DNA of 64,000 nt from Desulfofundulus kuznetsovii DSM 6115 (lineage in GTDB: Bacteria; Bacillota; Desulfotomaculia; Desulfotomaculales; Desulfovirgulaceae). The stretch covers positions 1,884,911 to 1,948,910 of the forward strand of contig NC_015573.1 in NCBI RefSeq assembly GCF_000214705.1, written 5' to 3'. Made by a program: the position numbers and the translations under genes. Shown in pieces: positions 1 to 64,000 of the stretch. Under the pieces are notes generated by a model. That model was given only the letters and a program-made list of their open reading frames with translations. It had not been told where the DNA came from and searched no databases. Positions within the stretch are counted from its first letter, which is position 1; every line of letters begins with the position of its first letter.

Positions 1-584
1 TCAATTGCTTTGCCAATGGTAGCATGGGTAATCACCGGGCCGTTACCCTGGCGGGCCAGTACTGCCGCCGCCGCCCCGGTTACCGTCCGGGTGGCGTACA
101 GGGGGCGCTGGGTACCCTGCTCCGTTGGATAACGGTACTGCCTTTCGGCCGTGGAATAATGGCTCGATACCCCCACCAGCACATATTCGGCAAAGCCGCC
201 GTCAATGAGCATGGCCCCCAGGGCCAGGCCTTCATACATGGTGGAGCAGGCCCCGTAAAGGCCGATAAAGGGAATACCCAGATCCCTGGCGACGAAATCA
301 GCACTGATGATCTGGTTCAAGAGGTCACCGGCCAGCAGGTAGTCAATGTTCTGGGGTTGGAGGTTGGCCCGCTGGATGGCATTTTGCATGACCTCTTTGA
401 GCATCCGCCGCTCTGCTTTTTCCCAGGTATTTTCCCCGTAATAGTTATCTTCCACCACTTTGTCAAAGGTATGACCCAAAGGTCCCTGGCCTTCTTTACT
501 TCCCACAATGGTGGCCGTAGAGATGATTACCGGTGGATTTTGAAACCACACGGTTTGCAGCCCGTTTTTTTTGGGTGCCGGCAA
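1..584 (-). CDS. spoVAD: Stage V sporulation protein AD, N-terminal part (runs off window)
   Basis: This is the first 194 codons of SpoVAD, a thiolase-fold protein of the SpoVA complex that moves dipicolinic acid into the forespore and out at germination. The start is TTG at 584-582, chosen because GGAGGTG at 591-597 lies six bases upstream and no ATG fits. The product begins M-P-A-P-K-K-N-G and contains the family stretches DNYYGENTWEKAERRM and LGIPFIGLYGACSTMYEG. The gene follows spoVAC by 12 bases and must be co-transcribed with it. B. subtilis SpoVAD is about 338 residues, so roughly 40% is missing beyond the window edge. Identification is confident from sequence similarity and position. 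Confidence 0.93.
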   Translation of the reverse strand, partial: MPAPKKNGLQTVWFQNPPVIISTATIVGSKEGQGPLGHTFDKVVEDNYYGENTWEKAERRMLKEVMQNAIQRANLQPQNIDYLLAGDLLNQIISADFVARDLGIPFIGLYGACSTMYEGLALGAMLIDGGFAEYVLVGVSSHYSTAERQYRYPTEQGTQRPLYATRTVTGAAAAVLARQGNGPVITHATIGKAI

Positions 585-596
585 AGGCTTCACCTC

Positions 597-1061
597 CTAC
601 CGGAAGAAGTAGTACAAAAGTGCGACCAACCAGGCTGTCACAATGCCAAAAACAAGCACCGGTCCGGCAACGGTGAATAGCCTCGCTCCCACTCCCAGAA
701 CAAGCCCTTCACCCCGGTATTCCATGGCCGGCGCGACCATGGAGTTGGCAAAGCCGGTAATGGGCACGATGGAACCGGCACCGGCAAATTTGGCAATTTC
801 ATCGTATACACCCAGCCCGGTTAGCAGAGCGGCCAGAAAAACCAGCACCGTGGAGGTAGCCGCCCCCGCTTCCCGCAAGGGCAGCCCGCGGGCCTGGAAA
901 AAGTTCAAAAATAACTGCCCTAAAACGCTGATCAGCCCTCCCACAACAAAAGCCCAGAAAACATTACGGCCAACGGTAGGCCGCGGTTGAACCTCCTGAA
1001 CCATCTTTTGATATTCCTTTTTTTGTATTTCCAGTGGCTGAGAATCTTTCACCTCGGCCAT
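597..1061 (-). CDS. spoVAC: Stage V sporulation protein AC, membrane component of the DPA channel
   Basis: SpoVAC, 154 residues, is a polytopic membrane protein of the SpoVA channel, mechanosensitive in B. subtilis, in the spore inner membrane. A basic cytoplasmic N-terminus of about 30 residues (QKKEYQKMVQ) precedes hydrophobic segments near residues 33-55, 67-90 and 128-152. The conserved loop with GSIVPITGFANSMVAPA lies near residues 95-111. Length matches the family (about 150). It sits directly upstream of spoVAD. The separate spoVAA and spoVAB genes of B. subtilis are absent between sigF and spoVAC here; a dodecin gene takes that place. Confidence 0.95.
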   Translation of the reverse strand: MAEVKDSQPLEIQKKEYQKMVQEVQPRPTVGRNVFWAFVVGGLISVLGQLFLNFFQARGLPLREAGAATSTVLVFLAALLTGLGVYDEIAKFAGAGSIVPITGFANSMVAPAMEYRGEGLVLGVGARLFTVAGPVLVFGIVTAWLVALLYYFFR

Positions 1062-1148
1062 CAGGTCTCACCCCCGGTTGTTATGGTTTCCTTTCAACCA
1101 GACGATTATGCGCCCGGGAGGGATCCCGGAAACGCCAGGAAAGATCAA

Positions 1149-1172
1149 GGGACACCTGCAGTGGTGTCCCGC
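1149..1172 (-). terminator. Hairpin between dodecin gene and spoVAC
   Basis: GGGACACC and GGTGTCCC form a perfect 8-bp stem with a 6-base loop, just after the dodecin stop codon on the minus strand. The U-tract is poor (TTGATCTTT), so it is at most a partial terminator or an mRNA-stabilising stem that allows read-through into spoVAC. Confidence 0.4.
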
Positions 1173-1180
1173 TCTGGTGT

Positions 1181-1375
1181 TTAGCCCCGGTGGGCAATCT
1201 TTACATTGGCCTTGTACTCGGTTACCCGGCCGTTTTGCACATTGGCGGTCAGGTTTACCACTTCCACACCAACGATGTCGCTGATGGTTTTGGAGGCTTC
1301 GTCCACGGCCGCCTGAACGGCGGCCTTCCACCCGTTGGGTGATTCACCGACTAATTCCGAAACCTTAATATGCAT
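1181..1375 (-). CDS. Dodecin family protein
   Basis: This 64-residue protein matches the dodecin family (small beta-alpha-beta-beta subunits that form hollow dodecamers, usually holding flavin). The family pattern is clear: MHIKVSELVGESPNGW, then a helix AVQAAVDEASKTI, then strands ending in EYKANVKIAHRG. The ribosome site AAAGGGGGATGA precedes the ATG. The tryptophan normally found in the second strand of flavin-binding dodecins (pattern VxWFEV) is absent: the matching stretch reads NVQNGRVTEYKANV. Flavin binding is therefore uncertain and a different ligand is possible. It lies between sigF and spoVAC, so expression with the forespore programme is likely (inference). Confidence 0.85.
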   Translation of the reverse strand: MHIKVSELVGESPNGWKAAVQAAVDEASKTISDIVGVEVVNLTANVQNGRVTEYKANVKIAHRG

Positions 1376-1476
1376 AAAGTCATCCCCCTTTGATAAACTT
1401 TTTTAACAGCTAAGGCTATTATCTACGATGAAAGGGGGTTTTATGCGGTTAAGAAACAATAAAAAGACCCGGGGTT

Positions 1477-1549
1477 ATAAATGTTCAGTGATCCCGTTAT
1501 GGTGCCGCGTTGTCCACTGCCGTTGGTAGCGGTTTTACTGAACAGTTAC
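1477..1549. mobile_element. MITE-like element copy 1 (73 bp)
   Basis: The left end is ATAAATGTTCAGTGA and the right end ACTGAACAGTTAC, imperfect inverted repeats of one another. It is flanked by a perfect 8-bp target duplication CCGGGGTT at 1469-1476 and 1550-1557. The right duplication touches the sigF stop codon (1557-1559), so the insertion hit the last bases of sigF without altering the protein. It contains no ORF. Confidence 0.85.
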
Positions 1550-1556
1550 CCGGGGT

Positions 1557-2336
1557 TCAACCATCCCCGGGCTGCATCATTTCCTTGAGCTTTTTTAAAG
1601 CCTGGCGTTCCAGGCGGGATACCTGTACCTGGGACAAACCCAGCCGTCTGGCCACATCCGCCTGGGTCTTGTCTTCAAAAAACCGCCACATGAGGATTTT
1701 TCTGTCCCTTTCGGGCAGGGACATGAGCAGTTCCTTGACAGCGATGTGATCCAGCCATGGCATATCCCCTTCCTCCCCATCCCGGAGCTGATCAAGAAGA
1801 TAAATGGGATCGCCTTCGTCCTGATGGAGAGTTTCATAAATGGAGGTGGGAGCCTGAGCCGCTTCCATGGCGGTGACCACATCCTCCCGGGAAATCCCCA
1901 ACTCCGCGGCCACTTCCCCCACCGAGGGCTCCCGGCCCAGCCGCCCGGTAAGGCGTTCCCGGGCCTGCTGAATGCGGTAGGCGGTTTCCTTAACTGACCG
2001 GCTCACCTTAACGGGGTTGTCGTCCCGCAAAAAGCGCCGGATTTCCCCGACAATCATGGGTACCGCATAAGTAGAGAATTTAACATCGTAATTTAAATCG
2101 AATTTATCGATGGCCTTCATCAGACCAATGCACCCAATCTGGAATAAGTCTTCCAGTTCGTAACCCCGGTTTTGAAAGCGCCGGACCAGATTGAAGACCA
2201 GTTTTAAATTACAGTTAATGAGCCTTTCCCGGGCAGCCTTGTCCCCGGCCCGGGCACGGCGCAGCAGTTCCCGCATCTCTTCATCGCCCAGAAGGGGGAA
2301 GCGGGGTAAATTCATTTCCACTAATCGGGTACTCAT
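1557..2336 (-). CDS. sigF: Forespore sigma factor SigF
   Basis: SigF, 259 residues, directs early forespore transcription. Sigma-70 region 2 covers about residues 45-115 (EDLFQIGCIGLMKAIDKFD and FSTYAVPMIVGEIRRFLRDD). Region 3 follows near 120-165. The region 4 helix-turn-helix is near 215-250 (TQADVARRLGLSQVQVSRLE). Length matches SigF of Bacillus and Clostridia, and the spoIIAA-spoIIAB-sigF order confirms it. Activity is held by SpoIIAB and released by dephosphorylated SpoIIAA. A small mobile element was inserted right after its stop codon. Confidence 0.97.
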   Translation of the reverse strand: MSTRLVEMNLPRFPLLGDEEMRELLRRARAGDKAARERLINCNLKLVFNLVRRFQNRGYELEDLFQIGCIGLMKAIDKFDLNYDVKFSTYAVPMIVGEIRRFLRDDNPVKVSRSVKETAYRIQQARERLTGRLGREPSVGEVAAELGISREDVVTAMEAAQAPTSIYETLHQDEGDPIYLLDQLRDGEEGDMPWLDHIAVKELLMSLPERDRKILMWRFFEDKTQADVARRLGLSQVQVSRLERQALKKLKEMMQPGDG

Positions 2337-2348
2337 GGGGCAGTCACC

Positions 2349-2804
2349 TCAATGCCCTCCCTGGGAAGCTGCTGCTGCACCCCGGTTGTTAATGTTTTTA
2401 ATCATCGTTATCCGGGTTCCCCTGGCCGGGCTGGAATCCACATGCAGGCGGTCCATAAAGGACTGCATGAACACAAACCCCAGGCCCATGCGTTCTGGAT
2501 CGGTGGAATAGGCCGGTTCCAGCGCCTTTTTTACATCGGCAATGCCCTTGCCATTATCTTCCACCCGGATTTCCACCCCGGTTTCCAGCAGGGTGACGAG
2601 CACCCGTACGATGCCTGTCGGGGAATTTTCATAACCATGGACAATGGCATTGGCCACCGCTTCGGAAACAGCTACTTTAATTTCCTCCAGGTCATTTAAA
2701 GTAAAGTCCAGCTGGGAGGCAAAGGCGGCCACGGCCACCCGGGCGAAGGCTACGTTAGCCGGCAGGCTTAAAAATTCCATCTTTAGCTGGTTAATCACTT
2801 TCAT
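2349..2804 (-). CDS. spoIIAB: Anti-sigma F factor / serine kinase SpoIIAB
   Basis: SpoIIAB, 151 residues, binds and inhibits SigF and phosphorylates SpoIIAA. It is a GHKL-fold ATPase: the N-box reads EAVANAIVHGY near residues 50-60, the G1 box VEDNGKGI near 80-87 and the G2 region GLGFVFMQSF near 107-116. The gene lies 12 bases downstream of spoIIAA and 12 upstream of sigF, the classical operon arrangement. A four-residue alanine run and GGH end the protein and probably form a disordered tail. Confidence 0.97.
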   Translation of the reverse strand: MKVINQLKMEFLSLPANVAFARVAVAAFASQLDFTLNDLEEIKVAVSEAVANAIVHGYENSPTGIVRVLVTLLETGVEIRVEDNGKGIADVKKALEPAYSTDPERMGLGFVFMQSFMDRLHVDSSPARGTRITMIKNINNRGAAAASQGGH

Positions 2805-2816
2805 GGCAATCCCCCC

Positions 2817-3158
2817 TCACCCGGCCCTGGCTACAGCTTCTTCTTCCGTGGTATACTCGCCCATGATCCGGAAAAGCCCCGAAAGCTCACAAATGCGGCG
2901 CACATGGGGTTGCAAACCCACCAGCGAAACCCTGCCTCCTTCCCTGGCCAGGCGCTTGTAGCGGCCGAGGATAACCCCTAAACAGGAACTGTCAATATAA
3001 GAGACCCGGCTTAAATTGAGCACCAGGTGACGCACCGGGTTTTTATTTAAAGATTCTTCCAGGGCATTGCGCAGGAAATCGGCTACCCCCAGGTCCAGTT
3101 CCCCTTCCAGGCGGACAAACAGGGTATCCTGTCTGATTTCCAGATCCAGTTCCACCAT
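2817..3158 (-). CDS. spoIIAA: Anti-anti-sigma factor SpoIIAA
   Basis: SpoIIAA, 113 residues, is a STAS-domain protein that frees SigF by capturing SpoIIAB when unphosphorylated. The regulatory serine lies in SYIDSSCLGVILGRYKRL (residues 53-70), matching Ser57/58 of the family. SpoIIE is the expected phosphatase and is not in this window. It is the first gene of the spoIIA operon. Its likely control region (Spo0A box, SigH-like promoter) lies upstream of a 178-bp mobile element that now forms most of the leader. Confidence 0.97.
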   Translation of the reverse strand: MVELDLEIRQDTLFVRLEGELDLGVADFLRNALEESLNKNPVRHLVLNLSRVSYIDSSCLGVILGRYKRLAREGGRVSLVGLQPHVRRICELSGLFRIMGEYTTEEEAVARAG

Positions 3159-3181
3159 AGATCACCCCTGCCGCGTTTTGG

Positions 3182-3359
3182 GTAAATATTCAGCGAACCC
3201 GGTTGGATGCGGCCCAGCACTCCCGGTGTTTCAGGTTTAATTGACATATCCGGTCTTGGGAAGAGCCAGTAGCCCGAGAGTGCTGGGTCCTCGCTCACTC
3301 CAGTGCTTCGCTCCGGACAGCGCCGCATCCTCGTCATTACGGTTTTAATGAATATTTAC
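3182..3359. mobile_element. MITE-like element copy 2 (178 bp) in the spoIIA leader
   Basis: The ends are GTAAATATTCAGCGAACC and TTTTAATGAATATTTAC. Flanks CGTTTTGG (3174-3181) and CGTTTTAA (3360-3367) match at 6 of 8 bases, as expected for an aged target duplication. An inner module bounded by CCCAGCACTC (about 3212) and GAGTGCTGGG (about 3288-3297) is also present, inverted, in the copy at 18646-18815. The outer arms match the copy at 20617-20926. Confidence 0.8.
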
Positions 3360-3394
3360 CGTTTTAACTAGTTTTAACACATAACTTCTACGGC

Positions 3395-3438
3395 GGGGCG
3401 GCATTCTCCTGCTAAATGTTACCATATATTCTGTCGAA
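3395..3438 (-). promoter_or_regulatory. Candidate Spo0A box and SigH-like promoter of spoIIA
   Basis: TGTCGAA, a perfect Spo0A-box core, is on the plus strand at 3432-3438 (TTCGACA read with the operon). About 20 bases further along the minus strand is GCAGGAGAA, 8 of 9 to the SigH -35 RNAGGAWWW, followed after 12-13 bases by TAGAAGTT, a weak match to the SigH -10. In B. subtilis the spoIIA operon is SigH-transcribed and Spo0A-activated, so the order box-promoter-gene fits. Assignment is by eye; the -10 match is poor. Confidence 0.45.
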
Positions 3439-3450
3439 ATGCAAATTTTA

Positions 3451-3473
3451 AGGCGCCCCTTGTCCCGGGGCAC
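3451..3473 (-). terminator. Hairpin after dacF
   Basis: GGTGCCCC and GGGGCGCC pair around a 6-7 base loop on the minus strand just downstream of dacF, followed by TTAAAATTT. The U-tract is weak, so read-through from dacF into spoIIA, known in B. subtilis, remains possible. Confidence 0.45.
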
Positions 3474-3478
3474 CCGTT

Positions 3479-4648
3479 TTAACGAACGCTGTGCAGGCGT
3501 GTAAATACTTTTTTGATCTGCTGCAGCAAGTTGGCCTTTTTAACTTCATACCGGGCCACCAGAGGCACCCGCAGCACTTCCCGCCCGTCCTTTTTCACTA
3601 CACAGAAGCCAAGCTGCTGCCCCTTGGTTACGGGAGCGGTTACGTGGGAGGGCAGTTCCAGGTGGGTGGTGAATCCCCGGTCCTCCCCTTTTGGTGCTAC
3701 CACGGTAACCCGGTCTTTTGTCACCACATCCAGCTTATCCACCATGCCCTTGCTTACAGGCAGATATTTTACTTTAGCGCCCGCCGGGTAGATGTTTACC
3801 GCCTTGTAACGGGCAAAGCCATACTTGTAAAGCTTGATGGATTCCCGGAAATGGCTCTTTGGTTCGGGTGTACCCAGGACTACCACAATCAACCGCAGGC
3901 CGTCCCGTTCCGCAGAAGAAGCCAGGCAATATTTGGCCTCGTTGGTCCAGCCCGTCTTGCCGGCATCCACGCCCTCGTACCACTTGAGCAGCTTGTTGGT
4001 ATTCCACAGCTTGAACTTCCCACCGCGCAAATCATATTCGTAGATGGACGAGATACGGCGGAAAAGGGGATATTTCAAGCATTCCCGCAAAATAACCGCC
4101 ATATCGTAGGCCGATGTGTAATGGCCCTCGGCCGGCAGGCCGGTGCAGTTGACAAAATGGGTGTGTTTTAAACCCAGTTGTTTGGCCCGCTGGTTCATGG
4201 CCTCCACAAAAGCCTCTTCGCTCCCCAGGATGTGCTCGGCCACGGCCACGCTGGCGTCATTGGCGGATCCTACGGCCACGGCGATAAGCATTTCTTCGAA
4301 ACTGAATTCTTCCCCGGGCTCAAGGTAAATCTGGGAGCCGCCCATTTCCCACGCGTTTTCACTGGCCACCACCCGGTCCTTAAGACTGACCCTGCCCTGT
4401 TCCACGGCTTCCACGGCTAAAAGGAGGGTCATGATTTTGGTTACACTGGCCATGGGTAATTCCTTATCGGGATTTTTGGCCCATAAAACCTTACCCGTAT
4501 AGGCTTCCATGAGCACCGCTGATTCGGCGGTAGTATCCAGCCCACCCCTGGTGCCTTCCTCCTTCTCTTTCACCGCCCAGGCCGGTAAGGCACAAGCCAG
4601 GGTGAATATACAAACGAGCAATATACTGAGGATTTTCCGGGCGAACAT
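3479..4648 (-). CDS. dacF: D-alanyl-D-alanine carboxypeptidase DacF
   Basis: DacF, 389 residues, is a penicillin-binding protein 5-type DD-carboxypeptidase that trims peptidoglycan stem peptides, in spores acting on cortex cross-linking. A signal peptide covers about residues 1-25. The catalytic motifs are S68-V-T-K71, S127-A-N129 and K230-T-G232, all intact. The C-terminal beta domain (about 285-370) precedes an amphipathic tail (KKANLLQQIKKVFTRLH) that should anchor the protein on the membrane. Its place immediately before spoIIAA matches B. subtilis dacF. Confidence 0.93.
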   Translation of the reverse strand: MFARKILSILLVCIFTLACALPAWAVKEKEEGTRGGLDTTAESAVLMEAYTGKVLWAKNPDKELPMASVTKIMTLLLAVEAVEQGRVSLKDRVVASENAWEMGGSQIYLEPGEEFSFEEMLIAVAVGSANDASVAVAEHILGSEEAFVEAMNQRAKQLGLKHTHFVNCTGLPAEGHYTSAYDMAVILRECLKYPLFRRISSIYEYDLRGGKFKLWNTNKLLKWYEGVDAGKTGWTNEAKYCLASSAERDGLRLIVVVLGTPEPKSHFRESIKLYKYGFARYKAVNIYPAGAKVKYLPVSKGMVDKLDVVTKDRVTVVAPKGEDRGFTTHLELPSHVTAPVTKGQQLGFCVVKKDGREVLRVPLVARYEVKKANLLQQIKKVFTRLHSVR

Positions 4649-4681
4649 TAGAAAAACCTCCTTACCCTTATTTCGGTGATT

Positions 4682-4739
4682 GTAAATGTTCAGTGACCCG
4701 CTATGGTGCCGGTGGGAGCGGTTTTACTGAAACATTTAC
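4682..4739. mobile_element. MITE-like element copy 3 (58 bp), perfect 8-bp duplication
   Basis: The ends are GTAAATGTTCAGTGA and TTACTGAAACATTTAC. The target duplication CGGTGATT is perfect (4674-4681 and 4740-4747). The element entered the 3' end of the hydrolase gene below: the last 12 codons and the stop of that gene lie inside it. Removing the element and one duplication restores a reading frame ending Y-Q-S-P-K-stop. Confidence 0.9.
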
Positions 4740-5648
4740 CGGTGATTGGTATACCGGAAATATTTCAGCCGCCGGGAGAGATTCCTGAAAATCGTAAGCC
4801 ATCCTGCTTAGCCGGGCGATGTCGGCAAAACCCTCCCGGACATCTTTTACCCCGCTGGACAAAACCACCAGGATGTAAGGCCGCCGGCCAAAAACCACCC
4901 CGCAGTCGTTGGCTATCCCTTCCAGATCCCCTTCCTTATGGGCCACCATGACCTGGTGCGGAAGCAGTCCCGGTAAGCCGACATGAAAAGACGGGTGGGC
5001 CAGATCATCCAGCAGGCGCTGCCCTTCCTGCGGATGGCGCCGGGCGAAATCCAGGGTGGCCCTGACATAGGTGGCCAGGTCCCGGGCGGTGGTTAAATTT
5101 TTCCCTCGCGGATAGACCGTACGGCCGCCCAGCCCCTTCATATAGGCATAAAAATTCGGTCGGCCCACGTGCCTGGCCAGCATGCGAAAGGCCACGTTAT
5201 CACTGATGGTGATGGCCAGATTGGTCAGCAGACGCAGGGAATAGGTATCTCCGTCCCTGGCTTCGTAACGCAGCACTCCGGAACCGTCTTCATAATCGGT
5301 GGCCTTGCGGTAACTCACCCGGTCGTACCAGTGCATTTTACCCTGTACCACCAGATCGTTTATGTACAGGGCCATGGGCAGCTTGACCGTGCTGGCTGCC
5401 ACCATTGGTTTATCGGCATTAATACCGAAACTGGCGCCGGAGGCCAGATCCTCAAAGTAAATGGCAAAGGTGGACTTTTTGCCGTGCACAAATTTTTTCA
5501 TCTGCTTTTTTAAAGGCGAGTAATCAATGTTCTGCAGCGGTTGATGAGAAAGGCCTCCGGTCACCGGCATATTACTGCCTGCGACGGCGGGACCGGCGGT
5601 CAGGCTTAAAACAAGCAGGAGAACTGCCAGGCGGGTAATGCTAACCAT
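4701..5648 (-). CDS. Secreted serine hydrolase of class A beta-lactamase fold
   Basis: This 315-residue exported protein (signal peptide about 1-24) has the class A beta-lactamase/DD-peptidase fold: S86-T-V-K89, then S149-D-N151, then K-E-G in the third-motif position (HKEGD). Substrate is unknown; such proteins next to sporulation genes may act on spore peptidoglycan. It overlaps the upstream amidase gene by 8 bases, so the two are translationally coupled. The final residues V-N-V-S-V-K-P-L-P-P-A-P are encoded by an inserted mobile element; the inferred older C-terminus was ...YQSPK. The active site is far from this change. Confidence 0.8.
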   Translation of the reverse strand: MVSITRLAVLLLVLSLTAGPAVAGSNMPVTGGLSHQPLQNIDYSPLKKQMKKFVHGKKSTFAIYFEDLASGASFGINADKPMVAASTVKLPMALYINDLVVQGKMHWYDRVSYRKATDYEDGSGVLRYEARDGDTYSLRLLTNLAITISDNVAFRMLARHVGRPNFYAYMKGLGGRTVYPRGKNLTTARDLATYVRATLDFARRHPQEGQRLLDDLAHPSFHVGLPGLLPHQVMVAHKEGDLEGIANDCGVVFGRRPYILVVLSSGVKDVREGFADIARLSRMAYDFQESLPAAEIFPVYQSPVNVSVKPLPPAP

Positions 5649-6378
5649 GCTGTTTCACCTCCCCTTTGCCGCCCTGGAAGTAGTTGACCACACCACGGAG
5701 GACGGCCCGGGCAGCCCGTTCCTGATAGGCGGGATCGGTTAGCTGCCGGGATTCATGTTCGTGGCTTAAAAACCCCACTTCCACTATTACCGCCGGCATG
5801 CGGGAGTTGCGGCAGACGTAAAAATCACCGGCCAAAGCCTGGCGCCCCGAATCCACCAGGTTCTTGTTCAGCTCCGCCTGGATGGCTTCGGCCAGTTTCC
5901 GGCCTTCCTGGGAACCGGTCTGGTAAAAAACCTGTGCCCCGTATTCATCGGGCTCGGAAAAATGATTCAAGTGGATGCTGAGGAAAAGATGGGCACCGCA
6001 TTTATTGGCCAGTTCCACCCGGCGGGCCAGATCGTGGGCTTCTATCCTTTCCCCACCGCTTCCCCCGGGACCCGCCGTTTCCCGATCCCCCTCCCTGGTC
6101 AGCACCACCCGGGCCCCGGCCTGCCGGAAAACGTCCGCCACCCGCCGGCTGATTTCCATGGCCACATCCTTTTCCACAATGCCGTGACATCCCACCGTCC
6201 CCGGGTCGTCCCCGCCATGACCGGGATCAATGACGATTACCCGCCCGGCCAGGGCGTTACCGGGAGGGGCCGCCGCTGCTGGAGCCGCCACCTGATAAAC
6301 CAGACCCAAAATAACTGCCATGAGCATAATGCGGGTAAAACTTTGCGGCGCAGGGTGCAACACGGTTCTCCACCTCAA
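5641..6378 (-). CDS. cwlD: N-acetylmuramoyl-L-alanine amidase, CwlD-like
   Basis: This 245-residue zinc amidase cleaves the bond between muramic acid and L-alanine. CwlD of B. subtilis does this in the spore cortex as the first step of muramic-delta-lactam formation. A membrane anchor or signal segment lies at about 16-37. The Amidase_3 domain shows DPGHGG (H54), E69, H136 in LSIHLNHF and the catalytic E200 in VIVEVGFLSH, a full set. Length is near CwlD (237), with no extra binding repeats. CwlD rather than a vegetative amidase is inferred from size and the neighbouring dacF, the usual partner in delta-lactam synthesis. Confidence 0.82.
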   Translation of the reverse strand: MRWRTVLHPAPQSFTRIMLMAVILGLVYQVAAPAAAAPPGNALAGRVIVIDPGHGGDDPGTVGCHGIVEKDVAMEISRRVADVFRQAGARVVLTREGDRETAGPGGSGGERIEAHDLARRVELANKCGAHLFLSIHLNHFSEPDEYGAQVFYQTGSQEGRKLAEAIQAELNKNLVDSGRQALAGDFYVCRNSRMPAVIVEVGFLSHEHESRQLTDPAYQERAARAVLRGVVNYFQGGKGEVKQHG

Positions 6379-6481
6379 AAGCTAATATCGGGTAATAACC
6401 GGGTCCACAACTCATCCCGCCTACTGTCACTTAAAGTTTACAATCCCTATAAAATTTATAAGCCCAGGGAGGATCTAGTTT

Positions 6482-6586
6482 CTGACAAATAAAGCATCCA
6501 TGGCCCAGAAGATGGCCCTGTACGCCCTCACCGACCTGGAAAAAAAGAAAAAGCTGGCCAAAAACCTGGCCGGCATTGCGGAATGA
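6482..6586 (+). CDS. Possible small ORF (28-34 residues) upstream of cotJ
   Basis: An open frame from CTG 6482 (after AGGGAGG at 6466-6472) or ATG 6500 to TGA 6584-6586 encodes a lysine-rich peptide, M-A-Q-K-M-A-L-Y-A-L-T-D-L-E-K-K-K-K-L-A and so on, ending N-L-A-G-I-A-E. A strong terminator follows two bases later, which suggests a real transcript. I do not recognise the peptide. It could be a small protein or the tail of a decayed gene. ATG 6500 has no good ribosome site. Confidence 0.35.
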   Translation: MTNKASMAQKMALYALTDLEKKKKLAKNLAGIAE

Positions 6587-6587
6587 G

Positions 6588-6621
6588 AAAAGCCCCCGGT
6601 GTCACCCGCCGGGGGCTTTTT
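6588..6621 (+). terminator. Rho-independent terminator
   Basis: AAAGCCCCCGG and CCGGGGGCTTTTT form a stem of about ten pairs with an 8-9 base loop, followed by T5. It has run of A on one side and T on the other, so it could act in both directions. It ends the small ORF on the plus strand and lies between the divergent cwlD and cotJ transcripts. Confidence 0.85.
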
Positions 6622-6676
6622 GTGTGCAGCCCATCACTTCGGGCAAGAAAAATCAGAATTACAACTTTTTGCGGTG

Positions 6677-6703
6677 TCATTATATGAGGGCATAACATAC
6701 TGT
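6677..6703 (+). promoter_or_regulatory. Candidate SigE-type promoter of cotJ
   Basis: TCATTAT (6677-6683) and CATACTGT (6696-6703), 12 bases apart, resemble the mother-cell SigE -35 (KMATATT) and -10 (CATACAHT). cotJ of B. subtilis is SigE-dependent. Matches are partial and were judged by eye. Confidence 0.4.
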
Positions 6704-6748
6704 ATTTGTAAGATTTTCATCTCATACCACTTAAAGGAGGCTGTTGGA

Positions 6749-6958
6749 ATGACCACCCCCGAAAAAACGCCGGAGCAGGAAGTAAAAGTAGCCGCCGCAG
6801 ACGCTCCCCCCGTCGCCCATACTTCCGGCTTTTATCCCCCGCTCCGGTTGGCCCAGGCCTATGTACCTCCCCAGCGTTACGGCAGAACATACACCCCGGC
6901 CGAGGCTCTGGAAAAAGGGACCCTTTTCCCGGAACTTTACAGCCCCTACCCCTATTAA
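6749..6958 (+). CDS. cotJA: Spore coat-associated protein CotJA
   Basis: CotJA, 69 residues, is a small spore coat protein. The ATG at 6749 was chosen because AAAGGAGG lies at 6733-6740 and because the family pattern starts soon after; an upstream frame extension lacks a ribosome site. The proline- and tyrosine-rich core RLAQAYVPPQRYGRTYTP (about 31-48), followed by ALEKGTLFPELYSPY, is the family signature. It is the first gene of a cotJABC operon running against the surrounding genes. Confidence 0.9.
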   Translation: MTTPEKTPEQEVKVAAADAPPVAHTSGFYPPLRLAQAYVPPQRYGRTYTPAEALEKGTLFPELYSPYPY

Positions 6959-6989
6959 GACGGGACTTCCCTGGAAAGGAGGAAAATAA

Positions 6990-7247
6990 GTGGACTCGAG
7001 GCGGTTACAACTGTTGCACGATATTATGGCCCTGGAATTCGTGGCCATAGAGTTGAACCTTTACCTGGACACCCATCCCACGGAGCAGGAGCCTTTAAAT
7101 GATTACAACCTGGTCACCGAACGCTTGAACCAGCTGAAGGCCCAGTACGAGCGCATGTACGGTCCGCTGGTATCTTATGGCTTTTCACCCAGCGAATATC
7201 CCTGGCGCTGGATTGAAGATCCCTGGCCCTGGGAAATTCAATTTTAA
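6990..7247 (+). CDS. cotJB: Spore coat protein CotJB
   Basis: CotJB, 85 residues, is a coat-associated protein working with CotJA and CotJC. It starts at GTG 6990 behind AAAGGAGGAAAATAA. The family shows here as a helical N-terminal half (LQLLHDIMALEFVAIELNLYL, close to one continuous helix) and an aromatic C-terminal tail rich in Trp and Pro (YPWRWIEDPWPWEIQF). The cotJA stop is 31 bases upstream and cotJC starts 16 bases downstream, so one transcript is expected. Confidence 0.9.
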   Translation: MDSRRLQLLHDIMALEFVAIELNLYLDTHPTEQEPLNDYNLVTERLNQLKAQYERMYGPLVSYGFSPSEYPWRWIEDPWPWEIQF

Positions 7248-7263
7248 GAAAGGACTGGAGAGG

Positions 7264-7836
7264 ATGTGGATTTACGAAAAAAAGCTGGAATACCCGGTGA
7301 AGGTCTATAAGGCTGACCTGCGCATGGCCAAATATCTGATGGCCCAGTACGGCGGCCCCGACAGCGAGTTGTCGGCTGCCGTGAGGTATTTGACCCAGCG
7401 CTACACCATGCCTACAAATAAAGCCAAAGGCCTGCTCACGGACATTGGCACCGAAGAGCTGGCCCACTGGGAAATTGTGGGCACCATGATCTATCGCCTG
7501 ATGAAGGGTGCCACCCCGGAGCAGTTGCGCCGGGAAGATCTGGGAGCTTATTTTGCCGAACACGACCGGGCGGTCTACCCGGTGGATGCCAGCGGGGTCC
7601 CCTGGACGGCCGCCTATATTCAGGCTACGGGAGACCCGGTTACCGACCTGCATGAAAACATGGCGGCAGAGCAAAAGGCCCGCACTACCTATGAGCATTT
7701 GATCCGCCTGACCGACGACCCCGGCGTCAAGGATACCCTGCGTTTCTTGCGGGAAAGGGAGGTGGTGCACTTCCAGCGTTTCGGCGAAGCGCTGGTTGAC
7801 GTCCAGGAGGAGTTGACCCGGAAAAAGATTTTCTAA
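7264..7836 (+). CDS. cotJC: CotJC, manganese-catalase family spore coat protein
   Basis: CotJC, 190 residues, belongs to the dimanganese catalase family and sits in the spore coat, possibly protecting against peroxide. The metal-ligand pattern is intact: E35, E65 with H68 (TEELAHWE), E136 (NMAAEQKA) and H169 (REREVVHF), matching the five ligands of Lactobacillus Mn-catalase. ATG 7264 follows GGACTGGAGAGG. The gene converges on the iron-sulfur scaffold gene and overlaps its end by four bases, with no room for a terminator between them. Confidence 0.92.
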   Translation: MWIYEKKLEYPVKVYKADLRMAKYLMAQYGGPDSELSAAVRYLTQRYTMPTNKAKGLLTDIGTEELAHWEIVGTMIYRLMKGATPEQLRREDLGAYFAEHDRAVYPVDASGVPWTAAYIQATGDPVTDLHENMAAEQKARTTYEHLIRLTDDPGVKDTLRFLREREVVHFQRFGEALVDVQEELTRKKIF

Positions 7837-8270
7837 TCCTGGACTGAATCTCTGACTTGAGATTTCTGGTAATCTTTGATAGCCTCATGCAGGGCGTTTG
7901 CCGCCAGAAAAGCGCAATGCACGCTTTCCTCAGGCAGTCCTCCCAGAGCATCCAGCACGTCACGAGGTGTTATTTGCAAAGCCTCAGGCAGAGTCTTGCC
8001 CTTGGCCAGTTCGGTAACCATACTACCGGCAGCAATGGTGGTGCCGCAGCCGTCAGTCCAGAAGGTAATTTGACTAATTCTACCATCTTTTACCTTCAGC
8101 CAGATCTGGATCGTGTCGCCGCATAAGCCGGTAACACTGGCATACCCGTCTGCTTCTTCAATGCTCCCGATGTTCCTGGGATTGTTGGCATGATCGATAA
8201 CTACATCACTGAATTGTGACCAGATTTTTTTCTGGAGTTCCTCCGCCAATCTATCCAGATCAAAACTCAT
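7833..8270 (-). CDS. NifU/IscU-type iron-sulfur cluster scaffold
   Basis: This 145-residue protein has the NifU N-terminal (IscU) fold that assembles Fe-S clusters. The three cluster cysteines are C50 (TGLCGD), C75 (TDGCGTT) and C119 (SVHCAFLA). Before them is the family start FSDVVIDHANNPRNIG. It has no NifU C-terminal domain. It lies downstream of a NifX/Mrp/MinD gene set, which suggests service to that set rather than general Fe-S assembly, though that is inference. A hairpin at 8318-8335 separates it from the preceding gene. Confidence 0.88.
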   Translation of the reverse strand: MSFDLDRLAEELQKKIWSQFSDVVIDHANNPRNIGSIEEADGYASVTGLCGDTIQIWLKVKDGRISQITFWTDGCGTTIAAGSMVTELAKGKTLPEALQITPRDVLDALGGLPEESVHCAFLAANALHEAIKDYQKSQVRDSVQD

Positions 8271-8317
8271 TTGATAGTCCCCCCTGAAATCATTGGACCT
8301 TTATGCATAAAGTTTAG

Positions 8318-8335
8318 GGAGGGCACAAGCCCTCC
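8318..8335 (-). terminator. Hairpin between NifX-like and NifU-like genes
   Basis: GGAGGGC-(4)-GCCCTCC is a perfect 7-bp stem, followed on the minus strand by CTAAACTTT and on the plus strand by TGTTTGTTTT. The U-tract is better on the plus strand, so its role for the minus-strand operon is likely partial. Confidence 0.45.
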
Positions 8336-8386
8336 TGTTTGTTTTAACCGCATTTAAATCAAGATCTATCAAGAGCCTGGAACCTG

Positions 8387-8767
8387 TTAATGGCAGCCCG
8401 GCCCGTGATGACAGTGACTACCGTGACCGTGGCCGTGGTCACATATGGACCCCCGGCTGACCAGTTCTCCCCGGGCAAAGGCCCGGGCCACCTCTTCCAC
8501 GTTACCGCTGGCACCGGTGATCACCTGCAGGCCGTATTGCTGCAGCGCTTGTATGGCACGGGGGCCTACGCCGCCCAGAATTAATACCTCAACCCCTTTG
8601 TTTTTAAACAGTTCGGCCAGACCTTCGTGGTTATGTTGCAGGGTGACGGTGGATACTGTTTCCCGGCTTTTAATTTCCTGGCCGGACATCTCAAAAATAA
8701 CAAATTCTTCGCTCCTGCCGAAATGCTGGTTAACCCGGCCGCAGTCGTTGGGGAGGGCAATTTTCAT
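8387..8767 (-). CDS. NifX/NafY-like cofactor-binding protein with His-rich tail
   Basis: This 126-residue protein has the dinitrogenase iron-molybdenum cofactor-binding fold (family of NifX, NafY, the C-terminus of NifB and orange protein ORP). The start KIALPNDCGRVNQHFGRSEEF is the family signature. The helix-turn GPRAIQALQQYGLQV comes later. The C-terminal 20 residues are very rich in His and Cys (HGHGHGSHCHHGPGCH), a probable metal site. No nif structural genes are present, so nitrogen fixation is not implied. It overlaps the Mrp-type ATPase gene by four bases. Confidence 0.85.
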   Translation of the reverse strand: MKIALPNDCGRVNQHFGRSEEFVIFEMSGQEIKSRETVSTVTLQHNHEGLAELFKNKGVEVLILGGVGPRAIQALQQYGLQVITGASGNVEEVARAFARGELVSRGSICDHGHGHGSHCHHGPGCH

Positions 8768-9645
8768 GCTCCTTCACGCTCCTTTATTGTTTTTTTGTTT
8801 AATGTTTTTTCCAGAACTTCCACCAAAGGCTCAATGTTTTGCATGGAGGGACCGTTGTAGTTTTCAATGAGCCCGGCATCACCCAGCTCCGTTAAATTCG
8901 GATCAATCGGCAGAACCGCCAGCAACGGCAGGTTGTTTTTCTGTGCTGCTTCTCCCACGTGGCTCGAACCGAAAAGATAAACTTTCTCGCCACAATGGGG
9001 ACAGAGCAGGTAGCTCATATTCTCCACCAGGCCAAGAATAGGTACGTTAATCAACCGGGCCATTTTTATGGCCTTTCTTACCACCATCATGGACAGGTCC
9101 TGGGGTGAAGAAACAACCAGCAATCCGTCCAGCGGCAGGGATTGCATGACCGTAAGCGGTACATCCCCGGTACCCGGGGGCATGTCCACGATCAGGTAAT
9201 CCAGCTTACCCCAGGCTACATCAGTCCAGAATTGTTTAACGGCACCTGACAGGATGGGGCCGCGCCAGATTACCGGGTCGTCTTCCCGGGGCAGTAAAAG
9301 GTTTAAAGACATCATCCGGATGCCCGTTATTGTTCTTGCCGGTAAAATAAATTTATTGAACTGTTCCGGCCGGTCGATTACGCCGAAAAGCTTGGGAATG
9401 CTGGGGCCGGTAATATCCGCGTCCAGGATGCCCACCTGGTGACCCCGGCGGGCAAGGGCAACAGCCAGAAGAGCACTGACCGAAGATTTGCCCACGCCGC
9501 CCTTGCCGCTCATAACCGCAACCACTCGTTTGATATCGCTGGCCTCATTGAGGGGCAGGACGGCAGGTTCCGCACACTTTTCCGGGTTGCATTGCCCGGT
9601 GTTCTTATCTTTACAGGTACTGCACTTTGCCTTGTCTTGGGTCAT
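8764..9645 (-). CDS. Mrp/NBP35-type P-loop ATPase, Fe-S carrier
   Basis: This 293-residue ATPase resembles Mrp/ApbC/NBP35 proteins that carry Fe-S clusters to apoproteins. An N-terminal cysteine cluster (C8, C11, C19, C24) resembles the NBP35 N-terminal site. The deviant Walker A is GKGGVGKS (47-54). The bridging cluster motif is C215-P-H-C218. LDADITGPSIPKLFG and PPGTGDVPL are also intact. It belongs to the run of MinD-type genes upstream. General Fe-S carriage or a role in maturation of the NifX-like neighbours are both possible. Confidence 0.9.
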   Translation of the reverse strand: MTQDKAKCSTCKDKNTGQCNPEKCAEPAVLPLNEASDIKRVVAVMSGKGGVGKSSVSALLAVALARRGHQVGILDADITGPSIPKLFGVIDRPEQFNKFILPARTITGIRMMSLNLLLPREDDPVIWRGPILSGAVKQFWTDVAWGKLDYLIVDMPPGTGDVPLTVMQSLPLDGLLVVSSPQDLSMMVVRKAIKMARLINVPILGLVENMSYLLCPHCGEKVYLFGSSHVGEAAQKNNLPLLAVLPIDPNLTELGDAGLIENYNGPSMQNIEPLVEVLEKTLNKKTIKEREGA

Positions 9646-9652
9646 CGCTTCT

Positions 9653-10519
9653 TCACCTCAATTCCAACAGGGCTTTAAGTTCATCCCACAAAGCCAGTAT
9701 TCCCTCTTCCATGGGGCCGGAACATTCCTGGATGACCGGCCGGCCGCCTTTAACTGCCTCCATTACACTTTCGTCGTAGGGCAGGTACCCCACCACCGGA
9801 ACGGAATACCGGTTGCAGAGTGATTCCAGCGCCCGGGTGTTTTCAGGCTCCAGGTCCCATTTATTTATGCAAACTGCCGCCCGGCATCCGAAATGTTTTG
9901 CCAGCTCCAGAACCCGTTCCAGGTCGTGTCTTCCGGAAAAAGTGGGTTCAGCTACTACCAGAACCAGATCCGCTCCCGATAAGCAAGAAATGGCGGGACA
10001 GCCTATACCGGGTGGACCATCGGTAATGATCAGTTCTTTTGTTCCTTCTTCTGCCAGGCGGCGGGCTTCTTTGCGCACCGCCGCCACCAGTTTCCCCGAA
10101 TTATCTTCGGCTATACCCAGCCGCGCATGTACCAGGGGACCGTAACGGGTATCGGACAGGAATAAATGCCCGGCTACATGCTCTATCATTTCCACTGCCC
10201 CGCAGGGACAGGCGTGATAACAAACGGTACATCCTTCACAGAGAACCGGATCCACAACAAATCCGGGGCCGATGGCATCATACCGGCACAAATGCAGGCA
10301 GAGATTACAGCCCAGGCACTTTTCCCGGTTGATGGTGGCTTTTTTCAAGCCGTAAAAGGGAGAAGACGATTTCAACACAGGGTCCAGGAGTAAATACAAG
10401 TTCGCCGCGTCCACATCACAGTCTGCCATCACTTTACTGGAAGCCAGTACGGCCAGGTTCCCGCAGACGGTGGTTTTACCCGTACCTCCTTTCCCGCTGA
10501 GCACCACTAATTCGCGCAC
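9653..10519 (-). CDS. MinD-type ATPase with inserted [4Fe-4S] ferredoxin domain (second of pair)
   Basis: This ATPase of about 288 residues has a deviant Walker A (SGKGGTGKTT, about 8-17) and an inserted two-cluster ferredoxin: CLGCNLCLHLC and CEGCTVCYHACP. Such proteins accompany orange protein (ORP) genes in anaerobes. I place the start at GTG 10519, behind AAGGGGG, overlapping the previous gene by 13 bases. A longer start at 10576 would need a 70-base overlap. It ends with helices resembling MinD. Substrate unknown. Confidence 0.85.
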   Translation of the reverse strand: MRELVVLSGKGGTGKTTVCGNLAVLASSKVMADCDVDAANLYLLLDPVLKSSSPFYGLKKATINREKCLGCNLCLHLCRYDAIGPGFVVDPVLCEGCTVCYHACPCGAVEMIEHVAGHLFLSDTRYGPLVHARLGIAEDNSGKLVAAVRKEARRLAEEGTKELIITDGPPGIGCPAISCLSGADLVLVVAEPTFSGRHDLERVLELAKHFGCRAAVCINKWDLEPENTRALESLCNRYSVPVVGYLPYDESVMEAVKGGRPVIQECSGPMEEGILALWDELKALLELR

Positions 10520-11364
10520 CGGGCGTAACCCCCTTTTTCTAAAAAGGCCAGTAAGGCTAAAAAGTGTCCCTTCCATTCAGGGCGCACCTCAACAGCAGGA
10601 ATGCCCCGGGCATATCCCCTGGCCACTTCCCGGTCCTGGGGCAACTGGAAAAGCAGGGGGACGCTATTATCGTGGCAGAACTGGCGTATGGAGCTATCAT
10701 CACCATCCGAACGGTTAACAGCCACTCCGCAGGGCACCCCCAGCCTGATGGCCATCTCATATGCCAGTTCCAGGTCATGAAGTCCAAAAGGCGTGGGTTC
10801 GGTAACCAGGAGGCAGAAGCCGGCACCTTTCACTGCCCGGATTACCGGGCAGGAGGTTCCCGGCGGTGCATCGATTATGTTCAATACACCTGGCCGGATT
10901 CGCTCCTTAACTGCCTGGATGAGAGGAGGACTGATGGCCTCACCCACATTTAACCGCCCTTGAACAAAACCAATTTTACCGCTTGAACCTTCTTCAACCT
11001 GTCCTATTTCCCGCCACCCGGGAGAAATGGCTCCGGTCGGGCAGAGATGCCAGCACCCCCCGCAGCCGTGGCACATAGTGGGGAAAAGCATAACCTCCCG
11101 GGGGAGGACAACCAGGGCATGGAAGGCACAAACCTCCGCACACCTGCCACATAAAGTACATTTTTCCTGGTTGATTTCAGGTACCGGAACCCGCACCGTT
11201 TCTTTTTTGTGCCAGCGCGGTTTAAGCATGATGTGACCGTTGGGTTCTTCTACATCACAGTCCAGGAACAATACTTCTCCTTTTTCCGCCGCCACCAGGG
11301 CCAGGCTGCTGGCCACAGTAGTTTTGCCCGTACCCCCCTTACCGCTGGCTACTGCAATGATCAT
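10507..11364 (-). CDS. MinD-type ATPase with inserted [4Fe-4S] ferredoxin domain (first of pair)
   Basis: This 285-residue paralogue of the next gene has Walker A ASGKGGTGKTT (6-16) and a ferredoxin insert with CTLCGRCAEVCAF and CHGCGGCWHLCP near residues 65-110. The phosphate-sensing motif is DAPPGTSCP. The two genes side by side probably encode a heterodimer, as for the paired ATPases of Desulfovibrio ORP loci (family knowledge; pairing here is inference). It starts 5 bases downstream of the NifX-like gene at 11370 and is in the same transcript. Confidence 0.87.
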   Translation of the reverse strand: MIIAVASGKGGTGKTTVASSLALVAAEKGEVLFLDCDVEEPNGHIMLKPRWHKKETVRVPVPEINQEKCTLCGRCAEVCAFHALVVLPREVMLFPTMCHGCGGCWHLCPTGAISPGWREIGQVEEGSSGKIGFVQGRLNVGEAISPPLIQAVKERIRPGVLNIIDAPPGTSCPVIRAVKGAGFCLLVTEPTPFGLHDLELAYEMAIRLGVPCGVAVNRSDGDDSSIRQFCHDNSVPLLFQLPQDREVARGYARGIPAVEVRPEWKGHFLALLAFLEKGGYARCAN

Positions 11365-11369
11365 AATTT

Positions 11370-11741
11370 CTAACCCCTTCCCATACCGCCATGGCTGGGG
11401 GAGTTTGCCCGGCTCAGGAGGGTCAACTGACCCTGGCGGTAAGCCTTAAGGCTCTGGCTTACCGTACCGCTTATTCCCCCATATACCTGGATCCCTGCCC
11501 TGCTGAGCACTTCCATGGCATTGGGTCCAATCCGGTCCACCAGTACCACATTGACGCCCCGGTTGACCAGCAATTGTGCCGTTTGAACGCCGGCACCCCC
11601 ACTGGACTGTGTTCCCGTGTTCTGTAGCCCTTCCCAGTCTCCGCTGTCCAGGTCTACCACGATGAAATACGGGCAGCGGCCAAAGCGCTGGTCTACCCGG
11701 GCATCAATGTGGTTATCCCGGGCGCAAACAGCCACCTTCAT
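11370..11741 (-). CDS. NifX/ORP-like cofactor-binding protein
   Basis: This 123-residue protein is the first gene of the metallocluster set. MKVAVCARDNHIDARVDQRFGRCPYF is the NifX/NifB/ORP signature (family proteins bind Mo- or Fe-containing clusters), continuing with GGAGVQTAQLLVNRGV and the loop GPNAMEVLSRAGIQVY. ORP of Desulfovibrio holds a Mo-Cu cluster. Whether this one does cannot be told. The C-terminus is short and glycine-rich. A strong SigA-type promoter lies about 40 bases upstream. Confidence 0.86.
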   Translation of the reverse strand: MKVAVCARDNHIDARVDQRFGRCPYFIVVDLDSGDWEGLQNTGTQSSGGAGVQTAQLLVNRGVNVVLVDRIGPNAMEVLSRAGIQVYGGISGTVSQSLKAYRQGQLTLLSRANSPSHGGMGRG

Positions 11742-11779
11742 GGGATTCCCCCCTTTTTAATGAGCTATAGTCCAGAACT

Positions 11780-11808
11780 ATTTTATTCCTATTTTAGACT
11801 AATGTCAA
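11780..11808 (-). promoter_or_regulatory. SigA-type promoter of the NifX/Mrp/MinD operon
   Basis: On the minus strand TTGACA (11808-11803) and TAAAAT (11785-11780) are separated by exactly 17 bases. This is a near-consensus housekeeping promoter placed 39 bases before the ATG at 11741. Confidence 0.75.
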
Positions 11809-11820
11809 TAAAAAATAAAA

Positions 11821-11860
11821 AATCCCTGGCTCCCACTTATTGGTAGAGCCGGGGGTTTTT
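11821..11860 (-). terminator. Rho-independent terminator after the EamA gene
   Basis: Read on the minus strand, AACCCCCGGCTCTACC and its partner GGGAGCCAGGG form a stem, followed by ATTTTTTATTTTTT. The plus strand also ends in T6, so it may work both ways. Confidence 0.75.
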
Positions 11861-11869
11861 TCACCCACT

Positions 11870-12784
11870 CTAGGCAGCCCTATCTATGTTTAAGGTCTCT
11901 CTAACCGGCCTGTGCCCGGAGAGTTGAATTAAGATCACACCGGTTAAAATCAAGCCGCAGCCCAGGGCCTGCCAGGGAGTCAATATCTCGCCGAGCAACA
12001 GGTAGGCCAGTATGCCAGCTATCACCGGTTCCAGGGTGCTGGTCAGGTTTGTTTTGACCGGGCTCAAATAATTTAGCCCTTTAAAGTAAAAGCCAAAGGG
12101 CAGGATGGAGGCAAATACGGCAATGTAGACAAAAAAAAGCCATTCCTTCCAGGAGTATTGCACCAGAGTAACCCATGGTAAGCGGTAAAAGCTAAAAACC
12201 ACGCTTCCCATGGCAAAACCGTATAACAGCAGCGTCCAGGGAGAATAGGTAGCCAGCCCTTTCTTGCCGTACAGGGTATAAAAGGCGAAGGCGGCGGCAG
12301 AAGAAAGACCTGCCGCAAGGCCCGGTATGCTCACAGCCAGCCCGGCGCCGGGACTGCCCTTGACCATGAGAAAACCGCCCAGGACGGAAAAAAACAGGGC
12401 CAGACCGTTTGGCAGGGCCAATCTTTCCTGCCTGCGCAGGAGCCCGTAACCTAAAACCAGTACCGGGGCCAGGTACTGCAAAAAAATGGCCGTGGCCACG
12501 TTGGTCTGGCTGATGGCCAGAAGATATGTAGATTGCACGGCAGTAACGCCAAAGGTGCCGAAAATAACCATGTAGCAAATGTGTTTTCGTTCAATAAGGA
12601 TAAGGGAACGGCGGACAAAAGCCAGATAGAGCAAAAGAAACACAAAAGAAAGAAATAGCCGCATTTGTACCACATCCAGGGGGTTAATCTGCCGGTTAAA
12701 CAAATATTTGGCCACATTACCGGAAAGCCCCCATAAAAAAGCGGCTAAAACCACGAAAAAAAAGCCCTTCCACTGCTCTTTCAA
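11870..12784 (-). CDS. EamA/DMT-superfamily membrane transporter
   Basis: This 304-residue protein has ten predicted membrane segments in two EamA repeats (about 5-140 and 150-290). Typical family stretches are AAFLWGLSGNVAKYLF in the first repeat and LTSTLEPVIAGILAYLLLGE in the second. Drug/metabolite exporters of this kind move amino acids, nucleosides or other small metabolites; the substrate is not predictable. It has its own terminator. It is next to the pyrimidine-nucleoside phosphorylase gene, but with 63 bases between them a link is only suggestive. Confidence 0.85.
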   Translation of the reverse strand: MKEQWKGFFFVVLAAFLWGLSGNVAKYLFNRQINPLDVVQMRLFLSFVFLLLYLAFVRRSLILIERKHICYMVIFGTFGVTAVQSTYLLAISQTNVATAIFLQYLAPVLVLGYGLLRRQERLALPNGLALFFSVLGGFLMVKGSPGAGLAVSIPGLAAGLSSAAAFAFYTLYGKKGLATYSPWTLLLYGFAMGSVVFSFYRLPWVTLVQYSWKEWLFFVYIAVFASILPFGFYFKGLNYLSPVKTNLTSTLEPVIAGILAYLLLGEILTPWQALGCGLILTGVILIQLSGHRPVRETLNIDRAA

Positions 12785-12847
12785 AAGAGGTCAACTCCTT
12801 CATCTTGCAGAACGAACCACACTTAAAAATGTCTCCAGGGAGGTCTA

Positions 12848-14182
12848 TTAACTCAAACATTGACGCACGACTCCTTGTAGGCCAACCACCCCGTGGATCA
12901 GCTTTCTTACCCCGGGTGCGCTGGGATTGAAGGTAAAGGCCGAGGCGATTAGTTGCCGCGCTGTGGCCAGATTGTCCGGATTGTTTACATGCAAAGTGGC
13001 CAGGACGTCCCCCGCTTTTACCCGGTCGCCTACCTTTTTGTGCAACACTACTCCCACCGCCGGGTCGATGGTGTCTTCTTTGGTCTTCCGGCCGGCCCCC
13101 AAAAGCATGGCTACCCGGCCAATTCTTTCGGCATGGATGGCCGCCACATACCCATCTTCCTGCGCTTTCACCTGTTCTTTGTATGAGGCCTCCGGTAACA
13201 GATCCGGTTCATCTGCCACCCGCGGATCACCGCCCTGGGCCTTAACCATCTCCCGGAACTTGTCCAATGCCCGTCCCCGTTCAAGCAAGCCAGCCAGCCG
13301 GTTCATCCCTTCCTCTACATCCGTTGCCCCACCGGCCAGGACGAGCATGTGGCCGCCCAGTACGAGACACAGCTCCCGCAAATCGGATGGACCCTGCCCG
13401 GACAGGGTTGCAATAGCCTCCCGCACCTCCAGGGCGTTGCCCACGGCAAAGCCCAGAGGCTGGTCCATATCGCTTATCACGGCCACAGTCTTTTTGCCTG
13501 CCTGGTGGCCAATGGCTACCATGGCCCGGGCAAGGGTACAGGCCTCATCCACGGAACGCATAAAGGCTCCCCTGCCCGCCTTTACATCCAGGACAATGGC
13601 ATCGGCTCCGGCGGCGATTTTTTTGCTCATCACGCTGGAAGCAATCAGGGGAATGCTGTCCACCGTGGCCGTCACGTCCCGCAGGGCGTAAAGCTTTTTA
13701 TCCGCCGGCACCAGGTTGCCCGTTTGGGCTACCACCGCCACGCCAACTTCCCTGACCTGCCGCATGAAATCATTAGCTGAAAGGTTTACTTTAAAACCGG
13801 GAATGGATTCCAGCTTATCCACCGTCCCCCCGGTATGACCCAGCCCCCGGCCGGACATCTTGGCCACGGGTACCCCGGCGGCAGCTACCAGGGGGGCCAG
13901 CACCAAAGTGGTTTTGTCCCCCACCCCGCCGGTACTGTGTTTGTCCACCTTGCATCCGGGAATCCCGGAAAGATCGACCCGGTCTCCAGAACTGGCCATG
14001 GCCAGGGTGAGGTCCGCCGTTTCCCGGGAATTAAGTCCTCGAAAGAAAATGGACATTAATAACGCCGCCGCCTGGTAATCGGGTATTTCCCCAACCGTAT
14101 ATCCGCGGACAAAAAAGTTGATTTCTTCCGTGGTGAGCTCGAATCCCTGGCGTTTTTTCAGGATAATATCGTACATGCGCAC
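12848..14182 (-). CDS. pdp: Pyrimidine-nucleoside phosphorylase
   Basis: This 444-residue enzyme splits thymidine, uridine or deoxyuridine with phosphate to the base and (deoxy)ribose 1-phosphate. The glycosyltransferase family 3 signature is present: [16 protein letters not shown] near 79-94, followed by [19 protein letters not shown]. The C-terminal domain (about 345-435) is a biotinyl-like fold. Start is GTG 14182 behind GAGGTG. The product (deoxy)ribose 1-phosphate is the substrate of the neighbouring deoB, so both belong to nucleoside salvage. A mobile element separates them. Confidence 0.93.
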
Positions 14183-14196
14183 AATTCTTCACCTCA

Positions 14197-14591
14197 ATAT
14201 TTCCCTCATTAACCCCGCCATGGTGCCGCGTTGTCCACGCTCGCTCCAGTGCTCCGCGCTGACAAAAAGGTTTCTATCAAATAAGCTAAAAATTCTCGCC
14301 GCAGCGGCATCAGAAAAAGCCCGAATTAGTTGCAATAAACCGATGCCGCTGCCATACTCGCTTCGGACCGGACTAGCGGCGCTGCAAATGCGGCATGGCA
14401 GTTGCACCTTACTATCATTTTTTGCCGTTTCAGTAAGTTACCTTTTCAAATGTTACATTTCGGTGCCGCTGGTTTCGCGCCGCAGTCCGGTTGCCCTCGC
14501 ATCGCCGGGTGCTGTTACCAGCGCTACGCAAGTCGCTCGCTTTGGACAACGCGGCACCGTGCCGGTGGTAGCGGTTTTACCGGACAATTAC
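14197..14591. mobile_element. MITE-like element copy 4 (about 395 bp) between pdp and deoB
   Basis: The right end TTTTACCGGACAATTAC matches the family; the left end (about CAATATTTCCCTCATTAACC) is degraded and its exact position is uncertain. No target duplication was found. About 240 bases are nearly identical to the copy at 15776-16087. It carries an extra inner insert (about 14262-14355) with an 11-bp inverted pair GCAGCGGCATC / GATGCCGCTGC. The deoB stop codon lies inside the element. Confidence 0.72.
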
Positions 14592-15758
14592 TTCCCGGGC
14601 GAAACTGGTTCCCCGCGGATAGGAAAGTCCGAAAAGCTCGGCCACGGTAGCGGCCACGTCACTGAAAGTGCTGCGGGTCCCCAGATTTACCCCCGGTTTT
14701 ACCTTCTGGCCGTAAACCAGAAGAGGCACGTACTCCCGGCTGTGGTCCGTACTGCTGGTGGTGGGGTCACACCCGTGATCGGCGGTAATAATCAGCACCT
14801 CATCAGGTCTGGTGGCATGCAGAATTTCCGGCAGGCGCCGGTCAAAAGCCTCCAGGGCATCCGCATACCCCCGGGGATTATTACGGTGACCGTAAAGCAT
14901 ATCGAAGTCTACCAGGTTGGTAAAAATCAACCCCCGCTCCAGGCGTCGCATGCATGCAAGTGTCTGGTCCACCCCGTCCATATTACCTTCCGTATGTACG
15001 GCTTCGGTGATACCTTTCCCGGCAAAAATATCCTCAATTTTGCCCACGGCCAGGACAGGAAATCCGTTCTCTAAAAGCAAATCTAAAATAGTGGGAGCGG
15101 GGGGAGGAAGGGAGAAATCCCGCCGCCTGTCCGTACGTTTAAAAGAACCGGGCCTCCCCACAAAGGGCCGGGCAATAACCCGCCCTACGGCGTGGTCGCC
15201 GGTTAGCAACTCCCTGGCAATACGGCACATCCGGTATAATTCCTCCACGGGGATAATCTCTTCATGGGCGGCAATTTGGAACACGCTGTCGGCCGAGGTA
15301 TAAACAATGGGATACCCGGTCCTCATGTGTTCCGGCCCCAGTTCCTCAATAATGGCCGTACCGGAAGCCGCCTTGTTGCCCAGAACGGGCCGCCCGATGC
15401 GCTCCTCAAAAGGCTTGATTATTTCCGGGGGAAAGCCATGGGGGTAGACCGGGAAGGGCCGTTCCAGCAACAAACCGGCAATTTCCCAGTGGCCGGTGGT
15501 GGTATCCTTGCCGGCGGAAGCCTCAGCCATCCGTCCGTAAGCGGCCAGGGGCCGGTCCACCGGGGGAACCCCCTCAATGGGAAGGATATTTCCCAGGCCC
15601 AGCCGGCCCAGGTGGGGTATATTGAGTCCTCCCACGGCCCGGGCAGTATTGGCCAGGGTATTGCTGCCCGCATCCCCGTATTGGGCGGCGTCGGGAAGTT
15701 CCCCGATACCTACGCTGTCAAGAACAATAAGGGTAAGACGGCTGATGGTTGCGGCCAA
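14577..15758 (-). CDS. deoB: Phosphopentomutase
   Basis: DeoB, 393 residues, interconverts (deoxy)ribose 1-phosphate and 5-phosphate. It is an alkaline-phosphatase-fold metalloenzyme: [15 protein letters not shown] holds a metal Asp (D14), [11 protein letters not shown] holds the phosphorylated Thr (about T86), and [10 protein letters not shown] holds further ligands. Start is TTG 15758 after AAAGGAG. The last four codons (V-I-V-R) and the stop come from mobile element copy 4. Its ribosome site AAAGGAGT is the target duplication of copy 5, so both ends of the gene were touched by insertions. Confidence 0.94.
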
Positions 15759-15775
15759 GTAAGATCAACTCCTTT

Positions 15776-16087
15776 GTAAATGTTCAGTGATCCCGCTATG
15801 GTGCAGCGTTGTCCACGCTCACTCCAGTGCTCCGCGCTGACAGCACCGCGGCTCGCTTCGGACCGGACTAGCGGCGCTGCAAATGCGGCATGGCAGTTGC
15901 ACCTTACTATCATTTTTTTACCGTTTCAGTAAGTTACCTTTTCTAAATGTTACATTCGGTGCCGCTGGTTTCGCGCCGCAGTCCGGTTACCCTCGCATCG
16001 CCGGGTGCTGTTACCAGCGCTCCGCAAGTCGTTCGCTTTGGACAACGCTGCACTGTGCCGATGGTAGCGGTTTTGCTGAACAATTAC
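15776..16087. mobile_element. MITE-like element copy 5 (312 bp) between deoB and xerD
   Basis: The ends are GTAAATGTTCAGTGATCC and TTTTGCTGAACAATTAC. The flanks ACTCCTTT (15768-15775) and ACCCCTTT (16088-16095) match at 7 of 8 bases. Before insertion the xerD stop and the deoB ribosome site would have been contiguous. It is a near-copy of element 4 on the other side of deoB, in the same orientation. Confidence 0.85.
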
Positions 16088-16094
16088 ACCCCTT

Positions 16095-16991
16095 TTATCC
16101 ATCCAGTTGCGCCCGGGGATGGGTGCGGTCATAAATTTCCCGCAGCCTGGTACGGGTTACATGGGTGTAAATTTGCGTGGTGGCAATATCGGCGTGACCG
16201 AGCAATTCCTGAACAGAACGCAGGTCGGCACCGTTTTCCAGCAGGTGGGTGGCAAAGGAATGGCGCAGGGTATGAGGGGTGATGACCTTAGTAATGCGCC
16301 CCTGGCGGGCATACTTTTTTATAATCTTCCAGAATCCCTGCCGGGTGAGGCGGCGGCCCTGCTGATTGACAAACAGAGCAGGGGTATTGATGCCTCTGGT
16401 TAGTTTTACCCTGGCCCGGGTGAGGTATTCGGATACATAAAAAGCGGCCACGGAACCCAGGGGGATAATTCGCTCTTTGGATCCTTTCCCGAAACAACGC
16501 ACAAAACCGTGCTCCAAATTAACATCGGCCAGATCCAGGGAAACCAGCTCACTCACCCGCAGGCCGGTGGCGTAAAGCAGTTCCAGCATGGCCTTATCCC
16601 GCAGTCCGGTGGCCGAGGATGTGCAGGGTTGAGCCAGGAGCCTGTCTACTTCTTCGGGGGTCAATACCCTCGGCAACCGCTGAGCCAGGCGGGGGGATTC
16701 CAAATTAGCGGTCGGATCGGTCGAAATTACTCCTTCTTGAACCAGGAAGCGGTAGAAAGATTTTAAAGCCGCCAGGTGCCGGGAAACGGTGGCCGGAGCC
16801 CGCCCCTCTTTTTTTAACTTGAGCAAATAAGCCATCACGGCACCGCGTCCCTCCCCCAGGGGATCCAACCGCCGGGACCGGCAAAAAAGCCAGTACTGGT
16901 TTAAATCGAGCTGGTAGGAAGTCGTGGTGTTCCGGGCCAGACCCTTTTCCACCGCCAGGTAATGGATAAAGGTGCCAATTAAATCCTGCAA
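16095..16991 (-). CDS. xerD: Tyrosine recombinase XerD
   Basis: XerD, 298 residues, is one of the two recombinases that resolve chromosome dimers at dif during division. The N-terminal SAM-like DNA-binding domain covers about 1-88 and the catalytic domain 105-290. Catalytic residues are present: R145 (ATGLRVSEL), H240 and R243 (HTLRHSF), H266 (LGHADIATT) and the nucleophile Y275 (TQIYTHV). The order xerD-deoB-pdp resembles ripX-drm-pdp regions of Bacillus, which supports XerD over a mobile integrase. Confidence 0.93.
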   Translation of the reverse strand: MQDLIGTFIHYLAVEKGLARNTTTSYQLDLNQYWLFCRSRRLDPLGEGRGAVMAYLLKLKKEGRAPATVSRHLAALKSFYRFLVQEGVISTDPTANLESPRLAQRLPRVLTPEEVDRLLAQPCTSSATGLRDKAMLELLYATGLRVSELVSLDLADVNLEHGFVRCFGKGSKERIIPLGSVAAFYVSEYLTRARVKLTRGINTPALFVNQQGRRLTRQGFWKIIKKYARQGRITKVITPHTLRHSFATHLLENGADLRSVQELLGHADIATTQIYTHVTRTRLREIYDRTHPRAQLDG

Positions 16992-17090
16992 GGCACATCG
17001 CCCCCGTGCATATTATTACTCCTTCTATTTCCACGAGAGACTCATTAATCCTGCTGATTCCCATGTTTTTCCTCATCGCGCAAACTACAT

Positions 17091-17126
17091 AAAAAGGGAC
17101 TTTGGCCTAAAACCAAAAGTCCCCTG
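17091..17126 (-). terminator. Rho-independent terminator after the 58-residue ORF
   Basis: On the minus strand GGGACTTTTGG and CCAAAGTCCC form a stem of about nine pairs around a TTTTAGG loop, followed by T5. It closes the transcript of the small membrane-protein gene and insulates xerD. Confidence 0.8.
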
Positions 17127-17156
17127 ACTCAACAACATCCTAAGATAAGAGCCGTG

Positions 17157-17333
17157 TCAAAAGGTGTAGGTTTGGTAAGCTGACTGCCATTGCTCTGTGG
17201 CAAGCCGGTATTCCACTGCCGCACCGGCTCTGGAATCGGTTGCAGAAGGGTATGGTGTGTGCATTAATGCCAGCACAAAGAGTATGATCAAAACCGCCAC
17301 TGCCAGAAGGCCTAAAGAAATCTTATGATCCAT
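17157..17333 (-). CDS. Small single-span membrane protein (58 residues), unrecognised
   Basis: ATG 17333-17331 follows GAAGGGATCGGG, and TGA is at 17159-17157. After M-D-H-K-I-S a hydrophobic segment (residues about 7-25, LGLLAVAVLIILFVLALM) is followed by an exposed tail rich in Ala, Gln and Tyr ending Q-T-Y-T-F. The ribosome site, uninterrupted frame and immediate terminator at 17091-17126 argue that it is real. I know no family. Position between xerD and a DUF362 gene gives no function. Confidence 0.6.
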   Translation of the reverse strand: MDHKISLGLLAVAVLIILFVLALMHTPYPSATDSRAGAAVEYRLATEQWQSAYQTYTF

Positions 17334-17409
17334 CCCGATCCCTTCCCCGCTCCGTTTATATCTATAGACGTTATGAAGAGGGGAAAGGTTCCAGAACTCG
17401 TTAAACGGG

Positions 17410-18516
17410 TTAAATTTTTATCAGTTCATATTGCCGGGTGCCCAGACCAATTTCTTCCCCGTAAGTCAGCTGGCGCTCCCACACAGCCTGAGGCCACAGG
17501 GCACGGAATACGTCCTGCACCTCCCGGCCCTCCAGCCGGGAGCCGGGTAAAACCTTCTCTCCGTTGACCAGGTCGGCGCAGGCCTGATCCAGGGCTACCG
17601 GGTCCAGGGAAGCCAGGATGCCGATGTCCCGCACCACGGGAGCGTCTGTCCAGCTGACACAGTCGCATTCCGGAGAAACATTGGTCACAAAGTTGATGAA
17701 CCCGGCTTTGCCCTTCTTATTGTGGAGCACTCCGGCGGCGTATTCCACAATCTTTTCCTGGATCGCTTCCGGCTCCGTTTTCCAGTTAATGCCTATTGCT
17801 TCCACCGGACAGGTGACTGTACACTCACCGCAGCCAATACATTTTTCCTGATCGATCGCCGCTTTTTTCGTTTCCCTGGACACGGCAATAGCTCCCGCCG
17901 GGCACCAGCGGGTACAACGGGCGCAACCCTCGCATTTTTCAGGGTTCACCCCGGGCAGTACGTCGGAGTGCATCATTTGCTTGCCGCTGCGGGAACCCGA
18001 TCCCATGCCGGTGTTCTTGAGGGCACCGCCAAAGCCCGTAAGTTCATGACATTTAAAATGGCTCACCACCAGCAGGGCATCGGCGTGAATAAGGGCGCTG
18101 CCAATCTTTACTTCCTTGAAGTGCTTCAGGTTGACCGGCACATTAATGTAATCCTTCCCCGTAAGTCCATCGGCAATAATCAGGGGAGCGCCAACCACGG
18201 CATAAGCAAAACCGTTTTCAATGGCTGTTTGCAGGTGATCTACCGCGTTTGAACGGCTGCCCACGTAAAGGGTGTTGGCATCGGTAAGAAAGGGTTTCCC
18301 ACCCAGTTCTTTGACCTTTTCCACCAGGCGGCGAATAAACTGGGGCCGCACATAGCCCGTATTGCCCCGCTCCCCAAAATGAACTTTAAAGGCCACCAGG
18401 TCTCTGGGAGCAAAAAGCTCTCTCATTCCCGCCCGCTCGAAAAGCTTTTCCACCTTATCCAGAAGATTTTCTTTATGTTTGGCCCGCATGTCGGCAAAAA
18501 AAACTTTAGCCGGCAA
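17410..18516 (-). CDS. DUF362 protein with two [4Fe-4S] ferredoxin motifs
   Basis: This protein of about 368 residues belongs to the DUF362 family found in anaerobes, with an N-terminal region binding unknown ligands (FKVHFGERGNTGYVRP near 44-59, FLTDANTLYVGSRSNA near 77-92) and a ferredoxin insert with CEGCARCTRWCPAGAI and CIGCGECTVTCPVEAI. The start is TTG 18516, eight bases after GGAGGG; a longer frame upstream is interrupted by a hairpin-forming leader. The reaction is unknown; some members may be redox enzymes acting on corrinoid or quinone-like compounds. It is monocistronic by context. Confidence 0.85.
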   Translation of the reverse strand: MPAKVFFADMRAKHKENLLDKVEKLFERAGMRELFAPRDLVAFKVHFGERGNTGYVRPQFIRRLVEKVKELGGKPFLTDANTLYVGSRSNAVDHLQTAIENGFAYAVVGAPLIIADGLTGKDYINVPVNLKHFKEVKIGSALIHADALLVVSHFKCHELTGFGGALKNTGMGSGSRSGKQMMHSDVLPGVNPEKCEGCARCTRWCPAGAIAVSRETKKAAIDQEKCIGCGECTVTCPVEAIGINWKTEPEAIQEKIVEYAAGVLHNKKGKAGFINFVTNVSPECDCVSWTDAPVVRDIGILASLDPVALDQACADLVNGEKVLPGSRLEGREVQDVFRALWPQAVWERQLTYGEEIGLGTRQYELIKI

Positions 18517-18549
18517 AATTTCATCCCTCCATAAGAGTTTAAGCTCCAG

Positions 18550-18588
18550 GCAATGCCCCGGGAATAACCCCGGAGCGTTGCGGTTTTT
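18550..18588 (+). terminator. Plus-strand terminator-like hairpin in the DUF362 leader
   Basis: GCAATGCCCCGGG and CCCGGAGCGTTGC form a long near-perfect stem followed by GGTTTTTTAT on the plus strand. No plus-strand gene precedes it. It could stop antisense transcription or fold in the 5' leader of the DUF362 mRNA. The rest of 18517-18851 holds only mobile element copy 6. Confidence 0.4.
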
Positions 18589-18645
18589 TATATTCTTTCT
18601 CCAAAAGGAAAACCATTTCCTTTTTACGTCATCTAAAAGACAAAA

Positions 18646-18815
18646 GTAATGTTTGCTGTCAGCGCGGAAGCCAGGGAGCGAGCGTGGACCCAGCACTCAC
18701 TGGAATACCATGTCTTCGTAAAACCAGAGGTATCAATTGAACCTGAAATATCAGGAGCAGAGCCGTATTGTGGTGAGTGCTGGGCGGCACCATGGCGGGG
18801 TAACTGAACATTTAC
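18646..18815. mobile_element. MITE-like element copy 6 (170 bp), perfect 8-bp duplication
   Basis: The right end TAACTGAACATTTAC is typical and the left end GTAATGTTTGCTG is degenerate. The target duplication AGACAAAA is perfect (18638-18645 and 18816-18823). It carries the CCCAGCACTCAC / GTGAGTGCTGGG module (about 18709-18783) shared with copy 2 in opposite orientation. The outer arms match copies 1, 4 and 5. Confidence 0.85.
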
Positions 18816-18851
18816 AGACAAAAAAATAGTAATATAACATAAGCCGGTTTG

Positions 18852-19124
18852 CTAATCCGGCTTACCATGACTCCCCCGGTAATATTCCTGTAAAAACTCA
18901 AACAGGCGATCCATAAATGTACCCCGACCCGCATCAAAAGGGCCAATGGCGGGGTTGTAAACGGAAGTGCCAGGAGAAGGAGGCCGGGGTTGGTCAAAGG
19001 CACCACCCGACTTGATCAGGCTGTAAATGTGCCCGCAAAGAACAGCAAGGATGGCCAGCACCACCAGCATGCGCAGGCAAAACATTAACCGGCGTTTTAG
19101 TTTCGTTAAAAAAATTACCATCAT
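18852..19124 (-). CDS. Small membrane protein, DUF4227/YqzK-like
   Basis: This 90-residue protein has one membrane span (about 14-36, FCLRMLVVLAILAVLCGHIY) after a basic start, a Pro/Gly-rich linker, and a C-terminal amphipathic piece FMDRLFEFLQEYYRG. The short membrane start plus a final DRL-F-F motif resembles YqzK (DUF4227), which also lies near xerD/ripX in Bacillus. The resemblance is from memory and moderate. Function unknown. It lies downstream of spoIIM. Confidence 0.55.
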   Translation of the reverse strand: MMVIFLTKLKRRLMFCLRMLVVLAILAVLCGHIYSLIKSGGAFDQPRPPSPGTSVYNPAIGPFDAGRGTFMDRLFEFLQEYYRGSHGKPD

Positions 19125-19176
19125 GATCCCACCCGGTCATGGCAGTCCACCGGGGTTTCCCTCCCTTGCCTTGTGG

Positions 19177-19193
19177 TTTTATTGAACATTTAC
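19177..19193. mobile_element. Solitary MITE-like right end
   Basis: GGTTTTATTGAACATTTAC at the end of spoIIM matches the right terminus of the element family (GGTTTTACTGAACATTTAC). No left end or target duplication is visible, so it is a remnant or a chance match. Confidence 0.4.
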
Positions 19194-19197
19194 TATC

Positions 19198-19815
19198 TCA
19201 CTCCAGGATGCCGACCACCATTCTGGTCAACCAGGGCGTCAAAAAGGCCTCCACCAGCCCCGCCCCCACCGCCACGGTCAGAGCAACCAGCATCACGCCC
19301 GTGTAGCGGGCAAAGGACCCCCATATTTTGCTCCAGGTACTGGAGGGACGGGGAAGAAGCACGAGGGCAAAGGAAAGGGATGCCACCGCACCCACAAACA
19401 GTGCGGGCAAATAAAGCAAATGTTGCGGGATAATACAGGCCAGGGCTAAAAGCAATCCGCTCCAGGCCAGGTCGTAATTGAGAAAAGCTACGGTAAAACC
19501 CAGAACAAATCCTTTCAGGAAAACCAGAGCAAGGATCACAGGGATACCTATAAATGTTAGCCCTAAAAGGTAAAGGACAACCATGATGAGCATTTTGCCG
19601 TACATGGCCTCCCAGGCCACCCGGCCTGCTTCCAGATCCAGATTCCGGGCCTGCTTAATGAATGTATTTATATAATCGTGAAGTTCCTGGATTTGTACCG
19701 GGGGAAGGAAGGTAAGGTTCAGGGCACCACAAATCAAACCCAGGGTGAAAAAAATTAATACCAGCAAACAAAGGGGCCAGCTGCTGCGCAGGGAATGGCG
19801 GAAAACATCGAGCAT
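19198..19815 (-). CDS. spoIIM: Stage II sporulation protein M
   Basis: SpoIIM, about 205 residues, is a membrane protein of the DMP complex (SpoIID-SpoIIM-SpoIIP) that drives forespore engulfment. Five hydrophobic segments are visible. The stretch LNLTFLPPVQIQELHDYI after the first span and ACIIPQHLLYLPALF near the middle are characteristic of the SpoIIM/DUF95 family. I place the start at ATG 19815 behind GGGGGGAG rather than 11 codons upstream. It precedes the small DUF4227-like gene, as in related Clostridia. Confidence 0.9.
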   Translation of the reverse strand: MLDVFRHSLRSSWPLCLLVLIFFTLGLICGALNLTFLPPVQIQELHDYINTFIKQARNLDLEAGRVAWEAMYGKMLIMVVLYLLGLTFIGIPVILALVFLKGFVLGFTVAFLNYDLAWSGLLLALACIIPQHLLYLPALFVGAVASLSFALVLLPRPSSTWSKIWGSFARYTGVMLVALTVAVGAGLVEAFLTPWLTRMVVGILE

Positions 19816-19890
19816 AGCTCTCCCCCCTTCTAACCTGTCCATGCTCATATATATGGCTCAGGAAGGGGGTATATGAATGGGTGGGGGAAA

Positions 19891-20550
19891 TTAAAAAAGC
19901 TCAAGGATGAGGCGATAAATGTAGTGGGCAGCAAGCAGGTCTTCCATAGAGTTGCCGCTGGCGGCCACCACGGCAATGCCCCGGTGTAAATTTTTCGCAG
20001 CCGCCACCGCCCGGGTGGCGGCTGCTACAGCCGGGTCCCTGCCTTTTTTGTGGCGTGTACGGGCCACCGTTCCGGCAAGGACAGCCGGGGCACCGGCCGT
20101 CAGGGCGGCATCAAAGGCAACCCCCCCGGAGCCCGTGGCCGCCACCACCACCCTTCTTTTAAAGTCTGCCAGTTCGGCGACGGAGGCGCCCAAATTGGGA
20201 ATTACAGCCTCAAGCCTTGCCCCGGCAGCCGCAATGCCCCCGAGCACCTTTTGTATGCCGGCCTTGCGTTGCTCCCCGGTACCGGTGCGTGGCTCGGCAA
20301 TTACCACCACACCGGTGTCCAGTGCCCGGGCTCTTTCCCCGGCCATCCGGCCCACCCCTGCCGGATCAACGGGAACGGGGGGTCTGGCCGCATCGGGGCT
20401 GGCTCCAAAGACCGCCGCCGCTCCTTCATCCAGGGCCGCTTCCAGGCTGGTCGACATGTCAATCACATCCACCACCAAAACCACCAGGCCCTGCCGGGCG
20501 GCCCAGGCAGCTCCGCTGGCGTTGGCGGTAAGGATCACTGCGGGTAACAA
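19891..20550 (-). CDS. Unassigned 219-residue protein, faintly ComB-like
   Basis: I do not recognise this protein firmly. It is alanine- and valine-rich, alternating strands and helices, with LVVLVVDVIDMSTSLEAALDEGA near the start and GSGGVAFDAALTAGAPAVLAGT in the second half. This arrangement recalls 2-phosphosulfolactate phosphatase (ComB), where a similar Asp-containing strand opens the fold, but coenzyme M synthesis would be unexpected here and other genes of that pathway are absent. The start is TTG 20550 behind GGGGTGAG. It lies upstream of spoIIM and downstream of a mobile element. Confidence 0.6.
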   Translation of the reverse strand: MLPAVILTANASGAAWAARQGLVVLVVDVIDMSTSLEAALDEGAAAVFGASPDAARPPVPVDPAGVGRMAGERARALDTGVVVIAEPRTGTGEQRKAGIQKVLGGIAAAGARLEAVIPNLGASVAELADFKRRVVVAATGSGGVAFDAALTAGAPAVLAGTVARTRHKKGRDPAVAAATRAVAAAKNLHRGIAVVAASGNSMEDLLAAHYIYRLILELF

Positions 20551-20616
20551 AATCTCACCCCATCACGTTATACCATTAAATTCCAGGGCATATACTTAAC
20601 TGAGGTTAAAAGCTGG

Positions 20617-20926
20617 GTAAATATTCAGTAAAACCGTTATGATGAGGATGCGGCGCTGTCCGGAGCGAACGACTTGCGAAGCGCCGGTAACAGCACCCGG
20701 TGAAGCGAGGCTGCCGGCTCGGCTCTCGAGGACGCCAAACGAAAGCACAAGGAAGAACACCTATTGGTGACACATGGGGTACTTTAATATGGTCGGGAGG
20801 TAACAGTGTCGATGGCAATCCGCAGAGAGCCAGAGCCGGCCCGAAGCGAGCCGCGGTGCTGTCGGCGCGGAGCACTGGAGTGAGCGGGGACAGCGCCGCA
20901 TCCGACCGGGTTCTCTGAATACATAC
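20617..20926. mobile_element. MITE-like element copy 7 (about 310 bp)
   Basis: The left end GTAAATATTCAGTAAAACCG and the degraded right end CGGGTTCTCTGAATACATAC bound a GC-rich palindromic region. The left arm is almost identical to the right arm of copy 2 read inverted, and the right arm matches copy 9. Flanks show no duplication. It fills the 400-base gap 20551-20948; nothing else is seen there. Confidence 0.75.
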
Positions 20927-20948
20927 TACACCACTCTGCGGGACTTCC

Positions 20949-22055
20949 TCAGGGCTTTTCTTCACTGACGGCATTTGTTTTTAAAAACAGACCGGCCGCA
21001 TATGCCCCGGCTGCCCCCGCGGCAAGGAAGAATTCGGGGTCCTCATCTATGCCCCGCCCCATGGTGGTAACGGCAAGTCCGTACTCCTGCAGCGCCTCCC
21101 GGGTGGGGTTGTCTTCTACCACGACCACCCGGTGCCTGTCCAGGATACCGCTCTCCCGGAGCTGCCGCCAGACCAGGGCATGCTTTTCCTGCGCCAGGAC
21201 CGGAATGGGGACGGTACAGGGGACAAGGGCCACCCGGCCCAGGGCGGTCCTGGTATGATGGCTCAACCCCCGGTGGCGTTCCCGGGCATCGGCAAAGCTG
21301 ATGCGTGGCACCGCCACCGGTTGCCCCTTCAGGATATGCACCGCATTCACCAGCTCCCCCTGCTCTAAGCCGGTAAAGCCAAAGGTGGAGGCGGTACCGA
21401 CAATGCCAGGCCCCATGGCCGCAATGATGATGTCGGCCCCGGCTACACTCCGGGCGGCCAGCAGACCGCTGTAAACGGTAACGGCTTCGTAGTCGCCGCC
21501 AAAGGCATGGCCGCAGGTTACGGTGGCCGACAGGAGCCCTTTTTCTTTGAGTTGAAATACCAGGCGGCTCAAAGGAAGGGGCAGGGCCGCCCCGTCGGTC
21601 ATCAGGTAGACTACACGGGCTTTGCCGCGGGTCAGCCTGCGGATTACCGCCGCCGCCGGGGCAATCATGCTGTGCAGGGAGGCTATGATTACCGGGATAC
21701 CGTCCAGGGAATCTGCCGCCCGGAAGCAGTGGTTTTGGGGGTGCCCCTCCTCTTCCACGGCCAGTACTTTAACCTGGGAGGGGGTATAGCGGGCCTTCAT
21801 AATGTGACCCGGACAGGGGGCATCAAGGGCCGGGTTGGCCAGGTTGGCCATAATAAAATGGGTACCTCCGGTACCCAGTTTTTTGTATACGGCGGTGGTG
21901 TTAAGCACCACCGCATCCCCCGGTTTAACCGGACCGGTAAGGTGATCGTAGTTTACCGCTCGCTCTTCCTTCCCCTCCACCCTGACCAGGACCTCGGTCA
22001 GCCCCGGACGTCTGGCCTGTAGGGCCACAACTTCTCCAGTACGGATGCGGATCAT
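20949..22055 (-). CDS. DUF3866 family protein
   Basis: This protein of about 368 residues belongs to DUF3866, an uncharacterised Gram-positive family. An N-terminal beta-barrel-like domain (MIRIRTGEVVALQARRPGL...) binds nothing known; the middle contains KARVVYLMTDGAALPLPLS and CGHAFGGDYEAV, and later AAMGPGIVGTAST. Start ATG 22055 is preceded by GGAGGCC. It neighbours a peptidase and SpoIIM, a usual context in Peptococcaceae. No catalytic assignment can be supported. Confidence 0.85.
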   Translation of the reverse strand: MIRIRTGEVVALQARRPGLTEVLVRVEGKEERAVNYDHLTGPVKPGDAVVLNTTAVYKKLGTGGTHFIMANLANPALDAPCPGHIMKARYTPSQVKVLAVEEEGHPQNHCFRAADSLDGIPVIIASLHSMIAPAAAVIRRLTRGKARVVYLMTDGAALPLPLSRLVFQLKEKGLLSATVTCGHAFGGDYEAVTVYSGLLAARSVAGADIIIAAMGPGIVGTASTFGFTGLEQGELVNAVHILKGQPVAVPRISFADARERHRGLSHHTRTALGRVALVPCTVPIPVLAQEKHALVWRQLRESGILDRHRVVVVEDNPTREALQEYGLAVTTMGRGIDEDPEFFLAAGAAGAYAAGLFLKTNAVSEEKP

Positions 22056-22080
22056 TCCACGGCCTCCAGCTATCTGTTTA

Positions 22081-23199
22081 CTATTCAATCACCATCCGGA
22101 TAATTTCCAGGAGATAGCGGGCGTTGGTCGCCAGATCCTCTACCCGGATAAATTCTTCGGTGGTATGAACCTTTTGCATGGCAATTCCCAGGTTGACGCA
22201 GGTAATGCCACGGGAGTTAAATATGTTGGCATCACTGCCCCCGCCGGTTTTAACCAGCTGCGGGACCAGGCCCAGTTTTTCGGCCGCCCTCTTTGCCAGT
22301 ACAACGGCAGGATGGGATTCGGCCAGTTTGAATTCGTGGTAAAGGGTCTGGGTGGTTATCTCCACCCTGGCCCCGAATTGAGCAGCCGTTGTTTCAAGGA
22401 CCTCCACCATGGCCGCCGTTTGAGCACGGCATTTACTCCCGTCAAGGCTCCTGGTTTCTCCCTCGAGGCGGCAGGAATCGGGCACAATGTTAGTGGCCTG
22501 GCCACCGGAGATAACCCCGATGTTGGCCGTGGTTTCTTCATCAATACGCCCCAGGGTCATACGGGCTACGGCATGAGCGGCCACGGCAATGGCATTAATC
22601 CCCTCCTCGGGATTTATCCCCGCATGGGCCGCCCGGCCCTGGACAACCGCCTCTATCTTATCCTGGGTGGGGGCCTGTACCACTATGGTTCCAGCGGGCC
22701 CGTTAGAATCCAGCACGTAACCCATTGATGAACGCAACCGGGTGTGATCCAGATGTTTGGCCCCTAAAAGACCAATTTCCTCCCCGATGGTAAAGACCAC
22801 TTCCAGCCCGCCGTGGGCAAGCTGTTGTTCCGTAATGACCCGGAGCACTTCCAGAATGGCTGCTATACCGGCCTTGTCGTCGCCCCCTAAAATGGTATCC
22901 CCGGCAGAACGGATAACGCCGTTCTCCACCACCGGCCGCACGCCCCGGCCAGGCTCCACCGTATCCATGTGGGCCACCAGCAAAAGGGGACGCTCCGGGC
23001 CCCGGGCCGGCAGGGTGGCAATCAGGTTGCCGGCTTCTCCCCCGGTTTCGGCCCCGGCCCGGTCCTCACATACATCCAATCCCAGGCCCCTTAAGCGGGT
23101 CGCCAGCAGGTCTGCCAGTGCCCTTTCCTGTCCGCTGACGCTGTCTACCTGTACCAGCTCGAGAAATTCGGCCAGGATTCTATCCTGATTGATCATCAA
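22081..23199 (-). CDS. M20-family peptidase, PepT-like
   Basis: This 372-residue dizinc aminopeptidase resembles tripeptidase T-type enzymes. Metal ligands are visible: H77 in VAHMDTVEPG, D107/D108 in LGGDDKAG, the catalytic Glu140 and ligand E141 in TIGEEIG, D164 in VLDSNG, and a late His in MQKVHTTEEF. A dimerisation domain lies in the middle (about 180-290, GRAAHAGINPEEGINA). Start is TTG 23199 after GGAGGGG. It is a cytoplasmic peptide-recycling enzyme; precise specificity unknown. Confidence 0.87.
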   Translation of the reverse strand: MMINQDRILAEFLELVQVDSVSGQERALADLLATRLRGLGLDVCEDRAGAETGGEAGNLIATLPARGPERPLLLVAHMDTVEPGRGVRPVVENGVIRSAGDTILGGDDKAGIAAILEVLRVITEQQLAHGGLEVVFTIGEEIGLLGAKHLDHTRLRSSMGYVLDSNGPAGTIVVQAPTQDKIEAVVQGRAAHAGINPEEGINAIAVAAHAVARMTLGRIDEETTANIGVISGGQATNIVPDSCRLEGETRSLDGSKCRAQTAAMVEVLETTAAQFGARVEITTQTLYHEFKLAESHPAVVLAKRAAEKLGLVPQLVKTGGGSDANIFNSRGITCVNLGIAMQKVHTTEEFIRVEDLATNARYLLEIIRMVIE

Positions 23200-23235
23200 T
23201 AATACCCCTCCAGCAGCTGATTTCGCCGGCGGCCA

Positions 23236-23796
23236 TCACCCTGCCCGGGCAGCGGCCGGACGCCGAACCAGGGCGGCACCGGTTTCCAGGGCCTGGCGGT
23301 TGAGGGGAATCAGCTTATGGCGATGGGCGGGCAAAACCTCCCGCAGGGATTTTTCCACCGCGTCCAGGGAAACGACCCCCGTCAATTCCAGCAATGCCCC
23401 CAGAATGACGTTACCGGCTACCCTGGCGTTACCCAGCTCTTCGGCCAGTTCGTTGGCCGGTATATAATATACCCGGACATCCTTACGGGTAGCCTTGATA
23501 TCAACAAGGGAGCTGTTGATCAGGATCAATCCCCCGGGGACCACGCTCCCCTCAAACTTTTCCAGGGAGGGGCGGTTCATTACAATCAGGGAAGTAGGTT
23601 CGGTAACTACCGGGGAACTGATGGGGGAATCGGAAATGGTTACGCCGCAATTGGCCGTACCGCCCCGCATTTCAGGACCGTAGGAGGGAATCCAGGACAC
23701 GTGCTTCCCTTCCAGCATGCCGGCGTAGGCCAGGAGTTGCCCGGTAGAAAGAACCCCCTGTCCGCCAAAGCCGGCGATCAAAATTGCCTCATACAT
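23236..23796 (-). CDS. korC: 2-oxoacid:ferredoxin oxidoreductase, gamma subunit
   Basis: The gamma subunit, about 186 residues, completes a four-subunit CoA-dependent oxidoreductase. Its signature is IAGFGGQGVLSTGQLLAYAG at the N-terminus and SYGPEMRGGTANC near residue 40. I use ATG 23796, one base after the korB stop, with GGAGG inside the end of korB. The likely substrate is 2-oxoglutarate given the gene order delta-alpha-beta-gamma with a preceding ferredoxin, but other branched 2-oxoacids cannot be excluded. Confidence 0.88.
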   Translation of the reverse strand: MYEAILIAGFGGQGVLSTGQLLAYAGMLEGKHVSWIPSYGPEMRGGTANCGVTISDSPISSPVVTEPTSLIVMNRPSLEKFEGSVVPGGLILINSSLVDIKATRKDVRVYYIPANELAEELGNARVAGNVILGALLELTGVVSLDAVEKSLREVLPAHRHKLIPLNRQALETGAALVRRPAAARAG

Positions 23797-23797
23797 T

Positions 23798-24544
23798 TTA
23801 ACCAACCTCCGCAGGTTTTTTGTGCTCCCCCAGGGGATAGTAGGGAATCATGTTTTCGGCCAACCATTTTAAGGCTTCCGCCGGAGGCAGGCCCCAGTTG
23901 GTGGGACACGCCGACAGCACCTCGACAATGGAAAAGCCAAGATTGGCCAGCTGCACTTCGAATGCCCGCTTAATGGCCTTTTTAGCCTTTATCACATGGG
24001 CCGGGTCATGCACGGAAACCCGGGCCGCATAGGCCGTACCGTCCAGGACACTGAGCATTTCCGCTATTTTTACCGGGTAGCCGTTAACTTCCTTATCCCG
24101 CCCGTAGGGAGTGGTGGTGGTCTTTTGGCCCAACAGGGTGGTGGGAGCCATCTGGCCCCCGGTCATGGCATAAATGGCATTGTTAATAAAAATTACAGTA
24201 AATTTCTCTCCCCGGGCCGCGGCATGGACAATTTCCCCCGTTCCGATAGCCGCCAGGTCACCATCTCCTTGATAGGTAAAGACCACCCGGTCGGGCAGCA
24301 CCCGCTTGATTCCGGTGGCCACAGCCGGGGCACGGCCGTGGGAAGCCTGGAACATATCGCAATCAAAGTAATTGTAAGCAAACACTGAACAACCCACCGG
24401 TGCTACACCAATAGTACGGTCAAAGATCTCCAGTTCATCGATTACCTCGGCTACCAGGCGGTGAACAATGCCGTGGGTACAACCGGGACAGTAATGGGTG
24501 GGAATATCCTTCAACGACCGGGGTCTGGTGAACACTTTTTTCAT
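23798..24544 (-). CDS. korB: 2-oxoacid:ferredoxin oxidoreductase, beta subunit (TPP-binding)
   Basis: The beta subunit, about 248 residues, carries thiamine diphosphate. It has HYCPGCTHG near residue 18 and the TPP motif [20 protein letters not shown] followed by [17 protein letters not shown] 24544 overlaps the korA stop (TGATG), so translation is coupled. A longer in-frame start at 24619 lies inside korA and lacks a ribosome site. C-terminal text [18 protein letters not shown] is typical of KorB. Confidence 0.9.
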
Positions 24545-25605
24545 CACTGGCCCTCCCCCCCGTACAATTTTTTCACTTCCCGCACCACATCTGCCGCCAC
24601 GGGAAGCATGCCGCCGCAACGGCCGTAAAAATACACGGGACGGCGGCCATTCACGGTCAGGCGGACATCCTCCACCATCTGTCCCAGATTCATTTCCACA
24701 ACCAGGAATCGTTCTGCTTCCCCAATTACCGGCTCAAAAGCCTTTTGGGGAAAGGGCCACAGGGTGATGGGCCGGATCAGGCCTACCGCCAGGCCTTCTT
24801 CCCGGCAGCGGTCCACCACTGCCTTGCAGATGCGGGCGGCAGTACCAAAGGCAACCAGCACCAGCTTTGCCCCGCCCAGCCGGTACTCCTCCCAGCGCTG
24901 TTCCCGCTCGGCAATCAGCGCGTATTTCCGGGCCAGTTTTAGATTATGCTGCTCCAGCTCTTCGGGAACAATGTACAGGGAGTTGATCAACTTTTTTTCG
25001 CCCCCCATGCGCCCCGTGGCCGCCCAGGGCCGGGGAGGGATCTGGATTTCCTTTTCTTCTCCCAGCTCCACCGGCTCCATCATTTGTCCCAGGATGCCAT
25101 CGCCCGCCACCATCACTGGGTTGCGGTAGCGGTCGGCCAGGTCAAAGGCCACCTGCATCAAATCGATGATCTCCTGCACCGAAGCGGGAGCCAGGACAAT
25201 CACCCGGTAATCTCCGTGGCCGCCCCCTTTGGTAGCCTGAAAGTAGTCGGACTGGGCCGGCGCAATATTGCCCAGACCGGGGCCGCCCCGGATCATGTTT
25301 ACAATGACACAGGGCAACTCGGCACCAGCCAGGTAGGAAATGCCTTCCTGCATCAGGCTGATTCCCGGACCGGAGGAGGAAGTCATCACCCGGGCACCCG
25401 CCCCGGCGGCACCGTAAACCATATTAATGGCGGCCGTTTCACTTTCCGACTGCAGGTAAACTCCCCCCACCTCCGGGAGGCGTTTGGCCAGGTAGTGGGG
25501 CAGTTCGCTCTGGGGCGTAATGGGATAACCGAAAAAGTAACGGCAGCCGGCCCTAACCGCACCCTCCCCGATGGCCTCGTTTCCTTTCATTAGTATTTTA
25601 GCCAA
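24544..25605 (-). CDS. korA: 2-oxoacid:ferredoxin oxidoreductase, alpha subunit
   Basis: The alpha subunit, about 353 residues, binds the substrate side of the active site. Family motifs are [15 protein letters not shown] near 20, [20 protein letters not shown] near 55 and [18 protein letters not shown]. The start is TTG 25605, nine bases after GGGAGG, and overlaps the ferredoxin stop by eight bases. With korB, korC and korD it forms a reversible 2-oxoacid oxidoreductase feeding ferredoxin, usable in a reductive or incomplete TCA pathway. Confidence 0.9.
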
Positions 25606-25825
25606 CCCGGGCCACCTCCCTTTCCACTTCGATGACCAGATCAGGACACATGCGGGCACAGGTGGCACAGCCGGTACATTTGCTCTGATCTTCAATGGTA
25701 GCCGGATGAAAACCCATGCTGTTGATATGTTTGGCTAAAGTAATGATGCCCTTCGGGCAAAAGGTAACACAGAGTTCGCAACCCTTACAGCGTTCTTCTC
25801 TAAATGTTACTCGTGCGGCAGCCAA
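25598..25825 (-). CDS. korD: 2-oxoacid:ferredoxin oxidoreductase, delta (ferredoxin) subunit
   Basis: This 75-residue ferredoxin has two [4Fe-4S] motifs, CKGCELCVTFCP and CTGCATCARMCP, as in KorD/PorD delta subunits. TTG 25825 was chosen because GGAGGG lies six bases upstream; the longer frame lacks a site. Being first in the kor operon, it is the electron exit of the complex. Confidence 0.9.
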   Translation of the reverse strand: MAAARVTFREERCKGCELCVTFCPKGIITLAKHINSMGFHPATIEDQSKCTGCATCARMCPDLVIEVEREVARVG

Positions 25826-25849
25826 AAATCTCCCTCCCAAACTTAAGCC

Positions 25850-26536
25850 TTAAAAATCCTGCCACGGGGTTTGCATAAAGAGGTTCAAAGGGAGCACGGG
25901 CAACCCGGGGGGGAGGTGGGCACGCAGCTCTTCTGCTAAATCCCGGCGCGCCGCCACCATTACCACCGGCAGGTTGAGGACGCGGGCCGCATCCTGCACC
26001 ACCCGGTGTCCGGCCAGGATGGTTTGCCAGTCGGTAGCCGCCCCTAGATTGGTATTGCTCACCAGGCCCGTTACCTGCAGGCGGCAGGCCTTCTCGATAC
26101 CCTCCAGCATGTTGATGATGCCCTCTTTATCTCGCGTAAAAGGGCGGCAGGCATTCACCACAAGCCAGAGGTGGTAATCTTTCGCGGGCAGCAGGGACTT
26201 GAACCGTCCCAGGACCGTCGCCCCCACTTCATCGCCACCCACATCAAATACCCCATACCGGCCCGGGTCCTCCAGCACCCCGCGGATGGCCGGGGGCAGG
26301 GCCGGTAAATCCGCCCTCATCCACTCACCCCGGGGACAAACCACCGTCAACCCCAGTTGTTCCAGTTTTTCCCTGACCAGGCGGGTGCGAAAATAGGGGT
26401 TCACCACATCCAGGTCGATTACGGACGTGGGCAAACCCCGCTCCTTCAGGGAAAGGGCAAAATTAATGGCCAGTTCGGTCTTTCCGCTACCCAGATGGCC
26501 GGTAAAAATGGTTATTCTCCTTATACCTGTACCCAC
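25850..26536 (-). CDS. P-loop ATPase associated with 2-oxoacid oxidoreductase
   Basis: This 228-residue NTPase has a clear Walker A GHLGSGKTE (about 13-21), DLDVVNPYFRTR near 42-53 and a MinD/CobQ-like fold. Homologues lie beside kor genes in several Clostridia (context knowledge), suggesting a role in complex maturation or thiamine/CoA metabolism, but none is proven. It has GTP/ATP-dependent chaperone features only by fold. The gap to korD is 24 bases. Confidence 0.75.
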   Translation of the reverse strand: MGTGIRRITIFTGHLGSGKTELAINFALSLKERGLPTSVIDLDVVNPYFRTRLVREKLEQLGLTVVCPRGEWMRADLPALPPAIRGVLEDPGRYGVFDVGGDEVGATVLGRFKSLLPAKDYHLWLVVNACRPFTRDKEGIINMLEGIEKACRLQVTGLVSNTNLGAATDWQTILAGHRVVQDAARVLNLPVVMVAARRDLAEELRAHLPPGLPVLPLNLFMQTPWQDF

Positions 26537-26607
26537 CCGGGATCACCCCACGGTCAAAACAATTCGACAAAGATACCGAATTTCCTATCCCCGCAGCGAA
26601 AAACTGT

Positions 26608-27459
26608 TTATTGCCGGTCGCTGCCCCAACGGTCCAGGCGGTCCAGCAACGGGCTGCGGGCAATAAGGCTGGTAAGGGAATATTTTTCGGCCACCACGTG
26701 CAGGACAATGAGCAGTCCCAGGTAAGCCAGTTTAATCCCGTCCGGCAGTACCCATACCGCCGTTAGTCCCAGGGCGGCGCCCAGGGCATTTGCTCCCGTG
26801 TCGCCCATCATGGCCCTGGCTTTCAAATCCACGGCCAGGTAGGCCACAACACTGCCCGTTAAAACGGCCAGGAAAGCTAAGGGCCATTGCCCCCAACCGG
26901 CCGCAAATAAAAGAAAGGAGCCCAGAAGAAAACCTTTGCCGGCCCGGCCGGGGCGCAAATCCAAAAGGTTGATGGCATTTACGGAAAGGGCCAGGGTCAG
27001 GGCATTAACCGGCACCCAGGCCAGGGGGCCGGCTGCTGCCGCCAGGAAAAGGCTTAACCCCCCACCGGCCAGTGCCTTGAGGGCGCCGGTGGTCAGCCTT
27101 CCCTGCAAAAGGCTCTGCAGGTGTCCCTTCAAGCCGCTGGCATTACGGGAACCCCAGACATCATCCACCAGCCCCAGGCAGGTGAAGGCGGCCAGGGCCA
27201 GGGAAAAGGCCAGGGCAAAAAACTGCAGGTGTCCCGGCAAAAACGGGTAAAGGAGGGCTATACACGCTACGGCAGCCAGGGAAAACACCAGGCCTACCCC
27301 CAGGGGAATAACCTCACCTCGGAAATTAGGGCGCACAAAGCCGGCTTCCACAATCATTCCCATCAATCCGGGCAGGAACAGCCGGGTGAGCAGGGCCCCC
27401 AAAAGACCGGCAAAAACCAGGGTTACCGGGAAAGAAAAGGTGGTGATCAAAAAGGGCAT
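26608..27459 (-). CDS. MraY/WecA-like polyprenyl-phosphate glycosyl-1-phosphate transferase
   Basis: This membrane protein of about 283 residues has nine to ten hydrophobic segments and the family acidic motifs: GLVDDVWG near 96-103, VNAINLLDLRPGRAGK near 160-175 and MMGDTGANALGA near 220-231. It is shorter than MraY (about 320). The reaction is transfer of a sugar phosphate to a lipid carrier. Neighbours (GT2, SteA, SteB) suggest a cell-envelope glycolipid or division-related polymer. Start ATG 27459 follows GAGGTG. Confidence 0.82.
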   Translation of the reverse strand: MPFLITTFSFPVTLVFAGLLGALLTRLFLPGLMGMIVEAGFVRPNFRGEVIPLGVGLVFSLAAVACIALLYPFLPGHLQFFALAFSLALAAFTCLGLVDDVWGSRNASGLKGHLQSLLQGRLTTGALKALAGGGLSLFLAAAAGPLAWVPVNALTLALSVNAINLLDLRPGRAGKGFLLGSFLLFAAGWGQWPLAFLAVLTGSVVAYLAVDLKARAMMGDTGANALGAALGLTAVWVLPDGIKLAYLGLLIVLHVVAEKYSLTSLIARSPLLDRLDRWGSDRQ

Positions 27460-27485
27460 GATGAACACCTCGCACCGGGTAAATA

Positions 27486-28166
27486 TTATAGCGAATTTCT
27501 GGCCTGCCAGAGAACCCGGGCCACGTGCCAGAATTGCTTTCCCCGGTGTAAAAACCCTTTCAAATCCCGCCCGGTCTCCCTGTGGGTCATGACCACGGGA
27601 ACTTCCTGCACCCGGAAGCCCAGGCGGGCCGCTTTAATCGTCATGCCCACCTCTACTCCAAAGCCGGAGGCAAAAGGCAGCAGATGCTGCAGCACTCCCC
27701 GGGTCATGGCCCGCTGCCCGGACAAGGGTGATTCCATTACCAGGCCGGTATACCACCGGATTCCGGTCCTGGCCAGCCCCTTCACCAGGCCAAATCCTCC
27801 CTTGTGCCTGGCCGCAGGAAAGCGGGCCACCGTCATATCGGCTTCTCCCTCCAGGACCGGTAAAAGCAAGCGCCTGGCCTCCACGGCACTGACACCCAGA
27901 TCGGCATCAATGAGCAGGACAACATCACGGGTGCAAAGGGCCGCACCCCGGTTCAAAGCCTCCCCCTTACCCTTGTTGCGGGGAAGACGAATTACCCGGG
28001 CACCACTGGCCCGGGCTACTTCAGCCGTAGCATCGGTGGAACCGTCATCAACAACCACTACCTCGGCCACCTCGGGGATAGATAGAACGGCCTGCACGGT
28101 ATCCTTAATGCGGCTCGCCTCGTTATAGGCGGGAACCAGTACCGATACTGCTGGTTCTTTTACCAT
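27486..28166 (-). CDS. Family 2 glycosyltransferase
   Basis: This 226-residue transferase has the GT-A fold: VSVLVPAYNEASRI at the start, VVVDDGSTDAT, and a D-A-D metal motif in LLIDADLGVS. The later QRAMTRG stretch is the usual acceptor region. ATG 28166 follows GGGGGAAAACCCGCAG and lies inside the end of steB (44-base overlap). It has no membrane domain. It probably glycosylates the lipid carrier made with the MraY-like protein next to it. Confidence 0.82.
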   Translation of the reverse strand: MVKEPAVSVLVPAYNEASRIKDTVQAVLSIPEVAEVVVVDDGSTDATAEVARASGARVIRLPRNKGKGEALNRGAALCTRDVVLLIDADLGVSAVEARRLLLPVLEGEADMTVARFPAARHKGGFGLVKGLARTGIRWYTGLVMESPLSGQRAMTRGVLQHLLPFASGFGVEVGMTIKAARLGFRVQEVPVVMTHRETGRDLKGFLHRGKQFWHVARVLWQARNSL

Positions 28167-29052
28167 CTGCGGGTTTTCCCCCTTCGTCCAGTTCGGGGAG
28201 CAGCTTCTGAGCAGTAGGCTTGACCCCGTAGTGTCCCGGCTTACCGGTGAGGGCAATTACCAGGGCCACCTGGCCGGGAATGGTGTCAATATTATCAACA
28301 GTGGTAATGCGTTTCTTCTGGTAATCCGGCATGTAGGAGTAAAGAACATTGGTTTCCTCCACGCCGTAAACGGGTATTTTATTCTGCAAAAGCGTGTTAA
28401 TGAGGGGCAAATCCAGGGCCTGAACCCTGACCATATCCCGGTCCTGGCTGCCGCCGATGATAATCACGCCGTCCAGGGGCACCCCGTAATTCCCCGTAAT
28501 TTTAATCAGGTTTTCTTCCACCAGGACATCCACAGCCTTGCTCTTGCCTTTAACCAGCCCCCGGGCAATTTCCCCGGCCAGACGGGTGGTTAATTGTTCG
28601 TTAGTCAGGTTGTTCCATCCCAGCTGCTTTTCCAGTGTCTCCTTTTTACCGTTTATGTAAAAACCATTCAGTACTGTGGTGATAGATTGTACCTCCGCCC
28701 CGGCCAGCCGTAAAGTGGCAATAAGATCATCGGGAAATCCATAACTATTGGTTTCAATGATCGCCAGCCGGTACCCGGCCAAACGCTCACGGACCAAAAC
28801 CGGCAGCACCTGCTTTTCAAACTGTTTTTGTCTCTGGTTTTCCATCTCCAGGGCATTGGCCCGGGCCTCCACCGCTTCGTTCTTTTCCCGGAGTTGCTCC
28901 ATCTGCAACATGAGTTTATCCGCCAGCTGCTTTTGCTGTTTGGTCAGGGCATCATTGCCGAGCATGGTGCTGCCCACCAGTATACCGAGTCCCAGGGCGA
29001 GAAAAACCGCTACCAGGGAAGCAATGTGATAGCGCAAGTTAATAATCATCAT
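28123..29052 (-). CDS. steB: SteB/MctB-like division-associated protein
   Basis: This 309-residue protein has one N-terminal membrane span (about 8-28, IASLVAVFLALGLGILVGS) followed by a coiled coil (about 35-75, LADKLMLQMEQLREKNEAVEARANALEME, shown only in part) and a globular MctB-type domain. SteB partners SteA in Corynebacteria and related sequences occur in Clostridia. It starts at ATG ATG 29052 behind GGTGGT. A duplicated 23-base segment precedes it and creates a 20-codon minicistron. Confidence 0.78.
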   Translation of the reverse strand: MMIINLRYHIASLVAVFLALGLGILVGSTMLGNDALTKQQKQLADKLMLQMEQLREKNEAVEARANALEMENQRQKQFEKQVLPVLVRERLAGYRLAIIETNSYGFPDDLIATLRLAGAEVQSITTVLNGFYINGKKETLEKQLGWNNLTNEQLTTRLAGEIARGLVKGKSKAVDVLVEENLIKITGNYGVPLDGVIIIGGSQDRDMVRVQALDLPLINTLLQNKIPVYGVEETNVLYSYMPDYQKKRITTVDNIDTIPGQVALVIALTGKPGHYGVKPTAQKLLPELDEGGKPADGKRTSSIGTGSRL

Positions 29053-29128
29053 ACCACCAGCCTAAATCCGGCCCAGCCTGGCACGCGGGTGGCGGGGTAC
29101 CCGTGCATCATACCACCAGCCTAAATCC
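29047..29128 (-). repeat. 23-bp direct repeat between steA and steB
   Basis: The same 23 bases (on the minus strand GGATTTAGGCTGGTGGTATGATG) occur at 29047-29069 and 29106-29128, so the steA stop, ribosome site and ATG-ATG are present twice. The upstream copy opens a 20-codon frame beginning M-M-H-G-Y-P that ends by overlapping the steB start (TATGATG). Confidence 0.85.
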
Positions 29129-30242
29129 CCAGCAGCAACCGGAAGTGTATGTACAGCAGGCGTAACAATTCCCTGGTGGCAGGGGAAACAACTACCACCA
29201 CACCGGCGGGCAGGAGGGCGGCAAGAACAATTTGGGCCAGGTACCTGGCTTTAATGCGATTGCGGTAGAGCTTGCTGACTCCTTTGGCATCAACTAAAAC
29301 CGAGCCCACCTTCAACCGCACCAAAAAAGTGCTCCCCATGCCCTGCCGCCCCTTTTCTAAAAAATCCTCCACACAAAAGTGAGTACCCACGGCTACAATT
29401 AACTCCGCTCCGCCGTCATAAGCCAAAAGCATGGCTATATCTTCGCTGGTGCCGGGGGCGGCAAAAACCGCTGCCTTTAACCCCAGTTGCTGAATCCGTT
29501 GCAACCCGGGAGCCCTTCCATCGGGATAAGCGTGGACCACCAGTTCCGCCCCCGACCGCAAGGTCTTATCTGAAACACTGTCCATATCTCCCACTATGAT
29601 ATCGGGCTGGTACCCAAATTCAATCAGGGCATCGGCACCGCCATCCACGCCCACCAGTACCGGGCGCATTTCGTCAATGTAAGATTTAATAGCACTTAGA
29701 TCCTCCTTGTAGTTGTGTCCCCGTACCACAATGAGTACATGCCTGCCTTTAAAGGAGGTGCGCAAAGGCGGTCGCTGGTACTCACCCTTGATCAGGCTCA
29801 TTTCGTGCCGGGCATGCTCCAGGGTGTTTTCCACAAAACGGGAAATAACGGTTCCCATATTCTGCTGGGCCAGGGTCATTTTTTGTTTGATTTCTTCGGC
29901 AGTGAGAATATGACCGGCGGCCACCTGGCGGCCCTGACAGAAAATCAGGCCGTCTATTATATCCACTTCCTGTCCTTCAGCTACCAGATCCATAATTTCT
30001 TCCCCGGCATTGTCCACCAGGACTACCCCCGCCTGAACCAGGGTCAGGGGACCGTGGTTGGGATACCGGTCGCTCAAGGAGGAAGCGGCGTTAATTACCG
30101 CCCGTACCCGCGCCTCCACCAGGGACCGGGCGGCGACGTCATCAAGCTCGGGGTGGTTGATAATGGCAATTTCGTGAGCAGCCAGACGTTTGACCAGGTG
30201 TTTGGTTCGCCTGTCCACCCGGGCAATACCCTTAACGTGCAT
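29121..30242 (-). CDS. steA: SteA-like cytokinetic-ring protein
   Basis: This 373-residue protein has a central thiamine-pyrophosphokinase-like domain (about 165-320): ADALIEFGYQPDIIVGDMDSVSD matches the nucleotide region of that fold. A C-terminal membrane span lies near 335-355. The N-terminal 150 residues are SteA-specific (RRTKHLVKRLAAHEIAIINHPELD at the start). It forms a steA-steB pair with the next gene. In Corynebacterium the pair localises to the division ring; the same is expected here but not shown. Confidence 0.82.
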   Translation of the reverse strand: MHVKGIARVDRRTKHLVKRLAAHEIAIINHPELDDVAARSLVEARVRAVINAASSLSDRYPNHGPLTLVQAGVVLVDNAGEEIMDLVAEGQEVDIIDGLIFCQGRQVAAGHILTAEEIKQKMTLAQQNMGTVISRFVENTLEHARHEMSLIKGEYQRPPLRTSFKGRHVLIVVRGHNYKEDLSAIKSYIDEMRPVLVGVDGGADALIEFGYQPDIIVGDMDSVSDKTLRSGAELVVHAYPDGRAPGLQRIQQLGLKAAVFAAPGTSEDIAMLLAYDGGAELIVAVGTHFCVEDFLEKGRQGMGSTFLVRLKVGSVLVDAKGVSKLYRNRIKARYLAQIVLAALLPAGVVVVVSPATRELLRLLYIHFRLLLGI

Positions 30243-30320
30243 GCCAATCTCACCGCCTTAATATTTCTCTAACATTTTACAGTTTTTGTAGCGGCCAGTC
30301 AAGAAACGGTCCTGTTTCGT

Positions 30321-30346
30321 AAAAAAACCTGACCGCCGGTCAGGTT
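30321..30346 (-). terminator. Rho-independent terminator after spo0A
   Basis: On the minus strand AACCTGACC-GGC-GGTCAGGTT is a perfect 9-bp stem followed by T7. It lies 14 bases after the spo0A stop. Confidence 0.9.
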
Positions 30347-30359
30347 CTGGGATTTAGTT

Positions 30360-31124
30360 TTAACTCACCTTCGCCTCCAATCTTAGCTTGTCCGCCACCA
30401 TGGCTATAAATTCGGAATTGGTTGGTTTGCCTCTTTGTAGATTTATAGTATAACCAAAAAATTTCGTCATCATTTCCACATTCCCCCTGTCCCACGCCAG
30501 CTCGATGGCATGACGGATGGCCCTTTCCACCCGGCTGGGCGTGGTTTGATATTTCTGGGCAATCATGGGGTAAAGTTCTTTGGTTACTGCCCCCAGCAGG
30601 TTGACTTCGTTAATTACCGCCAGAATAGCATCCCGCAAATAGTGATAGCCTTTGATATGGGCTGGAACACCCATTTCGTGGATGATGTTTGTCACCGCCA
30701 CATCCAGGTTTTTGGTTTTGGCAGGGGATATGTATTGGGATACATTTACTCCATCGGCAAGTTGCCGGATGCGCGTGGCCAGCACGCTAAAATCAAAAGG
30801 CTTTAGTATATAGTAATCAGCTCCCAGTTCAACTGCCCGCTGGGTAACGCTTTCCTGGCCAAAGGCCGTAAGCATAATTACCTTGGGACGGGGCGAAACA
30901 CTTCCCAACTTCTCAAGCACGCCAATGCCATCTAAGTGAGGCATGATGATATCGAGCACTACAACATCCGGTTTTTGCTGTTTAATCTGTTCCAGGGCCT
31001 CTAATCCATTATATGCAATACCTGTTAATTCAAAGTCCTCTTGTTGGTTAATAAATTCCTTGAGTAATTCACAAAACTCTCGATTATCATCAGCAATTAG
31101 CACCTTAACGGTCTTTTTCACCAT
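30360..31124 (-). CDS. spo0A: Sporulation master response regulator Spo0A
   Basis: Spo0A, 254 residues, is the phosphorelay target that commits the cell to sporulation. The receiver domain (about 5-125) has D12, D13, the phosphoacceptor D58 (VVLDIIMPH) and K of YILKPFD. The C-terminal DNA-binding domain (about 145-254) shows the conserved [14 protein letters not shown] recognition helix. ATG 31124 follows GGAGGCGG; a longer frame from 31145 begins upstream of this site. It lies immediately downstream of spoIVB, as in all spore formers. Confidence 0.97.
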
Positions 31125-31147
31125 TAAATCCCGCCTCCTGAGCATTT

Positions 31148-31189
31148 ATTATATTTTCTCTCTAATGGCATTTATAGGCAATTTCGACG
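31148..31189 (-). promoter_or_regulatory. spo0A upstream control region
   Basis: TATAAT lies at 31153-31148 on the minus strand, a plausible -10, but no good -35 at 17 bases. Upstream, CGTCGAAA (31189-31182) is one base off the Spo0A box. Autoregulation of spo0A is known in other spore formers. Matches are weak. Confidence 0.35.
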
Positions 31190-31191
31190 CG

Positions 31192-31220
31192 CAAAAAAAA
31201 ACTCCTTCTGAACGGAGGAA
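31192..31220 (-). terminator. Rho-independent terminator after spoIVB
   Basis: On the minus strand TTTCCTCCG-TTCA-GAAGGAG forms a stem followed by T9. It separates spoIVB from spo0A. Confidence 0.75.
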
Positions 31221-31308
31221 ATAATTTTATTTACTATTTCTGTTAATATATGACACTAAATGAGCTACTTAGGAATAAAATCTGGGTCTTAGTCGAAAAA
31301 GCTTATAT

Positions 31309-32568
31309 TTATGCAACTTTTTTCTCCTTCGGAATGGGCATTAAATTTGCCTCCCAGAGCATCCACTCGGCGAGTACTCCATAACCCCGGGCAGGATCGT
31401 TGACAAATACATGCGTCACGGCGCCGACAAACTTTCCGTCCTGTATAATCGGGCTGCCGCTCATTCCCTGGATGATGCCCCCGGTTTGTCGCAATAGCTC
31501 GGGATCGTTAACTTTAATCACCATACCCTTTCCCTCCCCCCTGTTCTGGGGCATTACCTGCAATATTTCCACGGAAAAACGTCCAATACGATTCCCACGT
31601 AGAACCGTGAGCATCTCGGCCGGACCCTTTTTCACCTGGTAGACCAGGGCTACGGGGACGGGCTGGGGATATAAGGGATTGACCAGGGGCTGCCGCAAGC
31701 AACCGAAAATTCCATAGGATGTATTTTTTTCAATATTACCGGTTAACCCGCTGCCGTTGAAAAGACCTATTTTTTCCCCCGGTTGGCCCCGGCGGCCCGG
31801 GCGGATTCCCTGCACCATTGCCTCCACAATTTGACCGTCACCAAGCTCAATTTTGCGGTTCGTTTCAATATCGGTAATCACGTGACCGAGGGCACCATAT
31901 TTTTTGCTTCGCGGTTCATAAAAAGTCAGGGTACCGACACCGGCGGCACTATCCCGCACGTAAAGCCCAATACGGTAACGCCTTGTTTCGGCACAAAAGA
32001 TTGGTTTAACCCGGGTGGTGAAGACACGTTGCCCCCGTTTGATTTCCAGGATGACCGGACGGCCCGTTTCACCGCACCGGCTTATTTCGCTGCGCACCTG
32101 CTGTTCACTCTGTACCCGGCACCCGTTTACTTTCAGGATAACATCACCGTTTAAAATTCCTGCCTGCAGGGCGGGATTGTGCCGTTGTCCTTTCAGGTCC
32201 GTCACCACCGCGTGGCCAACCACCATTACTCCCTGGGCATGGAGCAGGACGCCGATGGAATGCCCTCCCGGGATGACCCGCACGGCAGGCACCACATTAA
32301 CTACCATACGGTTTAGAGGAATAAGACCAAGAAGCTTTATTTGCATATCTACCCGTCCGGGGACGCTGGCTACGGGAACGACACCCCGCCCGGAGGTCCA
32401 GCTGGTTTTTGGCTGTCCGGATAAAATTTCCACTTTAATAAGTTTTACGGGTAATCCCCGGGGTATAAGGGGGTCGCCTACGGCCACGTTTGGCCCCACA
32501 GACATAAATAAGGTTTTTAAGGTTATGTTTGCGCACAAAAGACTCAAGACCAGGGTGAATATTGCCAT
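31309..32568 (-). CDS. spoIVB: SpoIVB serine protease (sigma-K checkpoint)
   Basis: SpoIVB, 419 residues, is the forespore-secreted serine peptidase that triggers SigK activation in the mother cell. A membrane segment at the N-terminus (about 3-22), a PDZ domain (about 100-185, NPALQAGILNGDVILKVNG) and the peptidase core are clear, with H229 and D233 (GALGHVITDIE) and the nucleophile S372 (GMSGSPIIQDG). GGGGAGG lies at 32605-32611, nine bases before a CTG in frame at 32595, so translation may begin there and add L-S-R-K-R-F-F-S-I; ATG 32568 has no obvious site. Confidence 0.93.
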   Translation of the reverse strand: MAIFTLVLSLLCANITLKTLFMSVGPNVAVGDPLIPRGLPVKLIKVEILSGQPKTSWTSGRGVVPVASVPGRVDMQIKLLGLIPLNRMVVNVVPAVRVIPGGHSIGVLLHAQGVMVVGHAVVTDLKGQRHNPALQAGILNGDVILKVNGCRVQSEQQVRSEISRCGETGRPVILEIKRGQRVFTTRVKPIFCAETRRYRIGLYVRDSAAGVGTLTFYEPRSKKYGALGHVITDIETNRKIELGDGQIVEAMVQGIRPGRRGQPGEKIGLFNGSGLTGNIEKNTSYGIFGCLRQPLVNPLYPQPVPVALVYQVKKGPAEMLTVLRGNRIGRFSVEILQVMPQNRGEGKGMVIKVNDPELLRQTGGIIQGMSGSPIIQDGKFVGAVTHVFVNDPARGYGVLAEWMLWEANLMPIPKEKKVA

Positions 32569-32763
32569 GATGGAAAAAAACCTTTTTCTGCTCAGAATTT
32601 ATCGCCTCCCCGTTAATTTTTTGTCTCACCTCCATCTACATACTGGTATCCAGGTAAGGCACTAAAATTTAAAATAAGGGTGTGCATTTTTAAGATAGCC
32701 CGAGGTAATATCAATTATTCTGACTAAATGTGCCGTTATTGGCTTATTTGCGTTTAAAAAAAT

Positions 32764-32787
32764 AAAAAGCCCATTATTGGGCTTTTA
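32764..32787 (-). terminator. Rho-independent terminator after recN
   Basis: AAAAAGCCCA-TTA-TTGGGCTTTTA is a compact stem with A/T flanks; on the minus strand the loop is followed by T5ATTTTTTT. The rest of the 289-base gap 32569-32857 is AT-rich with no gene; it should hold the spoIVB promoter. Confidence 0.85.
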
Positions 32788-32857
32788 GGAATTAAAAACG
32801 TAAAGCTTTTATCACATTATAATTAATAAAAACTAGTCCCAAAATAGCACAGGTGTT

Positions 32858-34549
32858 TTATTTTTCTATAATTCCCCTGGCCTGTTCCAGCAGGTGACGG
32901 GCATGATCCCTGGCCAGGCCGTCTGCCTCCCGCCCGCCGAGCATGCGGGCCAGTTCCGCCAGGCGGCCTTCCTCATCCAGCCTTCTCACCCGGGTGGTGG
33001 TTTGACCGGCCCGGACTTCTTTGGAAATGCTGAAGTGGGTGCGGGCAAAACTGGCTATCTGGGGCGCGTGGGTAACGCATATCACCTGGCGGTGGCCGGC
33101 AATATCGGCCAGCTTTTCGGCCACGGCCACCAGGGTCCTCCCACCGATGCCCGCATCTACTTCGTCAAAAACCAGTGTGGGCAGCTCATCCACTGCAGCC
33201 AGGATGGCGCGCATGGCCAGCATCACCCGGGACAGCTCACCCCCGGAAGCAATTTTGGCCAGGGGGCGCAGGGGTTCCCCCGGGTTGGGAGAGATCAGAA
33301 ACTCCACCCGCTCCCGCCCGGCAGCGGAAGCCCCGGTCAGGTCTTCAAAGAGAACCTGGAATTCCACCTTACCCATTTCCAGATCCGCCAGTTCCCGGGC
33401 CACCGCCTCTTCCAGCTTCCGGGCATGTTCCCGGCGGGCCCGGGACAGGTCCAGTGCTTTTTGCTGCCAGCGCTCTTCCCAGAGTTTGATCTCCTCCTCC
33501 AGCGCTGCCGCATTTTCCTCGCTAAAAGCCAGCTTTTCCAGTTCGGCTGCCGCCTCTTCACGGTAACGCAGGATTTCCTCCACACTATCACCATACTTGC
33601 GCTTGAGGTCGCGAATACGGGAAAGTCTCTCCTCCACTTCCTGCAGGCGGCCGGGGTTAAATTCCACCCCGTCCCGGTAACGGGCCAGCTCCCGCGCCAC
33701 ATCCTCCACCTGGTATAAAACGCTTTCCAGGGTCGAGGCCAGGGACAAAAGCTCCGGATCAAGCCGGGAAAGCTCCTCCAGGTCCCGGCAGGCCCGGCCC
33801 AGGAGATCCATTACCGCCGGGATGCCTTCCTCTCCTCCATGCAGGGCCTGATAACACCGGCCGGCCAGGGCCGCAATCTTTTCGGCATTGGCCAGGCGGT
33901 TGCGCTCCTGGGTGAGCGCTTCCTCTTCTCCCGGCAGGAGGCGCGCACGATCAATCTCCTGAACCTGATATGTAAGCATGTCCAGGCGGTGCAGCCTGTC
34001 CCTCGCACCGTGGCGGAGTTCCTCCAGTTGAGACGTAAGCTCACGCCACCTGTGGTAGATTTCGGCCACCTCCTGCCGCAAGGACCACAATCCTCCAAAA
34101 CGATCCAGGAGATCCCTGTGCCGGTCGGGGTTAAAAAGCGACTGGCTTTCGTGCTGGCCGTGAATATCCACCAGATGCTGGCCCGCTTCCCGGTAGACGC
34201 TTAGAGCAACCACCTGCCCGTTTAACCGGCAAATGTTGCGCCCGCTCCGGACCAGTTCCCGGGACATGATCAGCATCCCGTCTTCTTCCAGAGGGATTCC
34301 CCACGCCTTTAGCTTTTCCTTCAGCACAGCTAACGGGTGAATCTCAAAAACTGCCGCAACCCTGGCCCTTTCCTTACCCGTGCGGATAAATTCCGCCCAC
34401 GCCCTGCCGCCCAGGGCCACCTGCAGGGCCTCCACAATTATGGATTTTCCCGCACCCGTTTCCCCGGTGAGTACATTTAATCCGTGAGTAAATTCAATGG
34501 TCTGCCGGTCAATAAGGCCGAAATCCTGAATATCCAGGGAAACCAGCAA
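32858..34549 (-). CDS. recN: DNA repair protein RecN
   Basis: RecN, 563 residues, is an SMC-like ATPase for double-strand break repair. The N-terminal Walker A is LTGETGAGKSI (28-38), the long coiled coil covers about 155-370, and the C-terminal ABC signature LSRVMLAMR with Walker B TLVFDEVDAGIGG are intact. Length matches the family. It lies 4 bases after argR and ends the argR-recN transcript with a terminator. Confidence 0.95.
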   Translation of the reverse strand: MLVSLDIQDFGLIDRQTIEFTHGLNVLTGETGAGKSIIVEALQVALGGRAWAEFIRTGKERARVAAVFEIHPLAVLKEKLKAWGIPLEEDGMLIMSRELVRSGRNICRLNGQVVALSVYREAGQHLVDIHGQHESQSLFNPDRHRDLLDRFGGLWSLRQEVAEIYHRWRELTSQLEELRHGARDRLHRLDMLTYQVQEIDRARLLPGEEEALTQERNRLANAEKIAALAGRCYQALHGGEEGIPAVMDLLGRACRDLEELSRLDPELLSLASTLESVLYQVEDVARELARYRDGVEFNPGRLQEVEERLSRIRDLKRKYGDSVEEILRYREEAAAELEKLAFSEENAAALEEEIKLWEERWQQKALDLSRARREHARKLEEAVARELADLEMGKVEFQVLFEDLTGASAAGRERVEFLISPNPGEPLRPLAKIASGGELSRVMLAMRAILAAVDELPTLVFDEVDAGIGGRTLVAVAEKLADIAGHRQVICVTHAPQIASFARTHFSISKEVRAGQTTTRVRRLDEEGRLAELARMLGGREADGLARDHARHLLEQARGIIEK

Positions 34550-34553
34550 TTCC

Positions 34554-35009
34554 TCACCCCCTGGCCAGCTGATTTAAGCGTTGCAAAACTGTAGTTACCA
34601 GTTTTTTCGGTTTAACTATAATCAAAATGGTATCGTCCCCGGCCACGGTGCCGATAATTTCCGGCCAGGCCGCCTGGTCAATGGCCGAAGCCACACCCTG
34701 GGCCTCGCCCGGCAGTGTCTTAACCACCACCAGGTTTTCGCTAAAATCGATGAGCTGTACCGAGCTGCGCAAAAGCCTTTTCAACCGTTCATCCCGTCTT
34801 AAAGGGGGCGTTTCACCGGGAGCGGCATAGCGAAAAGTATTGCCCTCACCAGGAACCTTGACCAATCCCAGCTCCCGGATATCCCGGGAGACGGTGGCCT
34901 GGGTAACGGGAAACCCGGCGGCCCGCAGGGCCTCAGCCAGTTCTTCCTGGGTTTCGATAACCTGCTGGCGGATGATCTCAAGGATTAGCCTTTGCCGCCG
35001 GGCCTTCAC
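34554..35009 (-). CDS. argR: Arginine repressor ArgR
   Basis: ArgR, 151 residues, controls arginine metabolism. The N-terminal winged helix (about 1-70) contains [18 protein letters not shown], and the C-terminal arginine-binding oligomerisation domain has [13 protein letters not shown]. argR next to recN is conserved in Firmicutes. It overlaps the upstream methyltransferase stop by four bases (ATGA). Confidence 0.95.
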
Positions 35010-35584
35010 ACTTCAGCACCCGCCTTTTCCAGTAGAATGACTACCGGCGCCCTGGAAGAACGATTCCAGAAGGATAACCTTACCACCGTATATTGACGGG
35101 GAGAAAGGCCCCGGGTGAACTCCTCCACAACCCTCAGTTCCTCTGTGGCGCCCGGATGTCCCGTGTAAACCACAAGGGAAATGCGCCCCCCGGAAGCTAA
35201 AAGGGACAGGGCCGCCTTGAGCGCTTCCAGGGTGGATTCGGGCCGGGTGATGATCCGGTGGTCCCCGCCGGGCAAATAGCCCAGGTTAAACATAACTGCC
35301 TTCACGGCACCGGGAACATGGGCGGCCATTTCCCGGTGGTCTGCGGCCAGCAGGATCACCCGGTCCAGCAAACCGGCCCCGGCCAGCTGTTCCCTGGTTT
35401 TTTCCAGGGCCTGGATCTGAATGTCAAAGGCAAAAACCTTCCCCTGCGGCCCCACACCCCGGGCTAAGAACAGGGTGTCCCGGCCGTTACCCGCGGTGGC
35501 GTCCACCGCCAGGCAGCCGGGCACCAGCACCGGAGCAATAAAGCTTTGCGCCCACTGGACCGCACTGGCACTTCTAGCAACCAT
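35006..35584 (-). CDS. mnmM: SAM-dependent tRNA methyltransferase, MnmM/YtqB-like
   Basis: This 192-residue class I methyltransferase has the SAM motif [15 protein letters not shown] (about 27-41) and a catalytic region [13 protein letters not shown] (about 97-109), the YtqB/MnmM pattern. MnmM methylates the wobble uridine side chain (nm5s2U34). Its gene lies in the same interval between nadK and argR in other Clostridia, and the overlaps on both sides fit one operon. The family assignment is good; substrate is by homology. Confidence 0.82.
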
Positions 35585-36443
35585 TCAGACGCTCACCCTC
35601 ACTTAGCTTCTGGCGCAGGAGGTAGAAAAAGCTGCGGTTTTTCAGGCGGATCAACCGGGCACGGTGAGCCGCCTGCTGGATGAGCACCGTATCATTGAAT
35701 TCTAATTTGCAGCCCTGCTGGCCATCAACCGTTAACATAACTTCCCCCTGTTTTGAGCGAACAATCACCCGCACCCGGCTGGCAGCGTTAATGACCAGCG
35801 GCCGTGCCCAGAGGGAATGGGGACAAATGGGGGTGACCACCATCAGGTCCAGCTCCGGGGTAACCAGGGGACCGCCGGCGGAAAGGGAATAGGCCGTGGA
35901 ACCGGTAGGGGTGGCTACAATCAGACCATCAGCGGGATAGGTGGTGACGAAATCTTCGTTAACATGAGTTTCCAGAAAAATGAGCCGGGCAAAGGCTCCT
36001 TTGGTAATTACCGCATCGTTTAAACCAATAACCCGCTCAACTGTATGCCCTTCCCGGATAACCCTGGCCTCAAGCATCATCCGCTCCTCGACGGTATACC
36101 GGCCGGCTAAAAGTTTCTCCAAACCGGACCAGAGTTCCGGAACATCAATTTCGGTTAAAAAACCGAGATGGCCAAGATTGATTCCCAGAAGCGGTATGCC
36201 CCGGGGAGCGGATTCCCGGGCGCAGCGCAGCAGGGTACCGTCTCCGCCCAGCACCAGCACGATTTCTGTTTCCTCAACGAGCTGTTCCCGGGGGAGGCCC
36301 AGTTCGGGGCGGCCCAGGGCGGCGGCCGTATCAACGGCCATCACCACCCGGCAACTCCGTGCAGTCAGCCAGTCAACAATTTGTTCCACCAGGGGGGCTA
36401 CCCTTTGTTTACCCAGGTTAACCACCAGGCCGATGGTTTTCAT
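35574..36443 (-). CDS. nadK: NAD kinase
   Basis: NadK, 289 residues, makes NADP from NAD and ATP. Signature motifs are [12 protein letters not shown] (near 66-77) and [12 protein letters not shown]. The later [15 protein letters not shown] helps close the active site. Length is typical. It overlaps the methyltransferase start by 11 bases and follows tlyA by 12. Confidence 0.95.
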
Positions 36444-36455
36444 CGGGTCACTCCT

Positions 36456-37301
36456 TTAGTCAAAACCGCCGGTGGGCGGGCTAACCCTGTTACCGGCGTC
36501 AAGTTCCGCGTGGGCCCTGGCCACTACCGCCGGGATAGTGGAAGAAAGGTCTACCTGGTCGGGGACGCTCCGGTCAAAACAAACCAGAAATTCGATGTTG
36601 CCCTCCGGCCCCTTAATGGGCGAAAAATCGAGACCCCGTACGCCCCACCCCAGATTCTTAATGACCCGGCAAACGGCGGTAATGACTTCCCGGTGTACCG
36701 CCGGGTCCCGCACCACTCCCTTTTTCCCCACCTTTTCCCGGCCGGCCTCAAATTGGGGTTTAATGAGCGCTACACCCAGGGCATCGCCGGTAATCAGTTC
36801 CTGCAGTCTGGGTAGCACCTTCTCCAGGGAAATAAAAGAAACATCTACCACCGCTATATCAGCCAGGCATGGCAGGTCCTGCGGCCCAAGGTAGCGGATG
36901 TTGGTGCGCTCCAGGAGTACCACCCTGGGGTCTTCCCGGAGCTTCCAGGCCATCTGGCCGTATCCCACATCCACGGCAATAACCAGGCGGGCACCATGCT
37001 GCAGGGCACAATCGGTAAACCCGCCGTGCGATGCCCCCACATCAAGAACTACCCGGCCGGTAAAATCGAGCTGAAAGCTGTGAATGGCTTTTTCCAGTTT
37101 TAAACCGCCGCGGCTGACGTAAGGCATACGAGCGGTAACCTCAATCCGGCTCCGGGGATCCACCATCCGGCCGGGCTTATCCACCGGTTGGCCGTCAACC
37201 CGTACCTGTCCGGCCATTACGGCTGCCCTGGCCTTTTCCCTGCTGGCAAAAAGTCCCCGTTCCACCAGCAACAAATCCAGGCGCTGCCTGGCAGCGGTCA
37301 T
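36456..37301 (-). CDS. tlyA: TlyA family rRNA methyltransferase
   Basis: This 281-residue protein has an N-terminal S4 RNA-binding domain (about 3-62, [20 protein letters not shown]) and a FtsJ/RrmJ-type methyltransferase domain with [20 protein letters not shown]. TlyA methylates 16S and 23S rRNA at 2'-O positions. ATG 37301 overlaps the dxs stop (ATGA) and has GGAGTG before it. The dxs-tlyA-nadK-argR-recN order is standard in Clostridia. Confidence 0.92.
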
Positions 37302-39217
37302 GGCCACTGCACTCCAATTTTCACCTTTGTTTTTGCCCTGTGTGCACCCAGGGCCTTTAGTACGGTATTAACCAGCACTTCCACGGTCAGGCCGCAGCGG
37401 GCCAGCAAAACGGCCCGGCTGCCGTGCTCGATGAACTCGTCGGGGATGCCCAGGCGGATGACCTGGACGTTACGCAATCCCCTGTCGCCGAGCAGTTCCA
37501 GCACGGCACTGCCGAATCCTCCCTGCAGGACGTGCTCTTCAATGGTAACCACCCGCCGGGTGCGCAGGGCATAGCGGGTAATACATTCCTCATCCAGCGG
37601 CTTGACGAACCGGGCGTTGATCACCGTGGCATGGATGCCCTGCTGTTCCAGAAGGGAAGCCGCCTCCCCGGCCAGGGAAACCATGGTGCCGGCGGCCAGC
37701 AGGGTTACATCGTCTCCTTCCCGGAGCACCCGGGCCTTTCCAACCGGCAGGGGGAGGATTTCCTCGTCCAGGGGGCATCCCGTACCGGCACTCCGGGGAT
37801 AGCGTAAAACCGCCGGTCCCGGATATTCCAGCGCCGTTTTCAACATCCGGCGAAGTTCGTTTTCGTCCCCGGGAGCCATGAGCACCAGGTTGGGAATTGA
37901 TCTCAGGTAAGCAAAATCAAACACGCCGTGATGGGTGGCTCCGTCTTCCCCGACCAGACCCGCCCGGTCAAGGGCAAAGGTTACGGGCAGGTTTTGAAGG
38001 CAGACATCGTGGAGCACCTGGTCGTAGGCCCTCTGCAAAAAGGTAGAATAAATAGCCACCACGGGCCTCAATCCGCCCGCCGCCAGGCCCGCGCCCAGGG
38101 TAACGGCGTGTTGTTCGGCAATACCAACATCATAGAACCGTTCGGGAAAGGCAGCGGCAAAATGATCCAAACCGGTACCGGAAGGCATGGCTGCGGTAAT
38201 GGCCACAATGCGCTTGTCCCGGCGTCCCAGTTCCACCAGGGTGCGCCCAAATACCTCGGTATAAGAGGGAGGCTGCCCCGGCTTTTTAATTACCTGGCCC
38301 GTTTTAACTTCAAACGGACCAACCCCGTGAAATTTATCGGCATTCTCCTCCGCCGGCGGGTAACCCCGCCCCTTGCGGGTGAGCACGTGTACCAGTACGG
38401 GTCCTCTGGTGGTTTTGGCCTGCTGGAAGACATTGATCATGGCCTGGATATTGTGCCCGTCAATCGGCCCCAGGTAGATGAAGCCGAGTTCCTCGAAAAA
38501 CATGCCGGGTACTACCAGATATTTCAGGGAGTCCTTTACCCGCTCCACCGCTTTAACCACGCGGGGACCAATGGCTGGAATGCGCTTTAAAAGCTGTTCC
38601 AGCTCTTCCTTGCCTTTGGAATACATGGGATCGGTGCGGAGGCGGCTCAAGTATTTGGCAAGCCCTCCCACATTGGGGGCAATGGACATCTCGTTGTCAT
38701 TTAAAACAACGATTAAACTGGTCTTATGGTGGCCGGCATGGTTTAAAGCCTCAAAGGCCATGCCCCCGGTCATCGCCCCGTCCCCGATCACCGCTACCAC
38801 GGAGTAATTGTCGCCCTTGAGGTCCCGGGCCAGGGCCAAACCTAAAGCTGCGGAAATGGAGGTGCTGCTGTGCCCGGTGCCGAAGGCATCGTGTTCGCTC
38901 TCCTGGGGTCTGGGAAAACCGCTGATGCCCCCAAACTGACGCAGCGTATGAAAAACCGGGCGGCGGCCGGTAACCAGCTTATGCACATAGGACTGGTGCC
39001 CTACGTCCCAGACAATTTTATCCCGCGGAGTTTGAAAAACCCGGTGTAAAGCCAGGGTAAGTTCCACCACCCCCAGATTGGGGGCCAGGTGGCCGCCGTT
39101 TTTGGCTACTGTTTCGATAATCTCCTGCCGGATTTCGGAAGCAAGCTGCTGTAAAGCGGTCATATCCAGAGAGCGTAGATCCGCCGGAGAATTAATTGTT
39201 GAAAGCAAGTCTCCCAT
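37298..39217 (-). CDS. dxs: 1-deoxy-D-xylulose-5-phosphate synthase
   Basis: Dxs, 639 residues, condenses pyruvate and glyceraldehyde 3-phosphate for the MEP isoprenoid pathway. The thiamine-diphosphate motif [18 protein letters not shown] lies near 150, followed by VLNDNEMSI. The transketolase central domain ([24 protein letters not shown]) and C-terminal domain follow. It lies after oapA, part of a segment with ispA, which consumes the pathway's products. Confidence 0.96.
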
Positions 39218-39244
39218 TTTTTCCCCTTCCCGACGTGCCTGGTG

Positions 39245-39832
39245 TTATTTGCCTGCCCGACGGTTTTTTTTCCTGATCACACTTATCCCCGTCAACTGTT
39301 CAAAGGCAGCCAGCAACTTTCCCACCAGAAAAATTACCTCGTTGGCCCGGGAAATGGCTATGCGCTTACCGGCAGCCTTGCCGCCCACTGTAAAAGCGGC
39401 AATAAGAGCGGTTACCATCATATTCAACAAAGCCTGGTTGATACCCTTCCAGTAAAGTAAGATTTGCAAAACCAGGGCAATTCCCAGGGCACCACTTACC
39501 GTTCCGGCAATATCCCCGATAACATCGTTACAGATGTTGGCCACCCGGTCGGCGTTCCGGATCAGATATACCCCTTCCCTTGCCCCGCGCACCCGCTTGG
39601 CCGCTCTGGCATGGAAAGGGGACTCTTCAGCAGCTGCCACCGCCGTACCCACGATATCGGCCAGGATACCGATCAGTATAATTATAACTAAAAAAAGAAA
39701 AGATAAAAAAAGACTTTTCACCTTACTGGCCAGCAATTCTGAAAACCAAAAAAATATTATGGCCAGTAAAAAAGAGGCCGTACCCACCATAATGACGTAC
39801 CGGCCTGAAACTGTAGATTTATTGTTTCCCAA
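39245..39832 (-). CDS. oapA: OLE RNA-associated membrane protein OapA
   Basis: OapA, 195 residues, is the integral membrane protein that binds OLE RNA and brings it to the membrane. Four hydrophobic segments are visible: about 13-31, 42-62, 115-132 and 134-152. Conserved acidic spots ADIVGTAVAAAEE and CNDVIGDIAGTVSGALG flank a basic loop (HARAAKRVRGAREG). The start is TTG 39832 behind GAGGTG. The gene directly follows the OLE RNA region and precedes dxs, the arrangement known in B. halodurans and Clostridia. Identification combines this context with sequence. Confidence 0.88.
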   Translation of the reverse strand: MGNNKSTVSGRYVIMVGTASFLLAIIFFWFSELLASKVKSLFLSFLFLVIIILIGILADIVGTAVAAAEESPFHARAAKRVRGAREGVYLIRNADRVANICNDVIGDIAGTVSGALGIALVLQILLYWKGINQALLNMMVTALIAAFTVGGKAAGKRIAISRANEVIFLVGKLLAAFEQLTGISVIRKKNRRAGK

Positions 39833-39869
39833 ATACAGTCACCTCATACGGGGAGGAAAAAGAGAGTTA

Positions 39870-40495
39870 TGTATCATGGGGACAAGTGACAGCAGCGCGG
39901 GTAAATATTGTGGCTTCAGGTCCAGCAGGTTTTCCCAAGCAGCCACCGGCTGTCGCCAGGCCGGCGGTTTCCCCTTCGGGCTGCCTCCGGGACGTTGCCG
40001 GTCCCGGGGCTGGATTACCACTTAGTCCACACTGCAATCCCCGCACTGCCCCGGTGTTACCGGACAGCCTAGGAGTTTTCCCCGGCAGGATGGCCTTTTT
40101 CTAGCCTCTTTTGCAGTAACGGTTTCAGTCCACCGGCTACCTTCCCCTGGGCCCACCGGGGATATGAGGTACCGGCTGCCAACGACATCCACCGCTACCA
40201 CTCAAGGCAGGCTACACTGCACGCAGCTTTCACCACGTGCAGGTTCACACCCCAAGCCATAGTACGGCTTTTATGCTTTCCCACGCACTTGGGTCTCCGC
40301 GGAGTCAGGGTCCACGCCCGCATGCCTTTGCGGCTCGCCCTCACTCCTTAACTCCCAGTACCAGCCCCCGACTGGGCGTCAGCAGCCAGCACCAGGAACT
40401 TCATCGATGTGCCCGCGACGGATTTTTAGGCCCGTCTTCAAAAAAGGCATACCTGACTAGGATACTGCGTCACTTATCCCACTTTCTAGTTCTGA
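39870..40495 (-). ncRNA. ole: OLE RNA (ornate, large, extremophilic RNA)
   Basis: This 626-base region between ispA and oapA has no protein-coding frame of note but is dense in paired segments, for example the stem CCGGGAC/GTCCCGG (39988-40008) and a 5' hairpin CACTTTC-AGAACTA-GAAAGTG (about 40478-40498, minus strand). A SigA-type promoter precedes it (40502-40531). The position between ispA and oapA/dxs is the known OLE locus. OLE forms a membrane ribonucleoprotein with OapA and affects growth under cold, alcohol and Mg stress (known from B. halodurans). Ends are estimated: the 5' end from the promoter, the 3' end from loss of structure. Confidence 0.85.
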
Positions 40496-40501
40496 AAGTG
40501 C

Positions 40502-40531
40502 ATTATAACATAAGCTCAGAAATAAAAGCAA
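40502..40531 (-). promoter_or_regulatory. Promoter of OLE RNA
   Basis: On the minus strand TTGCTT (40531-40526) and TATAAT (40507-40502) are 18 bases apart. The -10 is consensus. Start of transcription is predicted near 40495, exactly where the structured region begins. Confidence 0.7.
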
Positions 40532-40540
40532 ATGGTGCTG

Positions 40541-40612
40541 CTAACCTTTAAGATGACCCCCGGTTGGCAGTAGCTCGCCGTTGATATACAAACCCTTCAG
40601 GGTCATTGCCAC
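40541..40612 (-). CDS. Possible 23-residue micro-ORF between ispA and OLE
   Basis: GTG 40612 follows AAGGAG with nine bases spacing; the frame reads M-A-M-T-L-K-G-L-Y-I-N-G-E-L-L-P-T-G-G-H and ends at TAG 40543-40541. It starts 22 bases after the ispA stop and ends just before the OLE -35. The ribosome site is strong, but such a short frame could be chance. No family known. Confidence 0.4.
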   Translation of the reverse strand: MAMTLKGLYINGELLPTGGHLKG

Positions 40613-40633
40613 GCGTTAAATCTCCTTAAAGCT

Positions 40634-41524
40634 CTAAAAATCCCGCGTAATTACAAACCGGACCAGTTCTCGCAAAAAATCGGCACGCTCATCAAAAGGC
40701 TCCAGGGCGGCCAGGGCTGCCGCGACCGCTTCCCCGGCCTTTGCCCTGGCCACATCCAATCCGAAAAGAGCCGGATAAGTAGCCTTTTTATTTCTTTCGT
40801 CGCTGCCCACGGGTTTGCCCAGCCTGGCCGGGTCACCTTCCACATCCAGGATATCGTCCTGTATTTGAAAAGCCAGACCCAGGTTCTCGGCGTAAATAGT
40901 CAAGGCCTCCAACTGCTTTTCCTTTGCGCCGGCTAAAATGGCCCCTGCCCGCACGGCCACCCGGTACAGCGCCCCGGTTTTGTGGCGGTGGATATATTCC
41001 AGGGTAGCGGCATCTACTGCGGTGTCTGCAGCCAGTGTATCCACCACCTGCCCGCCAATGAGCCCCAGGGTGCCGGCAGCCGCCGCCACCTCCTCAATAA
41101 CCTGAACCACCCGTTCTGCCGGTGCCAGCTGGTTTTGGGCGTTTTTGGCCAGAAGAGCAAAGGCATGAGTGAGCAGGGCGTCCCCCGCCAGGATGGCTAC
41201 CGCTTCACCATAAACCCGGTGACAGGTCGGCTTTCCCCGCCGGAAATCATCGTTGTCCATGGCAGGCAGATCGTCATGGATCAAAGAATAGGTATGGATC
41301 AATTCCAGGGCACAGGCCGCGGGCAACACCCTTGCAGGGTCGCCTCCTACCGTTTCGGCCGCTGCCAGGGCCAGGACGGGCCGCAGCCGTTTCCCCCCGG
41401 CAAAAAGGCTGTACCGTATGGCCTGGTGAATTACAGGCGGATAAGTATCTTCCGGTGGTAAAAACTCATCCAGTGCCCGGTCCACCAGGGCTGCCCTGGC
41501 TTTCAGTTCGGTTAAAAAGTCCAA
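40634..41524 (-). CDS. ispA: Farnesyl/geranyl diphosphate synthase
   Basis: IspA, 296 residues, builds prenyl diphosphates from IPP and DMAPP. The first aspartate-rich motif is LIHDDLPAMDNDDFRRGKP (near 80-98) and the second is FQIQDDILDVEGD (near 218-230), with GGKRLRPVLALAAAE at the substrate region. The start is TTG 41524 behind GGAGTAAG. It lies six bases after xseB in the xseA/xseB-ispA-dxs region typical of Firmicutes. Confidence 0.95.
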   Translation of the reverse strand: MDFLTELKARAALVDRALDEFLPPEDTYPPVIHQAIRYSLFAGGKRLRPVLALAAAETVGGDPARVLPAACALELIHTYSLIHDDLPAMDNDDFRRGKPTCHRVYGEAVAILAGDALLTHAFALLAKNAQNQLAPAERVVQVIEEVAAAAGTLGLIGGQVVDTLAADTAVDAATLEYIHRHKTGALYRVAVRAGAILAGAKEKQLEALTIYAENLGLAFQIQDDILDVEGDPARLGKPVGSDERNKKATYPALFGLDVARAKAGEAVAAALAALEPFDERADFLRELVRFVITRDF

Positions 41525-41529
41525 CTTGC

Positions 41530-41787
41530 TTACTCCTTCCTCTCCGGGTTGAGCAGATCTACCAGACAGGGGTCGGAATCTTTTAATACCGGTTCTCCCT
41601 TTTCATTGGCGGTGAGTATGGAAATACGCTCCTCGGCCTTTTCCAGCTCCTGATGACAGAAACGCGTCAGGGTAATCCCCTCCCCGAAAAGGGCCAGGGA
41701 TTTTTCCAGAGGCAACTGTCCTTCTTCCAGTTCCCGTACCACTGCTTCCAGTCTGGCCAGCGCTTCTTCAAAGGTTAGTTTTTTCAT
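41530..41787 (-). CDS. xseB: Exodeoxyribonuclease VII small subunit
   Basis: XseB, 85 residues, is the small subunit of exonuclease VII. The family pattern [34 protein letters not shown] appears at the start (helical pair). It is separated from xseA by folD, fchA, a small ORF, a mobile element and a radical SAM gene. It ends six bases before ispA. Confidence 0.95.
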
Positions 41788-41789
41788 AG

Positions 41790-42764
41790 CTATACCTCGC
41801 TTTTTAAAAATCTCTCCCGCAACGCCGGGCCGTTTAAATAGTCGCAGAGTCGCCCCTGGCAGGTGTTCAGTTCTTCCAGCCTGGCTTCAATCCTTTGCTT
41901 TACCTGCCACCAGCTCACTCCCCAGTTGGAGAAAAGCACCCGGTCATAGGGTCCTCGGCCGACCAGGCGCTGGATGACGATATCCGGGTGCAGGTATTCC
42001 AGAAAGGTGACCACCCGGTCCACGTATTCTTCCATGGGAATGATGGTAAACTCCCCCCGCTGGTACATTTCCCCCAGTACGGTATCCCGGACGACGTAAA
42101 GGGAGTGGAGCTTTACATATTGCACCTGCAGGGCGGAGAGAATCTTGGCGTTTTCAATTACGTCAAGCATATCGTCCCAGGGCAGGTTGAGAATCAGGTG
42201 CACGCAGATTTCCAGCTCCCGCTTTTTGATGCGCTGCACCGCATCTATAAATTCGGCCAGGGTATGCCCGCGGTTTACCCGCAACAGGGAATGGTAATTC
42301 ACCGTTTGCAGCCCCAGTTCGATATCCATAACCAGATTTTTTTCCCGGCCCACTTCCGCCAGGAAATCCAGGTAACGGTCGTTGATGCAGTCCGGGCGCG
42401 TGGAAATGGAAATGCCCACCATATCTTCACCGGCGGCAGCGGCCAGGATATACTCCCGGAAACGCTCAAAGGGCAGGTAAGTATTGGTAAAAGCCTGGAA
42501 GTAGGCGATGAATTTATCCGCCTTGTAGCGTTTGCGGAAAAACTCCCGGTTGGCTGCCAGCTGTTCCTCCACCGAGAGGCTGCTGGGCAGGCACTCAAAA
42601 CCCGCCCCCTCCTCGTCGCAGAAGATACACCCCCCGGTGCTTATTATGCCGTCCCGGTTGGGACAGGTCCCGGGGAGGTTGATGGGCAGCTTGTATACTT
42701 TGCCCCCGAATTTTTCCTTCAGAAATTCCGAATAAACCCGGTAGCGGGTCTGGCTTGCGGACAT
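41790..42764 (-). CDS. TIGR01212/YhcC-type radical SAM protein
   Basis: This 324-residue radical SAM protein has an unusual cluster motif C34-(11)-C46-x2-C49 ([16 protein letters not shown]), typical of the YhcC/TIGR01212 family and unlike the usual CxxxCxxC. IEYAxSIELGLQT-like text appears as [23 protein letters not shown]. The reaction is unknown. It ends two bases before xseB, so it belongs to that operon here. Confidence 0.85.
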
Positions 42765-42837
42765 GGATGACCCTCCCTGGCCCCTATCTTACCACAAATG
42801 GCCGGCAGCACAAATACCCGTTTTGTTTGCGGATGAT

Positions 42838-42866
42838 TTGACAAAGGAGCGGACCTTGCTTATCGT
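42838..42866 (+). promoter_or_regulatory. SigA-type promoter for the 44-residue ORF
   Basis: TTGACA (42838-42843) and TATCGT (42861-42866) are exactly 17 bases apart on the plus strand. Transcription would begin near 42873, 15 bases before the ORF start. Confidence 0.7.
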
Positions 42867-42887
42867 ATGAATCAGGGGGGTGAAAAT

Positions 42888-43022
42888 ATGTCCCGGATAG
42901 AGGAACTGGTGCGGGCAATCGAGGAACTCTCCCTGGAGGAACAAAAGCAATTATTTGATCAACTGGCGGATCTGCTGGACCTGCTGGGCTGGATCAAGCT
43001 AAATGAGGTGACGTTTTATTAG
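42888..43022 (+). CDS. Small acidic helical protein (44 residues), unrecognised
   Basis: ATG 42888 follows GGGGGGTGAAAAT and the frame ends at TAG 43020-43022. The peptide begins M-S-R-I-E-E-L-V-R-A-I-E-E-L and is almost entirely helical and rich in Leu, Glu and Asp (SLEEQKQLFDQLADLLDLLG). A good promoter and ribosome site make it credible. Heptad-like spacing suggests a coiled-coil partner, perhaps antitoxin-like, but nothing proves this. It runs opposite to its neighbours and ends seven bases before a mobile element. Confidence 0.6.
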   Translation: MSRIEELVRAIEELSLEEQKQLFDQLADLLDLLGWIKLNEVTFY

Positions 43023-43028
43023 CCAAAC

Positions 43029-43333
43029 AGATACTGTCGTAAAACCAGAAACTAGATGGGCGGCGGTCGTCCCATAAGGAGCGACATTGCGGAGGGCCGG
43101 ATACGAAACACGGCGCTGCCGAGGTTAGCGAACCGGCAGCGCGAATCGCGCTGGTAGCAGTATCGATATAATGATTGGGCTACTTAGGGCTGTAACTATT
43201 CATCAGGAAAGTAGACTTCCGGCGCATATGCAGCGCTGCCAGGTTCGCTCCGAGGCAAGCCGATGTTTCGTCCGGCCCGCAGCACGGAGCGACGGGGGAC
43301 GAACGCCGTCCCGATAGTTATGCGACAGTATCT
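43029..43333. mobile_element. Second MITE-like family, 305 bp
   Basis: Perfect 11-bp terminal inverted repeats AGATACTGTCG (43029-43039) and CGACAGTATCT (43323-43333) bound a long imperfect palindrome: the two arms align for about 100 bases at roughly 70% by eye (GGGCGGCGGTCGTCCC opposite GGGACGAACGCCGTCCC). No coding frame and no clear target duplication. It is unrelated in sequence to the GTAAATRTTCAGT family. Bases 43334-43397 hold only GC-rich short repeats (GCCGGCGGGCCCGCC). Confidence 0.75.
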
Positions 43334-43397
43334 AACAGCCGGCGGGCCCGCCTGTTGCCGGCGGACCCGCCCGTCAAAATGCAAATCGGAAGGTTCT

Positions 43398-44030
43398 TTA
43401 CTTCATTCTTTCCTGGACAACGGCCACGGCGGCATCCTTTAACCGTTTGGCCTCGGAAACGATCCTTTCCTTTTCCGCCAGAATACCCCTGACATAGTCT
43501 TCGTCTTTGATCATGGGGATATTGATGTCGGCACTCAAAAGGACGGCGTTGATGGCCGCTTCACAGACATAGGCGGCCACGCCCGCATCGCTGATGGCCA
43601 TTTTATTGCCAATCTTAGCCAGCCTTTCGGTAATCTCCAGGGCCTCCAGGAGGGTGCGGGCCACTTCCATAGGTGTGTCAGTGGCCGTTTTCAGGGCCTT
43701 TTGCATCAGCTCGTCCCGCTTAGCCTTCTCTTCCTCGGTATTTTTGGGCATCCGGTAAACTTCCATGAACTTACCGAAGGCAGCGATATCGGCCGCCACC
43801 AGTTTTTCTAATTTGTTCATAATAAAGTAAGCAGCGCCGGTAATTTCCTTGACCTGGGGCTCCACGTCCGCAAACTTGGGCTTGCCCACGGTGAGGTTGC
43901 CCACCATGGCCGTCATGGCCACCCCTAAAGCACCCACCATGGCGGAAACGCTGCCCCCGCCGGGAGTCGGGGCATCGGAAGCAGCTACAGCCAGTATCTT
44001 GCGAAAGGGAAAGTCAAAAATCTCACTCAT
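43398..44030 (-). CDS. fchA: Cyclodeaminase/cyclohydrolase family protein (methenyl-THF cyclohydrolase)
   Basis: This protein of about 210 residues belongs to the FTCD cyclodeaminase/FchA family that hydrolyses methenyl-tetrahydrofolate or deaminates formimino-THF. APTPGGGSVSAMVGALGVAMTAMV near the start is the signature. Its place beside folD favours a role in the one-carbon branch of the Wood-Ljungdahl or formate pathways. I use ATG 44030 behind GGAGG; a GTG nine bases earlier is possible. Confidence 0.87.
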   Translation of the reverse strand: MSEIFDFPFRKILAVAASDAPTPGGGSVSAMVGALGVAMTAMVGNLTVGKPKFADVEPQVKEITGAAYFIMNKLEKLVAADIAAFGKFMEVYRMPKNTEEEKAKRDELMQKALKTATDTPMEVARTLLEALEITERLAKIGNKMAISDAGVAAYVCEAAINAVLLSADINIPMIKDEDYVRGILAEKERIVSEAKRLKDAAVAVVQERMK

Positions 44031-44043
44031 CAAAGGCACCTCC

Positions 44044-44895
44044 TTAAATTTTCCCCTGCAGCTTGATGGCCTTCAGCACGTTCTTTTGAATCAGCACGGT
44101 AGTCAGGCTGCCCACACCGCCGGGCACAGGTGTAATGGCCCCGGCTACCTCCTTGGCATTTTCAAAGTCCACATCACCGCAAATGCCGCCTTCCACCTGG
44201 TTGATACCGGCATCCACCACCACGGCACCGGGTTTGATCATATCGGCCTTGATCATTTTCGGCTTGCCGACGGCGGCAATGAGGATATCGGCCTGGCGGG
44301 TATGGTAGGCCAGATCGGCGGTCCTGGTATGGCACACGGTAACGGTGGCATTCTGGTTGAGCATCATGAAGATGAGGGGTTTGCCGACTGTCTCGCCCCG
44401 GCCTACAATTACAGCATTTTTACCCTTGATTTCAATACCGGTACGGAGCATGATTTCAATACAGCTCTGGGGTGTAGCCGGGAACAGGCCGTCCCCGCCG
44501 CTTAAAATGTAACCCCGGTTGATGGGGTGGACGCCATCCACGTCCTTTTTCGGCGACACGGCTTCCAGCACCCGCTGCTTGTTCATGTGTTTGGGCAGGG
44601 GCAACTCAATCATAATCCCGTGTACGCTGTCGTCCTTGTTCAAGCGGTCGATGAGCGCCAGCACTTCTTCCTCGGGCGCGTTGCCGGGCAAGGTGAAAAG
44701 CTCAAACTCGATGCCCACATTGGCACAGGACTTCTCCTTGGACCGGGCATAGACCACGGAGGCCGGATCGTCACCGGCCAGGACCACGGCCAGCTTGGGG
44801 ATAATGCCCCGTTCCCTCAACTGGGCCACTTCGGCCTTAACCTCTTCCCGGATCTCCGCCGCCACCTTTTTCCCATCAATAAGCGTCGCTGCCAT
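44044..44895 (-). CDS. folD: Bifunctional methylene-THF dehydrogenase/methenyl-THF cyclohydrolase
   Basis: FolD, 283 residues, interconverts 5,10-methylene- and 10-formyl-THF using NADP. Catalytic Lys lies in VVYARSKEKSCANVGI (YxxxK, near 49-64) and the Rossmann part in VIVGRGETVGKPLIFMM, with TPGGVGSLT-like text PVPGGVGSLTTVLI. Length matches. It follows xseA and precedes fchA, suggesting shared use in one-carbon metabolism. Confidence 0.95.
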   Translation of the reverse strand: MAATLIDGKKVAAEIREEVKAEVAQLRERGIIPKLAVVLAGDDPASVVYARSKEKSCANVGIEFELFTLPGNAPEEEVLALIDRLNKDDSVHGIMIELPLPKHMNKQRVLEAVSPKKDVDGVHPINRGYILSGGDGLFPATPQSCIEIMLRTGIEIKGKNAVIVGRGETVGKPLIFMMLNQNATVTVCHTRTADLAYHTRQADILIAAVGKPKMIKADMIKPGAVVVDAGINQVEGGICGDVDFENAKEVAGAITPVPGGVGSLTTVLIQKNVLKAIKLQGKI

Positions 44896-44916
44896 GTTTA
44901 GCCTCCCCCTTTACAT

Positions 44917-46125
44917 TTACTCTTCTATAGATTCCTCCACCTGGCAGAAAAGACGGCCGCAATATAACTTCACCTGTACTTTCTCTCCCGGCGCAACCTC
45001 CCCGGCCCGCCGTACCACCTCACCTGTATCTGCCCGGGTACAAATGCTGTACCCCCGGGCAAGGGTGGCCAGGGGACTCAGGGCCTGCAGCTGTCCGGAC
45101 AGCAGGGCCAGGCGGCCTTGCTGGCGCAGGCGGTATTGCTCCATGGCCCGGTTTAAGCGGCGGAACAGATCGTCCACCATTTGCCCCCGAAAGCCACAGA
45201 GAACATCCACCGGGTAACGGAATACCCTGCTCTGACGGCAGGCATCCAGCCTTGCCCGGCAGGTTTGCAGTTTTTCCCGCATGGCCCGCAACAGGCGCCC
45301 TTCCAAAAGCCCCAGGTAACGGGCCATTTCCTCCCGGACCGGGACCACCATTTCCGCTGCCGCCGATGGGGTGGGAGCCCGCACATCCGCAACCCAGTCG
45401 GCAATGGTAAAATCCGTCTCATGGCCAACGGCTGATATCACCGGGATATCGGAAACAAAAATGCTCCGGGCCACCAGTTCGGTGTTGAAAGCCCACAATT
45501 CTTCCAGTGACCCTCCCCCGCGGCCTACAATAATCACATCGCAGGCCCTCAGGCGGTTCAGCCAGTGCAGGGCCCGGGCCACCTCCCGGGGGGCACTTTC
45601 CCCCTGCACCGGCACGGGCACAAAAATGATGTGCAGGCCCGGCCAGCGCCGCCGGATAATTTTGACCATATCCCGCAGTACCGCTCCGGTGGGCGAAGTA
45701 ACGATGCCAATGCGGCGCGGCAAAAGGGGCAGCTTCTTTTTGTGCTCTCGAGCAAACAGGCCCTCTTTTTCCAGTTTTTGCTTCAATTGTTCAAAGGCCA
45801 GATAAAGGGCACCCGTACCCTCGGGCTCCATCTCTTCTACATACAGCTGGTATGTACCGTCCCGGGGGTAAACCGATACGTAGCCCCGCACACGCACGGC
45901 CATCCCGTCTTCCGGCTGAAAAAGGAGGCGGCGCCCCCGGGAACGAAACATTACCGCCTTGATGGAACAGAACTCATCCTTCAGGGTAAAGTAAAGGTGA
46001 CCGCTGGCCGCCTGTTTACAGTTGGAAATCTCCCCTTTTACCCAGAGGTTCAGCAAAAGCGGGTCGTTATCAAGGAGGTTCTTGATATGGCCGGTAAGTT
46101 CACTTACGGTAAGCAACTTGAGCAT
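44917..46125 (-). CDS. xseA: Exodeoxyribonuclease VII large subunit
   Basis: XseA, 402 residues, is the catalytic subunit of exonuclease VII. An N-terminal OB fold (about 1-100, LWVKGEISNCKQAASGHLYFTLKDE) precedes the catalytic core with VGRGGGSLEELWAFN (near 190-205) and SAVGHETDFTIADWVADVRAPTPSAAAE. The C-terminal helical region follows. xseB lies about 3 kb downstream in the same direction. Confidence 0.95.
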   Translation of the reverse strand: MLKLLTVSELTGHIKNLLDNDPLLLNLWVKGEISNCKQAASGHLYFTLKDEFCSIKAVMFRSRGRRLLFQPEDGMAVRVRGYVSVYPRDGTYQLYVEEMEPEGTGALYLAFEQLKQKLEKEGLFAREHKKKLPLLPRRIGIVTSPTGAVLRDMVKIIRRRWPGLHIIFVPVPVQGESAPREVARALHWLNRLRACDVIIVGRGGGSLEELWAFNTELVARSIFVSDIPVISAVGHETDFTIADWVADVRAPTPSAAAEMVVPVREEMARYLGLLEGRLLRAMREKLQTCRARLDACRQSRVFRYPVDVLCGFRGQMVDDLFRRLNRAMEQYRLRQQGRLALLSGQLQALSPLATLARGYSICTRADTGEVVRRAGEVAPGEKVQVKLYCGRLFCQVEESIEE

Positions 46126-46206
46126 CTAACTACAAGCTCCGTATTATTCTCACTTTTTGTCTCATTAACTATTGTTGGACAATTATCATTATTACCCAAA
46201 ACCCTT

Positions 46207-46261
46207 CGGGCGGCGGTCGTCCCCCGAGCAGTGGCGTAGCTGTAGGGAAGGCCGCCGTCCG
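46207..46261. repeat. GC-rich palindrome downstream of nfnB
   Basis: CGGGCGGCGGTCGTCCC and its partner GGGAAGGCCGCCGTCCG form a strong stem over 55 bases. The first arm is nearly identical to the sub-terminal part of the 43029-43333 element (GGGCGGCGGTCGTCCC), so it is probably a fragment of that family. It may also act as a weak terminator between nfnB and xseA. Confidence 0.6.
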
Positions 46262-46279
46262 TTCACCTTTGCTAAAAAT

Positions 46280-47689
46280 CTAACCCTTCTTTTTCATCAA
46301 ATAATCGTGGATGGACCGGGCCGCGATTCGTCCGGCCCCCATGGCCAGGATAACCGTAGCCGCCCCGGTAACCACGTCGCCGCCGGCAAAAACACCGGGC
46401 TTGGAAGTGGCCCCGGTTTGCGGGTCGGCCACAATATTGCCTTTCCGGCCTAATTCCAGGCCCCTGGTGGTCCTGGGTACCAGCGGGTTGGGAGCCTGGC
46501 CGATGGCCACCACCACCGTGTCCACATCCATGACAAACTCGGAACCGGGAATGGGTACCGGCCGCCGACGGCCGGATTCATCGGGCTCGCCCAGTTCATA
46601 GCGCAGGCACTCCATGCCCTTCACCCAGCCGTTTTCATCTGCCAGAATGCGCACGGGATTGGTCAAAAAGGCAAACTTGATTCCTTCTTCTTTGGCGTGT
46701 TCCACTTCCTCGTGGCGGGCGGGCAGTTCCTTTTCGGAACGCCGGTAGACAATCCAGGACTCCTCCGCCCCCAGTCGCAGGGCAGTGCGGGCCGCGTCCA
46801 TGGCCACATTGCCGCCGCCAATTACGGCCACTTTCCTGCCCACCTTGATGGGAGTGTCCCATTCGGGGAAGAGGTAGGCCTTCATCAGATTGGTCCTGGT
46901 GAGGAATTCGTTGGCGGAATAAACGCCGCAGGAATTCTCCCCGGGAATGTTCATGAAATACGGCAGGCCGGCACCAGTGCCGATAAATACGGCGTCAAAG
47001 CCCTCTTCCTCCATCAACTCATCCACGGTAGCAAACTTGCCCACCACCGCATTGGTGACGATTTCTACCCCCAGTTTTTTCAGGTTTTCTATCTCGGCCT
47101 GTACCACCCGCTTGGGCAGGCGGAACTCGGGAATGCCGTACATGAGCACACCGCCGGCTACATGCAGGGCTTCGAAAACGGTCACCCTGTGACCCAGTTT
47201 GGCTAAGTCGGCAGCACAGGTAAGACCCGCCGGGCCGGAACCTACCACCGCCACTTTGAAACCGGTGGGCGGGGCCACTTCCTGGGGCAACACACCCCGG
47301 GTCAGCTCCCAGTCGGCACAGAAGCGTTCCAGGCGCCCGATACCTACGGGCTCATGTTTCTTGCCCAGGGTACAGTATTTCTCACACTGGTTTTCCTGCG
47401 GGCAAACCCGGCCGCAAACAGCAGGAAGGGCGTTTTTCTCCTTGATCTTTTTAATGGCGCCCGCAAAATCCCGCTCGGCTACCAGCCTAATAAACGCGGG
47501 GATATCTACCTCCACCGGACAACCCTGCCGGCAGGGCTCCTTTTTACACTGCAGGCAGCGCTTGGCTTCCGCCACCGCAGTTTCTTCGTCATAACCCAGG
47601 GCCACTTCGTTGAAATTCCGGATCCGCTCAATGGGTGCCTGGGCAGGCATCGGATGTTTTTTGGGAATTATTTCCTTCTTCTCGGCCAT
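46280..47689 (-). CDS. nfnB: NfnB/GltA-type flavoprotein subunit
   Basis: This protein of about 469 residues is the large subunit of an NADH-dependent reduced ferredoxin:NADP oxidoreductase (Nfn), a flavin-bifurcating transhydrogenase. Two N-terminal cluster regions CLQCKKEPCRQGCPVEV and CGRVCPQENQCEKYC precede the FAD region VAVVGSGPAGLTCAADLA and a later NAD(P) region VAVIGGGNVAMDAARTALRLG. ATG 47689 overlaps the nfnA stop (TAATG). It also resembles the GltD subunit of glutamate synthase, but the partner gene decides for Nfn. Confidence 0.88.
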   Translation of the reverse strand: MAEKKEIIPKKHPMPAQAPIERIRNFNEVALGYDEETAVAEAKRCLQCKKEPCRQGCPVEVDIPAFIRLVAERDFAGAIKKIKEKNALPAVCGRVCPQENQCEKYCTLGKKHEPVGIGRLERFCADWELTRGVLPQEVAPPTGFKVAVVGSGPAGLTCAADLAKLGHRVTVFEALHVAGGVLMYGIPEFRLPKRVVQAEIENLKKLGVEIVTNAVVGKFATVDELMEEEGFDAVFIGTGAGLPYFMNIPGENSCGVYSANEFLTRTNLMKAYLFPEWDTPIKVGRKVAVIGGGNVAMDAARTALRLGAEESWIVYRRSEKELPARHEEVEHAKEEGIKFAFLTNPVRILADENGWVKGMECLRYELGEPDESGRRRPVPIPGSEFVMDVDTVVVAIGQAPNPLVPRTTRGLELGRKGNIVADPQTGATSKPGVFAGGDVVTGAATVILAMGAGRIAARSIHDYLMKKKG

Positions 47690-48540
47690 TATTTGCCACC
47701 TCCACATCCGCACTGGCATGTATGACGCTCTAGTGCCCGCTGTTCTTCTGCCCGGAAGGTGGCCGAACGACGGGCCAGTTCAGCAAAGTCCACCTGGTGG
47801 CCGTCGAATTCAGGACCATCCACACAAACAAACCTGGTCTGGCCGCCCACGGTCACCCGGCAACAACCACACATCCCCGTACCGTCCACCATCAGCGCGT
47901 TTAGGCTGACAATGGTTTTGATGCCGTAATCTTTGGTGACATTGCAACAGGCCCGCATCATGGGCTGGGGACCGATGGCCAGCACCAGGTTGATGTTGTC
48001 CTTGCCCCGTTCGTCAATAATTTCTTTCAAGACATCGGTAACAAAGCCCTTGCGCACATAGGAACCGTCATCGGTAGTCACAAAAAGCTCGGTGGAAACT
48101 TCCCGCATGCGGTCCTCCCAGAAGAGGAGATCCCTGGTCCGGGCACCGATGATGCTGATCACGTGATTGCCGGCCTCTTTCAACGCCCGGGCAATGGGGA
48201 ACACCGGAGCTATCCCTACACCGCCACCGACGCATACGACCGTGCCGAAGTTTTCAATGTGGGAAGGGGTCCCCAGTGGTCCGACAAAGTCTTTGATGTA
48301 ATCTCCCGCTTCCAGTGTTCCCAGCTGTTTGGTGGTTTTGCCGACCTCCTGAAAGACAATGGTAATGGTACCCTTTTCCCGGTCAAAGTCCGCAATGGTC
48401 AGTGGAATACGCTCACCTTCTTCGTGAATGCGCAAAATAACAAACTGACCCGGCTGACATTTCCTGGCTACCCTGGGTGCTTCAATAACCATTTGCTTGA
48501 TGATGGGTGAAAAAACCTGTTTCTCCAAAATTTTGAACAT
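47689..48540 (-). CDS. nfnA: NfnA-type FAD/[2Fe-2S] subunit
   Basis: This 283-residue protein resembles dihydroorotate dehydrogenase electron-transfer and sulfide dehydrogenase beta subunits; with NfnB next to it, it is NfnA. FAD-binding FVILRIHEEGERIPLTIAD (residues about 29-47), NAD-binding CVGGGVGIAPVFPIARAL and the C-terminal [2Fe-2S] ligands in GTGMCGCCRVTVGG ... RFVCVDGPEFDGHQVDF are intact. Nfn couples NADH and reduced ferredoxin to NADPH formation, needed for biosynthesis in anaerobes. Confidence 0.88.
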   Translation of the reverse strand: MFKILEKQVFSPIIKQMVIEAPRVARKCQPGQFVILRIHEEGERIPLTIADFDREKGTITIVFQEVGKTTKQLGTLEAGDYIKDFVGPLGTPSHIENFGTVVCVGGGVGIAPVFPIARALKEAGNHVISIIGARTRDLLFWEDRMREVSTELFVTTDDGSYVRKGFVTDVLKEIIDERGKDNINLVLAIGPQPMMRACCNVTKDYGIKTIVSLNALMVDGTGMCGCCRVTVGGQTRFVCVDGPEFDGHQVDFAELARRSATFRAEEQRALERHTCQCGCGGGK

Positions 48541-48663
48541 TAATAAGCCTCCCCCTCCCTTAGCATATTCTATAAATATAAAACGTTATGAAACAATTAT
48601 CTTATTATTCTCGCTATGACGGCAAATTCCTGCTGCCCCACATAACTTATGAACGGAACTTAC

Positions 48664-48696
48664 AAAAAGAAAAGGGAGACTTACCCGATCTCCCCT
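48664..48696 (-). terminator. Terminator overlapping the nusB stop
   Basis: On the minus strand GGGGAGATCGGGTAAGTCTCCC forms a 6-7 bp stem followed by TTTTCTTTTTG. The nusB stop codon is in its loop. Confidence 0.7.
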
Positions 48697-49175
48697 TCCG
48701 GTGGATAATAGGATGCCGGATCCTTTACCACCCGGCCGAGAATACCATTAATAAAACGACTGGAGTCAGGTCCTCCAAAGGTTTTGGCGAGTTCCACCGC
48801 CTCATTTACCGCCACGCTGTTGGGGATATCCTCCCGGTGGAATATTTCATAAAGCGCCATACGCATAATATTCCGGTCCACCGCGGCCATACGGTACAGC
48901 GGCCAGTCCCGGCTTAAACGGGCTATGACCCGATCAAAGGCTTTCAGATGGGCCAGGGTGCCGGCAACCAGTTCACGGGCAAAAAGCATATCCCTGGGGC
49001 TCAGATAAGCTATTTCCGCATCTTCTTCGTTTACTTGATCACTTTCATCAGAGTCCCCGGGGTTTGGGGAAGCCATTTCCCGTAAGTGATTGAGAGCTTC
49101 TTCGGGATCAACCCGTGCTACATCTACCTGGTAGAGAACTTGCAGTGCTGCTTCCCTGGCCTGCCTTCTGCCCAT
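48681..49175 (-). CDS. nusB: Transcription antitermination factor NusB
   Basis: NusB, 164 residues, is an all-helical RNA-binding protein for rRNA antitermination and processing. GRRQAREAALQVLYQVD at the start and the end FAKTFGGPDSSRFINGILG-like text (VELAKTFGGPDSSRFINGILG, in part) are signatures. The middle has an acidic insert (NPGDSDESDQVNEEDAE) not found in short family members. It ends the asp23-amaP-DUF2273-nusB run. Confidence 0.94.
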   Translation of the reverse strand: MGRRQAREAALQVLYQVDVARVDPEEALNHLREMASPNPGDSDESDQVNEEDAEIAYLSPRDMLFARELVAGTLAHLKAFDRVIARLSRDWPLYRMAAVDRNIMRMALYEIFHREDIPNSVAVNEAVELAKTFGGPDSSRFINGILGRVVKDPASYYPPEGEIG

Positions 49176-49202
49176 AAACTGACCTCCTGATTTAGGAAAT
49201 AT

Positions 49203-49421
49203 TCATCTTTCCTGGAACAGCCGGGAAAATAGCTCTTTGAAGTCAACCCGCTCATCCAAACGTTTGCCGACGTAGTACCCGGCGAAAACACATGCAGTCA
49301 CAAACAGCGCCTTAATAATGCCATAGATAATGGCAAACCAGCCAAAGGCCAGACCCAAAATGACTCCGGTAATCTTACCCCGGTGCCGCTTCCATAATTC
49401 CGCAAGGGTATATGCATCCAT
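49203..49421 (-). CDS. DUF2273 small membrane protein
   Basis: This protein of about 72 residues has a basic start (ELWKRHRGK) and one or two hydrophobic segments (about 15-45). DUF2273 members accompany asp23 and amaP genes in Firmicutes. ATG 49421 is used because GGGGTG lies ahead of it; a first ATG at 49439 falls within the target duplication of copy 9 and may be the original start, now without its ribosome site. Confidence 0.82.
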   Translation of the reverse strand: MDAYTLAELWKRHRGKITGVILGLAFGWFAIIYGIIKALFVTACVFAGYYVGKRLDERVDFKELFSRLFQER

Positions 49422-49441
49422 CGGTTGAAGACACCCCATTT

Positions 49442-49518
49442 GTAAATATTCAGTGAACCCGGTTGGATGCGGCGCTGTCCCCGCTCACTCCAGTGCTCCG
49501 CGCCGACTGAATATTTAC
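49442..49518. mobile_element. MITE-like element copy 9 (77 bp), perfect 8-bp duplication
   Basis: The ends are GTAAATATTCAGTGAACC and CGACTGAATATTTAC. The perfect target duplication CCCCATTT lies at 49434-49441 and 49519-49526. It carries only the left arm (GGTTGGATGCGGCGCTGTCC ... CCGCGCC) joined directly to a right terminus, an internal-deletion form. It sits one base after the amaP stop codon and directly before the DUF2273 gene. Confidence 0.92.
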
Positions 49519-49527
49519 CCCCATTTT

Positions 49528-50058
49528 TTACTCCACCCGGGGTTTACGGGCGGAAATACTTTTGACCGTAATGGCGACATCCTGCACCGTCACCCCGGTA
49601 ACCTCCAGCACCCGGTTTTTCACCTGTTCCTGCACCATGGCGGCAGTGGCGGGAATGTTTATGTCCGGAGTTACCGCCACCCGTATACCAATGCGGATGC
49701 CCTCTTTGCCCGGGTAGACCCGGGCACCGACTTCCCGCACCCCATTTTGCGCCAGAGCCACCTTTTCCACCAGGTCCTGGATGGCGGTAAGGGCAATACG
49801 CACCTGTCCCAGGGTTGCCTCGTGAACCACCGCCTGCCGGCGGCGCGGGCGTACCCCCACCCAAAACAGGCGGGCGCCGCCTAAAATAAACAGGCCTAGA
49901 AGGGCAATTACGGCCTGCGGTTGCCCAATGACCATGTTCAGCCCGCCCCACACCCGGTAGGGTGGAATAAAACCGGCCACGGCAGCGGCAGCCCAGACCA
50001 AAGCAACTGTAACAATAAAAGTATAAATCACCAGGAGGCCGCGGTCAAAGGGCCCCAT
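49528..50058 (-). CDS. amaP: Alkaline-shock membrane anchor protein AmaP
   Basis: AmaP, 176 residues, anchors Asp23 to the membrane in Staphylococcus. Two hydrophobic segments (about 8-32 and 43-66) are followed by a basic loop (GVRPRRRQ) and a soluble Asp23-like half with VRIALTAIQDLVEKVA and IRVAVTPDINIPATAAMVQEQVK. It precedes DUF2273 and follows asp23. The stop is next to mobile element copy 9. Confidence 0.88.
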   Translation of the reverse strand: MGPFDRGLLVIYTFIVTVALVWAAAAVAGFIPPYRVWGGLNMVIGQPQAVIALLGLFILGGARLFWVGVRPRRRQAVVHEATLGQVRIALTAIQDLVEKVALAQNGVREVGARVYPGKEGIRIGIRVAVTPDINIPATAAMVQEQVKNRVLEVTGVTVQDVAITVKSISARKPRVE

Positions 50059-50105
50059 AAAAATGTAACCCCCTAATATTATATTTCCCTGTTTTCGCCG
50101 GATCC

Positions 50106-50157
50106 GTAAATGTTCAGTAACCCCGCTACGGTGGTAGCGGTTTTACTGAACATTTAC
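50106..50157. mobile_element. MITE-like element copy 10 (52 bp)
   Basis: The ends GTAAATGTTCAGTAA and TTACTGAACATTTAC are perfect inverted repeats. Flanks CCGGATCC (50098-50105) and CTGGATCC (50158-50165) match at 7 of 8. The smallest copy, hardly more than the two termini plus a CCCGCTACGGTGGTAGCGG hairpin loop. It lies directly after the asp23 stop. Confidence 0.88.
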
Positions 50158-50165
50158 CTGGATCC

Positions 50166-50567
50166 CTAACGGACCCGGTGCTCTTCGTCTTTACCCTCCT
50201 GGCTGAAAGCTACTCCCTGGACATTGACATTAACCTCGACCACCGAAAGCCCGGTCATGGCCTCTATGGCCTTTTTTACGTTCTCCTGAATTTGAAGGGC
50301 CACATCGGGAATGCGGGTGCCGTAATCGACGATGACAAACAGGTCTACGGCCGCTTCCTTCTCGCCTACCTCCACTTTAACACCCTTGGACAGGTTCTTT
50401 TTACCCAGCATTTCTACAATACCGCCCACCACTCCGCCGCTCATTCCGGCCACACCCGGGACTTCCGTGGCGGCCAGGCCGGCAATGACCCGTACTACTT
50501 CATCGGCAATCCGTATTGAACCCAGGCTGGTCTGCTCTTCCCGTATTACCATTTCCTTATTCTCCAT
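50166..50567 (-). CDS. asp23: Asp23/Gls24 family envelope stress protein
   Basis: This protein of about 133 residues belongs to the Asp23/Gls24 family, cytoplasmic proteins linked to the cell envelope. IRIADEVVRVIAGLAATEVPGVAGMSGG is the opening signature, then VGEKEAAVDLFVIVDYGTRIPD. ATG 50567 is preceded by GGGGGG with six bases spacing. The acc genes lie immediately upstream, the standard Clostridial order. Confidence 0.93.
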   Translation of the reverse strand: MENKEMVIREEQTSLGSIRIADEVVRVIAGLAATEVPGVAGMSGGVVGGIVEMLGKKNLSKGVKVEVGEKEAAVDLFVIVDYGTRIPDVALQIQENVKKAIEAMTGLSVVEVNVNVQGVAFSQEGKDEEHRVR

Positions 50568-50644
50568 CGTTAACCCCCCGTGCTTGTCATATTTTACCTC
50601 CATGTCTCCCCATTATATCAAAACGATAGGGCATCTGCAACCAG

Positions 50645-51991
50645 TTAGTCCATCAGGATGCGGCGCTGAATGAAGTTGGTGTAAATCTCACCCCGGCGGA
50701 AAAAGGCATTATGCAGCACCCGCTGGTGGAAGGGAATGGTGGTCTTGATCCCCTCAATGATAAACTCCCCCAGGGCCCGTTGCATCCGGGCAATGGCCTC
50801 ATCCCGGTCCTGGCCCCAGGCAATGAGCTTGGCGATCATGGAATCATAATGAGGGGGGACTTTCCAGCCGGGGTAGGCCGCACTATCCAGGCGGATCCCC
50901 GGCCCGCCGGGGGGCAGGTAAGCGGAAATCAAGCCGGGAGAGGGAGTAAAGTTGCGGGCCGGGTCCTCAGCGTTAATGCGGCATTCAATGGCCCAGCCCC
51001 GGATTTGAATGTCTTCCTGGGTATAACCCAGGGGTTCCCCGGCTGCCAGCCTTATTTGTTCTTTGATCAAATCAATGCCGGTAACCATTTCGGTAACCGG
51101 GTGTTCCACCTGGATGCGGGTATTCATTTCAATGAAATAAAAGTTCTGGTGTTTGTCCAGCAGGAATTCCACCGTCCCGGCGTTGTAATAGCCCACGGCC
51201 CGGGCGGCCCTTACCGCCATTTCACCCATTTTCCGGCGCAATTCCGGGGTAAGGGCCGTGGAAGGGGATTCCTCGATCATCTTCTGATTGCGCCGCTGAA
51301 TGGAGCAGTCCCGTTCCCCCAGATGGACGATATGGCCGTGCTTGTCGCCCAGGATCTGAAACTCGATATGGCGGGGCTCGTCCACATACTTTTCCACGTA
51401 AACCTGGGCGTTGCCGAAGGCCGCCTGGGCTTCCGTCTGGGCCGTCTGCACCGCCCGAATTAAATCTTCGGGGCCCTGGGCCACCCGCATGCCCCGGCCG
51501 CCGCCGCCGGCAGAAGCTTTAACCAGCACGGGGTAGCCAATTTCTTCCGCCACCTCCAGGGCCTCCTGCACGTCCCGGAGCACCCCGGGGGAACCGGGTA
51601 CCACCGGTACCCCGGCTTTAAGCACCGTTTCCCGGGCCACCGCCTTGGCCCCCATTTTCTCCATGGCGGAGGCCGGAGGGCCAATAAAGGTCAGGCCGCA
51701 ACTTTCGCAGATTTCCGCAAATCCGGCGTTTTCAGCCAGAAAACCATAACCGGGGTGGATGGCATCCGCCCCGGAAACCATGGCTGTACTGATAATGTTG
51801 GTAATATTGAGGTAGCTTTTTGCTGCCGGGGCCGGGCCAATGCAGTAGGCCTCATCAGCCATGCGCACCGGCAGGCTGTCCCGGTCGGCTTCGGAATATA
51901 CCACAACAGTTTTAATACCCATCTCCCGGCAGGCACGAATGATCCTTAAGGCAATTTCTCCTCTGTTTGCAATCAGTATTTTTTTAAACAT
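50645..51991 (-). CDS. accC: Biotin carboxylase
   Basis: AccC, 448 residues, carboxylates biotin using ATP and bicarbonate. The ATP-grasp motifs [10 protein letters not shown] (lysine and glycine loop) and [18 protein letters not shown] are present, and [20 protein letters not shown] near the start is typical. With the carboxyltransferase/AccB fusion upstream it can form a two-subunit pyruvate carboxylase (PycA/PycB type); with a separate AccAD it could also serve acetyl-CoA carboxylase. Neither accA nor accD is in this window. Confidence 0.94.
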
Positions 51992-52007
51992 GTTACTCCC
52001 TGCCCAT

Positions 52008-53879
52008 CTATTTTTCCCGAATCAAGAACAGCTCCTGCCCGTACTCCACGGGCTGGCCGTTTTCCACCAGGATTTCTACAATTTCACCGGCCACTTCTGA
52101 TTCAATTTCGTTCATCAGTTTCATGGCCTCAATAATACAAAGCGTCTGGCCCTTCTCCACCACATCTCCCACCTGGACAAAGGGCGGGGCATCGGGAGCC
52201 GGGGCGCGGTAAAAGGTGCCTACCATGGGAGCCCTGATCACGGTAAGACCGGTAGTATCAATAGATTTTTCCGGGGCTGGTACCGGTGGGGCAGCCGTTT
52301 CCCGGGCCGGCGGCGACACCGGGGAATCCTCACCCGCAGGTGCAGGCATCGTCCCTTGCGCGCCGGCTTTCCTTATGGCCACTTTCACCCCCGCACTCTC
52401 CAGGGATAACTCGGCAATGGCCGTCTGGTCAATTAGTTTAATTAACTCCTTGATTTCCTGTAAGTTCATGCTTCCATCCTCCTTACGGCCGGTTTTTTGC
52501 TCCCGGGCTCCGTTGCGCAAGGGTGCGGTGGAATCCACGGGCTGGTGACCCGGCCGGTTGCGATTTTCAAAGAATCTCTTCGCCACCTGGGGAAACAGGG
52601 CGTAGGAAATGAAATCTTCTTCCGACTTTGCCAGGTGTTTGATCTCTTCTCTTATTTTATCCATTTTGGGTTCCAGTAAATCGGCGGGGCGACAGGTAAT
52701 GGGTTCCCTGTCTCCCAAAATCTTTCGGGCCACATCCGGATCTATGGGGGCCGGCGGCCTGCCGTAAAGCCCTTCTACATAGGCCCGCACCTCGCCGGGA
52801 ATGAGTTTGTAGCGTTCTCCGGTGAGAACGTTCAGCACGGCCTGGGTGCCCACGATCTGGCTGGTGGGAGTAACCAGGGGCGGGTAACCCAGCTCCGCCC
52901 GCACCCGGGGAATTTCCGCCAGCACCTCGGGCAGGCGATGCAGGGCTTTTTGTTCTTCCAGCTGGGTAACCAGGTTGGAAATCATCCCTCCGGGTACCTG
53001 GTGTTCAAAGACCCGCATGTCGTTGATGCGGGTGACCCCCCGCTCGTAACCAAGGGACTTGCGCAGGTCTTCAAAGTAAGCGGCAATTTCAAAAAGCAAG
53101 TGGAGATCCAGGCCGGTATCGTAGGGCGTGCCCTGCAACGCCCGCACCACCGTTTCCACCGGAGGCTGGGAAGAACCAAAGGCCAGGGGTACCGAGGCGG
53201 TATCCACCACATCCACCCCCGCCTCGGCCGCCTTGAGGTAGGCCCCCAGGGCCAGGCCGCCAATGTAGTGGCTGTGCAGCTGTACGGGCAGACCGACCCG
53301 TTCCTTAATCAGTTTTACCAGTTCGTAAGCTTTATAAGGAGTGAGCAGCCCGGCCATATCTTTAATGCAGATGGAATGAGCTCCCATCTGGGCCAGGCTG
53401 ACCGCTGTTTCCACATAGTGCTCGGTGGTGTGTACCGGGCTGATGGTATAAACCACCGCCGCCTGGATGTGTGCCCCCGTCTTTGAAGCCACCCGCATGG
53501 GTGCTTCAAAGTTGCGCAGGTCGTTCAAGGCGTCAAAGATGCGGATAATATCTATGCCGTTTTCCACCATCTTATTAATAAAGGCCTCGACCACATCATC
53601 GGGATAATGCTGGTAACCCACCAGGGACTGACCACGTAAAAGCATCTGCAAGGGCGTGCGCTTAATGTGCTTTTTTAAAGTCCGCAAACGCTCCCAGGGA
53701 TCTTCGTTCAAATAACGCATGCAAACGTCAAAAGTGGCCCCGCCCCACACTTCCAGGGAATGATAGCCTACCGCATCCAGTTTTTCCAGGATGGGCAGCA
53801 TATCTTGAGTACGCATGCGGGTGGCCCAGAGGCTCTGGTGGCCATCGCGCAGGGTAGTGTCGGTGATCTTTAAACCCAT
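52008..53879 (-). CDS. Carboxyltransferase (PycB/OadA type) fused to an AccB-type biotin carrier
   Basis: This 623-residue protein begins with a DRE-TIM carboxyltransferase ([12 protein letters not shown] at 4-15; [10 protein letters not shown]) as in pyruvate carboxylase B and oxaloacetate decarboxylase alpha subunits. After about residue 450 a linker rich in Gln, Arg and Pro leads to a complete AccB sequence starting [15 protein letters not shown] and ending in a biotinyl domain with the biotin Lys in [11 protein letters not shown] 53879 follows GGGGGAGG. Usual OadA biotin domains are short, so an added AccB with its own start signal is unusual. Product is likely oxaloacetate from pyruvate. 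Confidence 0.88.
52467..52484 (-). promoter_or_regulatory. accB: Internal ribosome site and ATG at the AccB part
   Basis: Inside the fusion gene AAGGAGG (52484-52478) precedes ATG (52469-52467) by eight bases, in frame and exactly at the usual AccB start (M-N-L-Q-E-I). Translation could therefore also yield a free AccB of about 153 residues from the same mRNA. Confidence 0.65.
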
Positions 53880-54096
53880 GGAAACCTCCCCCAAAACACG
53901 GCAAAACAAAAAATACTCAGGTTGCAATAAATACAACCTGAACCGTTAGCCTGTTTATTATCAACTTGATGTTATTATATTAAAATCTACAGGTCCCGGA
54001 AATAGGGTAAACGCAAGTATACAATATATTTCAGTACGCATCTAGAATCCTTGAACTCGAGGCTTTCGGGTTTCAAGTTTTTTCAGTTGCTGACAT

Positions 54097-54324
54097 TTAC
54101 AAACCTACCTGCTGAAAATGCTTGTAATGGTCCCTTCCTCTGTTCTTATGAGCCAGGCCCGCAACACCATCAGCTTTCATCCTCTCCTTCAAGCGGATTA
54201 CCTGGTGTTCACTTAAGCCCAGGATCTCAGCAGCCTGCCTGTTGGTAATCTTGCCTTTGACGGCCTGTTCAATCACAAACACCCTGCGCGACTCTTTAGC
54301 ACTCAAAAAGATTTCTCCTCCCAT
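54097..54324 (-). pseudogene. Transposase fragment, ISNCY-like helix-turn-helix part
   Basis: This 75-residue fragment matches the start of transposases with SAKESRRVFVIEQAVKGKITNRQAAEILGLS (HTH, only partly quoted) and the following HQVIRLKERM-(x)-GVAGLAHKNRGR. Catalytic parts are absent. Nearby, GTGACA-type direct repeats (about 54318-54382, GTGACATTTTC, GGTGACAAT, GGTGACATTAT) look like an IS end. It is an insertion-sequence remnant at the edge of the accessory block. Confidence 0.75.
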
Positions 54325-54386
54325 AGTGACATTTTCTCAGTCCGCTTACAGGGTGACAATATCATAGTCCGGTGACATTATCGGGG

Positions 54387-54423
54387 CTATTGTATTGACA
54401 ATAGCAATATGCAGACTTAAAAT
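54387..54423 (+). promoter_or_regulatory. Promoter with overlapping operator for brnT-brnA
   Basis: TTGACA (54395-54400), 17 bases, TAAAAT (54418-54423) is a near-consensus SigA promoter. A perfect 7-bp inverted repeat CTATTGT-ATTG-ACAATAG (54387-54404) covers the -35, a likely binding site for the autorepressing BrnT-BrnA complex. The predicted start near 54430 leaves a leader of 2-11 bases, so translation may be leaderless. Confidence 0.65.
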
Positions 54424-54431
54424 GGAAGTGG

Positions 54432-54716
54432 GTGTTGTCAGTGAAAATAAGCCGGTTTGAGTGGGACAAGTGGAATGCCGGGCACATCGAAGAAAGACAC
54501 GGGCTTACCCCTGAAGAGGTTGAAGGAGTCTTTTCCGACCGTCCGGTGGTCCGCAGGGTCCGGGGTGGAAGGTTCGCCGCCTACGGACAGACGGAGGAAG
54601 GCCGTTACCTGACGGTGATTTTTCAAATCAAGCCCGGCGGTGTTATCCGCGTTGTCACTGCGAGGGACATGAACAGGTGGGAGCGCCGGTACTACCTGCA
54701 AAGGAGGCGAAATTAA
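54432..54716 (+). CDS. brnT: BrnT family ribonuclease toxin
   Basis: BrnT, 94 residues, is a RelE-like endoribonuclease toxin. FEWDKWNAGHIEERHGLTPEEVEGVF near the start and YLTVIFQIKPGGVIRVVTARDMNRWERRYY at the end carry the family's conserved His, Arg and Tyr positions. GTG 54432 is the first possible codon; GTG 54441 is an alternative that fits better with the promoter. The toxin gene precedes the antitoxin, as in Brucella brnTA. Confidence 0.85.
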   Translation: MLSVKISRFEWDKWNAGHIEERHGLTPEEVEGVFSDRPVVRRVRGGRFAAYGQTEEGRYLTVIFQIKPGGVIRVVTARDMNRWERRYYLQRRRN

Positions 54717-54718
54717 CA

Positions 54719-55012
54719 ATGGCGAAAAGCCTTCCGGAGTTTAAAAACGAAAAAGAAGAGGCTGAATTCTGGGATACACACAATTCCCTGGACTACATTG
54801 AAAGCGATGAACCCGTTGAAATGGAGCTTGACCCCGAACTGGCGGCAAAAATCCGCGAGCGGGCACGGACCAAACAGGTGACCCTGCGCCTGCGGGTGTC
54901 CCAGATAGAGGCGGTAAAAGAGATAGCCAGGAGGAAGGATATCCCCTACCAGACCCTGATCCGGTCGTGGATCGCGGAAGCCATACGCCGGGAGCAGGGC
55001 AGCGGGGCATAA
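54719..55012 (+). CDS. brnA: BrnA family antitoxin
   Basis: BrnA, 97 residues, is the antitoxin and repressor partner. The N-terminal half (MAKSLPEFKNEKEEAEFWDTHNS, shown in part) neutralises the toxin in known pairs, and the C-terminal half VTLRLRVSQIEAVKEIARRKDIPYQTLIRSWI is a ribbon-helix-helix DNA-binding domain. ATG 54719 follows AAGGAGG and begins two bases after the brnT stop. Confidence 0.85.
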   Translation: MAKSLPEFKNEKEEAEFWDTHNSLDYIESDEPVEMELDPELAAKIRERARTKQVTLRLRVSQIEAVKEIARRKDIPYQTLIRSWIAEAIRREQGSGA

Positions 55013-55058
55013 ATAAATCAAAAACGAGAGGCGGACGCGGACCCGCATGTCCGGTGGA

Positions 55059-55087
55059 TGAGAGGAGGGGGCTAGCCGCCCCCTCCT
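55059..55087. terminator. Palindromic hairpin after brnA
   Basis: AGGAGGGGGC-TAGCC-GCCCCCTCCT is a perfect 10-bp stem 46 bases after the brnA stop. A T-tract is missing, so it may act as a bidirectional block between brnTA and the SLH remnant rather than a classic terminator. Confidence 0.55.
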
Positions 55088-55114
55088 ACTCGACTCAGCA
55101 TTGTATCAGCCGGA

Positions 55115-55497
55115 TTAAAGCCTGCCGGTGGAGGTAAGGAAGCGCTTGACCATAGCTACCGACTCGGCCCGGGTGACGCTGGCGTTGGGCACAAAGGTGG
55201 TTTCGGCTACACCGCTTGCGATGTGCATAGCCGCCATCAGCTTCACATCGCCCTGCACCCAGTGGTTGTCCATGCCAGCAAAGTTCTCGTCGTACGCCAT
55301 ACGGCGAAAGTGGACATGCTGGTGAGCTCGACGGAAACCTTGCGGGCCGCCCGGTCAACCTTACCACCCACATACTCCCATGTGCCGCAGGTCAGCCGGT
55401 AGATACCCGGGTAGTCCTCCGGCACGCCGGCCAGCTTGGCCGGATCGCAGGGCGGGGTCAGGGTGACGGGCTTCGCCAGGCTGCTGATGCCAGAGTT
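55115..55497 (-). pseudogene. SLH-domain surface protein, C-terminal remnant with frameshift
   Basis: The frame from 55497 encodes PVTLTPPCDPAKLAGVPED ... KVDRAARKVSVELTSMSTFAV and then breaks near 55301. The next frame continues MAYDENFAGMDNHWVQGDVKLMAAMHIASGV ... VTRAESVAMVKRFL, an S-layer homology domain. A single lost base restores STFAV-MAYDE continuity. The 5' part of the gene is missing; it is cut 12 bases after the hdrC-like stop codon. Likely a deletion scar in the accessory block. Confidence 0.85.
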
Positions 55498-55508
55498 TTA
55501 TGACTTAT

Positions 55509-55862
55509 CTAGCTGCATAGCAATCGCAACAATTGTTCAGGAAAGGTGGCCCGGGGATGTCTTGCTGCCAGGCGCCGCAGCCGCACCACTGCCGTAGCTA
55601 CATCCAGTTCCTGGGGGCAACACCGGCTGCACCGCCGGCAGCCGATACACGACCAGAGAAAACGGGAAGTTAGCACTTCGTCCAGCCGGCCGAGCTGCAA
55701 TAGACGCAGCACGCGGGCAGGCGACAGGTCCCGGATACGGGCAAGGCAGGCTCCACCACACCGCCCGCAGTTGGCGCAACTGCGGGCAGTGCGAAGAGTA
55801 ACCGGATCAAGTCGTTCCAGATCCTGGAGGGTTATTTCTCTGAAGGGACGATCCTCATGCAT
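55509..55862 (-). CDS. hdrC: HdrC-like [4Fe-4S] protein
   Basis: This 117-residue protein matches the C subunit of heterodisulfide reductase: CANCGRCGGAC near 28-38 and CIGCRRCSRCCP near 71-82 bind two [4Fe-4S] clusters, separated by helices. HdrC normally pairs with HdrB, which carries the CCG domains. No hdrB is found here; the next sequence is the SLH remnant, so hdrB may have been lost or lie elsewhere. Start ATG 55862. Confidence 0.85.
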   Translation of the reverse strand: MHEDRPFREITLQDLERLDPVTLRTARSCANCGRCGGACLARIRDLSPARVLRLLQLGRLDEVLTSRFLWSCIGCRRCSRCCPQELDVATAVVRLRRLAARHPRATFPEQLLRLLCS

Positions 55863-55884
55863 GGGGATAACCTCCGGCTTGAAT

Positions 55885-58212
55885 TCATTCTTTAAAAGGA
55901 TTGGGACCTAATTCTTGAAGCTGCTTCACAAATCTTTTTATTGCTGCCACCAGGCTCTGCCCGTCCTCAATACCGGCGGTGAGCACCTGCACCCGCCCGG
56001 GTTCCACCAGCATGCGCTGCAAGGTTTCCCGCAAGTTGTTGACCCGGGATTCGGCCAGGGATGTACCCCGCCCGTAATGGCACTCCGTAGTACGGCAACC
56101 TGCCACCAGTACACCGTCTATCCCGCTGAGCAGCGCATCATTGATCCAGCCTGCATTCACCGCTCCGGCACAGGGAACCCTGACCGTCAGTATATTAGCC
56201 CCATAGCCGGTCCCCCGGGTGCCGGCCAGATCCAGCGCCGGGTAAGCATCGTTGGCACATAAGAAAGCCAGGACGCAAGGTTGCTCATCCATGCTGCCCG
56301 TATCCACCGCTTCTATAAGTCCGGCCATCTCCCGGGAACTGAATCCCGGCAGGTAAATACATCTCAGGGGACATCCCCCTTGACAGATACCACATCCACG
56401 GCAGGCCGGCGGATTTACCGCCGGATAACCGCCTGTATCAAAGCTACAGGCACCGTAGGGACATTCCTCTACACAGCGCCCGCACCGGTCGCACTTGTGC
56501 CGCTCCACTACCGGTGGAACTACCACAGACTGGTTCTGGATGGCAGCCAGACATTCCGCTGCCGCAGCCAGAGCGCTTTTGACGCTTGTACTCACATCCA
56601 TCGGTTCCTGAGCACAACCGGCTACATAAATACCCGCACGCCGCACCTCCATGGGCGAACAGGGCAGGTGACCGGTAATAAAGCCGGTTGTGTCCTTTTC
56701 CAGGCGCTCGAAAGCCGGGACGGCACAGGGTACCATACCGGTGGCCAGTACCACCAGTTCGGCCCGTACCGCCACCCGTGAACCACTTAAGGTATCATCA
56801 GCCGTGACGACCAGTTCTTCTGCTACAGGGTCCCATTCCACTGCATAGGGGTTACCCCGGATAAAAACTGCACCGTGTTCTTCCCGTGCCCGGCGGTACA
56901 GTTCTTCCAGGTTGCCCGGGGTACGGATGTCCATGTAAAAGACAAAAATGCCGGCTTCCGGCGCCGCCGCCCGTACGTAATCAATTTGTTTTAATGTGGC
57001 CGCACAGCATACACCGGAACAATAAGCCAGGTGCTGTTTATCACGGCTGCCGGCACACTGGATAAAGGCCACCCGCCTTACGGGCTTTTTATCGTGAGGC
57101 CGGATTAACTGGCCACCGGTTGGTCCGTCCGGGCGGGCCAGAACCTCCAGGTCCATGCTGGTAATTACTCCAGGCAAACGCCCGTAGCCGTAATTGTTAA
57201 TCCGTCCGGCATCGTAAGGTTCCCAACCCGCAGCCAGAATGATCGCGTCCACACCAATGCTCAGCCTGTCTTCCTCCTGGTCCAGGTCAATGGCCCCGGC
57301 CGGACAGACTTCCACACACCGGCTGCAGGATTTACCACGACAAAACTCACGGTTGACGGCATAGTTAAGAGGATAGGGAAATAACCCCGGGCCTTCAATA
57401 GCCCGTTGACTGCCCGGTGGCAATGCTGCGGAGGGTGCAACCTCCACCGGGCAAACCTCGAGGCAGGCACCGCATCCGGTGCAGGTATTCTTGACGTAAC
57501 GGGGTTGTTTTAAAAGTTCCACCGTAAAGTTACCGGCCGTACCGCGCACACCGGTTACCTCGGTCAAGGTGTGCACCGTTACCCTTCCCGTAGCCAGCAA
57601 ACGCGCCATCAGTACCTCCAACCCACACCGGGGTGAGCAAAAGCGCGGGTAATAGCGGTGCAACCGGGCCACCTTGCCTCCCAGGTAAGGGGATTTTTCT
57701 ACCAGCGTTACGTTAACCCCGGCCCGGGCCAGATTCTCTGCTGCGGTTAGCCCGGCAATACCTCCCCCGACTACCAGTACAGACCGGGAAGTTGAAGAAC
57801 TAACCGGTTCAAAGGATTCTGCCGGGCTCAACCGCCCCACGGCCATTTTGAGTAGATTCCGGGCCTTTGCCATCACCAGCGCCGGCTGGTCCCGGTGGGC
57901 CCTGGTGCACTGTTCCCTGAGGTTACAGCGTTCCAGGAAGTGTTCGTTCAAGCCTACCTGCCGCGCAAGACGAAGAAAGGTATCCCGGTGTACGGCCGGT
58001 GAGCATGCTCCAACCACTACCCGGTCTACACGCCCCTGGCGCACATCCTCAGCAATTATTTCCAGGCCGTCAGCGCTACATAACGCAGGATAATGGATGC
58101 TGGCAGCAACCCCGCGCCATTTGCCTGCCTGCTGGGATAATTTCTCCAGGTCAAGAATTTTACCAATTTCACCGTAACAATGACACAGGTAGACACCGAT
58201 TTTTGGCGGCAC
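55885..58212 (-). CDS. hdrA: HdrA-MvhD fusion, flavoprotein of a heterodisulfide-reductase complex
   Basis: This protein of about 775 residues begins IGVYLCHCYGEIGKILD and has the FAD region VLVVGGGIAGLTAAENLA near 148-165. Ferredoxin pairs follow: CTGCGACLEVCPVEV, CSRCVEVCPAGAI, CDRCGRCVEECPYGAC and CRGCGICQGGCP. The C-terminal 130 residues are a MvhD domain ([2Fe-2S], with C of FLCAND, PCAG, and GCRTTECHY) that normally accepts electrons from a hydrogenase or formate dehydrogenase. GTG 58212 follows GGGGGG. Electron bifurcation is a feature of HdrA in general; that it occurs here is inference. Confidence 0.87.
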   Translation of the reverse strand: MPPKIGVYLCHCYGEIGKILDLEKLSQQAGKWRGVAASIHYPALCSADGLEIIAEDVRQGRVDRVVVGACSPAVHRDTFLRLARQVGLNEHFLERCNLREQCTRAHRDQPALVMAKARNLLKMAVGRLSPAESFEPVSSSTSRSVLVVGGGIAGLTAAENLARAGVNVTLVEKSPYLGGKVARLHRYYPRFCSPRCGLEVLMARLLATGRVTVHTLTEVTGVRGTAGNFTVELLKQPRYVKNTCTGCGACLEVCPVEVAPSAALPPGSQRAIEGPGLFPYPLNYAVNREFCRGKSCSRCVEVCPAGAIDLDQEEDRLSIGVDAIILAAGWEPYDAGRINNYGYGRLPGVITSMDLEVLARPDGPTGGQLIRPHDKKPVRRVAFIQCAGSRDKQHLAYCSGVCCAATLKQIDYVRAAAPEAGIFVFYMDIRTPGNLEELYRRAREEHGAVFIRGNPYAVEWDPVAEELVVTADDTLSGSRVAVRAELVVLATGMVPCAVPAFERLEKDTTGFITGHLPCSPMEVRRAGIYVAGCAQEPMDVSTSVKSALAAAAECLAAIQNQSVVVPPVVERHKCDRCGRCVEECPYGACSFDTGGYPAVNPPACRGCGICQGGCPLRCIYLPGFSSREMAGLIEAVDTGSMDEQPCVLAFLCANDAYPALDLAGTRGTGYGANILTVRVPCAGAVNAGWINDALLSGIDGVLVAGCRTTECHYGRGTSLAESRVNNLRETLQRMLVEPGRVQVLTAGIEDGQSLVAAIKRFVKQLQELGPNPFKE

Positions 58213-58268
58213 TGTGTTCCCCCCTGAAAACACCGGGGGCCGGCAACGGGCCGCCGGCCCCTAAATTC

Positions 58269-58592
58269 TTAGTCATTCCTGTTTTTAAAGGTGAAGCGTT
58301 CTACCTTACCGTGAATATCCACAACAGTCCAGCTGATTTTATTGCTTCCAACCAGCGGAATAAGCTTGGCCGGGTAATAACCCAACTGGTAAGGTAGACG
58401 GGTTTCAATGGCTCCGTTGGGACAGGCTTTCACGCAGGACATACAATCCCAGCAGTCCCGTGCCGAACGGCAATATGCCTTTCCATTATTTTCATCCAGA
58501 GCCATTAAATCCCCAGGGCATATTTGTACACAAAGGGCTTCGCTTTCAGCACGGCAACCGTCACATTTTTGGAGATTAACCTTTGGCGGCAC
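58269..58592 (-). CDS. AprB-like ferredoxin (APS-reductase beta homologue)
   Basis: This 107-residue two-cluster protein resembles the beta subunit of adenylylsulfate reductase: CDGCRAESEALCVQICPGDLM and CWDCMSCVKACPNGAI, then IPLVGSNKISWTVVDIHG. True AprB proteins are longer (about 145-165), with a C-terminal tail that wraps around AprA; this tail is absent. GTG 58592 follows AGGAGG. It lies between aprA-like and hdrA genes and should pass electrons between the two. Confidence 0.86.
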   Translation of the reverse strand: MPPKVNLQKCDGCRAESEALCVQICPGDLMALDENNGKAYCRSARDCWDCMSCVKACPNGAIETRLPYQLGYYPAKLIPLVGSNKISWTVVDIHGKVERFTFKNRND

Positions 58593-58615
58593 CAGTAATC
58601 AACCTCCTGTCAGAA

Positions 58616-60373
58616 TTATGGCCGGTAACGATCTCCAGGGATTATCTGTTCGTATGGCCTGGTAAATACTTCTATCTCGCCGGTTTGCGGGTTACGCCGG
58701 GAGTTGACGAAGCAATCGAAACGGGTATCATCCCGCTCGGGGAAGTCCACCCTGTTCTGCCAGCCCGGCCAGCGGGTTTCCTCACGGAACAACAGGTGAT
58801 GTACCAGCACTTCCGCTACATCCAGCCGGTCAATTATCTCATGAGCTTCCATTAGCTCGTGTAAATCGTGGGCTACAAGATACCTGGTTTGATCCTTCAA
58901 AATAGCCACGTGTTTCAGGGCATATTCCAGTCTTTCCCGGTTCATCCGGTAAAACTGGTGCACACCACCTGCATATTCGTCCATAAGCCGCTGGAGGCGT
59001 TCCTCCATTTCCCGCGGGATAACACCATCCCCTTCCCGAACCTGCCTGATGGCCGGTGCATAAACCCGCGCCTTTTCCGCTGCCACAAGAGACTCATCCA
59101 CCTGACCCCTGTCTGCCAGGGATTCCAGGTATTCGATAGCCCCCCGAGCCGCCAGCATTCCTTCGGCAGCACAACCGCCGACAAACTTGTTCGGTACCCC
59201 ACCGGCCACATCGCCGCAGGCAAAAAGACCGGGCAGGGTGGTAGCACGCTTAACATCAATCCAGTACCCGCTGGCCGTATGGCCTCCCACGATGTAGGGG
59301 TCGCTACCGTAGACCTCAATGGGCTCCCTGGTAATGTCCTGACCGCGGGCAGCCAGGAAGAGTACAAAGCTGGGACGCTCATTCAAATAATCTATTTTCA
59401 GGGTCTTGACCTGTTCTGGAGTCATATGACGGGTATCCACATAACAGGGGCCCCTGCCGGCCAGCCATTCTTCCATCGGTGCGTTGGCCCGCACGAAACG
59501 AGGAGAAGCATCACCGCCCATGTGAGCGTACCGTTCGGCTAAAATTTTCTCCCCTTTGGCGTTAATCATAGGCGCTTTATAACCTACCGAAATGGTGTCA
59601 ATGGGCCCGTTAAAATCCTTGGTACGCACAGCGCACCAGCGCATCTCGAAGGTGGTCATTTCCGCACCGGCCCGAATACCCATGGCATAACCGGTACCCA
59701 CGTTAAAGGGGCAATACCAAATCTGATGGTGGCTATCAACGCCATCGTTGGTATAGGGTTTATATAGCCCGGCTGCTCCTCCGGTGGCCACAATGGTCGC
59801 TCCGGCTTTAATAATATAGAACTTGCCGTCCCGGACACCAAACCCCATGGCGCCGATAACGCGGTCACCATCGAGGAGATAATTGGTGGCCACCACCCGG
59901 TTTAAAACTTCGCAGCCGTATTCCCGCACCTTCTCGGCCAGGATCACCTTCATCTCTGAACCCTGGATGGCAATATCCCAGCGCCCTCGGGCCAGGTATT
60001 CCCCGTTTTCGTCCTTTTTAATGGGCAGGCCCCACTCTTCCCATTCTTCAATGGCCTGATTTAAAAGTTCGGCCATGGTAATGGTCAGGTCTTCCCGCAG
60101 GAGACCTCCTGCCTGGGCGCGGCTCCAGCGAACCAGGTTTTCCACGGTTTCGTTTTTCTTAATGTAAGTATTGATGGCATCCATGCCTGAGGCCAGGCAG
60201 CCGCTGCGATCGATGTGGGCTTTTTCCATCAGGGTGACCCGCAGATCGGGACGACGGCGCTTGGCTTCAATGGCAGCATAGCAGCCGGCATTACCGGCAC
60301 CGATAATCAAAATGTCAGTTTCAAGCCTTACCTCTCCCACCTCTTCAAGTTTCGCAGGCAGTTTTGCAGCCAT
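58616..60373 (-). CDS. AprA-like flavoprotein (APS-reductase alpha homologue)
   Basis: This 585-residue FAD protein belongs to the fumarate-reductase/AprA superfamily. FAD motif ILIIGAGNAGCYAA (21-34); R250 (CAVRTKDFNGP) and H365 (PYIVGGHTASGYW) appear to match catalytic Arg265 and His398 of Archaeoglobus AprA; the C-terminus WQNRVDFPERDD ... VFTRPYEQIIPG is AprA-like. It is shorter than canonical AprA (610-660) and is not next to sat or qmo genes. The context with a SLC13 carrier and Hdr suggests a related reductase or dehydrogenase of another small anion. Assimilatory or dissimilatory APS reduction is possible but not supported by neighbours. Confidence 0.85.
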   Translation of the reverse strand: MAAKLPAKLEEVGEVRLETDILIIGAGNAGCYAAIEAKRRRPDLRVTLMEKAHIDRSGCLASGMDAINTYIKKNETVENLVRWSRAQAGGLLREDLTITMAELLNQAIEEWEEWGLPIKKDENGEYLARGRWDIAIQGSEMKVILAEKVREYGCEVLNRVVATNYLLDGDRVIGAMGFGVRDGKFYIIKAGATIVATGGAAGLYKPYTNDGVDSHHQIWYCPFNVGTGYAMGIRAGAEMTTFEMRWCAVRTKDFNGPIDTISVGYKAPMINAKGEKILAERYAHMGGDASPRFVRANAPMEEWLAGRGPCYVDTRHMTPEQVKTLKIDYLNERPSFVLFLAARGQDITREPIEVYGSDPYIVGGHTASGYWIDVKRATTLPGLFACGDVAGGVPNKFVGGCAAEGMLAARGAIEYLESLADRGQVDESLVAAEKARVYAPAIRQVREGDGVIPREMEERLQRLMDEYAGGVHQFYRMNRERLEYALKHVAILKDQTRYLVAHDLHELMEAHEIIDRLDVAEVLVHHLLFREETRWPGWQNRVDFPERDDTRFDCFVNSRRNPQTGEIEVFTRPYEQIIPGDRYRP

Positions 60374-60446
60374 ATTCTAAAACCTCCCCAAATCAATCTT
60401 TATTTGATAACTCCTTACAACTAACTGAACTTAAACCCGGGCTTCA

Positions 60447-61955
60447 TCACCTCCATGTGACATATCCGCCCCAAACGGGTAAGCCGTTGACAGCATACCA
60501 GGGCATCATAACCAGTACAAAGTAAAGGAGAGTTGCCACCATGATCGGTATTCCTACTCTGGCGTAGGTCTTCGTGTCAAAAGTTCCCGTCCCGTAAGCA
60601 ATCACACAGGCGGTTACCTGAGTGGGAACAAGGAAGGAGAAGGTGTCAAAATTCCCCACCAGCAAAGTAAAGGCTACCGGGTTTAAGTTAAGTACCCTGG
60701 ACAGGGATATCAGTATCGGCGCCAGCATGGATACCGCAGCCACGTTGCTGAGCATAAATATCCTGACAAATGCGGTGAGCACGATGAAACCGACCACGAT
60801 AACCAGGAAATGCTGTCCTTTAAAGTACATTCCTGCATAGCCGGCAATCCACTCCGAAAGACCCGTAGCACTGATTGCGCTGGCCAAAGATAGTGCTCCG
60901 GCCAACAAAAGCCACGTTCCCCAAATGGTTTTGTTCTGTAACGTTTTCCATGGAGTGGGCAGCAACCCGGGTATAAAGAAAATTCCCAGGGCAATTAGGG
61001 TGGCCAGGCCTGTCTTTATCTTGTGCTGTGGTTCTGTGATCCAGAGCAGAACCGCAACAGCAAAGATTGCCAGTACAAGCCATTCTATAAAGCTCATTTT
61101 ACCCATGTTTTTCTTCTCACACTGAATGAAATCAGTTCCGCCGGGCACTGAGATTCCGCCCACATTCAGCTGCTTCCTTATGATCAGAAACATAACAGGG
61201 AGCAGGCCTATAACCGGCCAGTGCAGCCAGAACCACCTGGCATAATTTAACTGATACCCCAGCTCTTTTTCGAATAGACCGGCCATTATCACGTTGGGCA
61301 TATGGGCAGTGAGAAGCAGAATTCCACCAACCATGGGGAAATAACACAGGCCCGTTATAGCCAGTGCTCCCCTGGCCCTCCTGCCTTCAGGGGTTTCTTC
61401 AAACAATTCCATGATGCCCTTGACAATGGGCAGGAGTACAGCAGACCTGGAAACCGCCGCCGGGATGATCACGCTTAAAGCAATATTTACAGCCATTAAT
61501 CCTTTGATCACCTGGTCAACGCGCGGTTTAACCCTGCTCAGTACGGCCAGGGCAATCCTTCTATCGAGACCGGTGCTCTGCATGATGGCGGCAAAAATGA
61601 AGGACCCCAGAACCAAAAGGGATACGTCCTGACTAAAACCCCCAAAGGCCTGGGGAATTTTTTTCTGAGCACCAGTTAACACCAAAAGGAGCGGAATGAG
61701 CAGTCCCGTCACTCCAACCGGCATTGCTTCGGTAATCCACATAATGACGGCCCAGACGGCTACCGCAGCCGCTGCCAATCCCGCAGGCTTTAACCCCGGC
61801 GGAACGGGTAAGGAAAGAATGATGAAAAAGGCGATCCACGCTACCACAAAACCAGGAAAGGCCGTGTTTGGATCCAGTCCTGCCTTTCTGGCATTCTCGA
61901 CCATAAATCCGGGTACGAACCGTATGTACCACTTCAGATCGCCATTACCCCGCAT
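60447..61955 (-). CDS. SLC13/DASS family anion transporter
   Basis: This 502-residue carrier has about eleven to twelve membrane segments in two halves and belongs to the divalent-anion sodium symporter family (dicarboxylates, sulfate and related anions). In the second half LSNVAAVSMLAPI holds one SN loop; in the first half the equivalent is AHMPNVIMAGL instead of S-N-T, which may change cation or substrate binding. It begins the aprA-like operon and suggests that the substrate of the AprAB-like enzyme is imported. Confidence 0.83.
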   Translation of the reverse strand: MRGNGDLKWYIRFVPGFMVENARKAGLDPNTAFPGFVVAWIAFFIILSLPVPPGLKPAGLAAAAVAVWAVIMWITEAMPVGVTGLLIPLLLVLTGAQKKIPQAFGGFSQDVSLLVLGSFIFAAIMQSTGLDRRIALAVLSRVKPRVDQVIKGLMAVNIALSVIIPAAVSRSAVLLPIVKGIMELFEETPEGRRARGALAITGLCYFPMVGGILLLTAHMPNVIMAGLFEKELGYQLNYARWFWLHWPVIGLLPVMFLIIRKQLNVGGISVPGGTDFIQCEKKNMGKMSFIEWLVLAIFAVAVLLWITEPQHKIKTGLATLIALGIFFIPGLLPTPWKTLQNKTIWGTWLLLAGALSLASAISATGLSEWIAGYAGMYFKGQHFLVIVVGFIVLTAFVRIFMLSNVAAVSMLAPILISLSRVLNLNPVAFTLLVGNFDTFSFLVPTQVTACVIAYGTGTFDTKTYARVGIPIMVATLLYFVLVMMPWYAVNGLPVWGGYVTWR

Positions 61956-62190
61956 AAAGTCCCCTCCACTTTTCCAGGTGAAAATTCTTCCTTAATAGCA
62001 GTTTGCTCACCATTTAAACCTTTTCTTTTGTCGCAGTACTTTATTTACTTTCTTTTAGTTCATAAAAAGCTTTCACTCCCCCCCTCCCTTTTTTGCACAA
62101 CTTTATTCAGCAAATACTTATGGCCAATATAACAGATACTTTTAAAACCTGCAGTTTTCTAACATACTGAAGATTTGTTATCTTGCTTAC

Positions 62191-62217
62191 AAAAAAAAAC
62201 CCGGTTGAAACCGGGTT
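62191..62217 (-). terminator. Rho-independent terminator after the Crp/Fnr gene
   Basis: On the minus strand AACCCGG-TTTCAA-CCGGGTT is a stem of seven pairs followed by T9. The remaining gap 61956-62190 is AT-rich and gene-free; it should hold the transporter promoter, but I could not identify one. Confidence 0.9.
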
Positions 62218-62222
62218 ACTCT

Positions 62223-62886
62223 TTAATCTATCCACTTAAGTAATTTTGCAGGTCGAATTGTTTTGATCTCACGCCCTTCCACGGTAATGGCCCCTTCTTG
62301 TTTAAATGTGTTTAAAAGGGTGGTAACAGTGGGGCGGGAAGTGCCAATCATGCATGCAATTTCCTCATGGGTGAGGCGCAGGTTGATTTCTACCAGTTCC
62401 ATTTTTCCTGTTGTGTCTGTGCGTTCGGCCAGTTTAAGGAGCAGAAGAGCCAGCCGTCCTGCAACGGGCCAGGAAACAATTTCGTATATGGTGTTCTGGG
62501 CTTCCCGGATTCTCTTCCCCAGTATTTGCGCTATTTTTAACCGCCAGGGCAGGTTTTGAGGTGAGGAGTTTAAGAAAGTCATCTCGTTTGAACACCAAAA
62601 TATTTACATCTTCCACGGCCTCGGCAAAACAGATACGCTCCATACCGCACAAAGCCTCGGCCAGGCCAACAAATTCTCCGGGATGACGTAAAGCCACAGT
62701 AACCCGGCGGCCGTCTCCGGCCAGGTAGTAAATTTTAATTAACCCCTTCTGAACGAAATAAACCCTGTCTGCAGCCTCCCCAGAGGAAAAAATTAATTGA
62801 CCCCGGGGATAATCAATGGCCGTTCCGTGATCCTTGAGCTGCTCTTTTAACTGCCCATCCTCAAATCCTGCTTTTTTAACCTTCAT
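62223..62886 (-). pseudogene. Crp/Fnr family regulator, broken by one frameshift
   Basis: The first frame (62886 to about 62540) encodes a cyclic-nucleotide-binding-type sensor: PRGQLIFSSGEAADRVYFVQKGLIKIYYL and the following beta barrel to VFKRDDFLKLL. The second frame (to 62223) encodes the dimer helix KIAQILGKRIREAQNTIYE and HTH LTHEEIACMIGTSRPTVTTLL. They join if one base is removed from the five A/T run at 62534-62538, giving LAV-KIAQIL and a protein of about 220 residues, the normal family length. Either a recent frameshift mutation or a sequencing error in the homopolymer. Confidence 0.85.
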
Positions 62887-62919
62887 TACCTCTCCTCCAC
62901 CGGATAAATAATGTAATAA

Positions 62920-62935
62920 TGTCAGGTAATTGACA
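62920..62935. promoter_or_regulatory. Crp/Fnr-type palindrome TGTCA-N6-TGACA
   Basis: A perfect inverted repeat TGTCA-GGTAAT-TGACA lies 34 bases upstream of the regulator ATG. A second, imperfect copy TGTCA-TAATGT-TTACA lies at 62978-62993. Both fit autoregulation by the neighbouring Crp/Fnr protein. Confidence 0.6.
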
Positions 62936-63083
62936 ATCCAACTGCCACCTACCGGACAGCAAAAACACCCTTATTTATGTCATAATGTTTACAGTCCTGA
63001 TGAAGCTTTTCCCGTGAAAGGTAGCAGTTTGCTTATTATTACATTGTAGCATTATTTCGTGTTTTGTGTTTCAGGAAATTTTT

Positions 63084-63112
63084 AAGGGAGCACCACTTAC
63101 GGTTGCTCCCTT
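63084..63112 (-). terminator. Terminator-like hairpin after spoIIIAH
   Basis: GGGAGCA and TGCTCCC pair around an 11-13 base loop, A/T-rich on both sides (TTAAAAATTT on the minus strand, TTTCTTTATT on the plus). It ends the spoIIIA operon and marks the right border of the accessory block. Confidence 0.7.
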
Positions 63113-63118
63113 TCTTTA

Positions 63119-63688
63119 TTACGGCCTGGGAATAATCACCACATCCTGTTCCGCCACCCCCGTTCCCCGGGACACCAGTTCGGCAATGCGGGTGGCCTCC
63201 TCGGGGGAGATGCGGGCCGCCTGGACTACCACGGTGGCACCCCGGTCATCCAGACAGACGGCGGCATCCTTGAAGCCCTTGGCCCGGATTAGATTTTCCA
63301 CCTCAACTTCCCGGGCCATGCTCTGGCTGATGGCCAGCAGCCGCTCCTGGGCGGTCCTGCGGGTTTCGGCCGCCGCCTGGGGGTTGTTGATAATTTCCCG
63401 GAGCAGTTCCAGCTGCTGGCCCCTGGTGCGCTCCCGGTCCAGGCGATACTCCACAAAAAAGGCCGCTCCATCCCGGGACACATCCTGAACCTGCCGGGGC
63501 GGCCCCGGCACAGTTCCCGCTGCTGTCCCCCGGGCGGCAGGCATATTATTTGCTGACACCGGTGCACCGTCATCCTGCCGTTTCATCTGCCCGGGAGCAC
63601 CCTGCCAGCCCAGAACAAGCAATGTTAATCCCAGCAAACCCAGCAAGAAGGCCAGAAGGATTCGTTTTTGGATCAGGATGGTATGCAT
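63119..63688 (-). CDS. spoIIIAH: Stage III sporulation protein AH
   Basis: SpoIIIAH, 189 residues, is the mother-cell membrane protein that binds SpoIIQ and forms part of the feeding-tube channel. One membrane span (about 8-28) is followed by a linker and the YscJ/FliF-like ring-building domain (about 70-189: RREYRLDRERTRGQQLELLREI-like text, and EATRIAELVSRGTGVAEQDVVIIP at the end, in part). Start ATG 63688 overlaps the spoIIIAG stop (TAATG). It is the last spoIIIA gene, as usual. Confidence 0.9.
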   Translation of the reverse strand: MHTILIQKRILLAFLLGLLGLTLLVLGWQGAPGQMKRQDDGAPVSANNMPAARGTAAGTVPGPPRQVQDVSRDGAAFFVEYRLDRERTRGQQLELLREIINNPQAAAETRRTAQERLLAISQSMAREVEVENLIRAKGFKDAAVCLDDRGATVVVQAARISPEEATRIAELVSRGTGVAEQDVVIIPRP

Positions 63689-64000
63689 TAAATCTCTCCC
63701 CTTTCCCGCGGTAATACCAGGATTTTTTGCGGTTCAATACCCAGGGCCACCTGCACGGCCTGGAAAAGCCGGGCCTTCACCAGGGGATCCCAGGCTCCAT
63801 CGGCCACCACCAGCACTCCCGCCACCCGGGCGGCAATTTCCTGTTCCACCACCGGTATTTCCCCCTGGCCGGAACGGATTAAAACCAGCTGGTCGCTACC
63901 GGTATCTTCACTGGTTACCCTGGTCCCCCCCGCCTGGTCCTTTTCCTGGGTGGTTTTGCGCCCGGTGGTGGTGTTCACGGCATATTCCTCCCGGCTGGAA
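63688..64000 (-). CDS. spoIIIAG: Stage III sporulation protein AG, C-terminal part (runs off window)
   Basis: This is the last 103 codons of SpoIIIAG, entering at the window edge with S-S-R-E-E-Y-A-V-N-T-T-T-G-R. The stretch EEYAVNTTTGRKTTQEKD and the ring domain PVVEQEIAARVAGVLVVADGAWDPLVKARL match the family. SpoIIIAG forms a ring in the SpoIIIA-SpoIIQ channel. It is coupled to spoIIIAH by overlapping stop and start codons. The N-terminal membrane span lies outside the window. Confidence 0.9.
   Translation of the reverse strand, partial: SSREEYAVNTTTGRKTTQEKDQAGGTRVTSEDTGSDQLVLIRSGQGEIPVVEQEIAARVAGVLVVADGAWDPLVKARLFQAVQVALGIEPQKILVLPRERGEI

Follow-up and report, generated by a model that had tools for sequence, protein, structure and literature searches.

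We describe here a six-gene metal-protein set of the anaerobic sulfate reducer Desulfofundulus kuznetsovii DSM 6115, which we propose to be a locus of the orange protein (ORP) type with its own IscU/NifU-type scaffold, running a work line from the scaffold to an Mrp ATPase and on to MinD-ferredoxin ATPases, a reading to which we give a probability of somewhat under 0.6. The gene identities, the split MrpORP layout, the intact scaffold ligands and the recurrent closeness of scaffold genes to ORP-type loci are the observations on which this proposal is based. The window analysed is a stretch of 64,000 nt (NC_015573.1:1,884,911-1,948,910) within which all feature positions are counted; the set occupies 7833-11741 and, in the open reading frame (ORF) listing, lies entirely on the minus strand. 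The orange protein has been isolated with a Mo-Cu cluster, and is not known to have an agreed function.

Gene content and likeness to the orange protein locus

From 5' to 3' along the minus strand, the features are:

11808-11780, minus strand: sigma-70-like promoter site TTGACA-17-TAAAAT, a consensus match only (11/12), 38 bases before the P0006 start
11370..11741, minus strand: P0006, first gene of the set, NifX-like (Di-Nase), Orp8/orange-protein-like, 123 aa; Pfam PF02579 (Nitro_FeMo-Co) 8.4e-26
10507..11364, minus strand: P0005, MinD-type ATPase with an inserted ferredoxin domain, Orp3/Orp4-like; CbiA 8.1e-13 and two Fer4 stretches (Pfam)
9653..10576, minus strand: P0004, second MinD-type ATPase with a ferredoxin domain; CbiA 3.3e-14, Fer4 5.1e-08 (Pfam)
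8764..9645, minus strand: P0003, Mrp/NBP35 ATPase; PF10609 (NUBPL/ParA) 6.4e-93
8387..8767, minus strand: P0002, NifX-like (Di-Nase) with a His/Cys-rich C-terminal tail; PF02579 5.8e-23
8271..8386, minus strand: intergenic gap between P0002 and P0001, 116 bases, with a GC-rich hairpin at 8317-8336
7833..8270, minus strand: P0001, IscU/NifU-type scaffold, 145 aa; PF01592 (NifU_N) 1.9e-35

The initial annotation had recognised two NifX-like proteins, one with a His/Cys-rich tail, paired MinD-ferredoxin ATPases and a three-Cys scaffold. The domain searches bear out all three families, with 4Fe-4S motifs in both ATPases, and the tail and the three Cys are read from the sequence. The P0004 start codon is uncertain; its overlap with P0005 amounts to at most 70 bases, and a start at 10543 was used in the searches. 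P0001 has its ligands in the IscU positions (C50, D52, C75, H118 and C119, that is three Cys, Asp and His), and these are invariant in a 12-sequence alignment of the scaffold. Its best solved relative is the NifU-1 protein 4eb5 (4e-37), with which, as with the PF01592 family, it shares the family match and the cluster ligands, differing in about 19 extra N-terminal residues.

Judged by sequence, the set is a relative of the known ORP locus of Desulfovibrio, a likeness that had been suggested earlier. P0006 matches ORP itself (2wfb, 3.8e-15) and MTH1175 (1eo1, 1.1e-22) in phmmer searches, and P0003 and P0002 together tile the MrpORP model NF041136 (365 positions), the former covering positions 2-257 with 338.7 bits and the latter 265-364 with 68.9 bits; neither score reaches the 450 bits set as the curated cut-off for a single-protein MrpORP equivalog. 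P0003 shares with MrpORP four N-terminal cysteines, a deviant Walker A motif and a CXXC, read here as CX2CX7CX4C at the N terminus and a central CPHC. The extra N-terminal Cys cluster that had been singled out in the Mrp protein is present, but four N-terminal Cys, in other spacings, have also been described for MrpORP (PMC6345978). In contrast to the single MrpORP protein, the Mrp and Di-Nase parts are encoded here by two genes overlapping by 4 bases, and P0002, which has a His/Cys tail, is missing the CXHFGHCE cysteines that have been proposed as ligands of the MrpORP Di-Nase cluster, an absence that counts against the proposed work line. This tail is, on sequence comparison, a trait of one NifX subfamily: at least 5 His within the last 30 residues were found in 13 of the 23 relatives above 95 bits, a sample that includes the window and its genus-mates.

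Like the set, the ORP complex of Desulfovibrio vulgaris (Orp3, Orp4, Orp5, Orp8 and Orp9/MrpORP) contains a pair of MinD-type ATPases, each with two 4Fe-4S motifs, together with an ORP protein resembling NifX and with Mrp and Di-Nase parts. It differs in its arrangement as two divergent sigma-54 operons with a cognate regulator, whereas the genes here lie on one strand behind a sigma-70-like site, and in that none of its five members named in PMC6345978 is called a scaffold. No further same-strand gene resembling Orp5, a small [2Fe-2S] protein, was recognised in the set, as judged from the ORF listing. In the two ORP-like loci of other Desulfotomaculia tested (L082 and L097), which share the NifX-MinD-MinD-Mrp core, DUF134 and DUF5320 genes are present; neither was seen among the window genes examined.

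It has been proposed for Desulfovibrio that the MinD pair chiefly positions a division or polar complex, and the metal centres would then only sense the redox state. According to PMC6345978, ORP putatively takes part in cell division and MrpORP is polar, and PMC4672049 advances the hypothesis of a role in Z-ring positioning. A membrane-tail helix on the MinD proteins, however, did not rise above chance: in a crude test, 0.395 and 0.84 of same-residue shuffles reach the amphipathicity of the C-terminal segments of P0004 and P0005, respectively, so that the membrane-tail argument is not reproduced here. We regard a mainly positional role as unlikely.

The proposal of one strand with a common, near-consensus promoter stands in part. 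The site before P0006 matches at 11/12 positions, but 2 such sites were observed in the scanned stretch against a mean of 3.0 in shuffles, which is no excess; and while all genes share one strand, the scaffold is set off by the gap listed above, so that a transcript shared with the other five genes is only putative. The corresponding gap in the genus-mates L029 and L028 is longer, at roughly 450 and 580 bases; the hairpin in the gap here has a terminator-like score on the plus strand only. A sigma-54 promoter found no match ahead of P0006 or P0001 with up to 2 mismatches; at that threshold the window holds 17 matches against 23.3 by chance.

Distribution of the core set and nitrogenase-type genes

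The MinD gene (P0005 query, E 1e-20) has matches in 97 of 113 host-class genomes and a NifX-like gene lies near it in 85/85 host-class loci examined, the core being common. Mrp was seen in 47/52 loci with a scaffold versus 42/73 without one, counts that include related rows and cut contigs.

The set had also been described as lacking any nitrogenase. This is true of the locus only, since the host chromosome carries nifH and nifDKE-, nifB- and nifV-like genes, a nitrogenase-type gene cluster of putative function. Given these genes, one could take the set to be an accessory module of NifX type that serves the cofactor of this genome's own nitrogenase. The host NifB-like protein matches model positions 3-276 of 441 only, and none of the three NifX-domain matches in the genome lies within the nitrogenase-type cluster, so that a stand-alone NifX could be wanted. 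However, a member of the same genus (G061, 99% completeness) has the whole set including the scaffold (L029) and no NifD match; NifD-like matches occur in 58/113 host-class genomes, which leaves at least 39 genomes with the MinD gene but no NifD-like one; and P0006 and P0002 score as ORP and MrpORP types. A nitrogenase accessory role thus seems highly improbable.

Linkage and phylogeny of the scaffold

A locus, sampled from the MinD side, was counted as linked when a NifU-type gene lay within 5 kb of its MinD pair and in the same orientation. By this definition, 25 of 80 host-class loci, fetched before scaffolds were sought, have a linked scaffold, a count that becomes 29/85 after adding the window, three scaffold-picked loci and one other. 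Linkage was also found in 4/8 loci of the class of G113 (2/6 without the seed genome) and in 19/32 loci of a second phylum, that of G117; with two copies assumed per 3 Mb, chance alone would give very roughly 0.4% per locus. The scaffold stands first, between the MinD genes or last, and 58/60 linked scaffold sequences passed a loose pattern test for three Cys motifs. Recurrent linkage in three groups supports the idea of the scaffold as a member of the set, but most host-class loci (55/80, about two thirds) have no same-strand scaffold within 5 kb. Among the literature matches listed, neither titles nor abstract openings mention a NifU/IscU gene in an ORP locus.

In the trees a 100/100 branch divides the P0001 type from the housekeeping NifU proteins encoded in the same genomes. 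The host has its housekeeping scaffold as a gene of its own near 2.01 Mb, next to NifS and an Rrf2-type regulator, whereas no NifS was found among the genes examined around P0001. The sequences fall into two or three deep ORP-associated scaffold clades. Multiple independent recruitment into ORP loci was considered and set aside: the AU test gave p 2.9e-06 and 5.3e-06 against one clade, but the comparison was unfair, since its 'not linked' group included unlinked orthologues of the window scaffold. One ORP-scaffold clade was still rejected (p 0.003) after adding other groups' housekeeping scaffolds and E. coli IscU, in a test in which two 'housekeeping' rows (L282 and L286) were of the window type; without these two, one origin is not rejected (p 0.45, with a grouping made after seeing the tree). 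The first tree, of 73 rows, left out L078, L120 and L130, whose ORFs were short or wrong, and L068, which has the L066 protein again; a 62-row tree left out 37 of the 73 earlier rows, thinning the class set, and L261; and the tree with added housekeeping scaffolds also left out the four longest rows (two of L233, L251_6590 and L259).

A possible but clearly less favoured explanation is that the ORP-type locus is served by general NIF/ISC machinery and that the scaffold paralogue, though adjacent, does some other or general work outside any dedicated pathway. Relatives of the scaffold do occur apart from the set: in two members of the same family, G066 and G068, the window-type scaffold and the MinD pair are on different contigs (the G068 copy near a contig end), no window-type copy stood out in G067 (best match 53%), the relative in L117 adjoins genes that on reading of their translations are [NiFe]-hydrogenase-like, and 38 of 80 scaffold-centred loci have no set gene above thresholds in the flank, many flanks being short. 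The gap before P0001 points the same way. In addition, no separate housekeeping-type scaffold was seen in 6/16 linked-scaffold genomes (G166, G187, G214, G215, G248 and G260; completeness not given), and in these the whole cell may rely on the linked copy. Together with the roughly two thirds of class loci that lack a scaffold nearby, this speaks against a strictly dedicated role. Against a mere neighbour, however, stands the same-strand linkage that recurs in the three groups for which loci were taken from the MinD side, in some of them with the scaffold located between the two MinD genes.

A putative route of cluster transfer

Based on gene order, the most likely arrangement is that clusters pass from the scaffold to Mrp, and from Mrp into the MinD-ferredoxin proteins. 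P0001 would build an iron-sulfur cluster with sulfur probably supplied by the NifS of the genome, and would hand it to P0003, where the CPHC motif would bind a bridging cluster. P0003, aided by its partner P0002, would then fill P0005 and P0004, which may work with the NifX-like P0006 as an ORP-like holder of a metal-sulfide; the His tail of P0002 might contribute. The assembly line had originally been suggested by the added scaffold and the His tail: the scaffold link is supported, though not everywhere, whereas the tail is a trait of one NifX subfamily. For Desulfovibrio, PMC6345978 reports that ORP partner proteins receive the cluster of the MrpORP Mrp domain, and it leaves the upstream cluster source open between general ISC/SUF dependence and a parallel route.

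More tentatively, and with considerable doubt, many ORP-type loci of anaerobes might be self-contained metal-sulfide assembly lines, with their own scaffold, a carrier driven by ATP, and MinD-ferredoxin and NifX proteins as dedicated acceptors, parallel to NIF/ISC/SUF and making a cluster that the general system does not make. ORP loci with a scaffold beside or between their genes are a direct candidate for the missing step upstream of MrpORP, and such loci could help to find the purpose of the orange protein.

A gene set resembling the ORP complex

The genome is a single contig of 3,601,386 bases, on which the window occupies G000:C1:1884911-1948910. Within the window, six genes spanning positions 7833-11741 are transcribed in the order listed.

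Genes of the set in transcription order, assigned with Pfam and NCBIfam
P0006, first, minus strand: NifX-like protein
P0005, second, minus strand: MinD ATPase with inserted ferredoxin motifs
P0004, third, minus strand: MinD ATPase with inserted ferredoxin motifs
P0003, fourth, minus strand: Mrp
P0002, fifth, minus strand: NifX-like protein with a His/Cys tail
P0001, sixth, minus strand: NifU/IscU-type scaffold

The flanking genes are ordinary: cotJA, cotJB and a cotJC-like Mn-catalase gene lie to one side, on the plus strand, and genes for a pyrimidine phosphorylase and an EamA transporter lie to the other. The scaffold and Mn-catalase genes are convergent, their 3' ends sharing four bases (window 7833-7836).

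In the Desulfovibrio study (PMC6345978), the members of the ORP complex are Orp3 and Orp4, with two [4Fe-4S] motifs apiece, Orp5, the NifX-like Orp8, a homologue of the Mo-Cu orange protein, and Orp9/MrpORP, a fusion of an Mrp ATPase and a Di-Nase domain. Judged by its predicted proteins, the six-gene set is ORP-like, as the initial annotation had suggested. P0005 and P0004 resemble Orp3 and Orp4 in build, and the solved ORP 2wfb is matched by P0006 at 3.8e-15 and by P0002 at 7.9e-07. Along the 365 positions of the NCBIfam MrpORP profile, P0003 covers 2-257 and P0002 covers 265-364; since the two proteins tile the model and their genes overlap by four bases, they represent a split MrpORP, encoded here by two genes whereas Desulfovibrio has one protein. 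The N-terminal cysteine cluster of P0003, previously regarded as an extra feature, is no oddity, because four N-terminal cysteines with non-canonical spacing are described for MrpORP in that paper. Where MrpORP has the Di-Nase motif CXHFGHCE (PMC6345978), P0002 has HFGRSE; CDH is kept and the His/Cys tail follows directly. At least five His occur among the final 30 residues in 13/23 relatives above 95 bits, compared with 0/86 Orp8-like matches above 70 bits.

Nitrogenase genes

That the set occurs without any nitrogenase holds at the locus but not for the genome. At about 3.365-3.374 Mb, G000 carries nifH (above the NCBIfam cut-off), putative nifDKE-, nifB- and nifV-like genes (all below their cut-offs) and three GlnB-like genes, recognised by reading translations, one of them tested. 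In a second nitrogenase-like group (L007, L008 and L017-L021; G000:C1 2183843-2192972), two genes match NifH-like and five match NifDK-type families; one of these matches contains an in-frame TGA. In the class, the MinD gene is matched in 97/113 genomes and NifD in 58/113 (above cut-off in 31), so that at least 39 genomes have the MinD gene without a NifD-like match. In G061, the 99% complete genome of a genus-mate, the set is present together with its scaffold, and NifD is unmatched.

Scaffold genes beside the MinD pair

Among solved structures, P0001 is closest to NifU-1 of entry 4eb5 (4e-37), the IscU of A. fulgidus. A second NifU gene of G000, 51% identical to P0001, is the housekeeping copy: it is flanked by mnmA and by a NifS gene that scores 601.5 bits (above cut-off), and an Rrf2-type regulator gene accompanies them.

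For the class census, 80 neighbourhoods from 96 other genomes with a MinD match were chosen largely by rank, before any scaffold search. The initial annotation had counted the scaffold as part of the set; it recurs in three groups, but 55/80 class loci have none nearby. A same-strand NifU gene lies within 5 kb in 25/80 class loci, or 29/85 counting the window and four added loci, three of them chosen for having a scaffold; at L087 a NifU gene is near on the opposite strand. In the class to which the Dehalococcoidia genome G113 belongs (MinD match in 7/60 genomes at E 1e-40), the scaffold is linked in 4/8 loci examined, or 2/6 without the seed genome. In the phylum that includes the Syntrophaceae genome G117 (MinD match in 59/99 genomes), it is linked in 19/32 loci, which were taken by rank with G114 (a seed), G258 and G269 left out and G117 itself below the ranks taken. 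Chance linkage is roughly 0.4% per locus, with copy number and genome size assumed. The scaffold stands between both MinD genes at L239, L247, L248, L249, L255 and L262.

Searching from the scaffold side, we took as loci the best 80 of 175 relatives found. The MinD pair is on the scaffold's strand in 23 and divergent in two, L168 of an Actinomycetota genome and L190 of Solincola, an arrangement reminiscent of the divergent pair of orp operons in Desulfovibrio; 17 have only Mrp and/or NifX nearby, and 38 have no set gene above thresholds in the available flank.

L097 (G019:C13 196000-215500) has two tandem copies of a scaffold-NifX-MinD-MinD-Mrp-NifX set, along with DUF134 and DUF5320 genes, and G024 (L098) and G021 (L124) have two scaffold copies each, one without the middle GC motif. 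Across L082, L097 and L107, beside ORP-type or scaffold loci, DUF5320 occurs at all three and HTH-like DUF134 at two; these neighbours offer a lead to the regulation of such loci. G000 has a third gene with a NifX domain (L005, G000:C1 2140021-2143284), downstream of a sigma-54-type activator identified by reading. A similar activator (Pfam Sigma54_activat) is divergent from the scaffold at L105 (G066), reminiscent of the way sigma-54 governs the orp genes in Desulfovibrio.

A possible step upstream of Mrp

In Desulfovibrio the Mrp domain passes a cluster to ORP proteins, and the same study states the preceding step as open (PMC6345978). Because its gene recurs beside Mrp-bearing ORP loci, the scaffold is, from gene order, a natural candidate for that step: Mrp is present in 47/52 loci with a scaffold versus 42/73 without (Fisher p 5e-05, with related rows and cut contigs). 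Against this role stand the frequent absence of a scaffold from class loci, the loose gap ahead of its gene, two close genomes that carry relatives on separate contigs, and six genomes in which it may be the only general copy. The housekeeping protein was searched against 20 genomes from the two other groups, and a linked copy is present in 16; ten of these have a further non-window-type copy elsewhere, and six (G166, G187, G214, G215, G248 and G260; completeness not given) have no separate one, so that there the linked copy may be the sole general scaffold. G187 has an additional, unlinked window-type copy. In trees, linked scaffolds fall partly in a window-type clade, supported at 100/100, and partly in one or two others closer to the housekeeping scaffold; a single origin separate from housekeeping scaffolds is not rejected (AU test, p-AU 0.45). 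Earlier AU rejections of a single origin were set aside, as the labels behind them had been mixed.

No report of a link between scaffold and ORP loci was found in the literature searched, mostly openly accessible papers. While the ORP-type set is already known, the variant with a scaffold gene alongside appears to be new, and as candidate donor the scaffold would supply the step upstream of Mrp-to-ORP cluster transfer.
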